Source: Bacillota bacterium
Lineage (GTDB): Bacteria; Bacillota; UBA994
Length of the DNA: 64,000 nt
Reading direction: 5' to 3'
Assembly: GCA_018333655.1 (NCBI GenBank)
Contig: JAGXTJ010000021.1
Span: 1-64,000, forward strand
How positions within the stretch are numbered: the first letter of the stretch is position 1; the number at the start of each line of letters is the position of its first letter. The notes below the pieces were generated by a model that ran no database searches, was not told the origin of the DNA, and saw nothing but the letters and a program-made list of their open reading frames with translations. The position numbers and the translations under genes were made by a program. Positions 1 to 64,000 of this stretch are shown here, piece after piece.

Positions 1-1795
1 ATCACCCCCGCGCCTGCGGGGAGCACTCGCCGGTGATACCCATCTGCGCGGCAGCTTCAGGATCACCCCCGCGCCTGCGGGGAGCACGGCACCGAGAAAA
101 AGGAGCACGTGATGCGGTTCGGATCACCCCCGCGCCTGCGGGGAGCACCCCCCACGATTACCTATGACAGGTACACAGCCAGGATCACCCCCGCGCCTGC
201 GGGGAGCACTTGGAGCAATGGCAATTCTTTTCATCGTACTAAGGATCACCCCCGCGCCTGCGGGGAGCACACCCCCTGCTGATTTCGAGTGCTATTCTGC
301 CAGGGATCACCCCCGCGCCTGCGGGGAGCACCTTTGCAGCCCGCAGTACCCATGACGCGCTCCAGGATCACCCCCGCGCCTGCGGGGAGCACCAGAAATA
401 TCTATGTTTCAGTGGGGGAATCTGGGGATCACCCCCGCGCCTGCGGGGAGCACAAAGCGAAACTGTAGTTACGCTAGTTCAAAAAGGGATCACCCCCGCG
501 CCTGCGGGGAGCACTTACTCCGACTATATTAGACCCCATTATGCAAGGGATCACCCCCGCGCCTGCGGGGAGCACATCGGGTAGAGGTCGCAAAAAACGA
601 TATTCTTGGGATCACCCCCGCGCCTGCGGGGAGCACCACCGTTGTGCGGTGGACCTCCACCTAGATAAAGGATCACCCCCGCGCCTGCGGGGAGCACACT
701 CAATCAAAAACCATTGAACTATGCAGGGCAGGATCACCCCCGCGCCTGCGGGGAGCACGCAGCGCTCGCAAAGAGGTTGGGGTTTTGTGGAGGATCACCC
801 CCGCGCCTGCGGGGAGCACGTCTGACCAAGCCCCTTCGGATTACTCGGTAGAGGATCACCCCCGCGCCTGCGGGGAGCACAGAGTCAATAGCTGAGGAGC
901 AGAAATTTTAAGGGGATCACCCCCGCGCCTGCGGGGAGCACGGTCCCACTCGTTGCAAAAAGAAATAGTGACTAGGATCACCCCCGCGCCTGCGGGGAGC
1001 ACGCAGACTTCCGCGGGATTGATACGATACGAGAAAGGATCACCCCCGCGCCTGCGGGGAGCACCTTTTAGCATGTCCTGATATGGCAGAGATACGGGGA
1101 TCACCCCCGCGCCTGCGGGGAGCACCCGTGGACTGGTGCCGTGGCCGTGCTAAGTGCGGGATCACCCCCGCGCCTGCGGGGAGCACTACGAAGACGAAGT
1201 GAGCCGAATCCTTAAACAGGGATCACCCCCGCGCCTGCGGGGAGCACTTCAAAGGCAGGGAGTAGGTCACACACTGAAGAGGATCACCCCCGCGCCTGCG
1301 GGGAGCACTTAAAGGCCCTCGCGATGTAGGGCTTGCGCCTAGGATCACCCCCGCGCCTGCGGGGAGCACTCATTGGCCGAGTAGTGGAACTGAGGGCAAA
1401 GGGATCACCCCCGCGCCTGCGGGGAGCACATGAGAGAGCTGCGCAGGCCATCGCCACTGCGAGGATCACCCCCGCGCCTGCGGGGAGCACTCCTGTATCT
1501 GCTCCTGTAACTTGGTTATCTGGGGATCACCCCCGCGCCTGCGGGGAGCACCCCCCGCAATGAAAACGTGTTCGCTACGCTTTAGGATCACCCCCGCGCC
1601 TGCGGGGAGCACAAGTCGACATCTACCGATACTACAGTTTGTGGAGGATCACCCCCGCGCCTGCGGGGAGCACCGATTTCAAGGGGTATGAGTACGCATA
1701 TAACAAGGATCACCCCCGCGCCTGCGGGGAGCACTCGATGTGTTCGACTTCACAGTCTAGTGCCAACGGATCACCCCCGCGCCTGCGGGGAGCAC
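1..1795 (-). CRISPR. Type I-E CRISPR array, 30 repeats, truncated at left window edge
   Basis: Thirty copies of a 28-nt repeat are visible, the first lacking two bases at the window edge and the last at 1768-1795. No variant repeat was seen. On the plus strand each repeat starts GGATCACCCCC and ends GGGGAGCAC; on the minus strand it reads GTGCTCCCCGC...GGTGATCC, the usual I-E orientation, with a CCCCGC/GCGGGG stem for Cas6e. Repeat starts fall every 61 bp (60, 121 ... 975, 1037 ... 1342, 1402 ... 1768), so spacers are 33 nt except one of 34 (1003-1036) and one of 32 (1370-1401). The leader-proximal end is at 1795, next to cas2, and the array continues beyond base 1. Absence of decayed repeats means the trailer end is not in view. 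Confidence 0.98.
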
Positions 1796-1837
1796 ACTAA
1801 AAAGATCCTTACAGCAAGCCAGTCTGTGTCAAGTGAA
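1796..1837 (-). promoter_or_regulatory. CRISPR leader with candidate pre-crRNA promoter
   Basis: Only 42 bp separate the cas2 stop codon from the first repeat, so the leader is either very short or extends into the cas2 3' end. On the minus strand it holds a perfect -35 hexamer TTGACA (1827-1832) and, 16 nt on, AAGGAT (1805-1810) preceded by TG, a weak extended -10. Transcription would start just before the first repeat. The segment TTGACA-N6-GGCTTGC recurs with identical spacing in the promoter upstream of cas3. Promoter activity is inferred. Confidence 0.55.
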
Positions 1838-2722
1838 CTACATGATTTCTATGAGTTTCTCATAGAGCAGTTTAGTGGCAATGCATGGACCTATTCTGCC
1901 TTGCCCAGCCCTCTCCGCTATACCTAGGTGACTGATGAGCGCATCGAGCTGGTAACTGTCGGCATCGTCAATATAACGACGCGAGAGGGAAAGCGTGTCT
2001 ATGCAGGGGTTTGAGAAAAGTGGTGCATCGTGTGTCGCACACGCCGAGCGCAGGAAACTATAAACATGGTCTTCGCTGTGAGAGACAACTGGCAGATTGC
2101 CTGCGAACAGAATAAACTCAGTGACAATGTCGGCGACACGCATACAGTCATGATGAGTAAGCTCATCGCCTATTCCCCTAGACACAGTGAAATTTTTCGG
2201 TCCGCCATTCCCCGTTGTCGCTAAGGCATGAAATCTATCCTTGACTTCTCCGCTGTCTACTACAATAGTCTCAAGCTCGCAAATTTCGTGCTCTAGAATT
2301 GATGGGCCGGTAGTCTGAACATGGACGACGAGGTAGGTATGGGGCAATTGTATGTGCCGACTCTTTTTTCTCGCCATTTGCTGCGCCTTACGCATCTGTG
2401 AAGCACTGCTGAACCCGCTTTTTAGTGCGCTTTGCTGCTTAAGACGAGCTGGGCTTGGCCTCAACATGAGTTTTAGTCCGTCAAAGTCGATTGGCTCCCA
2501 ACTGGTGTTGTGCACACGGAAATCCATGCGCTGTTCATTGTTGGTCGTAAAAACCATGGTCGCTCTTCCAGATTTGATACCACCTTTAACACGCTTCCAT
2601 AGCTCTTCTCGAACCCTAGTGCTTACGTGTCCCACATAAACACCGGTGTTAATCTCTTGTAACCACTTGGATAAGTCGCCTCGTACTGCTACGGGACAGT
2701 CTGTCAAGGTAACTACTATCAT
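1838..2722 (-). CDS. cas2: Cas2 fused to a catalytically degenerate DnaQ/DEDDh domain (type I-E)
   Basis: The protein has 294 aa. Residues 1-93 are a type I-E Cas2 (CT1978 family: MIVVTLTDCP start, then the WKRV and RMDFRVHNTSWEP segments), the dimer that bridges two Cas1 dimers during spacer integration. A basic linker (about 94-127) leads to a DnaQ-like 3'-5' exonuclease fold at 128-294. Such fusions are known in other I-E systems, where the domain trims prespacers. Here the Exo I motif DxETTG reads HVQTTG (H134, Q136), the Exo II Asp aligns with V220, and the Exo III HRxxxD reads GRIGPC (G275, C280). All five acidic/His catalytic positions appear lost, although surrounding fold motifs (CIDTLSLSRRY, YQLDALISHLGI) persist. 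The gene overlaps cas1 by 4 bp (ATGA) and ends 42 bp before the array. Confidence 0.93.
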   Translation of the reverse strand: MIVVTLTDCPVAVRGDLSKWLQEINTGVYVGHVSTRVREELWKRVKGGIKSGRATMVFTTNNEQRMDFRVHNTSWEPIDFDGLKLMLRPSPARLKQQSALKSGFSSASQMRKAQQMARKKSRHIQLPHTYLVVHVQTTGPSILEHEICELETIVVDSGEVKDRFHALATTGNGGPKNFTVSRGIGDELTHHDCMRVADIVTEFILFAGNLPVVSHSEDHVYSFLRSACATHDAPLFSNPCIDTLSLSRRYIDDADSYQLDALISHLGIAERAGQGRIGPCIATKLLYEKLIEIM

Positions 2723-3726
2723 TTTTCGTCCTCAAGGATGGTACCATAGCCTTCAGGAATAGTCTCGGGATCGTCAAAATCCTTTCCATATGATACGGCA
2801 TTCGGCACAATGCCTTGCTTGTTATCCCACAAGTGCAACACGTCGACTGCTAAATCGTCCTCACAGGCAGCAGTACCAAGCAGCAGTTTGCGTATGTCGG
2901 TGACAGCCTGCTCCAACAAACGACTCTCGGCAATGACATCACGCACCTTGCGCCTTGTGATGGCACCAACATCTTCTGCGTGCTCTGCTGCCACTGCAAA
3001 GGCAATGGGAATTGTAACTGCCGCCTTGTAAAGGTCTGCGATGTCATACACGAATGATTTTTCATGCCCTGTGTGTATAAAGCCTAGCCCCGGAGAGCAA
3101 CCAAGTGCCACAATTACACTGTGCATCAAGCCGTATAGACAAGCGTGCGCAGCCGATAGCGCCATATTTACGTTATCGCTACTTTCAAAATTGTCTGGGT
3201 CATAGACCCGGCCATGCCACGTCACGCCTGTCTCTTTCGCAGCCCGCTTATACACTGCCCTTATACGCGCCCCTTCACGCCCCCGTAGCTCCTGCATGGT
3301 CAGTTCCGAAACATCCTCCTCAGGGAAGCGCAACTGGTACATTTGCCTCGCCACCGCAATGCGCGAGCGCACATTCGAAACCAGCGCCGCCTGACGACAG
3401 AGCAAGTGCGAAGAGCGAGTGAGCGGGCGGCCGTGGGCATAGTAACGCACGCCCTGTTCGCCAACCCAAATGACACTGGCACCTGAATCTCCGATGAGCT
3501 CCATAGCGCGATGCGACATATTGGTGCCGGGGCCAAGCAGTAAGACGCCAAGTGAAGCAGCAGGCACAAACACTGTTCCCCGCGCATCTGTTACTGTAAT
3601 GGCGCCATCTTGGCGATTAATCAGGCAGCGCTCCACGTAAAGGAATGAAATCCTGTCACGTATAGTAGGTAACGCCAACAAGCCTGCCTTTTCTACAGTC
3701 GGCTTACTACCCACCGCTGAGTTCAC
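2719..3726 (-). CDS. cas1: Type I-E Cas1 integrase
   Basis: A 335-aa metal-dependent integrase that inserts prespacers at the leader end of the array together with Cas2. The metal-binding triad is recognisable by alignment with E. coli Cas1: E151 in LRGREGARIR, H218 in GFIHTGH and D231 in VYDIADLYK, with the same 67- and 13-residue spacings as E141/H208/D221. The start lies 20 bp inside the end of cas6e, so translation is probably coupled; the first 15 residues are not typical of the family and a slightly later start is possible. Nothing suggests inactivation, unlike the exonuclease domain of its partner. Confidence 0.96.
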   Translation of the reverse strand: MNSAVGSKPTVEKAGLLALPTIRDRISFLYVERCLINRQDGAITVTDARGTVFVPAASLGVLLLGPGTNMSHRAMELIGDSGASVIWVGEQGVRYYAHGRPLTRSSHLLCRQAALVSNVRSRIAVARQMYQLRFPEEDVSELTMQELRGREGARIRAVYKRAAKETGVTWHGRVYDPDNFESSDNVNMALSAAHACLYGLMHSVIVALGCSPGLGFIHTGHEKSFVYDIADLYKAAVTIPIAFAVAAEHAEDVGAITRRKVRDVIAESRLLEQAVTDIRKLLLGTAACEDDLAVDVLHLWDNKQGIVPNAVSYGKDFDDPETIPEGYGTILEDEK

Positions 3727-4381
3727 GCTCCCGCGCGACAGTTAACAACCCACAACCATATGACTTTGCACGACCAATTCCTTGTGTCAACGCATGCTTA
3801 AAGAGCTCGACATTTGTCACTTGTAGCCTACCTTCAAAATCGGCTATACGCAACGACACTTCATTGCCGAAGCCTCTCGATTTGCGGAACTTCTTCCATT
3901 CCGTATGCACCACAGTAAAGGTTTGGTCGTCAAGAGCAAAACCGAGACCCTCAGAGCGCGAGTACAACCACTGCTTTTGTTGCTCCACAGTCACATGTGC
4001 GTACACCCTGCCTCTGCCGTTCGCTCCTTCGTTTTCAATGCAACTACTGCGCACTGGGTTGGCACGCAGGCGGAATCTCAGGGCCTGCCCCGCATGTAGC
4101 TTGGAAAGCAATGTTTGGTAGCATCTCGTCTCCCATGCTGGTTCCCGCTGAGCATACCCAAATTGAGTGGCGATTGCAGTCATGTTTGGCACCTGCCTAC
4201 TAAGGACGAGCAGGTAGCAATTCGGCTCTAAATAGTCAATCCGCCAGAGATTGCGCTCGCGCTTTTCGCTCTCGCCTGGCGGTACGCTTGATTCCACTGC
4301 TCCGTGAATTACATGGGGCGAGGCAAGTGCCCGCAGCGTCTCCCGCCTATTAAGATCAAGTGCTATGCGAGTCAGATACAT
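3707..4381 (-). CDS. cas6e: Cas6e (CasE/Cse3) crRNA-processing endoribonuclease
   Basis: A 224-aa protein that cuts the pre-crRNA 3' of the repeat hairpin and stays bound to the crRNA 3' handle within Cascade. It starts MYLTRIALDL, as is typical. H26 in SPHVIHGAVE matches the catalytic histidine of the family, and the C-terminal glycine-rich segment GIGRAKSYGCGLL is the conserved RNA-binding loop. It sits between cas5e (12-bp gap) and cas1 (20-bp overlap), the standard I-E order. Confidence 0.95.
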   Translation of the reverse strand: MYLTRIALDLNRRETLRALASPHVIHGAVESSVPPGESEKRERNLWRIDYLEPNCYLLVLSRQVPNMTAIATQFGYAQREPAWETRCYQTLLSKLHAGQALRFRLRANPVRSSCIENEGANGRGRVYAHVTVEQQKQWLYSRSEGLGFALDDQTFTVVHTEWKKFRKSRGFGNEVSLRIADFEGRLQVTNVELFKHALTQGIGRAKSYGCGLLTVARERELSGG

Positions 4382-4393
4382 CTATCCACCTCC

Positions 4394-5095
4394 TTACAGT
4401 CCAGTCATTGCATCATGGGATGTGTGCGGCAATCTCGCCGCTCTTCTGCTACTAGGGTTAGGCAGAGTAACTGCGGCACCCTCGGCCACAAGACGAAAAC
4501 CATGTTTGCGATGCAATTGGTCGAAAGCAAGGGGCATATCGCGCTGCAAGTAGGCAGGCCCTGCATCGAGCCCGGCATCGGACACAATACGCAGTCGCAC
4601 TTCGGGTGCCTCGCCTCCTTTGGTCCAATCACTGACAAGCCACGGCTCATCCCTTAAAGCTGGCAAGAGAGCCTTGCCGAAACGTATGCCTAATGCAACT
4701 TGTCCTTCAGGTGGGCAAGAGCGCCGACCAAGAGCTAGAGGAAAAACGGGATTCTTTAGGGCCTGTTCGATACTTATGAGCAGTTGTTCGTCTCCTTCTA
4801 GCCCAGCGAGAAATACCGCATCTGACAAGTAGTAGCGATTTGTGACATAGGCAGCTTCTAAGCTCTTAGCAGTGTGAAAATCTCGCAGCAAAACCCCTTC
4901 TTTGTCTGCCCGCACTCCGAAACAGAGGCGAGCTAAATCATCTATGCTTTCATTGCGCCGCCTACCGAGTGCCGCTGCTACAAGTCCCAAAACTCCGCTT
5001 TTGGACGGCATGCGCTCAGTCCCCCGCCGCTCGAATTTGGCATCTACCCCCCATGACTGCAAGGGGGCAGCTAGGCGCATAAGCAAGGTGCTCAT
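4394..5095 (-). CDS. cas5e: Cas5e (CasD) Cascade subunit
   Basis: A 233-aa RAMP protein that caps the 5' handle of the crRNA in Cascade. The N-terminus MSTLLMRLAAPLQSWG and the following RRGTERMPSKSGVLGLVAAALGR match the family signature (LQSWG, T..PSKSGVLGLLAAALG). Its start codon overlaps the cas7e stop as TAATG, so expression is likely coupled. Length is normal for I-E Cas5. Confidence 0.96.
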   Translation of the reverse strand: MSTLLMRLAAPLQSWGVDAKFERRGTERMPSKSGVLGLVAAALGRRRNESIDDLARLCFGVRADKEGVLLRDFHTAKSLEAAYVTNRYYLSDAVFLAGLEGDEQLLISIEQALKNPVFPLALGRRSCPPEGQVALGIRFGKALLPALRDEPWLVSDWTKGGEAPEVRLRIVSDAGLDAGPAYLQRDMPLAFDQLHRKHGFRLVAEGAAVTLPNPSSRRAARLPHTSHDAMTGL

Positions 5096-6189
5096 TAATG
5101 ATCCCTGCCGTTACCTAGTTGCTCTGTGAGCTCGGTGCCTAGCGAATCTAACAGCTCAGCAAACTGCTGCACTTGGCCAAGCTCCGACAACCCCTCTCCG
5201 GCAACAAAAGACCGCACAGGCGTGGTGGCAAAGCTCGCATACAGTTTCTTAGCGTGGCCGACTAGCCTGCCTAAGGATGCCGCCACATAACCATCTTCGC
5301 TAGCGGGCACAGGTCTCTCAAAGGCACCAACTAGGTTTAGGGGTTGGTCCTTGCGCAGTGTCACCAGGACCGCCTCAGGCAAAGTGCGGTTCGCAAATGT
5401 ATTTTGCTTGCCTGTGGGCATGGAGTGGACAAAGGCACGCAAGAAGTGACGTACAGCTGCTACAGTATCATCGCCCAGTTGCTTATTCAGTTCATGCACC
5501 GCCACAGTAGCATAGCGATAGAGCGTTGCTGAGTTATATTCTACTGTGCCTAAATGGCTGGCCCCAGCATTGTCTTCCTCCGCCAAGTCATCGACTGCGG
5601 TAAAGTAATCGTATTCAATACTCACCTTGTGAGTAGATATGCTGTGTGCGACTTGTGAGCACGCATCCGTGTTTAGTGATGGGTCATCAGCAACCATGCG
5701 CCCAAACAAGGCCACATCGATGCTTGGTGACTGCCTAAGCGCATTCTGCACCTTAGCCTTAGCCTCCTTAGAGGGCTTTTCTTTAACGACTTCACCATCT
5801 GAAACTGCGAGCTCTGCTAGAGCTTTAGCTTGGGCGCTACTAATAAAGAAGAGCGCATCAGTTCCCTTTTCTGCTGATTTAATCTTAAGGCCTGCTGTCT
5901 CAAGTATGCGCTGCGCTAACTTTGCGGCTTCACTTTTTGGGTCAAGAACGAGTATTTCTTTCGCTATTAACCCGACGATGTTCTTGGTACGAAAGGCCAA
6001 CTCATTTGTAGGAAGTGCTTCTTTAAACGTTAACCGCATAGCCCTTTTCCAACTCTGCGAAGAAACGCGCGCCCGCACTACCCCACCATAGGTTGCCGTC
6101 TTAGGGCTACCGGTGTCGTCTCGGTTAATGCAGCTAGGCGGAACGGATTGCAGCACATGCACATCCACATAGAGAATCGAGTTTTTCAT
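5095..6189 (-). CDS. cas7e: Cas7e (CasC/Cse4) Cascade backbone subunit
   Basis: A 364-aa RAMP protein that forms the six-copy backbone along the spacer part of the crRNA. Family marks are the N-terminal LQSVPPSCINRDDTGSPKTA, then YGGVVRARVSSQSWKRAMR, and the central HKVSIEYDYFTAVDDL and AGASHLGTVEYNSATLYRYA blocks. It lies between cse2 (14-bp gap carrying an AGGAGG-type site) and cas5e. There is no sign of damage. Confidence 0.97.
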   Translation of the reverse strand: MKNSILYVDVHVLQSVPPSCINRDDTGSPKTATYGGVVRARVSSQSWKRAMRLTFKEALPTNELAFRTKNIVGLIAKEILVLDPKSEAAKLAQRILETAGLKIKSAEKGTDALFFISSAQAKALAELAVSDGEVVKEKPSKEAKAKVQNALRQSPSIDVALFGRMVADDPSLNTDACSQVAHSISTHKVSIEYDYFTAVDDLAEEDNAGASHLGTVEYNSATLYRYATVAVHELNKQLGDDTVAAVRHFLRAFVHSMPTGKQNTFANRTLPEAVLVTLRKDQPLNLVGAFERPVPASEDGYVAASLGRLVGHAKKLYASFATTPVRSFVAGEGLSELGQVQQFAELLDSLGTELTEQLGNGRDH

Positions 6190-6203
6190 TTAACTGCCTC
6201 CTT

Positions 6204-6806
6204 TTATTCCTGTTGGGGACCGGCTTCTTTATCGCGGGAGACATCAGTACGATAAAAATCCTGTCCCCACTTTAGTCTTATGCCGTCGCGTGCCTCAGCA
6301 AACTGATACCAATACAGCTCTTCCGCTAGCTTACAGTAGTCTAGCGGTATGCTGCTGGCTTTAAGGAGCTGGACAAAGCCACGCAGATGCCACGACAACC
6401 TCTCAAAACTATCCGCCATGGCTACAATGTTAAACCGCCTTCGTACGGCATCTGCCTTGTCGGTGTTTCCCTCTCGCAGCTGCCTTGCACTATGGCCGAG
6501 CGTATTGCCTCGGTGATTCATGTTTTGATTTAGCGGGTCCCTACCTTGTTGGTGCAGGGAATAAAGGGTCAACGCGACATGGATGGCCCATTCACCCTGG
6601 GTGGGAGCCTCGCCCTGACTTATGAGACTTTCGGGTAGCTCACTTAGAGTTACTTCCCACAGCGCCGGCTGGCTCCCCGGCAACTTGCCCACACCATTGC
6701 GCAAATGAGCCAGTTGGGCTTTTACAGCCGAGGGACTAGGGTTACTAGCCAAGCCGACTATTTTCCTCTCCACAAACACACCTACTTGCCTAGCCTTTTC
6801 TATCAT
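6204..6806 (-). CDS. casB: Cse2 (CasB) small Cascade subunit
   Basis: A 200-aa, mostly helical protein assigned by position and by the blocks LAHLRNGVGKLPGSQPALWEV and FNIVAMADSFERLSWHLRGFVQLL, typical of Cse2. Two copies normally line the belly of Cascade and stabilise the target R-loop. It overlaps the end of cse1 by 17 bp, implying coupled translation. Confidence 0.93.
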   Translation of the reverse strand: MIEKARQVGVFVERKIVGLASNPSPSAVKAQLAHLRNGVGKLPGSQPALWEVTLSELPESLISQGEAPTQGEWAIHVALTLYSLHQQGRDPLNQNMNHRGNTLGHSARQLREGNTDKADAVRRRFNIVAMADSFERLSWHLRGFVQLLKASSIPLDYCKLAEELYWYQFAEARDGIRLKWGQDFYRTDVSRDKEAGPQQE

Positions 6807-8406
6807 GCCTACTTCCTCCTTTCAACGCTTCCTTACTGTTAATAGCATAGAGAAAGCGGTTAAATGCTTCAGGCGCCGTGCACTGCCGAGCCGAGTCACC
6901 TTCTTTCACCATGCGCCCAGAGAATGCCTGTGGCCCAACCTTTTGAGTTAGCTCCCTCCCTAAGTTACGGACGATGCGCTGCGCATTCGACCACCATTTT
7001 TCGCACTGCTGATCAATATCGTCATTGCTTGGGTTAAGCTCCTCCAACCAGTGACGAAAGGGACGGTCTAAACGAAAGTATGCCTGCTCTTTGGCCTCGT
7101 TTCGTGATGCAGCGCTGTTTAAGTCGCCACTTGCTGTAGCAAGCCTCTGTGCCAACTCCCCAACTTGCTGCACAAGTCTTTCGGTCACCTCGATTTCATC
7201 TGCTATGCGCTCTACCCAGTTACTGCCAAGACCTGACAATAACTCTGAGTTTATAGCCAGGGAATCGCTGAAAACATCATCGACAAAAAAGTCTTTGTCG
7301 CCATAATTGACCGCAGCTACTTCGAAAAGAGTGTGTTTCTTCGCAAGCAGCTCCTCCCTTTTTAGGCGAGCCAGCCAGTTGACTACCCCAGGGCGGCGGC
7401 CCCCTTCGCGCTGCGCGATAAGCACCGCGAAATCTCGCCACAACTGACGCGATACGTCATGTCGCCGCGGAGTGTGCCCTAGAGAAACATCTTTCCCTTT
7501 GCGTGGGGCGCGCCACACAGTCATTTGCTCACTAAAAGCATTTGTTTTCTCAAAAAAATCGCCGCCTAGCAGGGCAAAGCCGATCACCTTTTCGCCTTCT
7601 CTTTGCAGCAGCAAGCGGCGCGACTGCAAAGTCAGCAATTCGGATAAATTGTCTGGCATCTCAATCTGCACTCTCTCTTGACTTCGCACATCACTCTCCC
7701 AGAGAGGTTTTTCGGCCCCCCATAGATCATCTGTACCGTCTCTGAGTAAGACCAAATTAAGTACCAGAGTTTGCAGTAGATTATCCCCCACGGCTGTGAT
7801 AAGGCCAAGCTTGCCTAACCAGCCCGCTCCCGGGCTAGGTAGTCCCTTCGATCGGGGTTTGGCCGAGGTGTCGTCATAGGCATTAACATAGATTAGCCAA
7901 CGGGCTGCCTCGGCATAGCTTAATTGCGATTTAGCCGCACCAGTACGTTTAGGGAAGAGACGCAATTTGTTGCTACTCTCAGATAACTCCCCGTTAAGCT
8001 TCGCGCCAGTGTACTCAGTAGCCTCTTTTATAGTCGCCACCTGGTAAAACGGCTGCGTGGGGTGAAACAGCCAAAAACGATCTAGAAAGACCATGAGGTA
8101 TTTCCTAACTAGTTCCACAGGGAAATCGCCGCGGTGCCAAAGTGATTGCCACCGGTCTAGCGCTTCGCGAGGTGACTGCACCGGCTTAAAATCGCCGGAC
8201 ACATCATACCTAGCGAATACCGCATGCAGCACAGCTAGCAACAATCTTAAAATTGCCACATCCTGCGTCCGCAGTTCACCGGCTAACCCCCGCCATAGAT
8301 GTGCCCGTCTGAATACATCCAGCAAGGAGACTTCTTCCGTTTGGCCATCGTGCTTCATGACGAGAATCCATGGTTCATGAAGCAAGTTAAACTCTTTTTC
8401 CGCCAA
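6790..8406 (-). CDS. casA: Cse1 (CasA/Cas8e) large Cascade subunit
   Basis: A 538-aa large subunit that recognises the PAM and recruits Cas3. The N-terminus FNLLHEPWILVM and the segment GLPSPGAGWLGKLGLITAVGDNLLQTLVLNLV match the family. Length is normal (about 500 aa). It follows cas3 by two bases, so cas3 and the Cascade genes are almost certainly one transcript. The PAM-contacting loop cannot be defined reliably by eye. Confidence 0.95.
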   Translation of the reverse strand: MAEKEFNLLHEPWILVMKHDGQTEEVSLLDVFRRAHLWRGLAGELRTQDVAILRLLLAVLHAVFARYDVSGDFKPVQSPREALDRWQSLWHRGDFPVELVRKYLMVFLDRFWLFHPTQPFYQVATIKEATEYTGAKLNGELSESSNKLRLFPKRTGAAKSQLSYAEAARWLIYVNAYDDTSAKPRSKGLPSPGAGWLGKLGLITAVGDNLLQTLVLNLVLLRDGTDDLWGAEKPLWESDVRSQERVQIEMPDNLSELLTLQSRRLLLQREGEKVIGFALLGGDFFEKTNAFSEQMTVWRAPRKGKDVSLGHTPRRHDVSRQLWRDFAVLIAQREGGRRPGVVNWLARLKREELLAKKHTLFEVAAVNYGDKDFFVDDVFSDSLAINSELLSGLGSNWVERIADEIEVTERLVQQVGELAQRLATASGDLNSAASRNEAKEQAYFRLDRPFRHWLEELNPSNDDIDQQCEKWWSNAQRIVRNLGRELTQKVGPQAFSGRMVKEGDSARQCTAPEAFNRFLYAINSKEALKGGSRHDRKG

Positions 8407-8408
8407 TT

Positions 8409-11162
8409 CTATTCCTCCTTTCTCTGTATCAAGCCCATATTTTGGTCATAGGTCAACTTGTACCCGCAAAGAGTAGCCGAAAAATCGCTATCCAAAATCA
8501 AAAATAACTCTCCTGCCAGCCAAGGCGATCTCTGCCACTCACGTAGTTCCGCTGCACTTAATACTTCTAGTTCTTTAATGGCCTTATCAATGTTTCGCAC
8601 CGAACATATCACCGGGGGCAGCCTAACCCGGCAACGGGCCAGCGCGCGACCCATTTCAAAACCAGGCGGCGAATCATGCGAAATCGACTGGCCCCCTTCA
8701 AGCCATGGTAAAAAGTGAAATCGGCCATCCGTCTTCTTCTGCACTAGGATTACTTCAATAGATTCATCGCCATCGCGCACGGCAGCTTCCCCACTCTTTT
8801 CATTGCGGTCAGATGCAGGCGTTTGTAGCCAACCAATCAGGTTGCCATCTGGCCAGGGAGGCGTGAGCCGAAAATCCTTCGCGCGTTTTTCTTGGCTCGC
8901 AATGAAGCTCTTATGCTCGGCCAATGCTTTGCCATAAGCTGGATTGTACGGCAAAGCCGGCTCATCCTCACGGTAGACCTCTTGCACTAAGCGCGAAATG
9001 TCATCAGGCAGGCTAATTTGCTTTGGCAGGCAAGCTTGCGTGCGCAACAAGAGGTACTGCCCATACACTGCCGCAGAGCCCTTCTCAAACACGCCCTCCT
9101 CCCCTGCTCCCAATATAAAACACTTGGCCTGCGCCAATTTTGGCGGTCGGCTTCTATGGTGGCGATGTAGCCGGCCAATTCGCTGTAGCAACAAATCCAT
9201 GGGGCATAGATCGGTAACCAATAAGTCAAAGTCGATGTCTAGCGACTGCTCAAGGACCTGGGTGCCGATAACAATGCGCTCCGCTGGCCTCGTCACACCT
9301 TGGGTTTCCTTGCCTAATTCCCCAAGTAGCTCCTGCTCCAATCTAGACCGGTCTGGAGCGAGAAAACGCGAGTGCAGGATGCGCACTCTAGCAGGTGAGA
9401 AGCTATCGCGCAAAGATGCTGCCAGCTGCTGTGCACGACCAACGGTGTTCACGATTATCCCCACACAGCCGCCATCTGAAAGCAAATCTCTGAGCTTGTC
9501 CGTTAACTCTTCTTCTGAAATGTGTTCTACCTGCACGGTATTGGGAAGACCATCATGGGGTAGAGGTGTATGGTAAACTTCCCCTTTGTCAGTGTAAGTC
9601 ACTAGGGGATATTCTTGGCTTGTCACCCGGGCTGGTGCTCGGGTGGGGACTGATGTCCTTTTGCCAAGAGGGTCTGTCTGCCGCTGCTGCGCAGGGCGCT
9701 CATCAAGATATGCTTCCACTAAGGCTTGTCGTTGCTTGGCAGGCAGGGTGGCCGACAACACTATTACCGGCACCTGGTAGGCGCCGAACCATCGCAAGGC
9801 CATGAATAGGTATTGACTCATGTAGGCATCGTAGGCGTGGCATTCGTCTATTATTACGACCTTGTTAGCTAGGCCGAGATGACGCAACATAACATGTTTT
9901 TGCTTCAGGGCAGACATTAAGACATGGTCGACTGTTCCTACGCCGAAATCGTCAAGCAGGCCCTTTTTTCTACCGGCGAACCATTGGTGCACAATTACGC
10001 GGCTCTCTTCGTCCTCGTTTGGTGCGATGCGTGTTAGACCCTCATAAGTGGCATTAAACTGTGCCTTGCCATGCATCAGGCGCAACGAACTTGTCTCGTT
10101 ACCAGTTGCTTGCCTAAGCCAAGCTAAAAAGCGCGGGAAAATACCGTCGGAGGTAGACTGAGTGGGGAGTGCAAAAAACACGCCCTTACGCCTAGACTTA
10201 GCAGCGTATATTTCAGCAGCCACGAGCGCGGCCTCTGTCTTGCCCACGCCCATCGGCGCTTCAAGCACCAACAAACCGGTATTTTCTACGCCTTTCGCCA
10301 CTTCTATAACGGCTCTCTGCAGCGCATTGGCCGCAAAGCCAAAACGCTCCACAAACAGATCAGAATTCATCCATTTGTTGCTCGCATGCCAAGAATGAGG
10401 CAACGAAAGCTTTTGCCACGCCACCTTGATGCGGTTCTTTGGGCACGGCATAACAATGCTATCTACAGTTAGATATGGAAAGAACTCCTCGCTACTGGCA
10501 ATCCAGTCAACCAAGATGACCAGACCACTCAATAAAACCTGAACAGGCATGCTAGGTTGTGGCAAGTCGGCCATGGTTTTATAGCCCGCAAGACTGAGAG
10601 CAAAACCGCAGACCTCCTGTTGCACAGCCTCCCAAGCTACTTTACCGGCGCGCCCCATGTGATAGTTCTCGGGGTACTGTGTTACTTGGTCATAGCCATC
10701 ATCTGTATCAGAGGGCCTACCGTGATGGGCACCTAAGGTCGCCGCAATGCGTCTATCGCATCCTTGCTGTCGCAGCAGTACTTGGGTAGCTAGAGCATGG
10801 GGCGTCTTAGAGGCACTTTGAAAATCGGCGGTATTCTGCATAACAAGGCCAGAGCTTTGCGTTCGCTCAAAAATTACTCTGTCCAGCTCATTGCTGTTAG
10901 AGCGCTTAGCTTGAAAAACTGGCGTGGCCTTGCCAAGGTCATGGGCGGCTGCTAAGAATATCAAGAGCTGCTCGCCACATGCGCCATTCTGTAGGCCAGA
11001 ATTAATGCTCTTTTTGACACCATCTGACACCCAGTGATTCCATAACTTTTTAGCCGTAGATGCGGCGTCTGTCATATGTACTGTTAGGGGCAACCACTGG
11101 TCGTTGCCGTCCTTAGATTTCTTTGCCCACAAACTTTGCGCCATAGGAGAGAATACGCTCAT
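8409..11162 (-). CDS. cas3: Cas3 HD nuclease-helicase
   Basis: A 917-aa effector that unwinds and degrades target DNA after Cascade binding. The N-terminal HD domain has H29, H74-D75 (AAHDLGK), H146-H147 (GAHHGR) and D219. The SF2 helicase follows, with Walker A G305-T309 (APMGVGKTEA), DECH at 439-442 and SATLP at 470-474; a C-terminal domain runs to 917. The chosen ATG has AAGGA about 9 bases upstream on its strand, whereas the internal ATG at codon 7 has no ribosome site. First gene of the cas operon. Confidence 0.97.
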   Translation of the reverse strand: MSVFSPMAQSLWAKKSKDGNDQWLPLTVHMTDAASTAKKLWNHWVSDGVKKSINSGLQNGACGEQLLIFLAAAHDLGKATPVFQAKRSNSNELDRVIFERTQSSGLVMQNTADFQSASKTPHALATQVLLRQQGCDRRIAATLGAHHGRPSDTDDGYDQVTQYPENYHMGRAGKVAWEAVQQEVCGFALSLAGYKTMADLPQPSMPVQVLLSGLVILVDWIASSEEFFPYLTVDSIVMPCPKNRIKVAWQKLSLPHSWHASNKWMNSDLFVERFGFAANALQRAVIEVAKGVENTGLLVLEAPMGVGKTEAALVAAEIYAAKSRRKGVFFALPTQSTSDGIFPRFLAWLRQATGNETSSLRLMHGKAQFNATYEGLTRIAPNEDEESRVIVHQWFAGRKKGLLDDFGVGTVDHVLMSALKQKHVMLRHLGLANKVVIIDECHAYDAYMSQYLFMALRWFGAYQVPVIVLSATLPAKQRQALVEAYLDERPAQQRQTDPLGKRTSVPTRAPARVTSQEYPLVTYTDKGEVYHTPLPHDGLPNTVQVEHISEEELTDKLRDLLSDGGCVGIIVNTVGRAQQLAASLRDSFSPARVRILHSRFLAPDRSRLEQELLGELGKETQGVTRPAERIVIGTQVLEQSLDIDFDLLVTDLCPMDLLLQRIGRLHRHHRSRPPKLAQAKCFILGAGEEGVFEKGSAAVYGQYLLLRTQACLPKQISLPDDISRLVQEVYREDEPALPYNPAYGKALAEHKSFIASQEKRAKDFRLTPPWPDGNLIGWLQTPASDRNEKSGEAAVRDGDESIEVILVQKKTDGRFHFLPWLEGGQSISHDSPPGFEMGRALARCRVRLPPVICSVRNIDKAIKELEVLSAAELREWQRSPWLAGELFLILDSDFSATLCGYKLTYDQNMGLIQRKEE

Positions 11163-11218
11163 CCACTTCAGTCCTTACTCATGTTTCTTATAATACAAAC
11201 ATTTCTATCATATTCGAC

Positions 11219-11245
11219 ATTATCCTGCAAGCCCAACCATGTCAA
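11219..11245 (-). promoter_or_regulatory. Probable promoter of the cas operon
   Basis: On the minus strand a perfect TTGACA (11240-11245) is followed after 15 bp by GATAAT (11219-11224), about 57 bp before the cas3 start. The spacer carries GGCTTGC (11227-11233) six bases after TTGACA, exactly as in the CRISPR leader, so the two promoters may share a regulator or polymerase contact. The 15-bp spacer is shorter than ideal. A second AT-rich stretch (TATTATAA, near 11186-11195) could also serve as a -10. Confidence 0.6.
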
Positions 11246-11348
11246 ACCGTGACAAATAGATAATAGCAGCTGCCCAGAGAAGGAATGTCTTCACCCAGCG
11301 ACGAAAGAGAGCACATTCCAGGCTTGAATGCTATGAGGAGGGTCGCTT

Positions 11349-11882
11349 ATGTTTAACGGCAACTTAGTAAGGCTCAGAGGACTAGAGAAGTCGGATATTG
11401 ACAATATCATGCCCTGGATCAACAATCCCGAGGTCACGCGGCACTTACTGGCCTTTACCCTGCCTTTATCGAGAGCCATGGAGGAAAAATGGCTTGAGAG
11501 TGCTGTGCACCACACCGCCACCGACAAATTATTCGCCATCGAAACTTTAGCCGGTGAGTACCTCGGTGGCTGTGGGTTACACCACATTGACTCCGTGAAC
11601 CGACATGCCGAGGTGGGGATTGCCATCGGCAAGACTGACTACCACGGCCAAGGCTACGGCACCGACACCCTTAACATACTGCTCAGGCTTGGCTTTCACA
11701 GTCTTAACTTAAACAAGATTTACCTACGGGTCTTTGCGGGCAATGTAAGGGGGATGCGCTGTTATGCAAAATGCGGCTTTAAAGAAGTAGGTCGCCATCG
11801 GCAGCATCGCTTTGTGGCTGGACAATGGCAGGATGAGATTATTATGGAAGTATTCCGCGACGAATGGGAGGCGTGTCGCTAG
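11349..11882 (+). CDS. GNAT-family N-acetyltransferase (RimJ/RimL-like)
   Basis: A 177-aa acetyl-CoA-dependent N-acetyltransferase of the GNAT_3 type. It begins with NLVRLRGLEKSDIDNIMPWIN, has a central EYLGGCGLHHID strand and the acetyl-CoA loop VGIAIGKTDYHGQGYGTD, followed by LNLNKIYLRVFAGNVRGMRCYAKCGF, all typical of this family. GAGGAGG lies 8 bases before the ATG. It ends two bases before the next gene's start, so they form a pair. The substrate (a ribosomal protein, amino acid or small molecule) cannot be told. Confidence 0.9.
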   Translation: MFNGNLVRLRGLEKSDIDNIMPWINNPEVTRHLLAFTLPLSRAMEEKWLESAVHHTATDKLFAIETLAGEYLGGCGLHHIDSVNRHAEVGIAIGKTDYHGQGYGTDTLNILLRLGFHSLNLNKIYLRVFAGNVRGMRCYAKCGFKEVGRHRQHRFVAGQWQDEIIMEVFRDEWEACR

Positions 11883-11883
11883 G

Positions 11884-12498
11884 ATGCGTACACTTTTGCT
11901 CACTGGTTTTGAGCCCTTTGGCGGCGAAAAGACGAACCCCTCGCTCGAGGCAGTAAAGCGCCTTGACGGCTACGTGGTTGGGGATATCGCCGTAAAAGCT
12001 GTAGAACTACCTGTCGCTTGGGAGCGCGTAACCTCTCTGCTTGAGAACGCTCTCCTCGAACATTCACCCACCTTCGTCATTGCCGTGGGCCAGGCTGGGG
12101 GCCGCGCCAAGATCGCGGTCGAACGAATCGGCATTAATATCTGTCATGGTAAAGATAACTACGACGTTGCCCGAGGCGGCGAACCGGTCATCCAAGGCGA
12201 GGCTGATGGTTACTTTTCTTCGCTGCCTGTAGAGTCGCTCGCTTTGGCCATCAACAAGGTTGGTGTTCCTGCTTATGTCTCAAACAGTGCGGGCACGTAC
12301 CTCTGCAACTTCACCCTCTACACGCTAGAGCACCTCATTCGCTCACGACATCTCGCCATCTCCTCTTGCTTTATCCATATCCCCTACCTGCCTGAACAGA
12401 CTACAGACAAAGCCGAGCAGCACCTGACTCCCAGCATGTCGCTAGAAACTATTGTCACGGGACTACGCGCGGCCATTGATGACTTGGCAGAACACTAA
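11884..12498 (+). CDS. pcp: Pyrrolidone-carboxylate peptidase (pyroglutamyl peptidase I)
   Basis: A 204-aa cysteine peptidase that removes N-terminal pyroglutamate from peptides. It begins MRTLLLTGFEPFGGEKTNPS, the family hallmark. The catalytic triad is visible as E80 (VERIGINI), C141 (SNSAGTYLCNF) and H165 (SCFIHIPYLP). The ATG at 11884 is chosen because GGGAGG precedes it and it falls just after the acetyltransferase stop. A rho-independent terminator follows about 65 bp downstream. Confidence 0.96.
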   Translation: MRTLLLTGFEPFGGEKTNPSLEAVKRLDGYVVGDIAVKAVELPVAWERVTSLLENALLEHSPTFVIAVGQAGGRAKIAVERIGINICHGKDNYDVARGGEPVIQGEADGYFSSLPVESLALAINKVGVPAYVSNSAGTYLCNFTLYTLEHLIRSRHLAISSCFIHIPYLPEQTTDKAEQHLTPSMSLETIVTGLRAAIDDLAEH

Positions 12499-12564
12499 TT
12501 GTGAAGCGGGAGGCATCAACATGAAGCCATTGATCTCTCACCTATGCTTTGACACGCAAAAAAA

Positions 12565-12594
12565 GAGGCTGCATTAAAATGTGCAGCCTCTTTT
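12565..12594. terminator. Bidirectional rho-independent terminator
   Basis: GAGGCTGCA and TGCAGCCTC form a 9-bp stem around an 8-nt loop, with TTTT on the plus side and a run of seven T on the minus side. It lies between the convergent pcp and ATP-grasp genes and can serve both. Confidence 0.9.
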
Positions 12595-12617
12595 CACGCT
12601 CTAAAGTTGACGTTAAA

Positions 12618-13580
12618 CTAGGCTCGCCGCAAGGCGCAATGCAAGAGGTGGTCGATAAGTCCGACGTAAGATAGCCCTGCTGCGCGAGCTGCCTTGGGGT
12701 AGTCGCTGTAGCTCGGGTCTAGACCAGGCAAGGTGTTGACATCAATGACATAGGGAAGCCCTGCGGTAGTTACACGAAGATCAATGCGCGCATAGTCGCG
12801 ACATCCTAGGGCCTGGAAGGATCCTAGCACAACCTCTTCCATGCGCCGGTATAGTTGAGGTTCGAGATCGACCGGACACTTTGTAACTACCGCGTCCTGA
12901 GATTTCACGTGGTGATCATAAAAACCATCTCTGGTCGCAAACATAATCTCAATGGGCGGTAAAATCCTTGTTCGCTCGCCCCCTAAAACCCCCACCGTGA
13001 ATTCACGTCCGACAACAAACTCTTCTACTAAGGCCGGTTGTCGAAACGACGTAACTACTGTTCGTACCATCTCGGCAGCGTCTGCCGCTGAATTAGCAAC
13101 ACTTTTGGCAGAAATGCCAATGCTAGACCCTTCATGTTCTGGTTTCACAATCACTGGGTACTTTAAGGTGCTGGGAAGCGGAGCATGTTCGCTATCGGCG
13201 ACGGCAAAGTGTGGTGTGGGGATATTATGATGCCCGAGCACCATCTTGGTGAGAGGCTTGTAAAGGGCCAGTACATGGGCGCAGTGGCCGCTTCCAGTAA
13301 AGGGAATACGGGCTAGCTCCAGCATCGCTGCTACTTGGGGCTGACTGGACTTGTCGTGAATGCCAGTACAATTGTTAAAAATAACATCTGGCCTGATCTC
13401 ACCTAGCTGGCGCAACATGTCAATGTCGCCCGGCACCAGGTGTACCTCATAGCCAAGCTCAGCAATTGCGTCCTTTAGGGCTTCCGTCGTTACATTCATT
13501 TGTAGAGTTCCGTGCGGATTCGCAACACTGCCTTGTTTGTCGACTTCAACCGTGTATGCCAACGCAACGCGCAAGGGCAT
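12618..13580 (-). CDS. D-alanine-D-alanine ligase-like ATP-grasp enzyme
   Basis: A 320-aa ATP-grasp ligase resembling Ddl. The N-terminal lobe carries GIHDKSSQPQVAAMLELARIPFTGSG; the ATP-grasp core has YPVIVKPEHEGSSIGI, ALVEEFVVGREFTVGVLGG and, at the end, DYARIDLRV...VIDVNTLPGLDPSYSDYPK with the Mg-binding D, E/N-type positions. It is the last gene of a minus-strand operon with a B12-binding protein and an opine dehydrogenase. That context argues for joining an amino acid or opine-like acid in secondary or amino-acid metabolism rather than housekeeping peptidoglycan synthesis, but the substrate is unknown. Confidence 0.85.
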   Translation of the reverse strand: MPLRVALAYTVEVDKQGSVANPHGTLQMNVTTEALKDAIAELGYEVHLVPGDIDMLRQLGEIRPDVIFNNCTGIHDKSSQPQVAAMLELARIPFTGSGHCAHVLALYKPLTKMVLGHHNIPTPHFAVADSEHAPLPSTLKYPVIVKPEHEGSSIGISAKSVANSAADAAEMVRTVVTSFRQPALVEEFVVGREFTVGVLGGERTRILPPIEIMFATRDGFYDHHVKSQDAVVTKCPVDLEPQLYRRMEEVVLGSFQALGCRDYARIDLRVTTAGLPYVIDVNTLPGLDPSYSDYPKAARAAGLSYVGLIDHLLHCALRRA

Positions 13581-13618
13581 TATGGAGACACCTCATTTCT
13601 GGTTTATGGAGTGTACAC

Positions 13619-15190
13619 TTACTCTACCGCCACACAGGCCCCATCGATAATCCTCGTTTTAACGGCACCCTGGGCAAATCGATTGCCTTTGAGATGCGGT
13701 GCGTCTAAGTACCCTACTTGAATTGCCTTTGCGATTACTGCTGGGTCGGTCAAAGCATCCTCTCCTTGGCCAAGCCGCGCTATCGACTGTAGCAAGTCGG
13801 TGGCTTTTTCTTTTAGTGACTGTCGTCTCGCCGCTACCTGGGGGTCGTGCGAGGCGTCTGGTGCGAGGTGTAGCCTGCTGCGTATCACCCCATGCACAAT
13901 CTGGCAACTCTCTATTACAACCTCAGGCGAGGCGGCGAATTGCGCCTCGGAATAACCCACGACATGGATGATATGCGGCTCTAGATTGAGCGCTAAAGCC
14001 ATGGAAGAGGCAAGCTGACCCTTGGCCATATGCATATTAGTGGACAAGCTCATTAGGCCCGTGCGCACCTGGCGCAGAGTGGTAAATTTATCGTCATGCA
14101 GTGATTCGATGAGGTCGCGCTTGGCCAGCATTTTGGCCAAATCATTGCTGTAGGAGGTACCTAGAGGCGTGTTAAACATATACTGCGCCACATAATCTCT
14201 TACCCCTTGCTTCTTGGCATTTAGCGCCGCTAGGTAGGCTGCGGCTACGGCGACTACATCGGGCGCCTCACGCAGACTCCAGTGATGCGCTTCGTTCACC
14301 TCAACAGGTATGCCGCGTTCGCCATGCCAAGCCATTACCGCTAGGTTCTCCGGGATGGACTGCGTAGGCGGTCGGTCTGACCTTCCGTCTAAGACATTGT
14401 ACCAACAGAGCGGAACGGCGGCCCAAGCATTGTTAATCGTCTCCCTGCTCATTTCGGCCCACTGCAGTAAGTCGCGCGTGCCCGAATAGCAGCGCATCAG
14501 TGGGTAGTTACCCGTGCGGGAAGCGGCATAAAGGGCGGCTAAGTCTGCGGGCGTACGTACGGGCACACCACCCGCACCGTGCTGCAGCGGGTCCATCTCC
14601 TGTGGCCTAAAAAAGGCAAATTGCGCATTTTGGTCAGGACCGAGCGATATGATGTCTAGCACCTTGGCCTCTGCAATCGTGCGCACGCCGTCGATAGTAT
14701 CCTGCAGGCTCGGCAGACCAAAGTGATGCCGAATGAGGGGGTAGGGGGCAAGGCTCTTTACCCTCTCTACTAAAGTCTGCGGTGGAGTGGCCGTCTGTCG
14801 CCCACCTTTCTCGCCCCGCAAGTAGGCGACTACCTCCGCTGGCCCATCCTCACCACTAAAAACCCGCGCGAACAGCGTCGTCTCTTCGGCGATCTTAGCT
14901 ACGGGTGGTGTTCCTCCGAAAACTAGCTCGATGTCGTTTAGGCCTGCGGCCGCCAAAGCTGTGCCGAGCTCGTTAAGCAAAGAGCGGGCTGCCTCGGGGG
15001 ACAAACGATAACTTAAGGCCAAAATGTCAGGTCGCTCTCTACAGGCGGCGGCCACTATATCCGTAATGCCCACTGCTGGGCCCATAAAATCTGTCTGGTA
15101 GCCAAGATTCTCTGCCAGTCGCAGGTACGATATTACACCCGCCACATGCACACAGCTACCTATAGCAGCGCCAAGAATTCTCTTAGGCAT
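13619..15190 (-). CDS. Cobalamin-binding protein with large C-terminal domain, possible B12-dependent mutase-like enzyme
   Basis: A 523-aa protein. Residues 1-140 look like a Rossmann-type B12-binding domain: GSCVHVAG (H15, in the place of the DxHxxG axial histidine, with Cys instead of Asp), a later SYRL segment and VFGG. The remaining about 380 aa are unfamiliar in detail; alternating strands such as VLDIISLGPDQNAQFAFF, YPLMRCYSGTRD and GIPVEVNEAHHWSL suggest a TIM-barrel fold as in glutamate or aminomutases. It overlaps the upstream opine dehydrogenase gene by 8 bp. A radical or methyl-transfer step on an amino-acid derivative is plausible; the reaction is not known. Confidence 0.7.
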   Translation of the reverse strand: MPKRILGAAIGSCVHVAGVISYLRLAENLGYQTDFMGPAVGITDIVAAACRERPDILALSYRLSPEAARSLLNELGTALAAAGLNDIELVFGGTPPVAKIAEETTLFARVFSGEDGPAEVVAYLRGEKGGRQTATPPQTLVERVKSLAPYPLIRHHFGLPSLQDTIDGVRTIAEAKVLDIISLGPDQNAQFAFFRPQEMDPLQHGAGGVPVRTPADLAALYAASRTGNYPLMRCYSGTRDLLQWAEMSRETINNAWAAVPLCWYNVLDGRSDRPPTQSIPENLAVMAWHGERGIPVEVNEAHHWSLREAPDVVAVAAAYLAALNAKKQGVRDYVAQYMFNTPLGTSYSNDLAKMLAKRDLIESLHDDKFTTLRQVRTGLMSLSTNMHMAKGQLASSMALALNLEPHIIHVVGYSEAQFAASPEVVIESCQIVHGVIRSRLHLAPDASHDPQVAARRQSLKEKATDLLQSIARLGQGEDALTDPAVIAKAIQVGYLDAPHLKGNRFAQGAVKTRIIDGACVAVE

Positions 15191-16337
15191 CTACCCTGCC
15201 CTCCAGTACCAGCTTACGTATTTGCTTGACCGACAGCCCTGAGAGCCCCATGGTCTCGACTGTTCGGCCATCAGCCCAGTAGTCGGCGTCATGGATGACG
15301 CTCGCCATGTGGATCATGTTGTCGATAATGGGGGTGGGAACATCGAATTGATGCCCTAGGGACGCGATGGGCACTAGGCTCATGGGGACGTCTTCGGTGA
15401 TGTAACGCATAAGCGTTGTAGGCGGTGCCTTAATACCCTTGTACCCGACATTGGCCTGCATTGCTTCGTACAAGGTTCTACCGGCGGCATCGTAGGCAAT
15501 GTAGAGCCACTCTCGCGCACTCATAGCCCTGATGCCGAGAGCTGCGGCTACGGCAATCCTCTCATTGTCCATGGCCTCGAGCACCCTTGCCACGGACGGG
15601 GTAGCCCCATCCATGTAAAACTCGAACTCACCATGGGTGGCTTCGATGCGGCCGGCGTTTAGCACAGTGAGTCCGGGGTGAAAGATGGCCCCTATATTAT
15701 CTAGGCTGGTCTTTAACACATTGTCGCCGGGAACAAACTGGGGATAGATAATATTAAGCTTCTTGATGATCTCAGGGGTTCGGTAGCTAGGGATGGCCGC
15801 CACAGGGATGACATTTTTAACCCCAAACACCTGCACTTTGGCCGGGTTGAGCATGCGGCAAGCGTAGATGAGGGTAGAGGCTTCAGACACGATGACGTCA
15901 GCTGTGCACCCGTGTTGGCGTATGATGTTAAAGAACTCAAGTGCGCCTCCAGTACGACCGGGATGCAAGACCACTACTTGCCCATCCCTAAGGTGTGGCG
16001 CACACACTTCGGCCATGGAGGCGTGCCCGTTTGCTGGAACCACCACCATTATGAGCTCGACATCACGAATAGCTAACTCAATGTCTGTTGTCACGACAGC
16101 GAGCTTACCGACACCCTCTATCTGACCAGTAAGTTCAATGCAGCCAGCCAGCTGAACGGGTGCGATTCTCTCACTACTACGATTGTACAGCGATACCTCG
16201 CATCCCATCATCCCAAGATGTCCGGCCATGGTCTGCCCACCATGACCTGCCCCAAGAACGGCTACGCGAGGCAGATTTTGCTTAGAATGCCTGGCGCGAA
16301 ACCGCGATAGACGCCTGTTCCCTCCTTGGTAAAACAC
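15183..16337 (-). CDS. NAD(P)-dependent opine (octopine/nopaline-type) dehydrogenase
   Basis: A 384-aa oxidoreductase with an N-terminal Rossmann motif VAVLGAGHGGQTMAGHLG and the strand VELIMVVVPANGHASM, followed by the Octopine_DH C-terminal domain containing GAIFHPGLTVLNAGRIE, with the histidine typical of opine dehydrogenases. The family reductively couples an amino acid with an alpha-keto acid, or the reverse. The GTG start is preceded by AAGGGGG at 7 bases. It is the first gene of the operon with the B12 and ATP-grasp proteins. Confidence 0.85.
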   Translation of the reverse strand: MFYQGGNRRLSRFRARHSKQNLPRVAVLGAGHGGQTMAGHLGMMGCEVSLYNRSSERIAPVQLAGCIELTGQIEGVGKLAVVTTDIELAIRDVELIMVVVPANGHASMAEVCAPHLRDGQVVVLHPGRTGGALEFFNIIRQHGCTADVIVSEASTLIYACRMLNPAKVQVFGVKNVIPVAAIPSYRTPEIIKKLNIIYPQFVPGDNVLKTSLDNIGAIFHPGLTVLNAGRIEATHGEFEFYMDGATPSVARVLEAMDNERIAVAAALGIRAMSAREWLYIAYDAAGRTLYEAMQANVGYKGIKAPPTTLMRYITEDVPMSLVPIASLGHQFDVPTPIIDNMIHMASVIHDADYWADGRTVETMGLSGLSVKQIRKLVLEGRVDA

Positions 16338-16362
16338 GAGAACACCCCCTTAGTTTTCACTT

Positions 16363-16392
16363 TTTATAATATTCGCCTTGGATTGCAAACAA
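16363..16392 (-). promoter_or_regulatory. Candidate promoter for the opine dehydrogenase operon
   Basis: On the minus strand TTGTTT (16387-16392) and TATAAA (16363-16368) are separated by 18 bp and lie about 26 bp upstream of the GTG start. Spacing is good but the -35 matches only four of six positions. Confidence 0.45.
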
Positions 16393-16485
16393 CCCTCTTA
16401 TTTATCGCCTAGAAGCTTCAGCAATTGCCTAGCAATCTACGGCTACCCCCGTGCGCGCCTGCTATTTGGGCCGAACCAGCAAAAG

Positions 16486-16510
16486 AGCCCTTGGCTACAG
16501 CCACAGGCCC
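16486..16510 (-). terminator. Rho-independent terminator after the LiaF-like gene
   Basis: On the minus strand a 10-bp stem with one mismatch (GCCTGTGGCT with AGCCAAGGGC) is followed by TCTTTT. It lies 17 bp past the stop codon of the LiaF-like gene. Confidence 0.75.
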
Positions 16511-16526
16511 TTTAGTGTCTAAGCAA

Positions 16527-17417
16527 CTATTCGATGCGCAGCCTGCCCACCGCTAAGTCTACCGAAACTAGTATGCGTCTGGCGGACTGGTCATATTCCC
16601 GCGAGACAAAGAACTCACCTTGCCGCTCAAACCGACGCTCGTCAACAACAACCATGGCCGCCTCGCTATCTATGCGTATGCGGGCGGCAACATTTTCGGG
16701 GATAACAAGTTTGACATCGGCTGCGTTAGCTTCGACTGCGATGGCAAGCTGCTGTAGCTGGTCGGGCAGGTGCAGGGTGGCCTGACCGGCATCTAGTCGC
16801 AGCTTCACCTCAGTAAGGTTAAGCCCCCGCAAATCAAGGTCGGCCGCGGCAGCACTGACCAGAATCTCGAGCGCAAACGCCTGCTTAGGGTTTAATTCCG
16901 TGACAACCTGAGAGCCTAGCTGGCCTAGATTACTGCGGTGCAGTCCCTGGGATAGATGAGAGAGGCCTATCACTTCATTCTGTGCACCCCAAGCGCCTAT
17001 AGTCTGGTGCAGAGGAAGACCGCGCGAGCGAGTTTTGGCCAAGTAGGGCATGGCAGGGTCTCCGGCCCGCAAATAAAAGCTACTAGCCGCAATGTTGGCA
17101 TTAAGAACCACATGGGGAACCTCGCGCGGCAGGCTCGCCCCTATGGGTATGGGTACAGTCGTGGTCACCCAGGGGCCACTCACCCCCTGCTCTGTGGGAA
17201 AGAAGACCAGGTAGCCCACACCTAGCAAGACAAGGGCCAGAAGTAGTGCCCCCATTGACGTCGATCTGCGCGGCAGAAAAATAGCCTTTAACCCGATAAA
17301 CACTAGCAGCAGCGGCCACCAGGGCAGGATTAGACGAAAGACATCACCCGGCAAAATACCAAGGTTTCGTAGTAGCCACAAGAGACCGATAGCAATAAGT
17401 ACGAGGCCGCTACTCAC
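16527..17417 (-). CDS. LiaF-like membrane protein (DUF5668 N-terminus, cell-wall-active C-terminus)
   Basis: A 296-aa protein. The first about 75 residues hold two to three hydrophobic segments (LIAIGLLWLLRNLGILPG, LPWWPLLLVFIGLKAIFL, LLLALVLLGVGYLVFF), followed by an extracytoplasmic part rich in beta strands with repeated LDLRGLNLTEVKLRLDAG-like motifs, as in LiaF and other cell-envelope stress proteins. It overlaps the upstream PspC gene by 8 bp. A role in envelope-stress sensing is inferred from family and partner; no two-component genes are adjacent. Confidence 0.8.
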   Translation of the reverse strand: MSSGLVLIAIGLLWLLRNLGILPGDVFRLILPWWPLLLVFIGLKAIFLPRRSTSMGALLLALVLLGVGYLVFFPTEQGVSGPWVTTTVPIPIGASLPREVPHVVLNANIAASSFYLRAGDPAMPYLAKTRSRGLPLHQTIGAWGAQNEVIGLSHLSQGLHRSNLGQLGSQVVTELNPKQAFALEILVSAAAADLDLRGLNLTEVKLRLDAGQATLHLPDQLQQLAIAVEANAADVKLVIPENVAARIRIDSEAAMVVVDERRFERQGEFFVSREYDQSARRILVSVDLAVGRLRIE

Positions 17418-17928
17418 GGCGCTTGCTCCGCTCTGACAGTACTAACACTAGCCCGAGCACTACAAGGCCTACCGGCACTATGAAGCCCAAATGCGGCCTA
17501 AAAGCCAAGGAAATATTCCAATTGAGCCGCTCCATTAGGCCTAAATTGCGCGCGAGTAGCCAGAGGCCCCCGACAATGAGGGCTATACCCACCCAAGGCG
17601 AGTGCCGTGCATGGCTAGGCTTGGCGCTTTCGCGCGCCAAGTTTTCCACTTTCTCCTCAACGCGGGCCGCAACTTCTTCCACAGTGTGCTCAATATCCTT
17701 GATGGCCTCGCCAAAATTATCTCTTGCAGGCTGTTGACCACGTGTTTCGCTCGCGGGCAAGAGCACAGCGAGAACAAGGTAGATAAACACGCCTATGCCG
17801 TCAAATAGTACTAATATGATGGCCACGAGGCGCGCCACCGTCGGGTCAACATTGAAGTACTCTGCCATTCCTCCGCATACACCAAACAACCTGCGGTCGC
17901 TACGGCTACGCGTTAGTCTTCTCTGCAT
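17410..17928 (-). CDS. PspC-domain envelope stress protein
   Basis: A 172-aa protein with a clear N-terminal PspC domain (RSRSDRRLFGVCGGMAEYF, then NVDPTVARLVAII and a membrane segment), a charged helical middle (about 75-105, VEEVAARVEEKVENLA) and two further hydrophobic stretches, the last DUF5668-like. PspC proteins respond to membrane stress. AAGGAGGGG lies 6 bases before the ATG. It is first in a two-gene operon with the LiaF-like gene. Confidence 0.88.
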   Translation of the reverse strand: MQRRLTRSRSDRRLFGVCGGMAEYFNVDPTVARLVAIILVLFDGIGVFIYLVLAVLLPASETRGQQPARDNFGEAIKDIEHTVEEVAARVEEKVENLARESAKPSHARHSPWVGIALIVGGLWLLARNLGLMERLNWNISLAFRPHLGFIVPVGLVVLGLVLVLSERSKRRE

Positions 17929-18051
17929 CTTTACCCCTCCTTTGTGATGACCACATGTACTACTACGTGGGTGTGGCAGGCAAGTTTCATGAGCTAGCGA
18001 ATGGCGCTAGGGTATGGATTGAAGCGCGCCTTGTTTCAGGCGTTATGAGCG

Positions 18052-18096
18052 TTAAGTTGAAATTATTATAGAAATTCTATATTTTTATCGACTTAA
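18052..18096. repeat. 45-bp AT-rich inverted repeat
   Basis: Outer arms TTAAGT/ACTTAA and inner arms TATAGAA/TTCTATA are centred on a single A; in total 17 of 22 arm positions pair. It sits between the DUF697 stop (18129) and the PspC start. It has no U-run, so it may be an operator or a processing hairpin rather than a standard terminator. The rest of 17929-18128 shows nothing further. Confidence 0.6.
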
Positions 18097-18128
18097 GTGT
18101 CAGAGCATGCTTTTTGTTGTAGGCCGCG

Positions 18129-19226
18129 CTACCCCTTCGGCCAAAATATCCCGCCCCCTAGCCGGTTTCGCATCATCTTTACGGCGTCGCTAACGCCCCG
18201 GGCGATTTGCTCCCCTACCTTGCGGCCACTTGTGGCGGTTTGCTTGGACTTTTGCACGACTTTATGGTAATTGGCTTTGGCGACCTTGGCCGTGGACCTT
18301 TTTGCCACGCGTATGATGCTACGGATTGCCGTGCCGAGCGATTCTGTTAGCACAGCGCTTAGTAAAGCTGTGGACTGTACGAGGGCGGTTTTTCTGAGCT
18401 CGTGGCTACTTGGTTTTTGCAGGGCAGCTAAGTAGCCTTTAGTGATGACACCCACTCGTAAGGTCAAAAAGGCATTGGCAGCGCCTTGCAATAGCGAATT
18501 AAAGACGAGCGTGCCCGCGCCGCTGGCCACTACGGCGATGCTTGACCCTAGCACTGAAGTTAGCAGCGGTTCTAGCTGATGCTCAATGAGGTCGATATTC
18601 TCGATCTCGCTGGCCACGACGACTGTCGCACCCACGTTAAGATATAGTTTAAGAATGTCACGCCAGTGCGGGCGCGTGTTGTAGATGTTGGCTAATTGCC
18701 AAATGAGCCGCACCTGCGCCATGAGTACCAGGAGGCCGTCGAGCCCGCCGTACTGAGATACAGATGTCGCTACGAATACCTGTGCCGCTGTACCCTTGAT
18801 GCGCTTAGTCGCCAACTGATCAAGAACTAGCAGCGCTGCTTCGATGCTGCGCATATCGGTGGGATTTACTGGCATATTCTTGGTGTGCGGGTTGGCACAC
18901 AGGCGCTGACAAAGCTGTCGCAAGAATCTGGGGTACTCTGGGTTAAGCTGACTAGTCGGGGGCGTAAGAGGCGGCGACATGATGATTAACATGACTAAGG
19001 GGCACAAAATTACGGCCAGGTAGATTGCCAGCAATGCGTACAAAACTACAGTACCTAGTAACGGCGAGAGGGCCGTAGCCAAGGCGACAACTTGGTAAGT
19101 CTGGTTGACAACAAAAATTACTACTACTAAGCCCGTCACTAAACCTAAGAGCCACAACAGAAGTTTTAACTGCCTAAAGATGGCCTCCACCCCCTTGGAT
19201 TGCTCCCCGTCGCGACTGTCCCTCAA
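18129..19226 (-). CDS. DUF697-like membrane protein
   Basis: A 365-aa protein with two N-terminal membrane segments (LLLWLLGLVTGLVVVIFVV and LLAIYLAVILCPLVMLIIM) and a central alanine- and glycine-rich domain (QVRLIWQLANIYNTRP...LKLYLNVGATVVVASEI) resembling the DUF697/YcjF type found with GTPases. The C-terminus is basic (KSKQTATSGRKVGEQIARG). Function is unknown. The TTG start is uncertain; a GTG ten codons later is an alternative. No GTPase gene is adjacent. Confidence 0.65.
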   Translation of the reverse strand: MRDSRDGEQSKGVEAIFRQLKLLLWLLGLVTGLVVVIFVVNQTYQVVALATALSPLLGTVVLYALLAIYLAVILCPLVMLIIMSPPLTPPTSQLNPEYPRFLRQLCQRLCANPHTKNMPVNPTDMRSIEAALLVLDQLATKRIKGTAAQVFVATSVSQYGGLDGLLVLMAQVRLIWQLANIYNTRPHWRDILKLYLNVGATVVVASEIENIDLIEHQLEPLLTSVLGSSIAVVASGAGTLVFNSLLQGAANAFLTLRVGVITKGYLAALQKPSSHELRKTALVQSTALLSAVLTESLGTAIRSIIRVAKRSTAKVAKANYHKVVQKSKQTATSGRKVGEQIARGVSDAVKMMRNRLGGGIFWPKG

Positions 19227-19290
19227 CTGGTTTATTCACCATTTTTTGCAGGATTCCTCCTTGGCCGCATACAGCGGTAGCGGGCCACTA

Positions 19291-19410
19291 GTAGAACCAT
19301 TGCCTACACGTCTCGCTATGCACGCCGCAAGTTACAGTGGCATTACAAAACATACCAGAACCACATGAGGGCAAGAGCAACCTATATACTTGGCTAAAAT
19401 ACGGCAAATG
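19291..19410. repeat. 120-bp direct repeat, left copy
   Basis: Matches 21821-21940 at about 116 of 120 positions, running from GTAGAACC to ACGGCAAATG. The right copy forms the upstream region of a DIP1984-family gene, so this left copy puts the same upstream sequence in front of the nuclease/metallo-hydrolase pair. Confidence 0.95.
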
Positions 19411-19457
19411 TGGAACTGCGGCTGCTCAGAACCAAATCGATTATTAGGAGGCGAATA

Positions 19458-20495
19458 GTGCATATGCTTAATCTTAGCGACGCAAACAACGCTGTAATCG
19501 AAAAGGACGAGATAATCCGCCGACTTAAAAAATACAGTGCTGCCTCAAGGGTGAGCCTTCCCGGAGATATGGCATGTTCCATCAAGGATAAGGTTTTGCG
19601 GGTAAACATTCAGCACCCAACCCAGAGAATGCAGGACGACAGCGTCGCTTTCGAAGGATGGGTACTAATATTAAAGCACTGGCTTGCTAAAGAGATCGAT
19701 TCTGTTGTACTCGATTTCGAAGCACGAGAGGACTTGGTTCAAAAATACGGCTACGCTGAAGCTTGTCACTATAACCGCTTTCTGTACAGAGTATACAATA
19801 TGACGAGGCTTTTCCCTGGTTGGTTCTTGGTCGACCAAAGCAAAAGCGGTGTCATATTCAACTTTATGCATTGGTTGCGAGCAAATGAGATGACCCTGAA
19901 CAAGTCACGACAAGAAAGAACAGACCAAAGCGGCACGCCACTATGGGAGCGACAAACCGAGGCGTGGTTTGTAAACCATGAAGGCAAATCGCTTCTCGCT
20001 AAACACTGGAATATCGACGAGAGCAAGTTGTTTAATCAGCTGCCAACCGGCGTCTTTATCGATAAAATTGCGGCAAGCAATGCCGTGTTTCCGCGCGGAG
20101 CCAGCGCTATCGATATGTGGGGCATCGGCAAGGACGGTCAGACATTGCATCTTATCGAGCTCAAGCGTGGAGACAATCAGGCCCTTGGAGTTATCGGCGC
20201 AACGCTCTTTTACACCGCGCTAATGTACGACACCTGTGTGGCCAAGGAGTCTATCTTCTCCTTCGACAAATCTGGTCACGTGGCAGACACAAGCGATATT
20301 ACAGCAATCAATAATAATGGCAGTAAATTCGGCAAGATTGCCACGCATATTCTTGCGGAAAAATACCATCCCTTATTTTCGGACGCTGTCGCGGCACTGA
20401 TACGTGAAGGGTTGAAGAACATGGGGGGCGAGTTCTATAAAGCAACCTACAACTTCGATAAAAGGTCTATTGTAGATGCAGGTAACAATCCATAG
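19458..20495 (+). CDS. PD-(D/E)XK-type nuclease-like protein of a two-gene cassette
   Basis: A 345-aa protein counted from GTG 19458, chosen because AGGAGG stands 6 bases before it; an in-frame GTG at 19410 has no such site. The C-terminal half carries a restriction-endonuclease-like core: E168 (RQTEAW), D219 (GASAIDMWGI), then E234-x-K236 (LHLIELKRG), the order and spacing of a PD-(D/E)XK active site. The N-terminal half is not recognised. The gene overlaps the next by 20 bp, so the two products are probably made together. It lies between 120-bp direct repeats. DNA cleavage is predicted from the motif; biological role, possibly defence, is inferred. Confidence 0.7.
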   Translation: MHMLNLSDANNAVIEKDEIIRRLKKYSAASRVSLPGDMACSIKDKVLRVNIQHPTQRMQDDSVAFEGWVLILKHWLAKEIDSVVLDFEAREDLVQKYGYAEACHYNRFLYRVYNMTRLFPGWFLVDQSKSGVIFNFMHWLRANEMTLNKSRQERTDQSGTPLWERQTEAWFVNHEGKSLLAKHWNIDESKLFNQLPTGVFIDKIAASNAVFPRGASAIDMWGIGKDGQTLHLIELKRGDNQALGVIGATLFYTALMYDTCVAKESIFSFDKSGHVADTSDITAINNNGSKFGKIATHILAEKYHPLFSDAVAALIREGLKNMGGEFYKATYNFDKRSIVDAGNNP

Positions 20496-21774
20496 AGGAA
20501 CGCATGAAATCGGCGGAACTTTCGTCGAACTCAGGTCGGGTAAAAATAGGCTTCTCCTTGACGCTGGGTATCCGCTAAGCCTGGGGGGAAGGCCGCTTCC
20601 TGATCAACTAGCCTTATATTCAGACGAAAAGGTGCTCGAGAGCGGTATGCTGCCGAGGATTAAGGGGCTGTATAGATGGGATGAACCGGCGTTTGATGCG
20701 GTTATTATTTCTCATGCCCATATCGACCACTATGGCTTGCTGCATTATGTCAATTTTGCCATTCCTGTATATTTGTCCAGAGGCACTCGAAAACTTATTG
20801 AGGTATCAGCTCTTTTCCGGGCGGAAAGATATTGTGCGGCGAAAGCTTATGAATTTGACATGTACAAACCGTTTCAAATTGGCGGCTTCAGAATCATGCC
20901 CTTCTTGATGGATCACTCAGCCTTTGACGCAGCGGCATTTGAGATATCCAGCAAAGAGAAAACGATTCTTTATACCGGCGACTTTCGAGGACATGGCCGA
21001 AAGGGCCACTGCCTTGAAAGATTTATTAGCAAAGCTAAGAAATGTGCTGACGCACTCTTAATCGAAGGAACGCTGCTTGGACGGCAGGATGATATGGTGA
21101 TTACTGAGCAGGAGATCGAAGCCCTGCTTGTAAAGAAGATGGATAAATTAATAGGGCCGTTGTTGTTCCAAACGTCAAGCCAGAATATTGATCGCATAGT
21201 CAGCTTTTATCGTGCCGCCTCGCGACTTGGTAGGATATTCGTTGTAGACCTGTATACCGCCAACGTCTTATATGCGCTTAAGCTGCTTGGTGATAATCAG
21301 GTGCCCTATCCGTCCGAAGACTACCCAAACATCAAGGTATTCTACCCTTATCGGCTTACGCTAATGACATATAATAAAATCGGCAAAGAATATGCTAAGC
21401 GGTTTTCCCCTTATCATATCTCGAGAACTAAGTTGAACCGGGAACAGAACAATATTGTTATGGCCGTTCGCCCTTCAATGCGCATCGATATCGAAAGATC
21501 TGGGCTCAAAGACGGGCTGTTCGTTTATTCGCTATGGACTGGATACCGTAGCAGTGCCTATCAACAAGGGTTTGAAGAGTATTTAACAAGGGCAGGCTTT
21601 TCGTCAGAAATCCTGCACACTAGCGGGCACGCCACCGTGTCTGACATTCGCCGAGTGATTGCTGGCCTGGAGCCTAAGCAAATAATACCTATCCACACAA
21701 TGTCACCGGACTCGTTTGTTGGCCTATCGGATCGTATTTCTCTAAAGGAAGATGGAGTAAGCTTCGACATATAG
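20476..21774 (+). CDS. Metallo-beta-lactamase/beta-CASP-like hydrolase (RNase J-like) of the cassette
   Basis: A 432-aa protein of the metallo-beta-lactamase fold. Metal ligands are visible: HAHIDH at 80-85, H147 (MDHSAFDA), D169 (LYTGDFRGHG), and near the C-terminus HTSGHATVSDIRR and IIPIHT, as in RNase J and other beta-CASP nucleases. It starts HEIGGTFVEL, like this group. RNA or DNA cleavage is likely. The start ATG lies within the end of the nuclease gene with only a weak AAAAGG upstream, suggesting translational coupling. At 432 aa it is shorter than housekeeping RNase J (about 550 aa), so it is probably not the cell's main RNase J. Confidence 0.85.
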   Translation: MQVTIHRGTHEIGGTFVELRSGKNRLLLDAGYPLSLGGRPLPDQLALYSDEKVLESGMLPRIKGLYRWDEPAFDAVIISHAHIDHYGLLHYVNFAIPVYLSRGTRKLIEVSALFRAERYCAAKAYEFDMYKPFQIGGFRIMPFLMDHSAFDAAAFEISSKEKTILYTGDFRGHGRKGHCLERFISKAKKCADALLIEGTLLGRQDDMVITEQEIEALLVKKMDKLIGPLLFQTSSQNIDRIVSFYRAASRLGRIFVVDLYTANVLYALKLLGDNQVPYPSEDYPNIKVFYPYRLTLMTYNKIGKEYAKRFSPYHISRTKLNREQNNIVMAVRPSMRIDIERSGLKDGLFVYSLWTGYRSSAYQQGFEEYLTRAGFSSEILHTSGHATVSDIRRVIAGLEPKQIIPIHTMSPDSFVGLSDRISLKEDGVSFDI

Positions 21775-21820
21775 GGAGTAAACGTCAAAGTGTTTTAGTG
21801 ATTGTTATAGACAGAGACAA

Positions 21821-21940
21821 GTGGAACCATTGCCTACACGTCTCGCTATGCACGCCGCAAGTTACAGTGGCATTACAAAACATACCAGAACCACATGAGG
21901 GCAAGAGCAACGTATATACTTGATTAAAATACGGCAAATG
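21821..21940. repeat. 120-bp direct repeat, right copy
   Basis: Right partner of 19291-19410; mismatches are at the fourth base and in the stretch CGTATATACTTGATT (left copy CCTATATACTTGGCT). It contains TATACT (21915-21920), a possible -10, and ends directly before the AGGAGG of the DIP1984-family gene, so it is the native upstream region of that gene. Confidence 0.95.
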
Positions 21941-21954
21941 AGGAGGCGATCAAC

Positions 21955-22413
21955 GTGAAGCTAGCTGAAGCCTTAATCATGCGAGCAGACCAGCAACGCA
22001 GGCTGTCGAGCCTGCGCGAGCGACTAGTGCGCGTGGCCAAAGCCCAAGAAGGCGAAAAGGCCCTCGAAGACCCTGCCGAGCTGCTACTAGAGGTGAACCG
22101 CGTCCTGCTGCACCTCACAAACCTAATGCAGCGCATCAATAGGACTAATTCATCAATCTTGATCGATGAGCATCGGACGCTTAGCGATGCACTAGCCGAA
22201 CGAGACGCCCTAGGGATGAAGCGCAGCGTTCTTAACGCCCTCGTCGATGCTGCCGCTATCACGCACGACAGGTTTAGCAAGTCTGAGATAAAGTACTTCG
22301 CAACAGTAGATGTGCAGGTACTGCAAAAAGAGATTGACGGCCTTGCGCAAGCGCATCGCGAGTTAGACACAAAAATACAAACGCTTAACTGGACCACAGA
22401 CCTAGCTGAATAA
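21955..22413 (+). CDS. DIP1984 family protein
   Basis: A 152-aa helical protein. MKLAEALIMRADQQRRLSSLRERL, a central EDPAELLLEVNRVLLHLTNLMQRINRTNSS and LSDALAERDALGMKRSVLNALVDAA are the conserved blocks of the DIP1984 family, whose function is not established. The GTG start is preceded by AGGAGG at 8 bases. Its promoter region was duplicated around the upstream nuclease cassette. Confidence 0.85.
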   Translation: MKLAEALIMRADQQRRLSSLRERLVRVAKAQEGEKALEDPAELLLEVNRVLLHLTNLMQRINRTNSSILIDEHRTLSDALAERDALGMKRSVLNALVDAAAITHDRFSKSEIKYFATVDVQVLQKEIDGLAQAHRELDTKIQTLNWTTDLAE

Positions 22414-22500
22414 ATCGGTTGGTAACTATGGCGACAGGGGCGAGCACGAACGACACGTCGTATACGTGCTTTTGTCGGTGTTTGGGCGGCATCTATTGTA

Positions 22501-22524
22501 TTGTTACGCCCCGCACTGTAACAA
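22501..22524. promoter_or_regulatory. Inverted repeat upstream of the katG remnant
   Basis: TTGTTAC and GTAACAA arms (7 bp, perfect) are separated by 10 bp in the 270-bp gap between the DIP1984-family gene and katG. It could be an operator. The gap also holds a GC-rich hairpin near 22620-22645 (CAGCCCTCC/GGGGGGCTG) without a T-run. No gene was found here. Confidence 0.35.
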
Positions 22525-22650
22525 ACGCATAGTAAAACAAGTAATTGTAACTACCATGTGCTGACCTAGCGCTTTAGTGAGGGTGGGTAAGGGGAAATTA
22601 AGAACCGATTATTTGGCGCAGCAGCCCTCCTTGACGGGGGGCTGTCTTAG

Positions 22651-22940
<290 letters not shown>

Positions 22941-22963
22941 GCGATAGCACCTAGACAACGGGT

Positions 22964-23006
22964 CCCCCTTCCAAGTCGTAGCGCGCGGAAGGGGGGCTTT
23001 GCTTTT
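22964..23006 (+). terminator. Rho-independent terminator after katG remnant
   Basis: CCCCCTTCC pairs with GGAAGGGGG across a 14-nt loop, followed by GCTTTGCTTTT. It lies 24 bp after the residual katG stop and was presumably its terminator. Confidence 0.85.
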
Positions 23007-23029
23007 ACATGTTAAGCGAGTCTTGTCTT

Positions 23030-23220
23030 CCTCTCTTTTCCACGCCTCTGTGACCTCTGTGGTTGATATTGTCTCCTATCCCTGTAGCACGGGGAAGGCA
23101 CGTTTTTTACCACAGAGCACATAACTGGATGTTAGAGATTGGATATTAGAGGTTAGAAAGGGGAAGGCACGTTTTTTACCACAGAGGTCACAGAGAAGTA
23201 TGGTTGAAATCGTATCCTAT
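23030..23220. repeat. Dispersed intergenic repeat, copy A
   Basis: A non-coding stretch built from CCACAGAG/CTCTGTGG modules: CTTTTCCACGCCTCTGTG..., two copies of GGCACGTTTTTTACCACAGAG, a GATTGGATATTAGAGGTTAG block and a terminal TGGTTGAAATCGTATCCTAT. The same modules occur in inverted order at 32047-32250. Confidence 0.85.
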
Positions 23221-23292
23221 TGATGCCATGGTGTAGAGCTACCTACCTCGTTAGGCGTTGCTGAGAATGCAGGTTGCCTCTCTGTGTTTGTA

Positions 23293-24156
23293 CTACACCC
23301 AGTGTTCTCTGTGGTCGGCCACGAACTGCTTTACGGTAATCGGGGCGCGCCCCAGCAACAGATTAGTGTCGGGAGTGACGACCTTGGCCACGCCAAACTT
23401 CGCCGTGAGAAATATCCCTGTCAAGACGTTAATGTAGGTGGGGTCTATTTTCATCGCCGTCAGCTTGCGCCGAAAAGCAAGCACGCCTGGGTTCGCAAAG
23501 GTAATCTTACGCCCCAACTCGGCAGACATTAAGTCGGCGACCTCAAAATAACTTAAGGCTTCGCCGCCCGTGAGATCATAGGCGCGATTAATATGCTCAT
23601 TACCAGATAGGGCCAGCGCCCCAATGGCGGCGATGTCACGAGTGTCAATAAAACTGGTTTTGCCGTGCCCAGAGGGGCAGAACAAGATATTTTCCTTGAC
23701 AATAAACTCTTTAAAGAAGCCAATTAAGTTCTGCATGAAGAAACTTGGTCGCAGGAAGGTATAGTTGGCCTTGCGCCGCAGGATATGTTTTTCGATCTTA
23801 TGATGTGGCACGATGGGGTTTTTCGCTACGCCGAGAAGCGACAAGAAGACAAAATGATCAACCCCTATTTTCATGGCCTCGTCAACGGAAGGGTTGATGT
23901 TATTGGCTACATCGGCAATCGCGGGTGGTCGCATAAGGAACATCCGCTGCACACCTTGAAAAGCCTTGCTCCAGGTCTCGCGCACATTAAAATCAAAAAC
24001 AGCTAGTTCAATATCTGCCCCAAAAATCTCCCTCGCTTGGGGGAGCTCGTCCGCAAGTACAGCCCCTCTAACCTCTTGCTGGCGCCGCAATAGCTCAAAG
24101 GCTACCGCCTGCCCTACATTTCCTGTAACCCCGGTGACAAGTGTTACTTTGGACAT
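23293..24156 (-). CDS. NmrA-family NAD(P)-binding protein (atypical SDR)
   Basis: A 287-aa protein with the N-terminal dinucleotide-binding motif VTGVTGNVGQAVAFELL, a strand IELAVFDFNV and FLRPSFFMQNLIGFFKE, typical of NmrA/QorR-type atypical short-chain dehydrogenases. These act as redox-sensing regulators or quinone/NADPH oxidoreductases. Its start lies one base after the end of the MarR gene on the same strand, so they form an operon, divergent from a flavin reductase. Confidence 0.85.
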   Translation of the reverse strand: MSKVTLVTGVTGNVGQAVAFELLRRQQEVRGAVLADELPQAREIFGADIELAVFDFNVRETWSKAFQGVQRMFLMRPPAIADVANNINPSVDEAMKIGVDHFVFLSLLGVAKNPIVPHHKIEKHILRRKANYTFLRPSFFMQNLIGFFKEFIVKENILFCPSGHGKTSFIDTRDIAAIGALALSGNEHINRAYDLTGGEALSYFEVADLMSAELGRKITFANPGVLAFRRKLTAMKIDPTYINVLTGIFLTAKFGVAKVVTPDTNLLLGRAPITVKQFVADHREHWV

Positions 24157-24157
24157 G

Positions 24158-24601
24158 TCAACCCTCCTTGTTTTCTTTATCCATTGAGCTGAGATTGCGG
24201 TAAATGCGCTCTAGCAGCGCTTCGGTTAAACACACCTCCTCCTCACTAAACCCCCGATAGAAGCCCTCTTGCATTTCTCCTAAAACTTGCTCGTAATGCG
24301 CCCGTAACTCCGCCTGATTATCCGCCGCAAAGACCATGGTTTTGCGTTTATCGACAGTTGAAGGTACTTTGTGAACAAGACCAGCCTCCGCTAAGCGATC
24401 GAGCATTAGCGACAAAGTAGAAAGGTCGAGGGATAGCGCCACGGCCAGTTGCTGAATCGAAACACCCCCGCACTGCCACAAAAAAAACAAGATTCGCCCT
24501 TGCGCGTGGTGGATTTTGAGACCCCTTTGCCTAAACTTGTGCGAAATTATACGTCCCGACAGTTGATGAATTTTAGCTACGATAAAGCCACCCTTGCGCA
24601 T
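24158..24601 (-). CDS. MarR-family transcriptional regulator
   Basis: A 147-aa winged-helix protein. HHAQGRILFFLWQCGGVSIQQLAVALSLDLSTLSLMLDRLAEAGLVHK is the MarR DNA-binding core, followed by the wing (VPSTVDKRKTMVF) and a dimerisation helix. GGAGG lies 7 bases before the ATG. It is divergent from the flavin-dependent reductase gene, and the intergenic region contains a 22-bp perfect palindrome, the expected binding site. Ligand unknown; the neighbours suggest oxidative, quinone or electrophile stress. Confidence 0.92.
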   Translation of the reverse strand: MRKGGFIVAKIHQLSGRIISHKFRQRGLKIHHAQGRILFFLWQCGGVSIQQLAVALSLDLSTLSLMLDRLAEAGLVHKVPSTVDKRKTMVFAADNQAELRAHYEQVLGEMQEGFYRGFSEEEVCLTEALLERIYRNLSSMDKENKEG

Positions 24602-24630
24602 TTTTTAACCTCCATGTATTATATAACCAT

Positions 24631-24652
24631 AATAGTTTTATATAAAACTATT
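24631..24652. promoter_or_regulatory. 22-bp perfect palindrome, probable MarR operator
   Basis: AATAGTTTTAT is followed directly by its reverse complement ATAAAACTATT, 30 bp upstream of the marR-like start. Size and symmetry fit a MarR dimer site, and the position allows control of both divergent transcripts. Confidence 0.8.
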
Positions 24653-24722
24653 GTCAAGCTTTGCTCCGAGATTCGCCGTATTGAGGGCGGTGTAGGGCAG
24701 TTGATATAAGGGAGGACTACAA

Positions 24723-25430
24723 ATGATTAACTTAGGCGACATTCTGCCCATTTTTAAGAAACGGCGACTGACACTGCTTTATAAAAAGCACGAGGCCGGC
24801 GACATTTACAGCTTCGTTTTCAAGCTCGAAGGGCGGGCAGACTGGAAGGCAGGCCAGCACGGTGCCTTATTCATCGAGCACGAGAAGATCGCGCGCTCTT
24901 TTCGTCCCTTTAGTTTGGCGTCCGCTCCGAGTGAAGACGTGATGATTTCTACGCGCATCACAGACAATCCGAGCGCGTTTAAAAAGGCCCTTTCGACTAT
25001 GCAGCCCGGACAGCAGGCCGCCATGCGAGGACCTATTGGGTCATTTTATATTAAGGACAGAAAGCCCGTTTTATTTATCGCGGGTGGAATTGGCATCACT
25101 CCGTTTCGATCACTAATCGCAGAAAGCGTACAGAACCCTAGTGCTGCCCCCGCCCACATCCGCTTATTGTACATCGACGACCGCGCGCATTTCGCCTATG
25201 AGGATGAGCTACGGCGTTTTAACGCGACTAACAGTGTCGAGGTTTCGCTCCTCACAAGCCGCGAGGAGCTCAAAGCAAGCATAGCTCTGTACACAAGTTC
25301 GCACAGCAATAACGCGCGCTACTACGTGTCGGGCTCGCGGGGCATGGTCAAGTCTATGCAGTCGCTGCTTAAAGACCATGGGATTGTGTCACGCAACACG
25401 GTAACCGACACGTTTTTCGGCGTGCACTAG
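24723..25430 (+). CDS. FAD-dependent oxidoreductase of the ferredoxin reductase family
   Basis: A 235-aa protein with the FNR-type fold. The FAD-binding barrel contains IARSFRPFSLASAPSED (RxxS motif form RPFSLAS) and the NAD(P)-binding half contains PVLFIAGGIGITPFRSLI, then YYVSGSRGMVKSM. It lacks its own [2Fe-2S] domain, so it needs a protein partner or acts on small acceptors. GGAGG lies 8 bases before the ATG; the gene is divergent from marR and followed by a terminator. Confidence 0.88.
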   Translation: MINLGDILPIFKKRRLTLLYKKHEAGDIYSFVFKLEGRADWKAGQHGALFIEHEKIARSFRPFSLASAPSEDVMISTRITDNPSAFKKALSTMQPGQQAAMRGPIGSFYIKDRKPVLFIAGGIGITPFRSLIAESVQNPSAAPAHIRLLYIDDRAHFAYEDELRRFNATNSVEVSLLTSREELKASIALYTSSHSNNARYYVSGSRGMVKSMQSLLKDHGIVSRNTVTDTFFGVH

Positions 25431-25476
25431 CTCCAGAGCACAGCACCGCTGTTGCACGGTTCTTTATAAGAAAGTG

Positions 25477-25509
25477 GCCACCTGCATGCGTTTCTAGCAG
25501 GTGGCTTTA
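25477..25509 (+). terminator. Rho-independent terminator
   Basis: GCCACCTGC and GCAGGTGGC form a perfect 9-bp stem with an 11-nt loop followed by TTTAT, about 46 bp after the flavin reductase stop. Confidence 0.8.
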
Positions 25510-25530
25510 TACATGGTGCGCGACCTCGTA

Positions 25531-25971
25531 TTATTCCTTGGTATTCTGGGCCAGCCCTTTAATGACCTCGAGCAGAGCGGGTGAGCCGTTCTGGCGATAA
25601 AGTATGGTGCCGTCTTGGGCAATGACGAATACTGTTCGTTGAATCCCTATTATAGGTATGCGCACGCGGTAGAGAGCGCATACCTCCTTTGTGGCATCAG
25701 TAAGGAGTGCGAAAGGTAGACTCAGTTTTTCGGCATAACTGCGATGCGAAACCAGGGAGTCTGCACTGATAGCCGCAACCTGAAAACCTGCTGCTTGAAG
25801 CTCTGTGTAGGCGTCACGCGCCTTTGTAAGCTGGTTAGTTCAGCCAGGGGTGTTATCCTTGGGGTAGAAGATTAGTACCAACGGGCCCTTGGCTAAGGCT
25901 GCAGCGAGGTCAAACTCGCCATGAGTCCCTGGCAAGGTGAAATTTGGCGCTTTTTCTCCGATGTTTGGCAT
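25531..25971 (-). CDS. Peroxiredoxin (Bcp/PrxQ type) with in-frame UGA at the peroxidatic position, probable selenoprotein
   Basis: The frame encodes 146 residues with one internal TGA at codon 44 and TAA at 25531-25533. It starts MPNIGEKAPNFTLPGTHGEF and contains FYPKDNTPG, directly followed by TGA, then TNQLTKARDAY. In the Bcp/PrxQ family this position is the peroxidatic Cys (NTPGC). Everything after the TGA is intact and family-like (AAISADSLVSHRSYAEKLSLPFALLTDATKEVCALYRV, ending LLEVIKGLAQ), so the UGA is best read as selenocysteine. Seventeen bases after the UGA the mRNA can form AGGCG/CGCCT with loop CGUGA, fitting a bacterial SECIS. The usual resolving Cys five residues on is Leu/Thr. 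A nonsense pseudogene is the alternative. No sel genes are in the window. Confidence 0.8.
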
Positions 25972-26048
25972 GATGCCACCTCCTAAATTTATCCCTACCA
26001 AAGGTTTTCGTTCTCTGCCTCGCTAATCCCTGCTAGGGCGCTGTTGTT

Positions 26049-26480
26049 TCAGGTAACCTTTTCCCAATCAGCAACCCCTCCCTGCGCGAGGACGAATATG
26101 GGATGATGGCAGGGCAGCACTACGTCTTGTAGCGATTGCAATCTGCTGGGATCACGCAAGCGGAGCTTCTCACGCAAATGGCTCCATTCGTAATTTAATT
26201 GCCCGAGAGTTAAAGTAATTGTTACCTTCTCCGTCCCCCAGTACAGCTTACTGGGGTCGAAATTATAACCACGCTTGTGCGCTTCTCGCCAGACATGCTG
26301 CAAGTAGTAATCAATAGCCCCCACAGGATGATGGTGCTGCAAAAAGCGATGCAGCTGGGGGTGGTTTTTATAACCCTGCGTCGCGCCTTTCAGTACGGCT
26401 TGCGCTAACAAAGCTTCGCGCCACAGGGCCACAAGTCCTTTCGCATCCAAATATTGCGGGTGCAGGCTCCAAATTCTCAT
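26049..26480 (-). CDS. Pyrimidine-dimer DNA glycosylase family protein (Pyr_excise)
   Basis: A 143-aa protein beginning MRIWSLHPQYLDAKGLVALWREALLAQAVL and containing GYKNHPQLHRF, the conserved blocks of the T4 endonuclease V-like family, which excises UV-induced pyrimidine dimers. Family assignment is by motif; activity on dimers versus other substrates is not certain for bacterial members. It is monocistronic, divergent from the fatty-acid kinase fusion. Confidence 0.85.
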   Translation of the reverse strand: MRIWSLHPQYLDAKGLVALWREALLAQAVLKGATQGYKNHPQLHRFLQHHHPVGAIDYYLQHVWREAHKRGYNFDPSKLYWGTEKVTITLTLGQLNYEWSHLREKLRLRDPSRLQSLQDVVLPCHHPIFVLAQGGVADWEKVT

Positions 26481-26534
26481 GCTAAATCATCCCTGCCCAA
26501 TATACTTTTGCCTAATACCAATATATATTATTTC

Positions 26535-26586
26535 TTAGTAATAATCAAAAACTACTCTTGTCTAATTACTAAATTGATTGTATTCT
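26535..26586 (+). promoter_or_regulatory. Promoter of the DhaL-DegV gene with overlapping inverted repeat
   Basis: TTGTCT (26558-26563) and TATTCT (26581-26586) are 17 bp apart, a good sigma-A promoter, 33 bp before the start codon. Perfect 8-bp arms TTAGTAAT (26535-26542) and ATTACTAA (26565-26572) flank the -35 region and may be an operator, perhaps looking partly like FapR half-sites. Confidence 0.6.
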
Positions 26587-26618
26587 TTTGCTAAGTGAGA
26601 AAGGAGGGCTTCTCTCCC

Positions 26619-28385
26619 ATGTTTGACGGGCACAAAATTTATGACCTAGTCATCACAGGCGCAACAAACCTTATCCGCCATGAAATTATCCTTAATAGAA
26701 TCAATGTTTTTCCTGTCGCGGATGGTGATACCGGTACGAACCTCGCCCTAACGATGAGAGGCATTGTTGTTTCAGCACAAAGAAGTGATAGCGCACACAA
26801 GACGATTACCTCGATAGCAAAAGCGGCTCTAGAGAGCTCGCTCGGCAATTCAGGGCTTATCTTCGCCAACTACTTTAACGGTTTAGCCGCAGGAATAGGC
26901 GAGCTGGAGTGTGTAGCCTACGAAAAATTTACGGCGGCCCTGCAACGCGCGGCCCGCTACGCGCGCGAGTCAGTAGCGGCACCGCAAGAGGGCACCATTT
27001 TAACCGTCATGCAAGACTGGGCCAACTCCCTTGAACGCCAGGGCGAAGGGGAAGTGACCCCCGCCTTGACCGCCTCGCTGGAAAGCCTAAAATCTGCCGT
27101 AGAGAAGACTAGATTCACGCTCGCAATTCTGCGCAAACATGGCGTTCCGGACGCCGGAGCGAAGGGCTTTTACTTCTTCGTTGAGGGTATCGTAGATTTT
27201 TTGCGCCACGGGCACGAGTCGCAACTCACCTCTCGCGCCATTGACTTGGTTGAAATCCCCGAGATACACCCCGTCACTGACATCGGACCGTACCGCTTTT
27301 GCTCGCAGTTTCTCTTGCGTACGACCCACGACAAGCCCTATTTTGAAAACTTGTTGCAGGGACTTGGCGATTCGGTAGTGGTGGTCGCACGAGAGCAACA
27401 GGCGCAAATCCATGTTCACACCGACAATCCCGCCGCCATAATGGCCTTGATGGTAAACGCTGGCGAGGTAGTTTCACATAAAATTGACGACATGCAGCTG
27501 CAAGCCAATCTCAAATTTAAACATAGAGGCCGACTAGCCATCGTGACAGACTCTATCGCCGACTTGCCTGAAGAGGTGGTACGCCGCGAAGATGTTGTTG
27601 TCCTGCCGCTAAATTTAACTGTGGACGGCACAGCGTACCTCGATAAAGTCACCATGCGCCCTGAAATTTTCTACCCCCTGCTCGACACCCTGCGCATGAA
27701 CCCAACCTCAGCACAAGCTAGCGCGGCGGCGATTATGCGACTCTTGGCCGATGTGCTACAAAGCACCGATGAAGTCATTGGCATCTTTGTCTCGTCTCGC
27801 ATGAGCGGCATTTTCGACCGCGTGCGCAAGGTAGTGGCCGAAATGGACACTACGGGCAAGCGGATCGCCATAATTGACTCCAAACTAAACTCAGCTGCAG
27901 AGGGGCTGTTGGTGGCAAAGACCATTGACTGGCGGGCGCAAGGCCTTACCTTTGACCAGATAGTGTCTAACATAAATAAGGCCATCGATCGAGCCCGCAT
28001 TTTTGTCAGTGTTAAAACTCTGAAGTATATGTTGCGCGGTGGGCGTGTGCCGAAAATCCAAAGCTTCTTCCTCTCCAAGTTAAATCTTAAGCCCGTTATC
28101 TCGATCGACGCGACGGGAAAAGGCATGATTTACAAGAAGTCGTTCTCCACGCGCAGTGCCCAATCGAGCATCCTGCGGCAAGTGGCCAGTGACATGAAAA
28201 ACGGCGGCATTGACTCCTATGCCTTGGTCTATGCTGACGACCCTGCCGGCCTCGACGATTTCGCCCAACAGTGCGAAAAAATTATTGGCAAACTGCCGCG
28301 CTACACTGCGCCCATATCCCCTATTGTCGGACTAAATGCGGGCCGTGGCGCTATCGCCATTGCTTACTTGAGAGGTGGAGCGTGA
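26619..28385 (+). CDS. Fused fatty-acid kinase: DhaL-like (FakA) plus DegV (FakB) domains
   Basis: A 588-aa protein. The N-terminal third is a DhaL/Dak2 ATP-binding domain (NRINVFPVADGDTGTNLALTM, then SSLGNSGLIFANYF), as in FakA. From about residue 290 a DegV domain follows (GRLAIVTDSIADLPEE, then FVSSRMSGIFDRVR and VSVKTLKYMLRGGRVPKIQ), the FakB fatty-acid binding protein. In most Bacillota these are separate proteins that phosphorylate exogenous fatty acids; fusion implies a self-contained unit. ATG 26619 is preferred because AAAGGAGG precedes it; an upstream GTG at 26595 overlaps that site. The stop overlaps the next start (GTGA). Confidence 0.88.
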   Translation: MFDGHKIYDLVITGATNLIRHEIILNRINVFPVADGDTGTNLALTMRGIVVSAQRSDSAHKTITSIAKAALESSLGNSGLIFANYFNGLAAGIGELECVAYEKFTAALQRAARYARESVAAPQEGTILTVMQDWANSLERQGEGEVTPALTASLESLKSAVEKTRFTLAILRKHGVPDAGAKGFYFFVEGIVDFLRHGHESQLTSRAIDLVEIPEIHPVTDIGPYRFCSQFLLRTTHDKPYFENLLQGLGDSVVVVAREQQAQIHVHTDNPAAIMALMVNAGEVVSHKIDDMQLQANLKFKHRGRLAIVTDSIADLPEEVVRREDVVVLPLNLTVDGTAYLDKVTMRPEIFYPLLDTLRMNPTSAQASAAAIMRLLADVLQSTDEVIGIFVSSRMSGIFDRVRKVVAEMDTTGKRIAIIDSKLNSAAEGLLVAKTIDWRAQGLTFDQIVSNINKAIDRARIFVSVKTLKYMLRGGRVPKIQSFFLSKLNLKPVISIDATGKGMIYKKSFSTRSAQSSILRQVASDMKNGGIDSYALVYADDPAGLDDFAQQCEKIIGKLPRYTAPISPIVGLNAGRGAIAIAYLRGGA

Positions 28386-29143
28386 ACGCTGTGCACATTG
28401 TCCTTTTAACATGGCTGCTTTTTTCGCTACTGTATGTCCTAGCCGTGGCCATTAAGAACGCTTCCATCGTGGACATCGCCTGGGGGCTGTCTTTTATGAT
28501 CATCGCGGTCAGTCAACAATTGAGCCACGGACACCTTAGCGGCACCGTACTCACAGTGATGGTGCTTGTCTGGGGGGCACGGCTATCCTGGCATATAGGC
28601 CGACGCAACATCGGGAAGCCGGAAGATTTTAGATACGCAAACTGGCGACGCGAATGGGGACAGAGCTACTTGCTGCGCAGCTACCTGCAAATCTTTATGC
28701 TCCAAGGTTTTATGATGCTCACCATATCTCTTGCCCATCTTACAGGCATGACGAGCTCCGCAGAGCCCTTCTCCCTGCTAGCTATTATAGGCCTCTGCGT
28801 GTACGCAGCCGGAATAAGCCTTGAGGCGGAAGCCGATGCCTCGCTAAAAAAGCACCTGGCTAACCCACAAAATAGGGGCAAGCTGCTCCGTAGCGGAGTA
28901 TGGCAGTACTCCCGCCATCCTAACTACTTTGGTGAAGCCTTGCTTTGGTGGGGCATCTACCTGGTGGCATTAGCCTATGGCGCGCCGTGGTGGACAATTA
29001 TATCCCCACTGACCATCATGGTGCTAGTCCGATATGTGTCTGGCGTCCCCATGCTGGAGAAGGGCATGGAAAAATACGCTGACTTTGCTGATTACTGCGC
29101 GACTACGAGTATTTTTATCCCTTGGTTCCCAAACAGGAGGTGA
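28382..29143 (+). CDS. DUF1295 membrane protein (steroid 5-alpha reductase/isoprenylcysteine methyltransferase fold)
   Basis: A 253-aa polytopic membrane protein. The C-terminal GVWQYSRHPNYFGEALLWWGIYL is the hallmark of the DUF1295/ICMT family; VDIAWGLSFMIIAV and RRNIGKPEDFRYANWRREWG are also typical. A lipid-modifying or reductase role is possible but not shown. The GTG at 28382 has GAGGTGG just upstream and overlaps the preceding stop, favouring it over any earlier start. Confidence 0.85.
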   Translation: MNAVHIVLLTWLLFSLLYVLAVAIKNASIVDIAWGLSFMIIAVSQQLSHGHLSGTVLTVMVLVWGARLSWHIGRRNIGKPEDFRYANWRREWGQSYLLRSYLQIFMLQGFMMLTISLAHLTGMTSSAEPFSLLAIIGLCVYAAGISLEAEADASLKKHLANPQNRGKLLRSGVWQYSRHPNYFGEALLWWGIYLVALAYGAPWWTIISPLTIMVLVRYVSGVPMLEKGMEKYADFADYCATTSIFIPWFPNRR

Positions 29144-29147
29144 AATA

Positions 29148-29561
29148 ATGACAACTATTCTTTTACGTCTGCTGGTGGTTATAGTTGTGTTTCTGGCTAT
29201 CGATCTCGTCTGGCTCGGCATTATCGCGCGCGACCTTTACGCCAGATACATCGGGCATTTAATGGCTGCGCAAGTTAACTGGGTGGCTGCGCTTACTTTC
29301 TATGCCCTCTTTGTTGTCGGCTTGTACGTTTTCGTGATCGATCCCGCGCTCGCCAAGCAATCCCTGCAACACGCTTTTTTTTACGGCGCCCTTTTCGGCC
29401 TTATCACCTACGCCACTTACGATCTCACCAATCTCGCCACCCTGCGCGATTGGCCTGTTATGCTCACCATTATCGACTTGATTTGGGGAACACTATTGTC
29501 AGCCGCGGTAAGCGCTGTGAGCTACTTAATAATTAGCAGATTCTTGGTGTCTGCAGTATGA
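29148..29561 (+). CDS. DUF2177 family membrane protein
   Basis: A 137-aa protein with four hydrophobic segments. IDLVWLGIIARDLYARYIGHLM and ALFGLITYATYDLTNLATLRDWP are the conserved DUF2177 blocks. Function unknown. AGGAGG lies 7 bases before the ATG, 4 bp after the DUF1295 gene; the end overlaps the next start (ATGA). Confidence 0.88.
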   Translation: MTTILLRLLVVIVVFLAIDLVWLGIIARDLYARYIGHLMAAQVNWVAALTFYALFVVGLYVFVIDPALAKQSLQHAFFYGALFGLITYATYDLTNLATLRDWPVMLTIIDLIWGTLLSAAVSAVSYLIISRFLVSAV

Positions 29562-30211
29562 ACACCGGTGAAATTGCGCGCGCATACGCTACTGCTTTAG
29601 CCAACTTAGACAAAGAAGAATGCACTGCCGTCGCGCTAGCCGCAGTGCAAAGCGGAGAGCTAGATATCGTTACTTTTTATGAGGACGTTATCTTGCCGGC
29701 CATGGCCGGACTGAGCGACGTGGAAGTCGATGCTAGGCACCAAATTTGGCGCGAGCATGTTATGTCAGCGATAGTCCGCTCGACCATAGAGCTAAGCTAT
29801 CTTACCGTGCTGCAGGAGCAAGAGCGGCAGGGCCCACCGAAGCGAGGGTTCGCCGTAGTCTATGTCCCAGAGGGCGAACAGCATGATCTCGGTGCTCGTA
29901 TCGTCGCTGATTACTGCACCCTAGCCGGCTTTAACGCGCTCTTTCTCGGCGCAAACACCCCGAGCGAAGAACTGATCCACCTCGTCGACCACCTGCCCTT
30001 ATCACTAGTCGTGATCAGCGTCACTAATGTTTACAACCTGCGCGGCGCCTATGCCGCGGTCTCCCTTGTTAAGCAGAAGCACCCCCAGATGCCCATTGTT
30101 TTGGGAGGAATGGCCTTCCTCAAAAATGCGGAGCAGTTCGCGGCTTTTGCTGACGTGCAGATCGTGGCCGACGGTCGCACACTTATGGCCACCTTAGGAG
30201 GAATAAACTAA
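29558..30211 (+). CDS. Corrinoid/B12-binding domain protein
   Basis: A 217-aa protein. Residues 1-95 form a helical cap (YATALANLDKEECTAVALAAVQSGELDIVTFYEDVILPAM), followed by a B12-binding Rossmann domain: EGEQHDLGARIVADYC (HxLG, the axial-His position, with Gln-His for the usual xH), LGANTPSEEL and VVISVTNVYN, then IVLGGMAF. Architecture matches corrinoid proteins of methyltransferase systems or B12-dependent light/redox sensors. It ends at an ABC permease gene (TAATG overlap). No methyltransferase is adjacent, so a sensory or carrier role is possible. Confidence 0.75.
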   Translation: MNTGEIARAYATALANLDKEECTAVALAAVQSGELDIVTFYEDVILPAMAGLSDVEVDARHQIWREHVMSAIVRSTIELSYLTVLQEQERQGPPKRGFAVVYVPEGEQHDLGARIVADYCTLAGFNALFLGANTPSEELIHLVDHLPLSLVVISVTNVYNLRGAYAAVSLVKQKHPQMPIVLGGMAFLKNAEQFAAFADVQIVADGRTLMATLGGIN

Positions 30212-31362
30212 TGCGCCTGGCATTCGCAATCGCCTATAGATTTTTGGCTAGTAGCAAGGGCCAGACTATACTTATTGCCGCGGGTATCGCTGTCGGGGTT
30301 TCTGTACAAATCTTTATTGGACTCCTGATCCAAGGCCTCCAAGGGGGCCTTATTGACCGCACGGTAGGTAACTCGCCCCATATTACCATCACCGCCGCCG
30401 CGGTCGGCGAGCTCTTGAGCGTACCCACCGACTTGGCCACTTCTTTGACTGACCATGAACAGCTGCAATTCATAGGCCAGGTAGCCGATGGCCCCGCCTT
30501 TGCGATTAGCGGCACAAGTAGCGAACCGGTCTTGCTGAGGGGCGCGGGGGGAGATACCGTTAGCATCTACAGCTTGCGCGAGCGCCTCATCGCAGGCAGT
30601 ATGCACCAAAATGACGGCGAGCTAACAATGGGAGCTGGTTTGGCCGATTCGCTCGGGCTAGCGAGTGGTGATTTCGTCGAAATCGTCACGCAAAGAGGTG
30701 CACGCCAAAGGTTTCGCATCACCGGTGTCTTCGACTTACAAGTCGCAGCCTTAAACAATGCCTGGGCTTTCACCACCTTGGCCTCCAGCCAAGCACTCTT
30801 CGATTATGGCGACAAGCTTACAGCCTTAGAAATTCAAGTATTCGATGTCTTTGCGGCCGAGGACATTGCCACAGAACTTAGTGCGCGCACAAACGGCGCC
30901 TATACCTTCATCAGTTGGCAAGCAGCTAACGAGGCACTACTGAGCGGCTTGCGCGGTCAAAGCATCTCTAGCCTGATGATCCAAATTTTTGTGCTGGTCT
31001 CAGTTGTGCTAGGCATCGCCTCCGTTCTCGCGATAACGGTCCTGCAAAAATCTAAACAGATCGGCATTCTAAAAGCCATGGGCATAAGTGATCGGGTAGC
31101 CCGCGAGATCTTTCTCTATCAAGGGCTACTACTAGGAACGCTGGGGGCGACCTTAGGGGTAGCGCTTGGCGCTGGCCTGCTCTTTGCTTTTACTTATTTC
31201 ACGCAAAATCCCGACGGGACACAGCTGATTGCTATTTCCTTTGACGTGATGTTTATCGTTTTTTCAGCGGGTGCAGCCATTGTCTCCTCCGTGCTCGCCT
31301 CGTTAATCCCGGCGCGTCAATCTGCACGTCTGACCCCCATGGAGGTGATCCGCAATGGCTAA
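30211..31362 (+). CDS. MacB/LolE-type ABC transporter permease
   Basis: A 383-aa FtsX-like permease with one N-terminal membrane helix (GQTILIAAGIAVGVSVQIFIGLLIQ), a large extracytoplasmic domain (about 45-265) and three C-terminal helices, containing VLQKSKQIGILKAMGISDRVAREIFLYQGLLLG, typical of the family. It overlaps the ATPase gene by 8 bp; together they form an exporter or lipoprotein/peptide-handling system. The substrate is unknown. Confidence 0.88.
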   Translation: MRLAFAIAYRFLASSKGQTILIAAGIAVGVSVQIFIGLLIQGLQGGLIDRTVGNSPHITITAAAVGELLSVPTDLATSLTDHEQLQFIGQVADGPAFAISGTSSEPVLLRGAGGDTVSIYSLRERLIAGSMHQNDGELTMGAGLADSLGLASGDFVEIVTQRGARQRFRITGVFDLQVAALNNAWAFTTLASSQALFDYGDKLTALEIQVFDVFAAEDIATELSARTNGAYTFISWQAANEALLSGLRGQSISSLMIQIFVLVSVVLGIASVLAITVLQKSKQIGILKAMGISDRVAREIFLYQGLLLGTLGATLGVALGAGLLFAFTYFTQNPDGTQLIAISFDVMFIVFSAGAAIVSSVLASLIPARQSARLTPMEVIRNG

Positions 31363-32041
31363 TGCCCTGCTCCTCGAACGCATCACCAAGTCCTATGGTA
31401 CCAAGATCAAAACTCAAGTTTTGCATGGGGTCGACTTAGCCATCGAGAGCGGCACCATTAACAGCATCATTGGGCAGTCCGGTAGCGGCAAGAGTACCCT
31501 GCTCAACATCATCGGCACCTTAGACCGGCCCACCTCAGGGAGCATCACCATCGATGGCCGCGCTACAACAACCATGAGCACCAATCAATTAGCGCAGCTG
31601 CGCAATGAAATTCTCGGTTTTGTTTTTCAATTTCACTACCTGCTCCCTGAATTTACGGCGCTCGAAAACATACTCATGCCGGCACGTATCATGCACAAGG
31701 TCGTAACCCCGGCGATGGTAGCGCGAGCCTCTGAGCTTGCGGACCTTGTCGGCCTAGAAAAAGTAAAGAACAACCTCTCGACCAATATGTCTGGGGGACA
31801 ACAACAGCGCACGGCCATTGCGCGCGCGCTGATGAACAACCCTAAAATTTTACTGGCAGATGAGCCTACCGGCAACCTAGACTCAGACTCTGCCGAGAAG
31901 ACTTACCAGCTACTGCGCTCCATCAACAAGCAATTCGGCACAACTATAGTCATCATCACGCACGATCAAAACGTGGCACAGAAAGCTGACCGTATCATCG
32001 AAGTGCGCGACGGCAGAATCGTTCTCGACGTGCAGAAATAG
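31355..32041 (+). CDS. ABC transporter ATPase (MacB/LolD type)
   Basis: A 228-aa ATPase: Walker A GQSGSGKSTLL, Q-loop FQFHYLLPEFTALENI, signature NMSGGQQQRTAIARAL, Walker B ILLADEPTGNLDS and H-loop VIITHD are all present. The Q-loop context LLPEFTALENILMPARI is typical of the LolD/MacB group, matching the FtsX-like permease upstream. No accessory membrane-fusion gene is adjacent. Confidence 0.95.
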   Translation: MANALLLERITKSYGTKIKTQVLHGVDLAIESGTINSIIGQSGSGKSTLLNIIGTLDRPTSGSITIDGRATTTMSTNQLAQLRNEILGFVFQFHYLLPEFTALENILMPARIMHKVVTPAMVARASELADLVGLEKVKNNLSTNMSGGQQQRTAIARALMNNPKILLADEPTGNLDSDSAEKTYQLLRSINKQFGTTIVIITHDQNVAQKADRIIEVRDGRIVLDVQK

Positions 32042-32046
32042 TTTCG

Positions 32047-32250
32047 GGCAGGATACGATTTCAACCACAGAGGCACAGAGGCGTGGAAAAGAGAGGAACA
32101 TGGAACGAGGGTAACTGCTAAAATTCATTCTTTCTTTCTCTGTGACCTCTGTGATCTCTGTGGTAAAAAACGCCCCCTCTCCCGTCCAACTTCCACCCTC
32201 TTACCTCTAACCTCTAGTTACAGCCTCTGTGGTAAAAAACGCGCCTTCCA
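32047..32250. repeat. Dispersed intergenic repeat, copy B (inverted relative to copy A)
   Basis: Contains GGATACGATTTCAACCACAGAG, near the reverse complement of the end modules of copy A at 23030-23220, then CGTGGAAAAGAGAGG, TCTCTGTGGTAAAAAACG (32154-32172) and a second CTCTGTGGTAAAAAACGCG (32225-32243), plus TTACCTCTAACCTCTAGTTA. It follows the ABC ATPase gene. No coding potential was seen in 32042-32324. Confidence 0.85.
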
Positions 32251-32324
32251 TATCCTGCCTCTTATTTCTTGCTTCTTGCCTCTTGTATTCTTCGGGTGAT
32301 ACAATGCAGAACCGTTTGTCGTCA

Positions 32325-32843
32325 TTATCGCTTAAAGTGCTCCCGCGCCTTGGCCAGCAATCTTTGCTCGCGGTCTGATGTCTGGTGCGGAAAGTTACGG
32401 ATTGCGCGATGGTATGCCACAGGGAAAATATCTTTTATGCTCTCCCAGTATAGACTCCCCGACAAAGGTACTCTGTGCCCCACAACTCTGTCCCCCAAAG
32501 GTCCCCTCTCGACAGTGAATTTTATCGGCATACTTGCTGCGGTAGCTATACTTAAGTCCGGCTGCACTTCAGCAACCAAGCACCAAGCGAAGACGTAGCT
32601 CTTCCCTTGATCAACATCTCTGCTGCCAAAGATATCGACCGCAGCAAAGACACTCCCTACCACCCGTGTGCCCAGCAACTCGCGACTAGCATACTCCTCA
32701 ATGCGCGATTGCATTTGCAGAGGGAATGCGTCTCGTTGACATCCTAGCAGCGTGATGGCCAAGGCCACTAATAAACAGGCAAGCAAATACCAAGTTATCG
32801 TTGTTCGTAAGAATAACCTAACTCCTGTGTCCTGCCTAGTCAC
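32325..32843 (-). CDS. Predicted lipoprotein of unknown function
   Basis: A 172-aa protein with an N-terminal hydrophobic segment (WYLLACLLVALAITLLGC) ending in a lipobox-like LLGC, so probably membrane-anchored outside. The rest (SYVFAWCLVAEVQPDLS, GDRVVGHRVPLSGSLYW) is not recognised. Its start overlaps the stop of the upstream beta-propeller gene (ATGA), placing it last in a minus-strand series of secreted proteins. Confidence 0.7.
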   Translation of the reverse strand: MTRQDTGVRLFLRTTITWYLLACLLVALAITLLGCQRDAFPLQMQSRIEEYASRELLGTRVVGSVFAAVDIFGSRDVDQGKSYVFAWCLVAEVQPDLSIATAASMPIKFTVERGPLGDRVVGHRVPLSGSLYWESIKDIFPVAYHRAIRNFPHQTSDREQRLLAKAREHFKR

Positions 32844-34714
32844 TCCCTCACCACCTTGCCTACGCTTAGCACGTAGAAGCGATTTTCTTCAGTTGAAACC
32901 AAGTGTCCGAGGTGATCGAACACGAGGTAGCGCATGGTAATGCGTACCGGCGCAGCGAAAAAGTCGCGCCCTAATGCATGCCAGTACAGCGCTTGGTAGG
33001 GAAAGTCAAACAACACCAAGGGGGAACTGCCCGCGACAGAAATACTGCCGCCCTGCCCTTGCACGGTATAACCTAGCCCGGAGCCATACGAGTGAGCGAG
33101 GGTGGCTGTGGCGATCTCTCGCGCCCTTTCCCCCATGCGGTCATGCACGACCATAAAAGTAGCGAGACTGGCCAGTAGATGCAGACCTAGGGTAACGAGC
33201 AGGGCGCCGACGAAAGTTAGGCGTCTTTTGCGTAGGCGGGTAAGTATATGCAGGCGTGGGGAGAATCGCTTTTCGGCGACACCGAATAACTTAGTGATAC
33301 CGAGTGTCATCAGTACGATTACCGCCGCGACAAGCGCATTGAAGAGCGAAATCCCGGCCATTGTACCTGGGATTTGCCTGCGGGACTCGGGCACAAGGGC
33401 GAAAGCGCTGACATCTATCTCCTCGAGCGAGGGCAGAGCAAGCACCCGCGCCAAAAATCGCCCCTCGTCGCTCGCCAGCAGGGCGAGATGGCTGTCTTTA
33501 GGATGATTGTCCACTGCGGCATAGAAAGCTCCGTATCGGTCTCGCAGCTGTTGCTCTAGTGGCGTTAACGTGGCTTCTCTGCCGGCAGCTAGCTCTTTGG
33601 CTACGGCCGCAAATTCCTGAACCGTCTTAACAATCGCGGGGTGACGCCTCGCGACAAAATCGCTCCATGTCTCCCCCGGTAGTTGTGGCTTGGCCATAAA
33701 CTCTAACCCAGTAATTCGCTCAAGCGTGCTCGGTTCCCTGCTACGCCAAACTAAGGCGAGCGGCTCTTCCATACCATAACCAAAGAGCGAGAAGAACAGC
33801 GCGTCACCCCTGTTGTTTACGGCGAATCGAGCAACACTGATGAGCTCAAACTGCTCCGGAATGATGTCGACAAAGGGCAGTCGCCAGGTTTGCTGTCGCC
33901 TGACATCCATGATTCTTAGCTCGTGGTTAGAGGCAGAAACGACATAGCGCGAATCGGGTGAAAAGGTAGGCGGCATAATGGATAAGTGGAGTGGGTCAAG
34001 CAAGGTGCGTCTATTGGTAGTGAAATTATAGAGTATGTAACTAAGGCGGCGGTTATGCCAAGCGCCGGTTAGTAGCAACCTGCCATCCGGGGACCACACT
34101 AGGTCGTTTGACGACCATTCTCCGGCGAGGCGCTCGATTTCAAATCTCATTCCGCGTTCCCGTAGCTCGCGGATACTTGCTGCCGTGAGTTCGAGGCGCG
34201 GGTTTTCTTGGGAAAGTTCGGGCAGCAAGAACACCATGGCCAAGAGGTCTTTGACGGTAATCGGCCACAGCGCAACTTCTACTAGGTAGACCGGGCCAAG
34301 ATTGACACTACCGACAAGGCCTAGGTCTGCGGCAATACCTTGCGGGTCGAAGTCTAAGCGATAGCTGTTCTGCAGCGACAACACGGCGAAGCCGCCCTGC
34401 ATCGGTTGCGCCAGTAGTCCTTGGTAAGCGTCATCGGAAATTGTAATCACTAAGGTGGCATGAGTTGACTGAAGCCGCCCGCCGTTGTGCAGGCGAGCAA
34501 AGACATTGTCTATGGCGTCCACATTTTGCGACAAGTCCGAGATTAGCCTCGCCATCGGCGAGGCATCTTCATGGTCTAGCGTAATGAAAGTCGTCTTTCG
34601 TTCGCTAACAAAGCCGGTGATGACCGAGACTGTGGCACTTGCGCGGTAGCTTGGCAACAAGATGCTGGTGAGTAGCAGCATAATGAGGCCGAACACTTTC
34701 ACCTTAGCGTACAT
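32840..34714 (-). CDS. Secreted/membrane protein with WD40-like propeller segment
   Basis: A 624-aa protein counted from the ATG at 34714, which has GAGGAGG 10 bases upstream; an earlier in-frame start (34759) lacks one. An N-terminal signal segment (VKVFGLIMLLLTSILLPSY) is followed by a propeller-like stretch (NDLVWSPDGRLLLTGAWHNRR, MPPTFSPDSRYVVSASNHELRIM) and two late membrane helices (SLFNALVAAVIVLMTLGI and TFVGALLVTLGLHLLASLATFMVV). Function unknown; it may display a protein-binding domain on the cell surface. Confidence 0.7.
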   Translation of the reverse strand: MYAKVKVFGLIMLLLTSILLPSYRASATVSVITGFVSERKTTFITLDHEDASPMARLISDLSQNVDAIDNVFARLHNGGRLQSTHATLVITISDDAYQGLLAQPMQGGFAVLSLQNSYRLDFDPQGIAADLGLVGSVNLGPVYLVEVALWPITVKDLLAMVFLLPELSQENPRLELTAASIRELRERGMRFEIERLAGEWSSNDLVWSPDGRLLLTGAWHNRRLSYILYNFTTNRRTLLDPLHLSIMPPTFSPDSRYVVSASNHELRIMDVRRQQTWRLPFVDIIPEQFELISVARFAVNNRGDALFFSLFGYGMEEPLALVWRSREPSTLERITGLEFMAKPQLPGETWSDFVARRHPAIVKTVQEFAAVAKELAAGREATLTPLEQQLRDRYGAFYAAVDNHPKDSHLALLASDEGRFLARVLALPSLEEIDVSAFALVPESRRQIPGTMAGISLFNALVAAVIVLMTLGITKLFGVAEKRFSPRLHILTRLRKRRLTFVGALLVTLGLHLLASLATFMVVHDRMGERAREIATATLAHSYGSGLGYTVQGQGGSISVAGSSPLVLFDFPYQALYWHALGRDFFAAPVRITMRYLVFDHLGHLVSTEENRFYVLSVGKVVRE

Positions 34715-34777
34715 ATTGCGACAGCCTCCTCGTCTAAGTTTGAGAACGGAGCTATCCACATTTTATGAAATAGATAG

Positions 34778-35299
34778 TTAATCTGCGCGAACAACCCTTA
34801 CGAGGGCAGCTGTGTTATAGGCATCGGTTTCAGCGCGATGGATCCGGTAATTATCAATGACAATTGTCGCCTGGCCGGACTTTGCCGTTGTGCCAAAAGC
34901 ACTCAGGGCTTTAGCTTGGTTGTTAAACTTAAACCATAAGGTACGGGTATCGTTTTTCATTCTGGGCAGCTTAGCAAGCGAATCATCGCCAACGTAAAAA
35001 TTCACATAAAGCAGTGAGTCAGCATCTATAACAACCTGGTAGGTACCGCTCAAAGTTGCCTGACCCGAAAACTGAATAATCCCAGCCGATCCAAATGGTC
35101 CCGCAAGCTGGGTATCGTTAGAGACAATCTTCATGCCAACGATCACATCTCCGGCCCGTGCCGTAGTAGCGTCAAACACAGGGGCGCTGCCCTCGCGATC
35201 GGAGGTTGTCTGGCTCCACAAAGGAATAAGCGCATAGAGTGCATACCCTAGCAAGCAGAGCAGTAGAAATGTCAGTAAAAGTGCATGCGGCTTCTTCAT
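34778..35299 (-). CDS. Predicted secreted protein of unknown function
   Basis: A 173-aa protein from ATG 35299, with AAGGAG 8 bases upstream. One N-terminal membrane segment (ALLLTFLLLCLLGYALYALIPL) precedes a compact beta-rich domain (GSAGIIQFSGQATLSGTYQVVIDADSLLYVNFYVGDD). I do not recognise the family. It lies 18 bp before the propeller gene, so they are probably co-transcribed. Confidence 0.65.
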   Translation of the reverse strand: MKKPHALLLTFLLLCLLGYALYALIPLWSQTTSDREGSAPVFDATTARAGDVIVGMKIVSNDTQLAGPFGSAGIIQFSGQATLSGTYQVVIDADSLLYVNFYVGDDSLAKLPRMKNDTRTLWFKFNNQAKALSAFGTTAKSGQATIVIDNYRIHRAETDAYNTAALVRVVRAD

Positions 35300-35392
35300 A
35301 AATTTCACTCCTTCTTTAAATGTTGACGATGTACTTGCCCTTGCGGACTGCGATTGGGGTGGTCGCGTTAACGACAGTCAGCCCTAGGGACT

Positions 35393-36049
35393 CTATTGGC
35401 CAAAAAACGTGCGGACTGCATGGGCCACTAGACCAACGCCTAGGATCGCGAAGATAAGCCCTGTGAGCCGCAAGATGCCTATATGCAGCGCGCTCAATTC
35501 TACCTTCTTAAACATCCACCAGCGGCCAAGTAGCCATGCCCTTTCAGGTAATAGCAGCTGGAATACACCATACGTAGCGAAGAGTGCACCCAAAGCTAAC
35601 GATTCCAACGGTCTAGGCCTGGCTCGGTGAGCGACATCGTCATGTGGCACAATCAACTCAAAGAGATTGAGGAGCTCGCGATCTTGCTCCGAGCTGTCGG
35701 AGTACACTATAATCCCCTTGGCGTCGACGATTTTGTGCATCTCTCTGCCGCTTGGCACAAATGCGTGGACAGTTAGTCTACCATCGCTCGCCCTGAAAGC
35801 ATTGACAACGTACGCACTACCCTCAACCATAACACTGTGGGCAGAGGAATTGCCCATCCTGCGGAGGGAGATTGTCTTTGCGCCGTCCATAGACGAAAAG
35901 ACATGCTTGTCGACCTCAGTCCGAGTCCAAAAGTATTCTACACCGCCGAAGCTGAAGGTTGTGTTTTGGGGAGCACTGCTACAGGCGGACATCAGCGGGA
36001 CGATGCACAATAAAAGGAGTAGCAACCCGGTTGCGAACCGCCAAGGCAT
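35393..36049 (-). CDS. Predicted lipoprotein with C-terminal membrane helix
   Basis: A 218-aa protein from ATG 36049 (GGAG 9 bases upstream; the earlier TTG at 36109 lacks a site). The signal peptide (FATGLLLLLLCIVPLMSACSS) ends in an SAC lipobox. The body has short beta strands (TISLRRMGNSSAHSVMVEGS, LTVHAFVPSGREMHKIVDAKGIIVY); the C-terminus has two hydrophobic stretches around 160-215. Not recognised. Part of the same minus-strand secreted-protein series. Confidence 0.68.
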   Translation of the reverse strand: MPWRFATGLLLLLLCIVPLMSACSSAPQNTTFSFGGVEYFWTRTEVDKHVFSSMDGAKTISLRRMGNSSAHSVMVEGSAYVVNAFRASDGRLTVHAFVPSGREMHKIVDAKGIIVYSDSSEQDRELLNLFELIVPHDDVAHRARPRPLESLALGALFATYGVFQLLLPERAWLLGRWWMFKKVELSALHIGILRLTGLIFAILGVGLVAHAVRTFFGQ

Positions 36050-36152
36050 GAGACCACTCTCCAAACATTGAAATTCAATCCGCGAAGTATTCATCGACGC
36101 CTTTATCAATTCTAGAGTTGTGTCCGTAGTCCCTGCGCTCTTTGAGCATCCC

Positions 36153-37172
36153 CTAAGGCCGCAGGGAATGATGTGGAGCAGGCCTTCCCGGCAAAAACAT
36201 AATTCTCAGGCCAGCATTACTTTCCCCGGAGTTGATGGCCCCCAGAAAGCCTGGGAAAAGCATCGGGTCCACAAGATCTACTCCCTCTCTCTGACGTAGC
36301 GCATTAACTTTGCCGGCCGGACCTTCGACTGTGACCGCATATATGCCCATGCTCTTTTGCCGACGCGAGCCGTAGCGCCTGTAGTGGTCCTCTGCATTCA
36401 TCAAACTGGTTTCTTTGCTAGCGATTATCCGGAGGAAACCATCATGTCTGAGTCGTTCTGCAGCAGACAAGGCCATTATCTCGGGGTCTTGTGTTGAGAA
36501 AGCTTGTGCGCCATCAGTGATGCCTATGGGGTTTCCTGCTGGAATCTCACCTGCTCGCAATGCTGCAAGTTCAGCACGATGTCTACGTATGTCGTATCGT
36601 TCTATGTCAACGCTTCTTTCCCAGTGCAGCCGCAATTCGCTCCAATCTGAAAGCAAGAGTAGGTCTGGAATCCCTGTAGGGATGTCTGCGCGGTCAATGC
36701 TCTTTCTCATCAGCCCGCCGGAATTGGTTATGCCATGCTGTGGACCCAATTCTAAGCAAGGGAGGAAGGAGGCTGCTCCGACGATGTTCACTTCCAAGGG
36801 GTCAATAACTACCGCCATGTCTTCTGGTGCATACAACCTATCCAACAGAATTAAGGCTATAACGCGCCTGCTCGGATCTGATGCAGCAATTCGCGCTAGG
36901 AGATCTTCTCGGCGAACACGGTAGGAAGAGTGCACTTCTGGATGTCGTCGAATGTCAACGCCTAAGTAAGCCCTATTAAAAATGATCGGGATTGCCCTCT
37001 GATGCAAAAATGCACTCATTTTGGCGGCATATGCATCGACAGGTGCACCGGCAAAAGCTAGGCGCGCCATGGATCCCGCAAGGTCGGCAAACAGCAGGCC
37101 GAACAAGGCTGTCGCAATTAGTAGTACGCGCCACGGTTTGGTAAAAACTCTTTTCAATCGCACGCGGGTCAC
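36153..37172 (-). CDS. Membrane-anchored protein of unknown function
   Basis: A 339-aa protein, one N-terminal helix (RVLLIATALFGLLFADLAGS) and a large extracytoplasmic part (segments RRHPEVHSSYRVRREDLLARIAASDPSRRVIALILLD, LLLLSDWSELRLHWERS). The GTG at 37172 overlaps an AGAGAGG; the GTG three codons later, 9 bases from it, may be the real start. No family recognised. First gene of the series running to 32325. Confidence 0.65.
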   Translation of the reverse strand: MTRVRLKRVFTKPWRVLLIATALFGLLFADLAGSMARLAFAGAPVDAYAAKMSAFLHQRAIPIIFNRAYLGVDIRRHPEVHSSYRVRREDLLARIAASDPSRRVIALILLDRLYAPEDMAVVIDPLEVNIVGAASFLPCLELGPQHGITNSGGLMRKSIDRADIPTGIPDLLLLSDWSELRLHWERSVDIERYDIRRHRAELAALRAGEIPAGNPIGITDGAQAFSTQDPEIMALSAAERLRHDGFLRIIASKETSLMNAEDHYRRYGSRRQKSMGIYAVTVEGPAGKVNALRQREGVDLVDPMLFPGFLGAINSGESNAGLRIMFLPGRPAPHHSLRP

Positions 37173-37675
37173 CCTCTCTGTTTATTTGTTTGCCGATAGC
37201 ACAACCGCGACCTGCGACCTATAAGGTGAATTTACTGTAACGCTCACGCCCTGACCCCGAATTACTGTCGGACTTGGCAATTCGCGTGTCGCAGCACAAC
37301 AATTACAGCCGCTTACTCAATGACACTACCTTAACATTGTGACAAGGTCATCGGCACTTTGCACATCACCACCATCCGCCGCCAATGCCTGCTTTTTTCA
37401 CACAGAATCGCCGCTTGTTCTCACGGTTTAGGCGGGTCCCCCTGCCATAAAACTGGAGACGAACTAATCACACCTCCATTCCATCCAAGTTCTACATATC
37501 AAATAAATTGTAAACGATGGATGGAAGTATCACAAGGACATTATAGTAGCGCTTGCTACTGAAACCTGCCTATAAACAAACTACACACACGCTTAATAAG
37601 TAGTAAAGCCTGGCTAGAACATCAGCGACATCGAGGACGGGACCTTTTGGCGCTGCCCGTTACCTACTTTAGCTC
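37173..37675. other. Intergenic region without recognisable gene
   Basis: About 500 bp between a secreted-protein gene and the collapsed ABC operon copy. Open frames here are short and have no ribosome sites or familiar sequence. AT-rich stretches near 37495-37515 and 37555-37600 could hold promoters; nothing firmer can be said. Confidence 0.5.
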
Positions 37676-38235
37676 TCATACATCCCGACGGTTGAAAGCG
37701 TGGACTGCAGCCATGCGCATGACAACTATGTACCCTGCGGTGTAGAGCAACATCCGGTAGCTGGGGGTAGAGTGGCTGCCAAAAGGGCCAAGGGCTTTAA
37801 AGATTTCGGCGGCGGCAGGGTCGGTAATCCTTGCATCACCCCCCACCATGAAGTGTAGTCCGGCACCATACAAGGTAAGGAAGGCCAAGGTGAGAAGCCC
37901 TGCGACCAAAACAACTCGCTTGCGCAAAGCCTCTTTAAACGTAAAGACGGCCATCAACCACATGTCTTTTCGCCCTCCTTTGCCAAGCCCACCAGTTCTA
38001 GTGCCGCTTGCGAGCTACGTTTGGCCGATCTATAGTCTAGTCCTGCTAAGCGAGCGTGAAAGTTGACGAGCTCGCTCCCTTTTAGCCAGCCGTGCAGGCG
38101 AAAGTTCTCGGGCAAGAAGGGCACGCCAATGAGCGCACTGCGCAGAGAGGCCAGATCCACAATAATATCGGTTCGCGTCTGACCGGCGAGCGTAGCGGAC
38201 AGATTAAGCCTTGCGGAAGATGCTCAAAAACTGAG
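37676..38235 (-). pseudogene. Collapsed copy of the anti-sigma/ABC ATPase/permease operon
   Basis: In minus-strand order it contains fragments of the anti-sigma gene (38100-38235, like 43022-43560), the ABC ATPase (37975-38110, like 42420-42558) and the permease N- and C-termini (37676-37963, like 41700-41890 joined to 41024-41150). The intact operon at 41024-43922 is 2.9 kb; here about 560 bp remain. The ATPase/anti-sigma joint falls in GGCGAAAGTTCTC, a 13-bp word present in both intact genes, and a second joint in CTTTTC-CCCTCCT (the EGEK region). Walker A, signature and most membrane helices are gone, so no function is expected. Confidence 0.88.
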
Positions 38236-38253
38236 CGGCCAGCGTGCGCAAAG

Positions 38254-39003
38254 TTAACGCACTTTCAATCGAATTGGCACGCGGAGAACCTTGTGTTGGC
38301 CAATTATTGTGATGTAAGAGATGTTGAGCAAGGCCTCTTCAATAGGTGCAGCAAACTTGACCTTCATGATGACTTTCTCTGCCTGCCTCGGCCCCAACCT
38401 GTGTCCTGCAAAGCGCTCCCCCGCCACCCAAAGCTCAGATATGTGATACTCCCCAACTACGTCGAAGAGGAGGAGATCCAGTCTTACCGGCATAAAAGAC
38501 TTGTTGCGCAACAGAAAGGAAACCTGATGTTGACCCTCACCATCATATGTTACATAGGCATCGGGAGAATAGATGCGGTTTGTGAACTGCAGGAAGGCGA
38601 AAGACACAAGCAGTATCATAATGAATAGAAGCTGTACTTTGGCAGGTAGAATCAGGCGCACGCCCCTTTGCTTCGTTCGGAACCCTAAGTACCATGAAAG
38701 GGGAAACGCCAGTAAAAGCAGAACCAACAACGCCCAGTACAGTATCACAAACATAACGAGCTGATCGACAAGAAAAAAATCCCAATGCTCGAAAAACCCC
38801 CAACGCACGCCATCATCAAAAATGATCTGGCTGTTAATATTGATCACGCCTTTGACGTAGTAATATCTCCACGCACGGTACCAATGCCTCTGAATGTTCC
38901 CATCTGACATAGCAGTAAACACGGTTGTCGCCGCCCATGTTCCTCCAATCCAAGCGAACAGCGGGCCCCAAGCCTGAAACGCCACGAAGAGAGGGATGCC
39001 CAA
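38254..39003 (-). CDS. Membrane protein of unknown function, possibly 5'-truncated
   Basis: A 249-aa protein with hydrophobic N-terminus (IPLFVAFQAWGPLFAWIGG) and two central helices (FVILYWALLVLLLLAFPLSWYLG, LLFIMILLVSFAFLQF), then an extracytoplasmic beta-rich end (HQVSFLLRNKSFMPVRLDLLLFDVV). The TTG start has no good ribosome site, and the same frame upstream (ETLAFVCSIL) still looks membrane-like until a TAA that is the stop of the next gene; the 5' end may be lost. Not recognised. Confidence 0.55.
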   Translation of the reverse strand: MGIPLFVAFQAWGPLFAWIGGTWAATTVFTAMSDGNIQRHWYRAWRYYYVKGVININSQIIFDDGVRWGFFEHWDFFLVDQLVMFVILYWALLVLLLLAFPLSWYLGFRTKQRGVRLILPAKVQLLFIMILLVSFAFLQFTNRIYSPDAYVTYDGEGQHQVSFLLRNKSFMPVRLDLLLFDVVGEYHISELWVAGERFAGHRLGPRQAEKVIMKVKFAAPIEEALLNISYITIIGQHKVLRVPIRLKVR

Positions 39004-39051
39004 AATCGAGCAAACAAAGGCGAGGGTCTCACCTACCCCAGAGATGCGATT

Positions 39052-39438
39052 TTAATATGTTACTTCTCTCGACAACACTGACGCTACCTCTAGCAATGTG
39101 CCACTTGCACTGTAAGCGCGGGCGGTGCAACGCAAACGGTATGTGCCCCTGACCACCCAGTGGTGGTTGTTCATGTAAACTCCTGGAAGTCCAGGTCCCG
39201 ACGAAACCCACACCCTAACCGTGGTCCACCCAAGGCCCTCGCGTCGCTGCAGTTCCATGGTAAGGGTGACAGCGTGTGAACTACTGTAAAGGGTGATACT
39301 ACCGAGGCAGTCGGCTACACCCCAAGCAGAGATAGACAGTTGTGTGATGATGCTCGAAATGTGCGTGAACATAGGCGTGACTGTTCCTTGGAGTCTGTCT
39401 GGGCTAGCTGCAGCGAGCGGAGTAGACGTAATGGCCAT
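39052..39438 (-). CDS. DUF6147-like secreted protein, N-terminus unusual
   Basis: A 128-aa protein whose body, FTHISSIITQLSISAWGVADCLGSITLYSSSHAVTLTMELQR and the final YRLRCTARAYSASGTLLEVAS, resembles the small secreted DUF6147-type proteins of Bacillota. A signal peptide is missing; the N-terminus overlaps the propeller fragment upstream by 35 bp, suggesting a fusion or truncation. Confidence 0.6.
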   Translation of the reverse strand: MAITSTPLAAASPDRLQGTVTPMFTHISSIITQLSISAWGVADCLGSITLYSSSHAVTLTMELQRREGLGWTTVRVWVSSGPGLPGVYMNNHHWVVRGTYRLRCTARAYSASGTLLEVASVLSREVTY

Positions 39439-39907
39439 CTCTACATAACAAAATTTCTCCTATGCCTCGGCCGCCGGGAAGCCGTATCCTCTGCTTGAGC
39501 TCTCCGCTCGCTCTGCTAAGCTCCGCCAAAGAATACCCACTAATCAGCAGAATTCTATCTGGGGTAATAAAAGGGCTACTGCGGACATCAGCGGGAGCGA
39601 AGCTCAGCTGTCGACTCCACACTTGATCACCGTTGTGTACGTTAAGTGCCACAACCGCCCCTCGTCGGAGAATCGCAAAAATAAGCCCCGCTTCGCCCAT
39701 GAGTGAGTGGACATAGGGAAAGGGGAAAGGCTGGGCCTTAGACCACCGAATATCACCCGTGTTGGCGTAAAGACCTAGTCCGATTGTCGCCCCAGTGGGG
39801 TTCTGGTAGATCACAGCGACGCCACTTTCTGTTGCGGTTATGAACTGTCCATAGTCGCCCGCCATCCCATCATAGTCTAAGAACTGCCACGGATGCTTCA
39901 GTTTCAA
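39404..39907 (-). CDS. PQQ-like beta-propeller fragment
   Basis: A 167-aa protein with propeller-type repeats (TGDIRWSKAQPFPFPYVHS, AVVALNVHNGDQVWSRQLSFAPADVRSSPFITPDRILLIS). Two to three blades are far too few for a full propeller (usually seven or eight), and there is no signal sequence, so it is likely a remnant. It overlaps the DUF6147-like gene. Similar extracellular propellers bind proteins or sugars. Confidence 0.55.
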   Translation of the reverse strand: MKLKHPWQFLDYDGMAGDYGQFITATESGVAVIYQNPTGATIGLGLYANTGDIRWSKAQPFPFPYVHSLMGEAGLIFAILRRGAVVALNVHNGDQVWSRQLSFAPADVRSSPFITPDRILLISGYSLAELSRASGELKQRIRLPGGRGIGEILLCRDGHYVYSARCS

Positions 39908-39978
39908 AATGTCTCCAGTGGTTCAAAAATAGATTGCCACATGGTTCATAATCACAAGGCAAGCTCTCCTAGGGTCTA

Positions 39979-40803
39979 CTATTTAGGCCTTATTGCCGGC
40001 CTTAGCTCGAGAAGGAAAAGCGAACCGTCATAGCCGCTCGTATTGATGGAAAAATACCTTGCAGTTCCATGTTTATCTACAAAAGAAATGCCTCTGTGCG
40101 GCAAGTCCCGCCCCAACCATGTTATTATGAGCGGCTTTTCAGGCAGTAGCGCGTCCGCGTAGTGCAACACGTTTCCCGCACGCAAGAAAGGTGAGTCCTC
40201 ACTAACGCTAACCTCTCTAAAGCTGAAATTTCTCAGTATCTCATCTGTAGCGATAATAATCTGGCGGTCAGATTCTGCATCAACAAACTTTTCGAAGTAG
40301 ACAAATTTGTTCAGCATCCCTTCTTCCGCATCAAACACGCGAACCTGGACTACTAAATTTGACAACAAGGCGTAGAGGTCGTCATTAAGACCACCTAGAC
40401 CCCCCTGGCCCTGCTCTCCTGCCGTATCGCTATAGAGGAAAAAATAACGGCCACCCTTAGCTGAGTGTATAGCTTCTGTGTGCGGGTAATCATTATATTG
40501 AATCAAAACCATAAAACTCTGCCCAGGTTCCGGCTGCTCACTTTCATGAGAGAGATTCGTTTGCGTCGCCTCGGCTTTCATAGTTGCCAAAAGATAGTGA
40601 GCCCGCTCGGCATCCTCAGGGCCTAAAAGATAAAACGTTCCATTGCTGCAACGAAAACTGATTTCAGACCACTGACGCTCAGGTGCCGTCAATATGCCAC
40701 TTGAAGCTGTTTCAGGTGGTTCCGGCACACTTCGGCAGCCCGCAATAAGCAGTATCATAAGGAAAACGAATATCCTCATAAATGGTTGCCCAGCTCGATT
40801 CAT
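39979..40803 (-). CDS. Predicted lipoprotein of unknown function
   Basis: A 274-aa protein from ATG 40803, chosen because AAGGGG lies 8 bases upstream. The signal peptide FVFLMILLIAGCRSVPEPP ends in an AGC lipobox. The mature part has several beta segments (SEISFRCSNGTFYLLGPEDAERAHYLLATMK, GGRYFFLYSDTAGEQGQGGLGG, PLIITWLGRDLPHRGISFVD). Family not recognised. Confidence 0.7.
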   Translation of the reverse strand: MNRAGQPFMRIFVFLMILLIAGCRSVPEPPETASSGILTAPERQWSEISFRCSNGTFYLLGPEDAERAHYLLATMKAEATQTNLSHESEQPEPGQSFMVLIQYNDYPHTEAIHSAKGGRYFFLYSDTAGEQGQGGLGGLNDDLYALLSNLVVQVRVFDAEEGMLNKFVYFEKFVDAESDRQIIIATDEILRNFSFREVSVSEDSPFLRAGNVLHYADALLPEKPLIITWLGRDLPHRGISFVDKHGTARYFSINTSGYDGSLFLLELRPAIRPK

Positions 40804-40946
40804 TGATACTTCCCCTTCCAATGGAGTTTTTGCGGCCCTCTGTGGCCGAACAGGCAATCCCTGCGGGTTACTCCGCCTTGCGGGCAGTCACCGATCGAGA
40901 AGGCCTTCACTATATAAAGACACCTAAGGAGGGAGAAATGCAACAC

Positions 40947-40978
40947 TGAGACAAAAAGGACATCGGCGAGGCGACACG
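40947..40978. repeat. Short direct repeat, left of sigma/ABC operon
   Basis: TGAGACAAAAAGGACATCGG and the following GCGAGGCG-ACACG match 44687-44720 with two single-base gaps and two substitutions. The pair brackets the sigma/anti-sigma/ABC operon. Confidence 0.5.
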
Positions 40979-41023
40979 CTCCCAACGCGGGGCTAATAGA
41001 CTACACAAGAAGCCTACATTCTT

Positions 41024-41890
41024 TCATACATCCCGGCGGTCGAAAACGTGGACTGCAGCCACAAGCATGACAACTATATACCCCGCGGTGTACAGCAGCA
41101 TCCAGTCGCTCGGGGTAGAGTGACTGCCAAATGGGCCAAGGACATGGGCGGGGTTAAAGAAAACCATATCAGGAGAGGTGCCTTGTGCCAGGCTGTCGAC
41201 CACTGTAGCCACTACCCGCCGGTACACCGCATCTGCTGGCAGTATAAGACTGGTAACGACACCGATATAGACGGCGGCGGTGCTGCCTAGCATTACTCCG
41301 ATTTGTTCGATCATGCCGCCCAAGACGGACAGCGCGTAAAGCCCAAACGCCAAGACGCCATTGCCCAAGGTAGGCAACTTAGTGGTCCCGAGCATGGTAA
41401 CGGACAAAAGCACTAGGGGCTTTAAGGCAAACAAGGCGAGTGCTACCCAACGGCCCGGCAGGAGCAGGCCCGTCTGCCAGTACACAAGGCCGACGAGCGC
41501 AAGGAAGAAGAGGGCGGAGTAAGTGACCAGCATGGCTGCCAAGCCGAAGTACTTACCAAGCAGCAGGTCGCGGCGGGTAAGGGGCCGAGCCGCCAGCGGG
41601 TAAAGAGTGCCGTTCTCAATTTCCCCAGCAATACTACCTACGGCGGCTAGAATGGCTAGACCCGCCACCAAGAAGCTGGCAAGGTAAATACCCATGCTAA
41701 ACACGGTAAGCGCCTCTAGAAGCTTAAAGACATTGGCGGCGGCAGGATCGGCAATCCTGACATCCATCCCCAACGTGAAGTGCAGCCCCGTACCGTACAG
41801 GATGAGGAAGGCCAAGGTGAGAAGCACTGCGACTAAGACCACTCGCTTGCGCATAGCTTCCTTAAAGGTAAAAACGGCCATCAACCACAT
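41024..41890 (-). CDS. ABC transporter permease (ABC-2 type, NosY-like)
   Basis: A 288-aa membrane protein with about six hydrophobic segments, starting MWLMAVFTFKEAMRKRVVLV, typical of ABC-2/NosY permeases, and containing GSIAGEIENGTLYPLAARPLTRRDLLLGKYFG. It overlaps the ATPase gene by 10 bp and is last in an operon with an ECF sigma factor and its anti-sigma factor. Likely exports or senses an envelope-active compound; the substrate is unknown. A collapsed copy lies at 37676-37963. Confidence 0.9.
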   Translation of the reverse strand: MWLMAVFTFKEAMRKRVVLVAVLLTLAFLILYGTGLHFTLGMDVRIADPAAANVFKLLEALTVFSMGIYLASFLVAGLAILAAVGSIAGEIENGTLYPLAARPLTRRDLLLGKYFGLAAMLVTYSALFFLALVGLVYWQTGLLLPGRWVALALFALKPLVLLSVTMLGTTKLPTLGNGVLAFGLYALSVLGGMIEQIGVMLGSTAAVYIGVVTSLILPADAVYRRVVATVVDSLAQGTSPDMVFFNPAHVLGPFGSHSTPSDWMLLYTAGYIVVMLVAAVHVFDRRDV

Positions 41891-42798
41891 GTCTTTTCGC
41901 CCTCCTGCATTAAATGGACATAAACGTCCTCAAGGGAATTGTGGTGCGGCGTCACTTCGTAGATGCGGCAGCCCTGCGCCGCGAGTTTGGCCACGACATC
42001 GGCGATGTCCTCAGGACTTGGCGCGCGGAGCGTGAGCAGGTCCCCTTCTATTTGCAGTCTAGGGTAGTCCCGTTGCAGTTCTACGGCGAGCAAAACAGGT
42101 AGACCACTTAATTTAATGGCGACGGCAGTCGATGCCGCTTGCAGTTCATGTGGTTTGCCATCGGCGACCACTAGGCCACGGTTAATAATCGACACGCGGT
42201 CGCAGACCTGCTCCACCTCGCTTAAGAGATGGCTGTTCAAGAACACGGTCTTCCCAGCCGCTTTAAGGGAGAGGAGAATTTCACGTACTTCGCGACGCCC
42301 CAAAGGATCGAGCGCCGAGGTAGGCTCATCTAGAAATACCACCCGCGGGTCGCCCACCAGCGCCGCGGCCAGCCCTAGACGCTGCTGCATTCCCTTGCTG
42401 TAATTAGCGACGAGCTTTTCACCCTCCTTGGCCAAGCCCACCAATTCTAGTGCCGCTTGCGAGCTGCGTTTGGCCGATCTATAGTCTAGTCCTGCCAAAC
42501 GAGCATGAAAGTTGACGAGTTCGCTCCCTTTTAGCCAGCCGTGCAGGCGAAAGTTCTCGGGCAAAAAGCCTATTTGTCGGCGACTCCGCGTGTCTGTTGG
42601 CGCGTACCCAGCCACCAGTGCCGTCCCAGCTGTGGGGTAGACGAGACCTACCAACATTTTAACGAGGGTGCTCTTGCCCGCACCGTTTGGGCCTAAGAAG
42701 CCGAAGATCTGCCCCTCCTCCACGGAGAGGCAGATGTCTCGGCAGGCTACTTGTTGTCCGTAGACCTTGGTAAGATGCGCCACTTCAATAATCGCCAC
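41881..42798 (-). CDS. ABC transporter ATPase
   Basis: A 305-aa ATPase: Walker [18 protein letters not shown], signature NYSKGMQQRLGLAAAL, Walker B RVVFLDEPTSALD and H-loop FLNSHLLSE. The C-terminal about 90 aa form the extra domain common in drug/bacitracin-type ABC-2 systems. The ATG overlaps the anti-sigma stop codon. A 45-residue fragment is duplicated at 37975-38110. Confidence 0.94.
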   Translation of the reverse strand: MAIIEVAHLTKVYGQQVACRDICLSVEEGQIFGFLGPNGAGKSTLVKMLVGLVYPTAGTALVAGYAPTDTRSRRQIGFLPENFRLHGWLKGSELVNFHARLAGLDYRSAKRSSQAALELVGLAKEGEKLVANYSKGMQQRLGLAAALVGDPRVVFLDEPTSALDPLGRREVREILLSLKAAGKTVFLNSHLLSEVEQVCDRVSIINRGLVVADGKPHELQAASTAVAIKLSGLPVLLAVELQRDYPRLQIEGDLLTLRAPSPEDIADVVAKLAAQGCRIYEVTPHHNSLEDVYVHLMQEGEKTCG

Positions 42799-43922
42799 TA
42801 CCTGACCTCCGACGCAATACTTAGCGCCGCCTCGAGCGGTAGGCCGCTGATGGCCCTCCAGCTGCCGCTCTCACGCCAAGCGAGAACAACCGTCCGATCG
42901 ATCTCATTAACAAAATAGACACCGGGGTTCCCGTTCACTGTGGTTTCTGTCATCCCCGGTAGATTAGGGATGGGTAGAGTTTGCCGCCAGTCGTGGATGT
43001 CGGCGAGTTGTCGGCGAAAGTTCTCCGGCAGGAAGGGCACCCGCATGAGCGCGCTGCGTAGATAGGCCAAGTCAACCCCCGGCGGAGCCTCTATCGTCAG
43101 GTCGCGGGCGGCGTAAATGGCAAAGCCTTGCCCTGTTGGGCCGTATTGCGCTCGGACTAAGGGCGGAATGCTAAAGACGATGGAATGACCCGCCAGAGCT
43201 TCCGGAAGCAGCAAGGCGCTGTTTCTGCGCAAGTAATTGTTGAGGTTTGCGACATCGGGCGTAAAGGTGATCGTCGGGGCGCGCTCCACAATAATTTCGG
43301 TTCGCGCCTGACCGGCGAGGGTGGCGGGCAAATTAAGCTTTACTCCGCTTAATTCTTCGACTTCTGTAGGGTCTGCTGTGACTACCCGTGCGGCATCGGC
43401 CGGATCCTCGACCCTCACCCGGCCGAAATTCATGATATCGACTTCGCCATTACCGCCGGGATAGTTATCCAGCAGTCGCCCGAGTGCGGCCATGTCCTCA
43501 GGGGTAATGGCAATGATCTGGATTCTCTCCATGCGGAAGACGTTGAGAAACTGAGCCGCTAGAGTACGCCCGGGCGTTGTGCTCAAAATCAGTGCAAGCG
43601 CTAAGACCGAAATGGCAACAGTAGCCAGCCATTTGTGACGTTGTAGCATGTTAACTAACCCCCTGTTCGTAGCTTTTGATTCGCGGGCTTGGCGTAGGTG
43701 ACTCATGTGGATGACGTGCTCCGGGCGGCTGATTGCTGCGGTTGCTTGCATGTACGACGTTAACGAGGCCGCGGTGCGGTCGGCAAGTTCCGCCAAACTG
43801 CGCAGACTTTCACGGCAGGCAGCACAACCCGCTAAGTGAGAGGCCACTTCTCCTGCCATCTCCACGTCCAATTCGGCGTCAAGGTAGGCTTGCAGAATTC
43901 CTTCTTCCAGACACATGGTCAT
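42798..43922 (-). CDS. Anti-sigma factor with zinc-finger and C-terminal sensor domain
   Basis: A 374-aa membrane protein. The N-terminal zf-HC2 anti-sigma domain (AGEVASHLAGCAACRESLRSL, HxxxCxxC) precedes one membrane helix (WLATVAISVLALALILS) and an extracytoplasmic DUF4367-like domain (VKLNLPATL, YLRRNSALLLPEALAG, VVLAWRESGSWRAISGLP). It should hold the sigma factor at the membrane until an envelope signal arrives. It overlaps the sigma gene by 44 bp. The 120-residue mark contains the microhomology reused in the collapsed copy. Confidence 0.88.
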   Translation of the reverse strand: MTMCLEEGILQAYLDAELDVEMAGEVASHLAGCAACRESLRSLAELADRTAASLTSYMQATAAISRPEHVIHMSHLRQARESKATNRGLVNMLQRHKWLATVAISVLALALILSTTPGRTLAAQFLNVFRMERIQIIAITPEDMAALGRLLDNYPGGNGEVDIMNFGRVRVEDPADAARVVTADPTEVEELSGVKLNLPATLAGQARTEIIVERAPTITFTPDVANLNNYLRRNSALLLPEALAGHSIVFSIPPLVRAQYGPTGQGFAIYAARDLTIEAPPGVDLAYLRSALMRVPFLPENFRRQLADIHDWRQTLPIPNLPGMTETTVNGNPGVYFVNEIDRTVVLAWRESGSWRAISGLPLEAALSIASEVR

Positions 43923-44421
43923 CCCTCCCTTCTAGTTCGCTGTACAGATCGCGAAAGCGTTGCCGAGCCCGAGCAAGAATGGTGCCCACCGAACCCTTTT
44001 CCGTTTCGATGACTACGGCAATCTCCGTATAGCTGTGTCCGGCGTTTCTTAGTAACAGGCACATGCGGTCGCGCGGTTCTAATTTCGCCAAGCAGCGATG
44101 CACTCGCTTCGCTTCTTGATCGCGGATCACCGCTTCATCCAAGGAGATTACATCGGCTTCCTCGCGGCACTGTACCTCCTCGCGGCGACGACGCCGAGTC
44201 TCCCCGCGTAGGTAGTTGTACCCCAAGTTAGCCGCCACCCTGAGCAACCAGCCGCCCAAGGCGCTTTGGTCACGGGGCGGGCTACGGTACAGCTTAAGAA
44301 AAACCTCTTGGGTCAGTTCCTGCGCCGCCTCCCGCTCTCCCAGCAGGTAGTACAAACGTTGATACACCAGCACATGATAGTTCTGATACAAGGCATCGAA
44401 TTCTCGCGTCGTGTGCGCCAA
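43879..44421 (-). CDS. ECF-family RNA polymerase sigma factor
   Basis: A 180-aa sigma-70 factor: region 2 (ALYQNYHVLVYQRLYYLLGEREAAQELTQEVFLKLY) and region 4 (LAKLEPRDRMCLLLRNAGHSYTEIAVVI...SVGTILARARQRFRDLY) are clear; region 3 is absent as in ECF sigmas. The TTG start follows AAGGAAGGAGG closely. It heads the anti-sigma/ABC operon, which it probably activates itself. Confidence 0.92.
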   Translation of the reverse strand: MAHTTREFDALYQNYHVLVYQRLYYLLGEREAAQELTQEVFLKLYRSPPRDQSALGGWLLRVAANLGYNYLRGETRRRRREEVQCREEADVISLDEAVIRDQEAKRVHRCLAKLEPRDRMCLLLRNAGHSYTEIAVVIETEKGSVGTILARARQRFRDLYSELEGRDDHVSGRRNSASLP

Positions 44422-44757
44422 CCTCCTTCCTTACATGCAGCGTCTATCATTAAAACACCGACTAGGTGGATTTTGTGACATGGGGCGAGATATTTTGGAA
44501 ATTGAACAAAACCCACCTTCGTCCTGCATGGTGAGCGTGTTTACCAAGTGACTATGGACGACTTTGTTGCTCTATTGATGAGCATCAATGAACCCGTCGC
44601 GGGCCGGTTTCGTTCCCCCACCTAAATCATCTGTTGATGGGCGGGGCAGGGTCGCCATCCCCGGTGGAGTATGTAGTGCCCGGCAATGAGTCAAAAAGAA
44701 CATCGGCGGAGGCGGCACGAACCGCGCAAGCGGGCGCGAGTAAAAGCTGCTAACGCA
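44422..44757. promoter_or_regulatory. Upstream region of the sigma operon with inverted repeat and flanking direct repeat
   Basis: No gene seen. ATTGATG-AG-CATCAAT (44574-44589) is a perfect 7-bp-arm inverted repeat, a possible operator. 44687-44720 is the right copy of the short direct repeat that also occurs at 40947-40978. The sigma-factor promoter should lie within 44430-44560 on the minus strand, where TTGTTC and AAATATC occur, but no element is compelling. Confidence 0.4.
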
Positions 44758-45984
44758 TTAGTATCTTCCACGCTCTCTAATCAGGCCTAACACCACATCT
44801 AAAGCATCTTCGCCGACATTTACCAAGATGTCGGGTTGCGTACCCCTCTCTGCGTTAACACTGCCATCAGGATTTAGCCCTAGGATAAGTGGCGATCTAA
44901 CTAGAAAGCCACTATTAGGCAACGCAAAATGGGCAGGCGTTGACCCTATGCCGTCGCCTCCGGTAGGAGTCCCGACAAGTGTGGCCCAATCAGAGGCGGC
45001 GGCTACCGCTGCGAAAGCCTCCGCCGAAGAAAAAACGGCTTTGTCCACCAGCAAAAATATCTCGCCTCGGAAACCGACTGGATCAAGCGGGGAAACGACT
45101 CGCTGATGCCGCGAGAAATGGGAAAAATCGTTTCTTACCTCAGGTGGCAGGTTCGGCAACTCAGGCAAAGAGGCGATGTCGCCCCAACTGTTGCTCGGCC
45201 CGACAAACGTCTCAGTTAGGGAGCCTTGCCGCCAAACACTCCAAAAGGTAACGTTTAGCTCTGTTCTGGTAAGAGGCGCCATGATGTTCTGCATCCAGTA
45301 GAGGTCACTGCCGCCGCCGTTGCGGCGTATATCAATGATCAAGTAAGGCAAGCCCTGTATCCGCTCCAGGAATTGGCGGATGATGGGCTTGTCGCGCGCG
45401 ACACCCATAAAACTCCTTACCGCAAGGTAGCCTACCGTGTTGTTCTCGAGGATATAAACACGAAGACCGCTTGGCATGTCGAGAGTATCGGTCTTACGCG
45501 CGAAAGTCCCAAACCAACTCTGCGCATAGCGTTGTGTTACTCTTTCGTCCTCTAACGGCTCGATCCATGGTCGCCAACTTTTAATGAAAGCTTGCCTGCA
45601 TAAGCCTTGTTGCCCGGCTAGACTTAAGCTTGTGTATGCGTCGCTAAGGCTCTCTTCGCTGAACGTGTATTTTAAAAGAAGGTAATGATCTCGGCGCAGC
45701 AGATGGGTGTGCCCTTGCCTTAGCTCAGCTAGGATTGAGTTGAGGGCCGCCTCAAATTGAGTGTCGTTTCTGGCGCCGCGCACTTTCTCGAGGTAGCGAT
45801 GGTAGTTGTCGAGCCACCTAATGCCGTGTAGCCGCTCTTGCACCCCGAAAAAAGGGTAGTTCTGTTTTAAGGTATTGAACATAAAGTCAAAGTCGGCCAC
45901 TCGTTCTTCTAGAGTTAGCTGATGCCCAAAGCTCAAAGCCACCAGCGCGACGAGGAGACTTACAGTAAAAACTCCAACTACCAC
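44758..45984 (-). CDS. S41-family peptidase
   Basis: A 408-aa protein with an N-terminal signal/anchor (VVGVFTVSLLVALVALSFG) and the tail-specific protease core: YLIIDIRRNGGGSDLYW, then GEIFLLVDKAVFSSAEAFAAVAAAS (nucleophile Ser region) and GTPTGGDGIGS. No PDZ domain is evident. Probably an extracellular or membrane-associated peptidase. Monocistronic by spacing. Confidence 0.85.
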   Translation of the reverse strand: MVVGVFTVSLLVALVALSFGHQLTLEERVADFDFMFNTLKQNYPFFGVQERLHGIRWLDNYHRYLEKVRGARNDTQFEAALNSILAELRQGHTHLLRRDHYLLLKYTFSEESLSDAYTSLSLAGQQGLCRQAFIKSWRPWIEPLEDERVTQRYAQSWFGTFARKTDTLDMPSGLRVYILENNTVGYLAVRSFMGVARDKPIIRQFLERIQGLPYLIIDIRRNGGGSDLYWMQNIMAPLTRTELNVTFWSVWRQGSLTETFVGPSNSWGDIASLPELPNLPPEVRNDFSHFSRHQRVVSPLDPVGFRGEIFLLVDKAVFSSAEAFAAVAAASDWATLVGTPTGGDGIGSTPAHFALPNSGFLVRSPLILGLNPDGSVNAERGTQPDILVNVGEDALDVVLGLIRERGRY

Positions 45985-46034
45985 CAGATGTTTCTTGTTC
46001 AGCGCAGCTCACTTCCCCTTCTGCTTCTTCTCTG

Positions 46035-46382
46035 TCACCATAACGAAACAACCAGTTGGGCTAGGTAACGGCCGATCAGTACTACTAATCCAGCTTGGCC
46101 CACGCCGGACAATACACCCGTTACAACCCGCAAAGGATTGTTGCTCGTACGCCATCCCCGATACTGCGTGCCACCATCAGCAAGGGCGGGTAATTGGAGC
46201 ACTAGGCTGGCGATAAACCCGATTTCGACGATGTTAAGCAACAATAAGGGATAAGCTAAGTATCCCACGAGGATGCCGGTGCACCTTGCACAAACGGAGT
46301 ATTGCCTGCCCCGGTACGAGAACGAGCGATCTGGTCGCCGATGGCACGATACTAAGGCTACTTTTGTCCATGCTCTTGCCAT
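46035..46382 (-). CDS. DUF2085 membrane protein
   Basis: A 115-aa protein with the DUF2085 signature VSCHRRPDRSFSYRGRQYSVCARCTGILVGYLAYP, two to three hydrophobic segments, and two Cys pairs that may bind metal. Function unknown. It overlaps the zinc-ribbon gene by one base. Confidence 0.82.
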   Translation of the reverse strand: MARAWTKVALVSCHRRPDRSFSYRGRQYSVCARCTGILVGYLAYPLLLLNIVEIGFIASLVLQLPALADGGTQYRGWRTSNNPLRVVTGVLSGVGQAGLVVLIGRYLAQLVVSLW

Positions 46383-46672
46383 TAGTTACTCCCAAAGAGA
46401 GCTAAGACAAAAACCAATAAAAGAGTCCCTACAAATGCGAGTATGGTTACACTGCACACGTCGCTAGCTTTCTGTGCCTTTTCGTCCTTCCAAACGAAAT
46501 AAAGGATTACTCCGAGCAACGGAGATAGGAAAATATTGCCAAAAAACAACCAGACCTTATCGTTGCTGCTTAGCCCACCCTGTGGTTTCCAACGTAAATG
46601 CACCCCACAGCCTGAGCACCAGCCCTTAGAGGGATCTTCGATACGTCTACCGCATCCTGGACAGTCGAACAT
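46382..46672 (-). CDS. Zinc-ribbon membrane protein
   Basis: A 96-aa protein: N-terminal zinc ribbon (CPGCGR...WCSGCG, two CxxC pairs) followed by two hydrophobic segments (FGNIFLSPLLGVILYFVW and VTILAFVGTLLLVFVLALF). Function unknown; paired with the DUF2085 gene. Confidence 0.75.
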   Translation of the reverse strand: MFDCPGCGRRIEDPSKGWCSGCGVHLRWKPQGGLSSNDKVWLFFGNIFLSPLLGVILYFVWKDEKAQKASDVCSVTILAFVGTLLLVFVLALFGSN

Positions 46673-46822
46673 ACTTTGCCTCCTTAATTAGTATTCCGCA
46701 TTAGAGCATTGCAGAGGGGACATTAGTTGAGGTGCGGGCAGGCCATGAGCAGGACGTCAGGCGAGCAAGTGAACTGCAAACTAGTGGTAAGTTTGCGCTT
46801 GCGGCTTGGTGCATATGAGCAA

Positions 46823-47008
46823 TCATCTACAGGCTATCGTTATTGATGTGCGTCGCAGCACCAAGTAGCACGCACTTGCGCACAGCAGTGCCGCTAGCGC
46901 AAGATTGCACAGATCAACAAAAAGCTCCAGTCTAATCGGTAAGTTCTTGAGCGGCCAACGGCCCCACTGTTTATACAGAGATCTAACGCAGCCGCCGCAA
47001 GGCGGCAT
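46823..47008 (-). pseudogene. C-terminal remnant of the membrane-protein gene seen intact at 48511
   Basis: The frame ends LALAALLCASACYLVLRRTS, similar to the end of the 48511-49200 product (LTLGALMCAGVCYLLLRRTP). The upstream part is unrelated, so only a tail survives. The surrounding gap 46673-47147 shows no other gene. Confidence 0.6.
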
Positions 47009-47147
47009 TTGCCGTTAGTCGCCCGTGTACTTCGTTCCCTGTAAGGGACAAGTAGTTGTCCACGCCGTCGAGCCGTCCCCCTACGCCCCCCGTCGCACCA
47101 GTGTCGCTGACACCACACGCGATGTTGTAGCCGCGAACCTACCGCCT

Positions 47148-48425
47148 CTAAACGCCCGCAGATGTCTGCTCGCTACGTACCCCTTGCGGCCCGTATGTCA
47201 AACGGCGCCACACCCACTCGGCGGGGCCTTGGCTGTAACGCGCCAACCACCAGCGACTATAAATAATCTGGGAGGTGTATATGCCGATGGTCATTAAAGG
47301 CATGTAGACGATGCTGATGCCCATTAGCCCTAAGCCATGGCCATAGAACAGCCAAGCCAAGGCTATGCACTGCACTAAGTAGTTAGTAAGTGCCATACGC
47401 CCGAGAGCCGCGAAGCCTGCAAACAGCCAGGACAGTGCTCCTCTATGCCACAGCAGTATAATACCTGTTACGTAGAACAGCGAGATAAACGGCGTGCTCA
47501 CTTCACGCAAAAAGACGGCGGCCGTTCCGCTCAGCACAGGGGTTAGAAAGGCCTCCGCCCAACCTAACTGCAGGCCAACATGGGCCACCGACAGTACAGC
47601 ACCGACGACACCGCCTACGTACATGGCTTTGCGTATCTGCGGCAGATGCTCCTTTATGCGCTGAAAAACGCCAAGCTTGCCGACGTATAGACCGATGAGG
47701 AAGAGTCCTAGTATGCGCGGGATCATGACAATGGCGTTTATCAGAACTAGGGGGAACTCGTTACGCAGGCGATAGCTTACTACCTGCCAGTACGAACCCT
47801 GCGTATACACAGTGCGTATTTCATTCAATCTAGCCTCGAACGCGGCTTCCATGGCCGCGACATCGGCAGGCGCTAGACCATCTAAGGTGGCGTTCGCGAA
47901 CGTGGGCAGCGCAAAAATTAAGTAAATGGAACCCGCGACGATGACAAATGACAAGAGCATTAAGCCCACCGCCCAAGCACGTAGGCGAGGTAACTTTGTT
48001 TCTCTAAAGAGTAGCAGCAAAAAACCGATAAGCGCATAGCTGGCTAGCACATCGCCCCACCACACAAAGATAATATGCAGCACGCCGATACCAAACAACA
48101 CCGCGAGGCGAGACACCAACAACCGGCGATTAGTTGCGGTTTGCCCTTCGCCACGGCTTAAGAACAAGTGAAACCCTAAACCAAAGAGAAAAGCAAAGAT
48201 GGTGTAGAATTTGCCCAAGAAGAGCACTTGTACTATCCACGCGGTGATGCTCGCAGGGCCTGCGACGAGTAGCGCTGGCTGAAAGAGCACATCCATGTCC
48301 GTATTAAACTCCATCAGCAACTGGTTAATCATGACCATGTTCACGAGCAAAACACCAAGCAGAGCAAACCCCCGAATAATGTCTAATACCGCAATCCTTT
48401 CCTTGACAGCTACTGGTCCTACCAT
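47148..48425 (-). CDS. DUF418 family polytopic membrane protein
   Basis: A 425-aa protein with about ten hydrophobic segments; ERIAVLDIIRGFALLGVLLVNMVMI and the C-terminal VQCIALAWLFYGHGLGLMG...YSRWWLARYSQGPAEWVWRRLTYG are the DUF418 hallmarks (YeiB-like). Function unknown. ATG 48425 is preferred because AAAGGAGG precedes it. It lies after a second membrane-protein gene in a locus with an ABC ATPase and GntR regulator; a shrunken copy is at 53530-54139. Confidence 0.88.
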   Translation of the reverse strand: MVGPVAVKERIAVLDIIRGFALLGVLLVNMVMINQLLMEFNTDMDVLFQPALLVAGPASITAWIVQVLFLGKFYTIFAFLFGLGFHLFLSRGEGQTATNRRLLVSRLAVLFGIGVLHIIFVWWGDVLASYALIGFLLLLFRETKLPRLRAWAVGLMLLSFVIVAGSIYLIFALPTFANATLDGLAPADVAAMEAAFEARLNEIRTVYTQGSYWQVVSYRLRNEFPLVLINAIVMIPRILGLFLIGLYVGKLGVFQRIKEHLPQIRKAMYVGGVVGAVLSVAHVGLQLGWAEAFLTPVLSGTAAVFLREVSTPFISLFYVTGIILLWHRGALSWLFAGFAALGRMALTNYLVQCIALAWLFYGHGLGLMGISIVYMPLMTIGIYTSQIIYSRWWLARYSQGPAEWVWRRLTYGPQGVRSEQTSAGV

Positions 48426-48510
48426 AAACCTACCTCCTTTGTGTGTTCGCCTGCACCTACGGAATGTTACGTAATAGGAGGGCTTTCGTTTCACTAGCCC
48501 TGAGACAAAG

Positions 48511-49200
48511 TCACCGGATAGGCGTGCGGCGTAGCAGCAAGTAACAGACGCCTGCACACATCAAAGCTCCAAGTGTAAGATTCATGCTTGCCAAGATGAT
48601 GTTAGTCCTGTCATCAATCATCCCTACAAAGAAGAACCGCAATGATCCCCCAAACGCAGAACCCAGCGGCACGCCCAGACTGAACCTCGCCAACCCAGCC
48701 AGCGCGGCGACAACCACAATGCTCGTCCAAAACCATCCTCGATAATGCAGGATGCCCAACAGCCAAAGCACATAAGCCGTGAACGCATGCAAGCTAAAGC
48801 TCCATAGCACGGCCCACACTCCCACGGCATCTAAGCCTAGAAACCACGTCTCCGCAATGCTGCCGTACTCAACGGGAAGGATTGCGCCAAGGACAAACTC
48901 CAGTGTAGGGCCAATCAACAAGGTCACGAGAGCCATCGCGAACAGCGCTGCGGCGTTAGCTAAGTAGAACTGCCGTCGCGGCAGGTGCCAGCTCTGGAAG
49001 AACGCAAAGTGCTCCATGCTGTGATACCCCGCATACACAATGATCAGAAACGATCCGCCCAATCTCACCGTGCTCTCTATTTCTCCCACCCGCATGTAAA
49101 ACTGCCCTACTAAGTTAATACTCACAATACCAAGAAAGAATAGGACCCCCCACATATAGTCGCCGATGTGAAACAATGCTACCTTGAAAATCGTTTTCAT
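48511..49200 (-). CDS. Polytopic membrane protein, probable ABC permease partner
   Basis: A 229-aa protein with about six hydrophobic segments (YMWGVLFFLGIVSINLVGQFY, FFLANAAALFAMALVTLLIG, LTLGALMCAGVCYLLL). Not matched to a named family by eye, but it overlaps the upstream ABC ATPase gene (ATGA), so it is likely its membrane subunit. Confidence 0.7.
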   Translation of the reverse strand: MKTIFKVALFHIGDYMWGVLFFLGIVSINLVGQFYMRVGEIESTVRLGGSFLIIVYAGYHSMEHFAFFQSWHLPRRQFYLANAAALFAMALVTLLIGPTLEFVLGAILPVEYGSIAETWFLGLDAVGVWAVLWSFSLHAFTAYVLWLLGILHYRGWFWTSIVVVAALAGLARFSLGVPLGSAFGGSLRFFFVGMIDDRTNIILASMNLTLGALMCAGVCYLLLRRTPIR

Positions 49201-50075
49201 GGTAGCACCCCCTGCTGATTAGTCAAAGCTATAAATACCCGCTGCAGAGTAACACGAGTGAACTCTAAGTTTAACTGCTCTCCCGCTTGTCTGTCAGCCG
49301 ACGTAAGTCGCGACATAACCATAGCTGACCTGGTGCCGCCTAATGTTTCGCTGCCGATAACGGTGCGCTCCGCAATAAACGCGTTGACCTTGTCTGTGGC
49401 GCCTGCAACAGCGTATACTCCCTCAAGTAAGTCCTCAACCGGCTGTTGCAGAGCAATGCGCCCCTCTCTGAGCACAATGACGTCTTCAAGAACTTCAGCG
49501 ACTTCGTCAATAAGATGGGTGGAAATTACGATTGTCTTCGGCTTTTGACTATAGTTAGCAATGAGCTCGCGGTACAGCAAATCGCGATGTACGGCATCAA
49601 GGCCTAGTACGGGCTCGTCAAACAACACTACGGGAGCGTTCGAGGCAAGGGCCATGATTGCCCTAAGGATGGTGCTGTAGCCAGTGGATAACTGTTTTGG
49701 AATGCTATGCTGCGCCAGTGCAAACTTAGCCGCCAATGATTCAGCGTAGGTAAGGTCGAACTGGGGATAAAAGGTTTGACACCAGCGAAACAACGTTCGC
49801 ACCTGTAGACCTGACGGGAAGTAGTTCTTATCGGTCATATGGTAGACTTGGCTAAGCACTGCGTCATGGAGTGCGATATTGCGTCCACCGACAGCGACCT
49901 CGCCGCAATCAGGCAAGAGTTTTTTTGTCATCAGGTTAAGTAAAGTTGTTTTGCCTGCCCCGTTACGACCCAGGAGACCGTAGATTTTGCCAGTCTCAAG
50001 CGTTAGGCTCACGTCATCGACCGCGCGAATAGCGCCAAAGCGCTTGGAGAGATTTTTAACGGCAATGGTGGTCAA
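49197..50075 (-). CDS. ABC transporter ATPase (YtrB-like)
   Basis: A 292-aa ATPase: Walker A GLLGRNGAGKTTLLNLM, signature LSTGYSTILRAIMALA (a relaxed version of LSGGQ), Walker B VVLFDEPVLGLD and H-loop VISTHLIDE. Features fit the YtrB group controlled by GntR regulators. It overlaps the GntR gene (ATGA) and the membrane-protein gene. Confidence 0.9.
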   Translation of the reverse strand: MTTIAVKNLSKRFGAIRAVDDVSLTLETGKIYGLLGRNGAGKTTLLNLMTKKLLPDCGEVAVGGRNIALHDAVLSQVYHMTDKNYFPSGLQVRTLFRWCQTFYPQFDLTYAESLAAKFALAQHSIPKQLSTGYSTILRAIMALASNAPVVLFDEPVLGLDAVHRDLLYRELIANYSQKPKTIVISTHLIDEVAEVLEDVIVLREGRIALQQPVEDLLEGVYAVAGATDKVNAFIAERTVIGSETLGGTRSAMVMSRLTSADRQAGEQLNLEFTRVTLQRVFIALTNQQGVLP

Positions 50076-50443
50076 GTCACTCTACCCCTTTCTTTAATCA
50101 TGGTGATAATGTGTTCTTCTGCGATGCCAAGTTTTGCCGCCTCATGCAGCATCGGATCAACAAAATCCTTCCGAAAGCGTTCGCGCCGCTTCTTCAGAAT
50201 CCTATCCCTTGCGCCCTGCGCCACGAACATGCCGACGCCACGCCGCTTATAGATGACTCCCTCATCCACTAAACAGCTGATGGCCTTGTTGGCGGTAGCA
50301 GGGTTAATGCGCAGCGTCACCGCCAAGTCGGTAGTAGAAACAATCTGGCCGTCTTCGGCATACCTGCCATCTAGAACATCGTCTTCAATTGCTTCAGCAA
50401 GCTGAAGAAAAATTGGCCTGTCAACCCTAAAGTCAATCAACAC
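50072..50443 (-). CDS. GntR-family regulator, YtrA type
   Basis: A 123-aa protein from GTG 50443 (GGGAGG 7 bases upstream). The winged HTH (PIFLQLAEAIEDDVLDGRYAEDGQIVSTTDLAVTLRINPATANKAISCLVDEGVIYKRRGVGMFV) fills most of it and the short C-terminal tail is typical of YtrA regulators that repress their own ABC operon. An inverted repeat 55 bp upstream is a likely site. Confidence 0.9.
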   Translation of the reverse strand: MLIDFRVDRPIFLQLAEAIEDDVLDGRYAEDGQIVSTTDLAVTLRINPATANKAISCLVDEGVIYKRRGVGMFVAQGARDRILKKRRERFRKDFVDPMLHEAAKLGIAEEHIITMIKERGRVT

Positions 50444-50497
50444 ATGGCAACCTCCCTCCACCAAAATACGCTCGGCTTAGTCAGCGTAGTTGGTACA

Positions 50498-50513
50498 TTA
50501 GTTGACTAACTAA
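50498..50513. promoter_or_regulatory. Inverted repeat, probable GntR operator
   Basis: TTAGTT-GACT-AACTAA is a perfect inverted repeat upstream of the gntR-like gene; further TAGTT units lie on both sides (50487 and 50513), so the operator may be larger. Confidence 0.6.
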
Positions 50514-50544
50514 CTATATAGCGTCGCTGTGGGAATGTCAACAC

Positions 50545-50569
50545 AAAAACCACGAGCTTAAGCTCGTGG
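50545..50569 (-). terminator. Rho-independent terminator after the histidine kinase gene
   Basis: A perfect palindrome of 20 bp (CCACGAGCTT and its complement) is followed by TTTTTGTG on the minus strand, 68 bp after the sensor-kinase stop. Confidence 0.8.
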
Positions 50570-50636
50570 CTGTGTGTTAATCCCTGCCCCCTGGACTAAG
50601 CCCAAACGTTGGCGTAGTGTCGCGATCTCCCGTCCC

Positions 50637-52484
50637 TTAGTACAGCCGCGGCAGTTTCATGATGACCTTAAACAAATCCCCGTCGATTTCGATGGCAAGT
50701 GTCCCCTGCTGCAGCTCTAGCAGGCTCTTGGCGATAGACAGCCCTAACCCCGAACCTTCACTGCTTCGAGCCTCATCCCCCCGTACAAAACGCTCCATCA
50801 ACTCCTCGGGCGGAGTGTTTAAAGGTAAAGCCGACATGTTTTTAATGGTTAACAAAACATCATCTCCTGCGGCTACCGCATCCACATAGACTCTCGACGC
50901 CGGCACCGCATACTTTAGAACATTGGTCAGCACATTCTCGATGGCGCGCCACAGCAGTTTGCCGTCAGCACGGACCTGCAACTGCTCCTCTCTAGTGTTT
51001 ACGCGAAAGTCTAACTGCTTGGCACTAATGCGATCGGACAACTCACCTAGCCCTTGCGCTAGAAGTGACGGTACGTGGATTACCTCCCAGTTTACCAGCA
51101 CATTGCCGCTCGCAGCTTTGACGGCTTCAAAGAGGTCGTCGGTCAGGGTCTTGAGCCGTTCTGACTTTTGTTCGAGTACTTCCAGATACTTTGGCGCGCT
51201 CTCAGCGCTCAGGCCCTCCTTCTTGAGAAGGTCAATGTAGGCGATTAGTGAAGTGAGCGGCGTCTTTAAGTCATGCGAAACATTAGTAATCAGTTCTACT
51301 TTCATTCGTTCGGCTTTGACCCGGCTAGATACCGCACGCTCTAGTCCCTCGGCGATATCGTTGATGTGCTCGGCGATGGCGTTAAGATCCTTGTGCCGTT
51401 TTGCTGGTATGCGGTGCGTTGTTTCACCTCGTCGGATGGTTTCCGCACCGTTGGCTATGCTCTGGATCTCCTTGGCGTGGTTAACCACATACAGCGAGGC
51501 GGCAGCATTGAGAGCCACCAATGCAGCGAGCACAATCAGCGACGCGAACAGGGAATAGGCCTCCCCAACGAATACGAACGTGAGCACCAAAAATATGGAA
51601 GCAACCGCGTAGGCGCAGAAAAGGACTCCCTGTCGGTGCGATACCACAGTTGGCGCAAGTCGCAATGCCCCCAAGATTAGGGCGCCGAGCAACGTATGTC
51701 GCCAGAACTCACCACGCTTCAAACGTTTCGCTGCCATGTTTACCCACAGAAGACCGAGCAAGGTTAGGGCTACGGCTGTAGATAGGCCGACAACTAATGG
51801 CTCAGCCGTTAGAACATCTAGGTATAATCTCCGCGAGTCAAGCATCACCCGAATGCCGAAGGGGCTTAGTCCCACCAAGCCAGCAAAAGCTAGATCGAGC
51901 GGGATGTACTCCCAAAGCAACTTACGTACGGGCGCGGTGTCTGTGGTGCGCCATACAGTCACTACAGACAGCGCGACGCCGAACAGCGATAAGAGTAACC
52001 CCCCCAGTACATAGTAAAACGCCACTAGGGCCCTAGCACGTTCCGCATAATACACCTCCGCCAAACCCCGAAAGGCTGGCTCTGCCAAGCCAATGTAGGC
52101 AATCAGGCCCGTTTTGTCGTCTGTTACGAAGTCGGTTAACGGCAGATCACGGAAAAACGTTACCACGTCCAGAGTGACGATAACGTTCGTAGTCGCGGCA
52201 CTGACCCCTTCCTTGACATAGTAGTAGAACGGGTGCGGGTGTGCCAATTTTTCTTTGTAGGCGTCGTGCCGCGCAGAGTCGGGGTCGACAGCGGTATAGT
52301 GGAGATGCCTAGCCCACGATAGCGCGCTCTGGCTTATGTTCTGTGCGCGAAGACTGTGCTCAAACTCAGGCGAGTCACGCACTAAGTCAAAATCTTCCCC
52401 CACCATTAAGCCGTAACTAAGGAGTATCGCTCCCACGAGTGCAATGACAGCGGCAACTCTAATATTTTTCAACTTTGTATCCAA
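50637..52484 (-). CDS. Membrane sensor histidine kinase (VanS-like)
   Basis: A 615-aa kinase. One N-terminal helix (VAAVIALVGAILLSYGLMV), a sensor region (30-165), several more membrane segments to about 330, a linker helix region, HisKA ITNVSHDLKTPLTSLIAYIDLL (phospho-His in SHD), N box IENVLTNVLKYA, and G box EGSGLGLSIAKSL. It overlaps the response regulator gene by 26 bp, so both are co-expressed. Signal unknown; context suggests envelope stress. Confidence 0.93.
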   Translation of the reverse strand: MDTKLKNIRVAAVIALVGAILLSYGLMVGEDFDLVRDSPEFEHSLRAQNISQSALSWARHLHYTAVDPDSARHDAYKEKLAHPHPFYYYVKEGVSAATTNVIVTLDVVTFFRDLPLTDFVTDDKTGLIAYIGLAEPAFRGLAEVYYAERARALVAFYYVLGGLLLSLFGVALSVVTVWRTTDTAPVRKLLWEYIPLDLAFAGLVGLSPFGIRVMLDSRRLYLDVLTAEPLVVGLSTAVALTLLGLLWVNMAAKRLKRGEFWRHTLLGALILGALRLAPTVVSHRQGVLFCAYAVASIFLVLTFVFVGEAYSLFASLIVLAALVALNAAASLYVVNHAKEIQSIANGAETIRRGETTHRIPAKRHKDLNAIAEHINDIAEGLERAVSSRVKAERMKVELITNVSHDLKTPLTSLIAYIDLLKKEGLSAESAPKYLEVLEQKSERLKTLTDDLFEAVKAASGNVLVNWEVIHVPSLLAQGLGELSDRISAKQLDFRVNTREEQLQVRADGKLLWRAIENVLTNVLKYAVPASRVYVDAVAAGDDVLLTIKNMSALPLNTPPEELMERFVRGDEARSSEGSGLGLSIAKSLLELQQGTLAIEIDGDLFKVIMKLPRLY

Positions 52485-53157
52485 TGCCCCACACCACCTT
52501 CAGGAATTTTGGCTCTTTCGGGTTAATCTCTATCTTCTCGCGGATGCGGCGAATGTGCACCGCCACAGTATTGGCGACATTTAGCGGCACCTCATTCCAC
52601 GCCGCTTCGTATATTTGTTCGATTGTAAAGACGCGGCCCGCATTCTCGCAAAGATACTTGAGTATTTTGTACTCCACCGGAGTGAGCTTGATAACCTCAC
52701 CGTCTACCATAACTTCTTTGCGCTCGTCATCTACCGTTAACCCGCCGGTCTGCCAAACGCTGCGCCCGCACACTTCACTCCCGAGCGAAGTAAACCGTCT
52801 CAGTTGCGCGCGGACGCGAGCTAAAAGCTCGAGCGGGTTAAATGGTTTAGTGACGTAATCATCTGCCCCAAAGTTCAGTCCCAAAACTTTGTCGCTGTCC
52901 TCCGATTTAGCGGAGAGAAAGATTACCGGCAGGTTGTGCTTCTCGCGTAGTTTCACTATGGCTCTGATACCATCTAGGTAGGGCATCATGACATCAAGAA
53001 TTACGAGCTGAATGTTCTCTTGTTCGAGGATACACAAAGCGTCCTGACCGTTGTAGGCGCAAACCACATCGTAGTTTTCGTGACGCAAGTAGATCCGTAT
53101 GGCGTCAACTATCTCCCGGTCGTCATCGCACACCAGTATGCGCGAAATGGCTACCAC
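52459..53157 (-). CDS. OmpR/VanR-family response regulator
   Basis: A 232-aa regulator: receiver domain (RILVCDDDREIVDAI, phospho-acceptor D in VILDVMMPYLDG, K in DDYVTKPF) and a winged-helix effector (LTPVEYKILKYLCENAGRVFTIEQIYEAAW...VAVHIRRIREKIE). The start is uncertain: GTG 53157 removes a 19-residue basic extension but has AAAGGAG only 2 bases upstream; an earlier ATG at 53214 lacks a site. Partner of the adjacent kinase. Confidence 0.9.
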   Translation of the reverse strand: MVAISRILVCDDDREIVDAIRIYLRHENYDVVCAYNGQDALCILEQENIQLVILDVMMPYLDGIRAIVKLREKHNLPVIFLSAKSEDSDKVLGLNFGADDYVTKPFNPLELLARVRAQLRRFTSLGSEVCGRSVWQTGGLTVDDERKEVMVDGEVIKLTPVEYKILKYLCENAGRVFTIEQIYEAAWNEVPLNVANTVAVHIRRIREKIEINPKEPKFLKVVWGIGYKVEKY

Positions 53158-53240
53158 TGCTCCTTTCTTTCTCCGAGTGGAAATGGCAATTGTGCGCGGC
53201 AACTTAATGTTCATGCCGCACTTATTATATCCGCTATATC

Positions 53241-53518
53241 TTAAGCTGGAGCGACGATAGTTCTTAACATTGTCTTACTTTTCTTAGCCAAGCCGCCTTG
53301 GGCGCCCGTTCTTGTCGCGAAACTCGGAAGTAAAGTGCCGCCAAACTCGGAGGTTGAACCATACAGCTTCCCATTAATGGTCGTCGTTTTGCCGGCACCG
53401 TTGGGCCCGAGAAACCCAAAGATTTCGCCGGAATTAACAGTTAAGGGAAGCCCGTCCACGGCCTTTATGCTGCCAAAGCGCTTCGTTATATTTTAGATTT
53501 GCAGCATGGTCCTCGTCA
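53241..53518 (-). pseudogene. ABC ATPase remnant
   Basis: Reads MTRTMLQI, then a TAA where family members have a Lys/Glu codon, then [14 protein letters not shown] and [20 protein letters not shown] (Walker A), after which it departs from the family. Only about 50 of 300 residues remain, with one stop, so it is non-functional. Most like BcrA/NatA-type ATPases rather than the neighbour at 49197. Confidence 0.8.
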
Positions 53519-53529
53519 TGGGTGGCTCC

Positions 53530-54139
53530 TTAAACGCCCGCAGATGTCTGCTCGCTACGTATCCCTTGCGGCCCATAAGTCAGACGTCGCCACACCCACT
53601 CGGCGGGGCCTTGGCTGTAACGCGCCAACCACCAGATACTATAAATAATCTGGGAGGTGTATATGCCGATGGTCATTAAGGGCATGTAGACGATGCTCAT
53701 GCCCATTAGCCCCAAGCCATGGCCATAGAACAGCCAGGACAGTGCTCCTCTATGCCACAGCAGTATAATACCTGTTACGTAGAACAGCGAGATAAACAGC
53801 GTGCTCACTTCACGCAAAAAGACGGCGGCCGTTCCGCTCAGCACAGGGGTTAGAAAGGCCTCCGCCCAACCTAACTGCAGGCCAACATGGGCCACCGACA
53901 GTACCGAGCTTGCCGACGTATAGACCGATGAGGAAGAGACCTAGTATGCGCGGGATCATGACAATGGCGTTTATCAGGACTAGGGGCAACTCGTTAAGCA
54001 GGCGAGGCAGCTTCGTTTCACGAAAGAGCAGCGACTGGTTAACCATGACCATGTTCACGAGCAAAACCCCAAGTAGCGCAAAACCCCGAATAATGTCTAA
54101 GCCCGCAATTCTTTCTTTGACAGCTACCGGTCCAACCAT
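53530..54139 (-). pseudogene. Shrunken DUF418 gene copy
   Basis: Close in sequence to 47148-48425 but only 610 bp long. It has lost at least four internal blocks and is out of frame in the middle (near 53880-53910). One loss of exactly 75 bp lies between two AACAGCCA words (intact gene 47347-47354 and 47422-47429); others meet at AGGCGA and AGCA. Both ends, including MVGPVAVKERIAGLD and the RRLTYGPQG tail, are preserved. Confidence 0.9.
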
Positions 54140-54361
54140 AAACCTACCTCCTTTTGCGTTTGCCTGTATCTATGGAATGTTATGCAATAGAAGGGCATTT
54201 GTTTCACTTGCCCCGAGCCGAAGCCACCGGACCCGTTGTCGAGAACTTCAGCCTTGGGCAATCGCGCAGGAGGACAACCATGAAGCAAAAGTATAGGATG
54301 TAGTCGCAAGCAACTCAGTCTACAATTCCCATTGCCGCAAATTAATTATTTTGAATCGATA

Positions 54362-54420
54362 TATAATTCAGGCAGGAACAGTTGCATATATGTCGAAATG
54401 TAAGCCAACTGGTCAGACCA
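54362..54420 (+). promoter_or_regulatory. Upstream region of the lactate operon with FadR-like operator
   Basis: TGGTC-A-GACCA (54410-54420) is a perfect odd palindrome of the type bound by FadR/LldR-subfamily GntR regulators; one such regulator is encoded in this operon. TATAAT (54362-54367) lies 43 bp upstream and may be the -10, though no good -35 is seen. The remaining 54140-54559 sequence holds no gene; its left part continues the homology seen upstream of the intact DUF418 gene. Confidence 0.65.
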
Positions 54421-54559
54421 TCAGATAACTAGGTCGCCGGTAACAAGCTGGGGGGGTGTTGCACGGCTGTTTAAGATGCTTGCTTATCGACGTCGTGTCA
54501 CCTGCAAGTACGTTTAAGTCGCAACTTGGTCAAGAAACAAATGAGGAGGGAAAATTGAA

Positions 54560-56224
54560 ATGCTTGGATTTCTCGCCTTACTGGCTTTCCTGCCAGTACT
54601 CGCAACCGTGGTGCTCATGGCAAGTTTCAACTGGCCAGCGAAGAAGGCCATGCCGGTAGTGTGGCTAGGCGCTGTGGGGTTAGGGCTACTGGTGTGGCGC
54701 ATGGAGCCCGTGCGCGTAGCAGCCGCGACAATCGAAGGGGCACTAAGTGCCTTCAATCTCTTGATTATTGTCTTTGGAGCTATTCTTTTACTTAATACAC
54801 TGAAGAACAGCGGCGCCATGTTGGCGATCAGCAAGGGGTTTCATGGCATATCCGAAGACCGCCGGGTGCAGGCCATCATCATCGGCTGGATGTTTGGCGC
54901 CTTCGTCGAGGGTGCAGCCGGCTTTGGCACACCAGCAGCCTTGGCCGCACCACTTTTGGTCGGCTTGGGCTTCCCCCCACTTGCGGCAGCTTCTATAGCG
55001 TTAATATTTAATAGCACTCCGGTTTCCTTTGGAGCCGTGGGCACACCGGTACTACTAGGAGTCAGGTCGGCAGTAGCAGGCCTCATCCCTGATGCGCAAA
55101 TGACAGGGTACTTAGCGCAAGTTGGCGTGTGGACCTCTCTCATTCATGCTGTGTTTGGGACATTCTTACCTTTGTTTACGATCGCACTCATGACCCGTTT
55201 CTTTGGCAAGAATAAGTCGTACAAAGAGGGCTTTGCCGCTGCGCCATTCGCGATATTCGCCGGGCTAGCCTTCACTGTACCCTACCTCATTATGGCTAAC
55301 TTCTTTGGCCCTGAACTGCCTTCCCTCGTCGGAGCCTTGATTGGCCTTGTCTTAGTCACTTTAGCCGCCAAGCATAAATTCTTAACCCCCAAGTCGAGCT
55401 GGGATTTCGCCCCGGCTAAAGAGTGGGACAAAGAATGGGGCGAAGCACAGATCGAGAGCAAGGCGGCTCATGCCGAGAAGTCCATGCCTCTTTTACTGGC
55501 ATGGGTGCCCTACATCTTGATTGGCGCAATTCTGGTGGCGACAAGGTTACCTGCCTTAGGCCTTGCCGCACCACTACGCGAATGGACTATCCGCTGGACC
55601 GCCATACTGGGGCAAACAGGGGTTAACTACAGCTTGCAGCCCCTGTGGAGCCCTGGTATTCTGCCCTTTGTTTTGGTTGCCGTTCTGACCATCTTCCTGC
55701 ATGGTATGAAGGGTAATGCGGTCTCGCAAGCCTGGCGCACCACAATTAAGCAGCTTATACCAGCCAGCATTGCCTTGGTCTTTGCCATAGCCATGGTGCG
55801 CATACTAGTACAATCGAATATTAACCTAGCTGGCTACGACAGCATGCTAATCACTATGTCGACCTTTACGGCGCAAGTGGTTGGCTCAGCCTGGCCCTTG
55901 ATTTCGCCCTTTGTAGGTGTTTTAGGGGCCTTTATTGTGGGCAGCAACACCGTCTCGAACATTCTCTTCGGCGGGTTCCAACACTCCATCGCCGAAACCT
56001 TGGGCATTTCGCGCACCATCGTTATGGCGCTACAGGTCGTGGGCGGGGCCATCGGCAACATGATTTGTGTGCATAATGTTGTCGCTGCCTGTGCTGTGGT
56101 AGGCAACCTGGGCCAAGAAGGCCTCATCATTCGCCGCAACTTGATACCCGCCATGATTTACACCGTAGGGGCGGGGATAGTTGGCATGCTACTCATCTAT
56201 GTATTCGCCACAGGGGTCTTTTAG
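54560..56224 (+). CDS. lctP: L-lactate permease
   Basis: A 554-aa lactate permease family protein with 12-13 hydrophobic segments; [30 protein letters not shown] and [24 protein letters not shown] are signature blocks. It takes up lactate (or glycolate) with protons. GAGGAGG precedes the ATG. First gene of the lactate operon, equivalent to lctE of Acetobacterium woodii. Confidence 0.95.
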
Positions 56225-56272
56225 TAAGAATATCACGTAGAGCGTCAAGCTGGCGCTCAGGGGAGGAAAGCA

Positions 56273-56986
56273 GTGTTTAAGCCCATTAAGACCAAGCGCG
56301 TGTATGAGCAAGTGGTAGAGCAAATTCAAGAGTTAATGCAGAAGGGCAACTTGCGGCCGGGCGACAAATTGCTTTCCGAGCGAGAGTTGTCAGAAAAACT
56401 AGGGGTGAGTCGTGCAGCAGTGCGCGAAGCCTTGAGCGCGCTTGACTTTCTCGGCGTGTTAGAGAGCAGACAAGGCGAGGGAACTTTTATCTCCCAAGTG
56501 ACTCCACAGATGCTGACGGAGCATTTGGCTGTGTTTCTCACCATGGAGAGGGACGCGAACTTAGACCTCTTGGAGATGCGCAAGATTCTCGAAGCTGCGG
56601 CTGCTGACCTCGCCGCGGAGAGGGCTAGCGGCGCAGACATCGAACAAATGGCAGAGGCCCTCCAGATGATGAAGTGCGATATGGATAGCGGTGCGCTCGG
56701 CGAAGAGAATGACGCCCGCTTCCACCGCACTGTGGTAGAGGCCACCGGGAATAAAGCCCTGGCCAAGACCATGGCCCTTTTATCAGATCTTATTGTGCAG
56801 AATATGCGCGCTAGCCGCATGCAGCTCTTTCGCAAAGTTGGCAACAGAGAGGAGCTGTATGCGCAGCACCTGCGCGTATTTACCGCCATCAAGGCCAAGA
56901 ACGCCACGCTCGCTCGACAGACCATGGTTGACCACCTAGAGTTCGTCGAAAACGAGCTTCTCAAGGGGCCCTTAACTCACAAGTAG
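56273..56986 (+). CDS. FadR-subfamily GntR regulator of lactate use
   Basis: A 237-aa regulator: HTH (GDKLLSERELSEKLGVSRAAVREALSALDFLGVLESRQGEGTFI) and a C-terminal all-helical FCD domain with the usual Asp/His metal positions (DLLEMRKILEAAAADL, ARFHRTVVEATGNKAL). Equivalent to LctA/LldR, sensing lactate. GTG start with GGGGAGG upstream. A FadR-like operator lies upstream of the permease gene. Confidence 0.92.
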   Translation: MFKPIKTKRVYEQVVEQIQELMQKGNLRPGDKLLSERELSEKLGVSRAAVREALSALDFLGVLESRQGEGTFISQVTPQMLTEHLAVFLTMERDANLDLLEMRKILEAAAADLAAERASGADIEQMAEALQMMKCDMDSGALGEENDARFHRTVVEATGNKALAKTMALLSDLIVQNMRASRMQLFRKVGNREELYAQHLRVFTAIKAKNATLARQTMVDHLEFVENELLKGPLTHK

Positions 56987-57037
56987 GGAGACCCTAGTAC
57001 ATCTATAGCGCAAAATCCATGTTAGGAGGCAGACTGA

Positions 57038-57835
57038 GTGAAAATCATTGTCACCATCAAGCAGGTACCAGAGACCAGCGATGTCAAGATGGACAAGGAA
57101 ACCGGCACGATGATCAGGGAGGGTGTGGTTAGCGTTATAAACCCTCTCGACCTCTACGCAATCGAAACAGGCATACAGCTAAAGGAGCAGTTCGGAGGCC
57201 ATGTTACCGTTTGCACCATGGGCCCACAGAATGCAGTAAAGGCCCTAAAAGAAGCCATCGCGATGGGTTGCGATGACGCTGTGCTCATTTCCGACAAGAA
57301 GTTTGCCGGCGCAGACACCTGGGCCACCTCTTACACCTTGTCAGAAGCCATTAAGAAGTTTGGTGGCTATGACTTAATTCTCACTGGGGAGCGGGCCACC
57401 GATGGCGATACCGGCCAAGTAGGGCCTGGGATTGCCGCCTGGCTAAACCTGCCGCTAGCCACTTATGTGAGCAAAGTGGCCTCCGTCGACCAAGAAAGCA
57501 TTACCGTCGAGAGACTGGTGGAAGAAGGCTACCAGGTATTGCAACTACCCTTGCCCGCCCTGCTCACTGTGGTTAAAGAAGTAAGCAATCCTAGGCTGCC
57601 CACCCTGCGCGGCAAGAAAAAAGCGCGCGCTACCACAGTACAAACTCTGACCGCAGCCGACTTGGCTGTTAAAGAAGCAAATATTGGGCTAAAAGGTTCG
57701 CCCACAAAAGTGGTCAAAATCGGCTACCCCAAGGTCACCCGCGGTGGCAAGCTGGTAAAGGCCGCGGGCGAAGAGGGTTTAAACAATGCTGTCGATTCGC
57801 TGTTGGTCTTTTTGGCCGACAAGGAACTGATATAG
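57038..57835 (+). CDS. etfB: Electron transfer flavoprotein beta subunit (LctB-like)
   Basis: A 265-aa EtfB: KIIVTIKQVPETSDVKMDKETG start, central ATDGDTGQVGPGIAAWL (AMP/FAD phosphate loop) and EVSNPRLPTLRGKKKAR. In the lactate dehydrogenase/Etf complex it carries the bifurcating FAD and passes electrons between lactate, NAD and ferredoxin. AGGAGG precedes the GTG start. Confidence 0.94.
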   Translation: MKIIVTIKQVPETSDVKMDKETGTMIREGVVSVINPLDLYAIETGIQLKEQFGGHVTVCTMGPQNAVKALKEAIAMGCDDAVLISDKKFAGADTWATSYTLSEAIKKFGGYDLILTGERATDGDTGQVGPGIAAWLNLPLATYVSKVASVDQESITVERLVEEGYQVLQLPLPALLTVVKEVSNPRLPTLRGKKKARATTVQTLTAADLAVKEANIGLKGSPTKVVKIGYPKVTRGGKLVKAAGEEGLNNAVDSLLVFLADKELI

Positions 57836-57847
57836 GGGGTATATATA

Positions 57848-58849
57848 GTGAGTTATGTATGGACTATAGCCGAACAAAACAAGGCTAAGCTGCGCGATGT
57901 CTCCTTTGAGCTACTTTCGCGCGGTCGCAAGCTTGCCGACAAACTATCGACCAAGCTGTGTTCGGTAGTCTTTGGCAGCGGGCTAAGCGATGAAACGCTG
58001 ACGGAGCTAATTCACCGTGGAGCGGATGAAGTGTATGTCGTTGACGACGAGAGGCTCAACTCCTTTATTGTAGAGACCCATAGCAATGTTCTCTCTAGGT
58101 TGGTCATGCAGTACAAGCCGCACACCATTTTGGCGGCAGCTACTTCAAGTGGCCGCACCTTAATGCCCCATGTGGCGATTAAAGTCAACACCGGCCTAAC
58201 CGCCGACTGCACCGAGCTCGAAATTGAAGAGAAAACTAATCTTCTCCTGCAAACGCGCCCGGCTATTGGCGGCAATATCATGGCCACGATCAAGACCCCC
58301 GACCACAATCCGCAAATGGCCACTGTAAGGCCAAAATCAAGCCGGCCGCTCCCCCTAGACGCAACTCGGCAAGGCAAAATCGTCCGCCTAACCATGGAAA
58401 ACGAAGACTACGACAGCAGAGTGCGCGAAGTCGGCATTCGTGTCGATGCTCTCGGCCATGGTAGCATCGAAGAAGCTGATGTCGTCGTTGCTGGCGGCAA
58501 GGGCATGAAGCGGGCAGACAATTTTGGTATGCTGCGTGAATTGGCAGGACGCCTAGGTGCATCAGTAGGCGGCACCAGGGACGCCGTAGACCGCGGATGG
58601 CTAACCTACCCACAGCAGATTGGGCTAAGCGGTAAAACAATTTCACCGAAGCTCTATATTTGTGCCGGGGTTTCAGGGTCGATACAGCATCTCGCCGGCA
58701 TTAAAACAGCCGAGGTCATTGTGGCCATTAACCAAGACCCAGATGCCAACATATTTCAAGTCGCCGACTTTGGCATCGTAGGCAATCTCTTTGAGGTTGT
58801 TCCACTCCTCAACGCTAAGTTGGCAGCTTACCAAAAGGAGGGCAAGTAA
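57848..58849 (+). CDS. etfA: Electron transfer flavoprotein alpha subunit (LctC-like)
   Basis: A 333-aa EtfA. The C-terminal FAD domain contains VVVAGGKGMKRADNFGMLRELA, LYICAGVSGSIQHLAGIK and IVAINQDPDANIFQVADFGIVGN. The N-terminus begins directly with the Etf domain; there is no ferredoxin-like [4Fe-4S] extension, which several bifurcating LctC/EtfA proteins have. GTG start, AGGGGG 8 bases upstream. Confidence 0.93.
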   Translation: MSYVWTIAEQNKAKLRDVSFELLSRGRKLADKLSTKLCSVVFGSGLSDETLTELIHRGADEVYVVDDERLNSFIVETHSNVLSRLVMQYKPHTILAAATSSGRTLMPHVAIKVNTGLTADCTELEIEEKTNLLLQTRPAIGGNIMATIKTPDHNPQMATVRPKSSRPLPLDATRQGKIVRLTMENEDYDSRVREVGIRVDALGHGSIEEADVVVAGGKGMKRADNFGMLRELAGRLGASVGGTRDAVDRGWLTYPQQIGLSGKTISPKLYICAGVSGSIQHLAGIKTAEVIVAINQDPDANIFQVADFGIVGNLFEVVPLLNAKLAAYQKEGK

Positions 58850-60283
58850 GTGCCGTACAATGCTGTAACCAAAGAAATTGTCGAGCAACTTCAACAAATA
58901 GTAGGGGCAAGAAATGTTTTTTCGGACACCGAAAGAATGGAAGCCTACTCGCACGATGAAACAAACAAAGAGGCCTACGGGCACATGCCTGAAGTAGTAG
59001 TGATGCCTTCCACCAGCGCAGAAATTGCCGCCATCGTCAAGCTCGCTAATCGCGAGCGCCTTCCGGTTACTCCCCGGGGAGCCGGTAGCGGGCTATCGGG
59101 CGGCGCTATCCCAGTGTTTGGCGGCATACTGCTATCCGTAGAGAAGATGAACAAGATCGTGGAGATCGACTACCCCAACATGATGCTCACCGCCGAAGCT
59201 GGGGTGGTAACTAATGACATCAATTCCCTTATTAAAGACAAGGGCCTGTTCTATGCGGGCTACCCAATGAGCGTCGAGACTTGTTTCTTAGGGGGCAATA
59301 TCGCTGAAAACGCGGGCGGAGGCAGGGCCGTCAAGTATGGAGTGACCGGCAGGTACGTTATGGGTCTAGAACTCGTAACCCCCACCGGCGACATAGTCGA
59401 ACTAGGAGGCAAGCTAACGAAAGACGTCACCGGGTACGACCTTAAGCAGCTCATAGTTGGCTCCGAGGGCACGCTCGGCATTGTTACTAAGGCCACCATC
59501 AAGTTAACCGGCCTACCCACCGCCAAATCTAATTTACTAGTCCTCTACAAAACCCCCAAAGATGCCATTGACACCGTCCCCGTGATTATGGCGAAGGGGA
59601 ATATACCCACCAGCATGGAGTTTATGGACAAACTCTCTGTGCAGACCGCCTGTGAATACCTCAATGAGAGTCTACCCTACCAGCAGGCAGGCGCCATGCT
59701 CCTCTTAGAAATAGATGGCACCAATCAGGAGCAGGTCGATATCGCTACAGAAGAAATCGGCGACTTGTGCATGGAAAACGGAGCCATAGAGGTCTATGTG
59801 GCCGACAACTACACCACACAGGAGCGAATTTGGAGCGTTAGACGAAATATTGCGGAGGCCTTTAAAGTTGTGTCTCCCGTACAAAGCCTAGAGGACATCG
59901 TCGTGCCCATAGCCGCCATCCCCGAGATTATTCCTGAGCTCGACCGCTTATCGGCCAAGTACGACATTAAGATACCTTGCTATGGTCACGCCGGAGACGG
60001 CAATCTCCACGCCACCCTAGTCAAAAACCCTGCGCACAGTATGGAGCACTGGCACGAGATGCTTCCCCCTGCCCTGCGTGAGCTCTACGAGGTGACCACA
60101 AAACTCGGAGGTAAGATCAGCGGCGAGCATGGCATTGGTCTTAAGCGCAAGAAATACATGGTCGAAAACATGAGCCCAGTCGAATTAGAGCTAATGAAGG
60201 GCATAAAACGGGCCTGGGACCCTTTAAATATCATGAACCCAGGCAAAATTTTCGACCTTGAGGACAACACCCCCGCGCACTAG
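58850..60283 (+). CDS. FAD-linked lactate dehydrogenase (LctD/GlcD family)
   Basis: A 477-aa vanillyl-alcohol-oxidase-type flavoenzyme: FAD-binding VTPRGAGSGLSGGAIPVFGGILL, AENAGGGRAVKYGVTGRYVMGLELV, and C-terminal CYGHAGDGNLHATL and SGEHGIGLKRKKYM. It oxidises lactate to pyruvate and hands electrons to the Etf pair encoded just upstream, so an Ldh-Etf complex that couples lactate oxidation to NAD reduction using ferredoxin is likely. GTG start directly after the EtfA stop. Confidence 0.93.
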   Translation: MPYNAVTKEIVEQLQQIVGARNVFSDTERMEAYSHDETNKEAYGHMPEVVVMPSTSAEIAAIVKLANRERLPVTPRGAGSGLSGGAIPVFGGILLSVEKMNKIVEIDYPNMMLTAEAGVVTNDINSLIKDKGLFYAGYPMSVETCFLGGNIAENAGGGRAVKYGVTGRYVMGLELVTPTGDIVELGGKLTKDVTGYDLKQLIVGSEGTLGIVTKATIKLTGLPTAKSNLLVLYKTPKDAIDTVPVIMAKGNIPTSMEFMDKLSVQTACEYLNESLPYQQAGAMLLLEIDGTNQEQVDIATEEIGDLCMENGAIEVYVADNYTTQERIWSVRRNIAEAFKVVSPVQSLEDIVVPIAAIPEIIPELDRLSAKYDIKIPCYGHAGDGNLHATLVKNPAHSMEHWHEMLPPALRELYEVTTKLGGKISGEHGIGLKRKKYMVENMSPVELELMKGIKRAWDPLNIMNPGKIFDLEDNTPAH

Positions 60284-60299
60284 GGAAGGAGAGATCATA

Positions 60300-61577
60300 G
60301 TGGCCATAGTCAAAATCCCCTATGCCCGCGAATTTGTCGAGCTATCTGTAGATGACCGCAACCTTGTCGGCGTACTAATGTCGCAGGCCGATCACTATCA
60401 CGCTAGCGGCACCCAAGAGGCGATCATAAGCCAAGCGCTAGCGCAGCCCATTGCTTCACCGCGCCTCAGCGAATTAGCGATGGGCAAGAACAAAGTGGTA
60501 GTTATCACCAGCGATCATACTCGGCCTGTACCCAGCAAAATCACCCTGCCACTCCTCCTAGCCGAAATTCGCCGCGGCAACCCCGCGGCCGACATCACCA
60601 TTCTTATTGCTACTGGCTTCCACAGGCTGACTACCAGGGAGGAGATGCTAAGTAAGTTTGGCGAAAAACTAGTGGCGGAAGAGAACTTCGTCAATCATGA
60701 CTGCCGCGACGAGGCTAGCCTCATTGACGTAGGCGTACTACCCTCCGGCGGCCGACTGGCGCTTAACAAACTGGCGGTCGAAGCTGACCTCTTGGTTTCT
60801 GAGGGTTTTATCGAGCCGCACTTTTTTGCCGGCTTCTCTGGTGGCAGAAAAAGCGTCATGCCCGGCGTGGCCTCGGCTACCACTGTTTTGGCGAACCACT
60901 GCGCTAAATTTATCGCTAGCGAGTATGCGCGTGCGGGTATTCTGACAAACAACCCCCTGCACATAGATATGCTGTACGCGGCCAAGGCCGTGAATTTGGC
61001 CTTCATCATGAATGTGGTTATCGATGCCGAAAAGAGAGTGATCAAGGCCTTTGCCGGCCACATGGAGGAAGCACATCTAACTGGCTGTGAGTTTGTGGCC
61101 AAGCTAGCGGCCGTCAAAGCAATCAAGGCTGATATTGCAATCACTTCTAACGGCGGCTATCCCTTAGACCAAAATGTCTACCAGGCTGTTAAGGGCATGA
61201 CCGCCGCGGAGGCCACCTGCAAAGAAGGCGGCGTCATTATAATAGCCGCAGCCTGTAATGATGGCCACGGTGGCAAAGACTTCTACGAGACCTTTCTTAA
61301 CTGCCCTTCTGCTGAAGCGATTTTCGAAGAAATCATGCGCGTTCCCATGGAAGAAACCGTGCCCGACCAGTGGGAATCGCAGATCTTAGCCCGCATTTTA
61401 ATGAAGCACAAGGTCATCTTGGTCAGCTCGCATTGTGACCCCCAGTTAATCACCAATATGCACATGCTACATGCCTACTCACTGCCAGCGGCTTTGGACA
61501 TGGCTTATGCAATGAAGGGTGACCAGGCTAGCGTCGTGGTTGTGCCCGATGGCGTATCGGTCATCGTTTCATCCTGA
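60300..61577 (+). CDS. larA: Lactate racemase
   Basis: A 425-aa LarA homologue that interconverts D- and L-lactate using a nickel-pincer nucleotide cofactor. Residues align at the same numbers as in Lactobacillus plantarum LarA: D72, R75 (SDHTRPVPS), H108 (ATGFHRLT), H174 (EPHFFAGFSGG), K184 and H200. GTG 60300 is chosen (AAGGAGA upstream); longer in-frame extensions overlap lctD. LarB, LarC and LarE, needed for the cofactor, are not in the window. Confidence 0.93.
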   Translation: MAIVKIPYAREFVELSVDDRNLVGVLMSQADHYHASGTQEAIISQALAQPIASPRLSELAMGKNKVVVITSDHTRPVPSKITLPLLLAEIRRGNPAADITILIATGFHRLTTREEMLSKFGEKLVAEENFVNHDCRDEASLIDVGVLPSGGRLALNKLAVEADLLVSEGFIEPHFFAGFSGGRKSVMPGVASATTVLANHCAKFIASEYARAGILTNNPLHIDMLYAAKAVNLAFIMNVVIDAEKRVIKAFAGHMEEAHLTGCEFVAKLAAVKAIKADIAITSNGGYPLDQNVYQAVKGMTAAEATCKEGGVIIIAAACNDGHGGKDFYETFLNCPSAEAIFEEIMRVPMEETVPDQWESQILARILMKHKVILVSSHCDPQLITNMHMLHAYSLPAALDMAYAMKGDQASVVVVPDGVSVIVSS

Positions 61578-61594
61578 CAGTAATAGCATAATCG

Positions 61595-61626
61595 AAGAGG
61601 CCAGCGTCACTTTGCGCTGGCCTCTT
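61595..61626 (+). terminator. Terminator hairpin at the end of the lactate operon
   Basis: AAGAGGCCAGCG pairs perfectly with CGCTGGCCTCTT (12 bp) around an 8-nt loop, 17 bp after the larA stop; the T-run is weak on the plus strand. It also lies just after the convergent peptidase gene. Confidence 0.75.
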
Positions 61627-61629
61627 GGC

Positions 61630-62331
61630 TTACCCAAGAAATCTGATACGGTCGCTACTCGCGGGCACGCCATTGTCTACTCGCTGCCAAACCCCCTCAG
61701 TATATAACTCGTAGTTGGCGAAGGCGCAGGCTAGGCCTTGCGCCAGCATAAGGTTGGCATTGTCCATGAGCTGAAAATGCAGATGGGGCTGCGACGAGTT
61801 TCCGGTGTGCCCGACTAATCCTAGCTGGTGGCCAACTTCTACCCTGTCCCCCTCCTTGACGCTAACACTGCCGGGGTGCAGGTGCGCATAGAAAGAATAG
61901 CATGACTCATGCTTAACGATGACATAGTTGCCCACGAAGTCATGCAAGTCCACATTTTCGGGGTCGGGCCGAGCTAGGCGCTTGGCAAACTTAAGCGAAT
62001 TTCTTACCATGCCGAGCATACTAAGCCAGGGGTTAAGCCAGCCTGGCTCCGTAATGCCGTCACGCGCCTCTACTACCACACCGGGCAAGCAGGCAAAGAC
62101 TGGTGCCTTCCAGCAGTAGGCTGCCGATGTCGCCAAACCGATGGTGAGGTACTGCCAGGCGTGCCCGCGACCGAAATGGTCTTTGCCTTTGCTCCAGTCA
62201 ACTTGGATAAAGTCAAAGGCATACCTCTGGCCAAGTTGGTCTGTGCCATGACTAGGCACCTTGCTGCCAGGCGTGTTCGGTGCCACCCACTCACCCCGCA
62301 GCGGGAAACTGACAGTAGTAGTATCGCTCAT
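61630..62331 (-). CDS. M23-family metallopeptidase domain protein
   Basis: A 233-aa protein from ATG 62331 (GGGGGG-rich site upstream). The LytM-type core is clear: FYAHLHPGSVSVKEGDRVEVGHQLGLVGHTGNSSQPHLHFQL with the final HxH zinc ligands. No signal peptide is apparent. May cleave peptidoglycan cross-links or act on another substrate. Confidence 0.85.
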   Translation of the reverse strand: MSDTTTVSFPLRGEWVAPNTPGSKVPSHGTDQLGQRYAFDFIQVDWSKGKDHFGRGHAWQYLTIGLATSAAYCWKAPVFACLPGVVVEARDGITEPGWLNPWLSMLGMVRNSLKFAKRLARPDPENVDLHDFVGNYVIVKHESCYSFYAHLHPGSVSVKEGDRVEVGHQLGLVGHTGNSSQPHLHFQLMDNANLMLAQGLACAFANYELYTEGVWQRVDNGVPASSDRIRFLG

Positions 62332-62380
62332 TGGCTTCCCCCCTTCTTTCTGCCGCCTACCGGCATCCCACGGCATGACC

Positions 62381-63582
62381 TCAAAAGAGCTCGTTTACCC
62401 AAAACAAGGCGTCAAAGTAGGCCGCCATGAACTTTTTGGTGGGTACTCTTTGGCCGAGCACATTTAGGGTTTCTGCCTCCCACTCAGCGCGCTCGTAGGC
62501 AATGACACTGTCGAGCACAGTACGCAGGCCATTATGCTCGCCAAGAAGCGCCGCCGAAACATCTGCCGGTAAGGGCAAGTCCTTAACTATATCGGCCATA
62601 GGACGATTAAGTAGGGTGTCAAGCGAGGAGAACAGGCCAGTAAGAAAGTGAGAGAAGCCCCCCGAGCCCCACCCTGCTGCCGTGTGAGCTCCTCCATTAA
62701 TTTAGCGCGGACCAAGCTGGTCTTTACTAACTCCTGATTCTTGCCCCCTTGCGTCTCCATTAAGATCATAAGGTAGACCCATTTGCGAAACTCAAGTAGC
62801 CCGATGCGCACTAAGGCCTGCTCAATAGACAGAATGCGCTGCACCGTACCATAGGCAGCTGAATTGGCGAGCTTGAGGAGCTTGTACATGAGACCGACAT
62901 CGCGCTCAATAATCGCCGTAATATCTTGGTAGTCTGGCTCTTCGTTTTCTAAGGCGGAGATAATCTGGACTAGGGTGGTGTTAAGGCTGGTTATTTCACG
63001 GCCGGCGACAATGGCAGGCTTGCTAAAGAAGTATCCTTGAAATAGATCAAAGCCCATCTTCAGCGCGACATCAAACTCTGCCTGCGTGTCTAGCTTTTCG
63101 GCCACAAAGCATTTTCGCCCCTTGTATTGCGAGAAGAACTGCCGCTGCCCATAGTCACGCAAGGAGCTTAGCTCTAACTTGACGATAGAGGAGAGCTCGA
63201 GCAGTGGCAGCATTTCTTCCCTGTGCACATAGTCATCGAGCGCTAGTACATAGCCCTGACTAACCAGCTTGCGGCAGGCAGCAACTACGGCCTCTGTTGG
63301 CAGAACGCGCTCTAGCACCTCGACCACGAGATTTTTCTTGGGCAAAAGTAAGGGCACCTCGCGCTCTAGCAATTCACTCGAGAAATTAATAAAGGCACGC
63401 GTGCCGCTCGTCAGCTCGTCTAAGTGCATGACGAAGTACGCATGATTAATAAGCTCTGCCGTCGCTTGGCTATCGCTTAGGCCCTCGAAAACATTGTTCT
63501 GGCTACGACGATAGAGTAGCTCATAACCGTAGGTCTTCATTCTCTTGTCGAAAATGGGCTGTCTCCCAACATAGACTTCCAT
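62381..63582 (-). CDS. EAL-HDOD signalling protein, frameshifted in a G6 tract
   Basis: An N-terminal EAL-like domain (VYVGRQPIFDKRMKTYGYELLYR, LALDDYVHREEMLPLL, GFDLFQGYFFSKP) is joined to an HDOD domain (VGLMYKLLKLANSAAYG). The frame breaks at a run of six G (minus strand, around 62655-62660): ARG continues out of frame, while adding one G gives ARGGFSHFLTGLFSSLDTLLNRPMADI and an intact C-terminus to 62381. EAL-HDOD (YuxH-like) proteins usually lack the metal ligands of active phosphodiesterases. The ATG at 63582 follows GGGAGGG. It may be phase-variable or a base error. Confidence 0.8.
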
Positions 63583-63715
63583 ACGCAGCCCTCCCCTGCC
63601 TGTAAGTGGGGCAAAAACTCGTAAGTGATTGCCCACCTTACCTTATGCCCTCTGGAGCAAGTGATCATCCCTATGCTTCATAGATTCTGACCATTTTTCA
63701 ATTTTAAGAAATATG

Positions 63716-64000
63716 TCACGTTCTTATGATCATGAGCACTCCCGCTATTTCATTCTCAAGCTCATCACATTCGTCCTGCTGGCTTCTTATGTAGCTTGCG
63801 AAAAGGGCTGCTTTTTCTGGATACAGCTCTTGCAGTTCAGTCGCCCTGGCAACTATACAGGCCTGCTGCCATTCATTTAGGCGCTTCATTTCTTCATCTT
63901 CAGTAAATTTCTCATCGAGCAGCGAAACTCCTGCATTTTGTAGAAACATCAGCCACTGGTTTCTTGCTAGGTACTTCCCTAAAACCTCTTCCTTGGCGTA
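63716..64000 (-). CDS. Partial gene of unknown function, 5' end outside window
   Basis: An open frame continues to base 64000; the visible 94 residues are helical and charged (LARNQWLMFLQNAGVS, ARATELQELYPEKAALFASYIRSQQ). No family recognised. The ATG at 63949 need not be the start. Confidence 0.5.
   Translation of the reverse strand, partial: YAKEEVLGKYLARNQWLMFLQNAGVSLLDEKFTEDEEMKRLNEWQQACIVARATELQELYPEKAALFASYIRSQQDECDELENEIAGVLMIIRT

Follow-up and report, generated by a model that had tools for sequence, protein, structure and literature searches.

A mobile gene pair of an RNase J-like beta-CASP hydrolase and exchangeable PD-(D/E)XK-type nucleases, a candidate conflict module

In the 64,000-nucleotide stretch of a Bacillota genome analysed here (the window), two overlapping genes for nuclease-type enzymes lie between two copies of a direct repeat, and related gene pairs recur on plasmids, in prophage-like contigs, on an integrative mobilisable element and in chromosomes. 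We propose that they represent a module with a constant RNase J-like beta-CASP hydrolase and a variable PD-(D/E)XK-type nuclease, usually co-translated, with a small protein added in some members. On balance, and by a modest preference over the alternatives discussed below, we favour a recurrent conflict module borne by mobile elements, which would act in anti-phage or anti-plasmid defence. The pair is described nowhere in PADLOC 2023, Pfam, NCBIfam, PHROGs or the openly licensed PMC papers searched, which agrees with the preliminary description of this DNA, where no named system with the two genes could be given.

The direct repeats share a 116-bp core on the forward strand, at 19295..19410 (left copy) and 21825..21940 (right copy), with three mismatches near its right end (19382, 19393 and 19394) and one further mismatch at 19293, just left of the core. 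In the gapless register 19287-19414 / 21817-21944 they are 95% identical at an offset of 2530. A 30-mer from the repeat gave 2 exact matches in the window vs 0 in 100 shuffles, and no copies beyond these two were found in the 2.2-Mb genome. The right copy stops at 21940, and the AGGAGG at 21941-21946 is the Shine-Dalgarno of a DIP1984-family (DUF6847) gene (21955..22413, forward strand), which matches NCBIfam DIP1984 with E=5.9e-53 and Pfam DUF6847 with E=2.3e-51. Since the right repeat abuts this AGGAGG, the repeat corresponds to the upstream region of the DIP1984-family gene up to its Shine-Dalgarno, and the left copy is its duplicate; the gene itself lies outside the module and was missing from the 14 relatives checked. 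Both the bracketing of the gene pair by direct repeats and their origin in this upstream region had been claimed before and are borne out here.

Between the repeats, and also on the forward strand, the nuclease gene (19458..20495, 345 aa) and the hydrolase gene (20476..21774, 432 aa) overlap by 20 nt, in keeping with the earlier view of a single overlapping unit. A mechanical start of the nuclease gene falls at 19410, which is the last base of the left repeat and an unlikely start. The start is most likely the GTG at 19458, given that AGGAGG can be read in the sequence at 19446..19451 (forward strand), six bases upstream; with this start the residue numbers first assigned to the nuclease (E168, D219, E234 and K236) are correct. 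The left repeat copy probably supplies the promoter that now drives the cassette; no consensus promoter was recognised there. With a GC content of 0.467, vs 0.53-0.54 for the neighbouring genes and 0.526 for the window, the cassette is richer in AT than the DNA around it. Besides, neither same-genus genome has the nuclease, and only one of 100 relatives does, which upholds the claim that the cassette is foreign to the locus.

The window nuclease carries the D...(D/E)xK catalytic motif of PD-(D/E)XK nucleases, and both of its relatives keep E168, D219 and E234-L-K236 unchanged; for D219 and E234-L-K236, invariance extends to three relatives. A profile of another partner family, family B, matches it exactly over the D219/E234-L-K236 motif. 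It has no family match in Pfam or the other model sets searched, its best PADLOC 2023 match is PDC-S02 at only E=0.008, and the AlphaFold model, built from two sequences, has a mean pLDDT of 42, too low for use, so the putative PD-(D/E)XK fold is assigned from these motifs.

Regarding the hydrolase, Pfam matches above cut-off were obtained for Lactamase_B_2 (1e-14) and RMMBL (3e-6), and the metallo-beta-lactamase (MBL) and beta-CASP residues are in place (HAHIDH, H147, D169, E197, H385 and H407). H80, H82, D84, H85, H147, D169, E197, H385 and H407 are invariant across nine hydrolase sequences. Among known beta-CASP enzymes the motif-C histidine marks those that act on RNA; its presence here therefore points to RNA, which would fit RNA turnover too. 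The protein resembles RNase J and related beta-CASP ribonucleases (TIGR00649) in its MBL and beta-CASP motifs, its RMMBL region and the motif-C histidine. However, it has about 430 aa vs about 550, and it scores 59 bits against a TIGR00649 cut-off of 400; in addition, hydrolases of the window type are mobile and paired with a nuclease, whereas a housekeeping control lies among ribosomal-protein genes. A housekeeping RNase J was ruled out by this score and by the genomic context. For the window hydrolase, the best solved sequence relative is the EF2904-type hydrolase (PDB 2az4, E=5e-19). Unlike the window pair, the hydrolase of that type at L053 belongs to a sugar-ABC operon and has no nuclease there, and on the tree this type is joined by L002, a solo paralogue encoded by the host itself.

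To place the pair in context, we read 23 loci with a related beta-CASP hydrolase. A D...ExK gene stands immediately upstream of the hydrolase in 15 of the 23, compared with 11 of 243 background ORFs, where the test took the nearest co-directional upstream ORF within 400 nt and the contrast is somewhat inflated because the motif was chosen with the first members already known. The overlaps between the two genes are mostly of 4-34 nt, often of 4 nt. Six of the remaining eight loci have a nuclease-like gene elsewhere or a weaker match: the nuclease lies downstream of the hydrolase in L015 and L017; in L016 it is upstream, with its frame running on into the hydrolase gene; in L051 a WG-repeat gene separates the nuclease, two genes upstream, from the hydrolase gene, which is split over two frames; L026 has an E-x-E variant of the motif; and L027 has a candidate nuclease on the opposite strand. 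The other two are not pairs, namely L021, a Prevotella plasmid with a metallophosphoesterase in the nuclease's place, and L022, with the small protein only. By the same test, no control hydrolase had a D...ExK neighbour, though in one control, the Thermococcus plasmid L057, the hydrolase is closely preceded by a gene annotated as a type I restriction endonuclease. Separately, two distant cassettes (L020 from Cereibacter, 9203-9859; L021, 9455-10024) have a calcineurin-like metallophosphoesterase gene that overlaps the hydrolase gene at its end, and metallophosphatases have recently been validated in defence (PMC13092281).

The association also holds in searches that start from the nuclease. 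A tblastn search with one partner nuclease hit exactly 7 of 72,556 plasmids, and the hydrolase was present in all seven. Within the phylum, the hydrolase is adjacent in four of the seven genomes with a family B nuclease (the other three being a contig edge, a truncated remnant behind the regulator of L047 and a gene on its own) and in two of the three with family C; each of these families was also found without the hydrolase in one genome. Hydrolase relatives occur in 8 of 399 genomes of the phylum, window included, and others, at about 32-37% identity, were found on alpha- and betaproteobacterial plasmids and on IMG/VR contigs. A housekeeping setting throughout, which the preliminary description had named as its refutation, was not observed; the relatives occur at scattered sites in chromosomes and on plasmids, prophage-like contigs and an integrative mobilisable element, and several of them adjoin restriction-modification genes or have WYL regulators.

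Clustered by BLAST at 1e-3, the nucleases form three families, and three others stand as singletons. The hydrolases of the window and of L007 group with those of L045 and L046 with a support of 100/100, while the nucleases of L045 and L046 belong to a different family from that of the window, a family that L007 carries too. Finding one hydrolase clade with differing nuclease families identifies the hydrolase as the constant component; the nuclease, as judged from sequence comparison, is the variable partner, swapped between close relatives. The small third protein is present in five cassettes and has invariant PRGR and D-x-HY motifs. Its structure prediction was of low confidence, and no usable match to a solved structure was found for it or for nuclease families B and C. 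On small Acinetobacter plasmids, proteins related to the small one have no hydrolase beside them; in L031, L032 and L035 they are in every case closely followed by a Doc-type toxin pair and a macro-domain gene.

L007, in a Desulfitobacteriaceae metagenome-assembled genome, is the sole close relative found by the genome scan, with both genes collinear to those of the window at 76% DNA identity. Its cassette is cargo of an integrative mobilisable element, next to genes for a serine recombinase, a MobA-type relaxase and a NikA-like protein, and a DUF6076 gene (4635-5774) heads the cargo. The order in L007 is second nuclease (6294-6998), small protein (7207-7617), nuclease (7638-9017) and hydrolase (9018-10316); the first two have no equivalents in the window cassette, and the window nuclease is without some 120 N-terminal residues of its L007 counterpart. 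As the DNA similarity begins at the start codon of the window nuclease, the window copy resembles the 3' part of an L007-like cassette and is probably truncated relative to this fuller version. Between the two, dN/dS is 0.16 for the nuclease and 0.12 for the hydrolase, low values that indicate purifying selection on both proteins, mostly predating the insertion.

One could argue that the window cassette is a decaying fragment with no present function here, whatever its relatives do. The parts found only in L007 and the start of the similarity at the window start codon fit such a history, as do the other segmental duplications and a katG-like remnant in the same window. Yet both frames are intact, the catalytic residues are kept, the nuclease gene has its own Shine-Dalgarno, and the N-terminus of the L051 nuclease (163 aa) is even shorter, so the part missing from the window may be dispensable. 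The dN/dS values, reflecting mostly the time before the insertion, do not decide the question. We regard decay as unlikely, although it is the alternative that keeps most weight.

Concerning the arrival of the cassette, no recombinase or transposase gene was found inside its 2.5 kb, and no RNA families or tRNAs were found as insertion targets. Transposon insertion was rejected, as there is no transposase and a 116-bp duplication is too long. The window has two other segmental duplications, in the form of long direct repeats that are 84-99% identical (47149-48440 / 53531-54154 and 37797-38119 / 41724-42568); they resemble partial gene duplications around intervening genes, in a layout like that of the cassette repeats, and suggest that events of this type are no rarity in the genome. 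Given these and the lack of a recombinase, transposition is no more likely than integration or duplication by homologous recombination. A 116-bp duplication with so few mismatches would be accounted for if the cassette had been excised and integrated through the repeat by homologous recombination, or if a segment had been duplicated. The 3' part of an L007-like cassette may, through recombination, have ended up between two copies of the sequence upstream of the DIP1984-family gene. For both genes flanking the cassette no relatives were found in the genus, hence no empty site was seen, and the neighbourhood is shared with relatives only at about 12.7-16.3 kb. Downstream of the locus, 22687-22882 resembles the start of katG (catalase-peroxidase), with DNA conserved in relatives and the rest of the gene missing, and 23026-23276 is a dispersed repeat that matches about 30 other places in the genome and none at threshold in the relatives searched.

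The surroundings of the related cassettes are suggestive of defence. L015 adjoins a restriction-modification set that is type IIG-like, as well as TcmP/DUF5131 genes, which are defence candidates. The cassettes of L023, L026 and L047 are headed by WYL or HTH_11 regulators, which are frequent in defence loci. Some of the plasmids with the pair are mobilisable or conjugative, prophage-like contigs carry L024 and L025, and tail-type genes surround L027. The L047 cassette is flanked by a CRISPR-repeat-like sequence (translated FPAYLRGIET) at 5874-7221 and 11938-12660. The likeness to a defence module proposed in the preliminary description thus finds backing in mobile contexts, restriction-modification neighbours and WYL regulators, from which we infer a defence role as a suggestion. 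The nearby CRISPR locus that it also invoked does exist, as an array and cas-like genes of type I-E appearance at 1-11.2 kb of the window, but about 8 kb of other genes intervene, so it lends little support, and a CRISPR link for the window cassette was rejected.

According to our favoured reading, the exchangeable PD-(D/E)XK partner would recognise the nucleic acid of an invader or make the first cut in it, and its constant beta-CASP counterpart, which has the motif-C histidine, would degrade the product or host RNA. The bolder proposal of an undescribed class of mobile immune system, in which a constant beta-CASP effector and exchangeable PD-(D/E)XK partners would couple DNA recognition to RNA destruction, is one that we put forward tentatively, as falling short of even chances.

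Alternatively, the pair could serve the mobile element itself, through RNA turnover, copy control or the processing of replication or recombination intermediates, with no part in defence. An RNase J-like fold and carriage by plasmids, an integrative element and prophage-like contigs would suit this role, but the pair is rare and patchy among plasmids and phages, it occurs on very different element types and at chromosomal sites too, and the nuclease family varies while the hydrolase stays; we hold this to be improbable. An addiction or toxin-antitoxin-like module, in which one nuclease or the small protein is toxic and the others control it, is more doubtful still. The tight gene overlaps and the Doc-type toxin genes adjoining small-protein relatives on Acinetobacter plasmids speak for it, yet the small protein is absent from most cassettes, the window's included, and both main proteins are enzyme-like, with 200-460 aa, unlike a toxin with a small antitoxin. 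Finally, a counter-defence role, in which a module encoded by phages or plasmids would destroy the signals or nucleic acids that host immunity uses, is very improbable, for in spite of the copies on prophage-like contigs and of other MBL-fold enzymes that are phage anti-CBASS nucleases (PMC9117128), no near-clade hydrolase was found in 50,697 phage records, and WYL/HTH regulators and restriction-modification neighbours suit defence better. Nor did the nuclease, family B or the window hydrolase on its own find any match in viral scans.

Among known systems, beta-CASP enzymes are familiar in immunity from type VII CRISPR. Its Cas14 (NF045584) shares with the module a beta-CASP enzyme in an immune setting, but the window hydrolase reaches 23.3 bits vs a cut-off of 800, and no CRISPR partner genes lie inside the module; the hydrolase had no match among PADLOC 2023 defence models. 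Shedu, PDC-S02, PDC-S11 and HEC-02B, of known or candidate defence, likewise have PD-(D/E)XK-type nucleases, and the partner nucleases match SduA_C (E=0.012), PDC-S02, PDC-S11 and HEC-02B marginally only; to our knowledge, none of these systems includes a beta-CASP partner. In HamM (Hachiman) and Canu, an MBL-fold nuclease coupled to a second enzyme has been repeatedly acquired by different defence loci (PMC12799240), which resembles the present coupling. However, their MBL protein resembles DNA-uptake nucleases and its partner is a trypsin-like or caspase protease (PMC12799240), whereas here the MBL protein is a beta-CASP enzyme and the partner a PD-(D/E)XK-type nuclease. No protease was annotated or matched beside the loci examined, where some of the neighbours were scanned for protease domains.

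The alignments of the hydrolase, the three nuclease families and the small protein suffice to begin search models. If the module is a defence system, it would add one with an RNase J-like core and interchangeable nucleases of the DNA-cutter type, and the swapping of partners would offer a clear handle on which component decides specificity.
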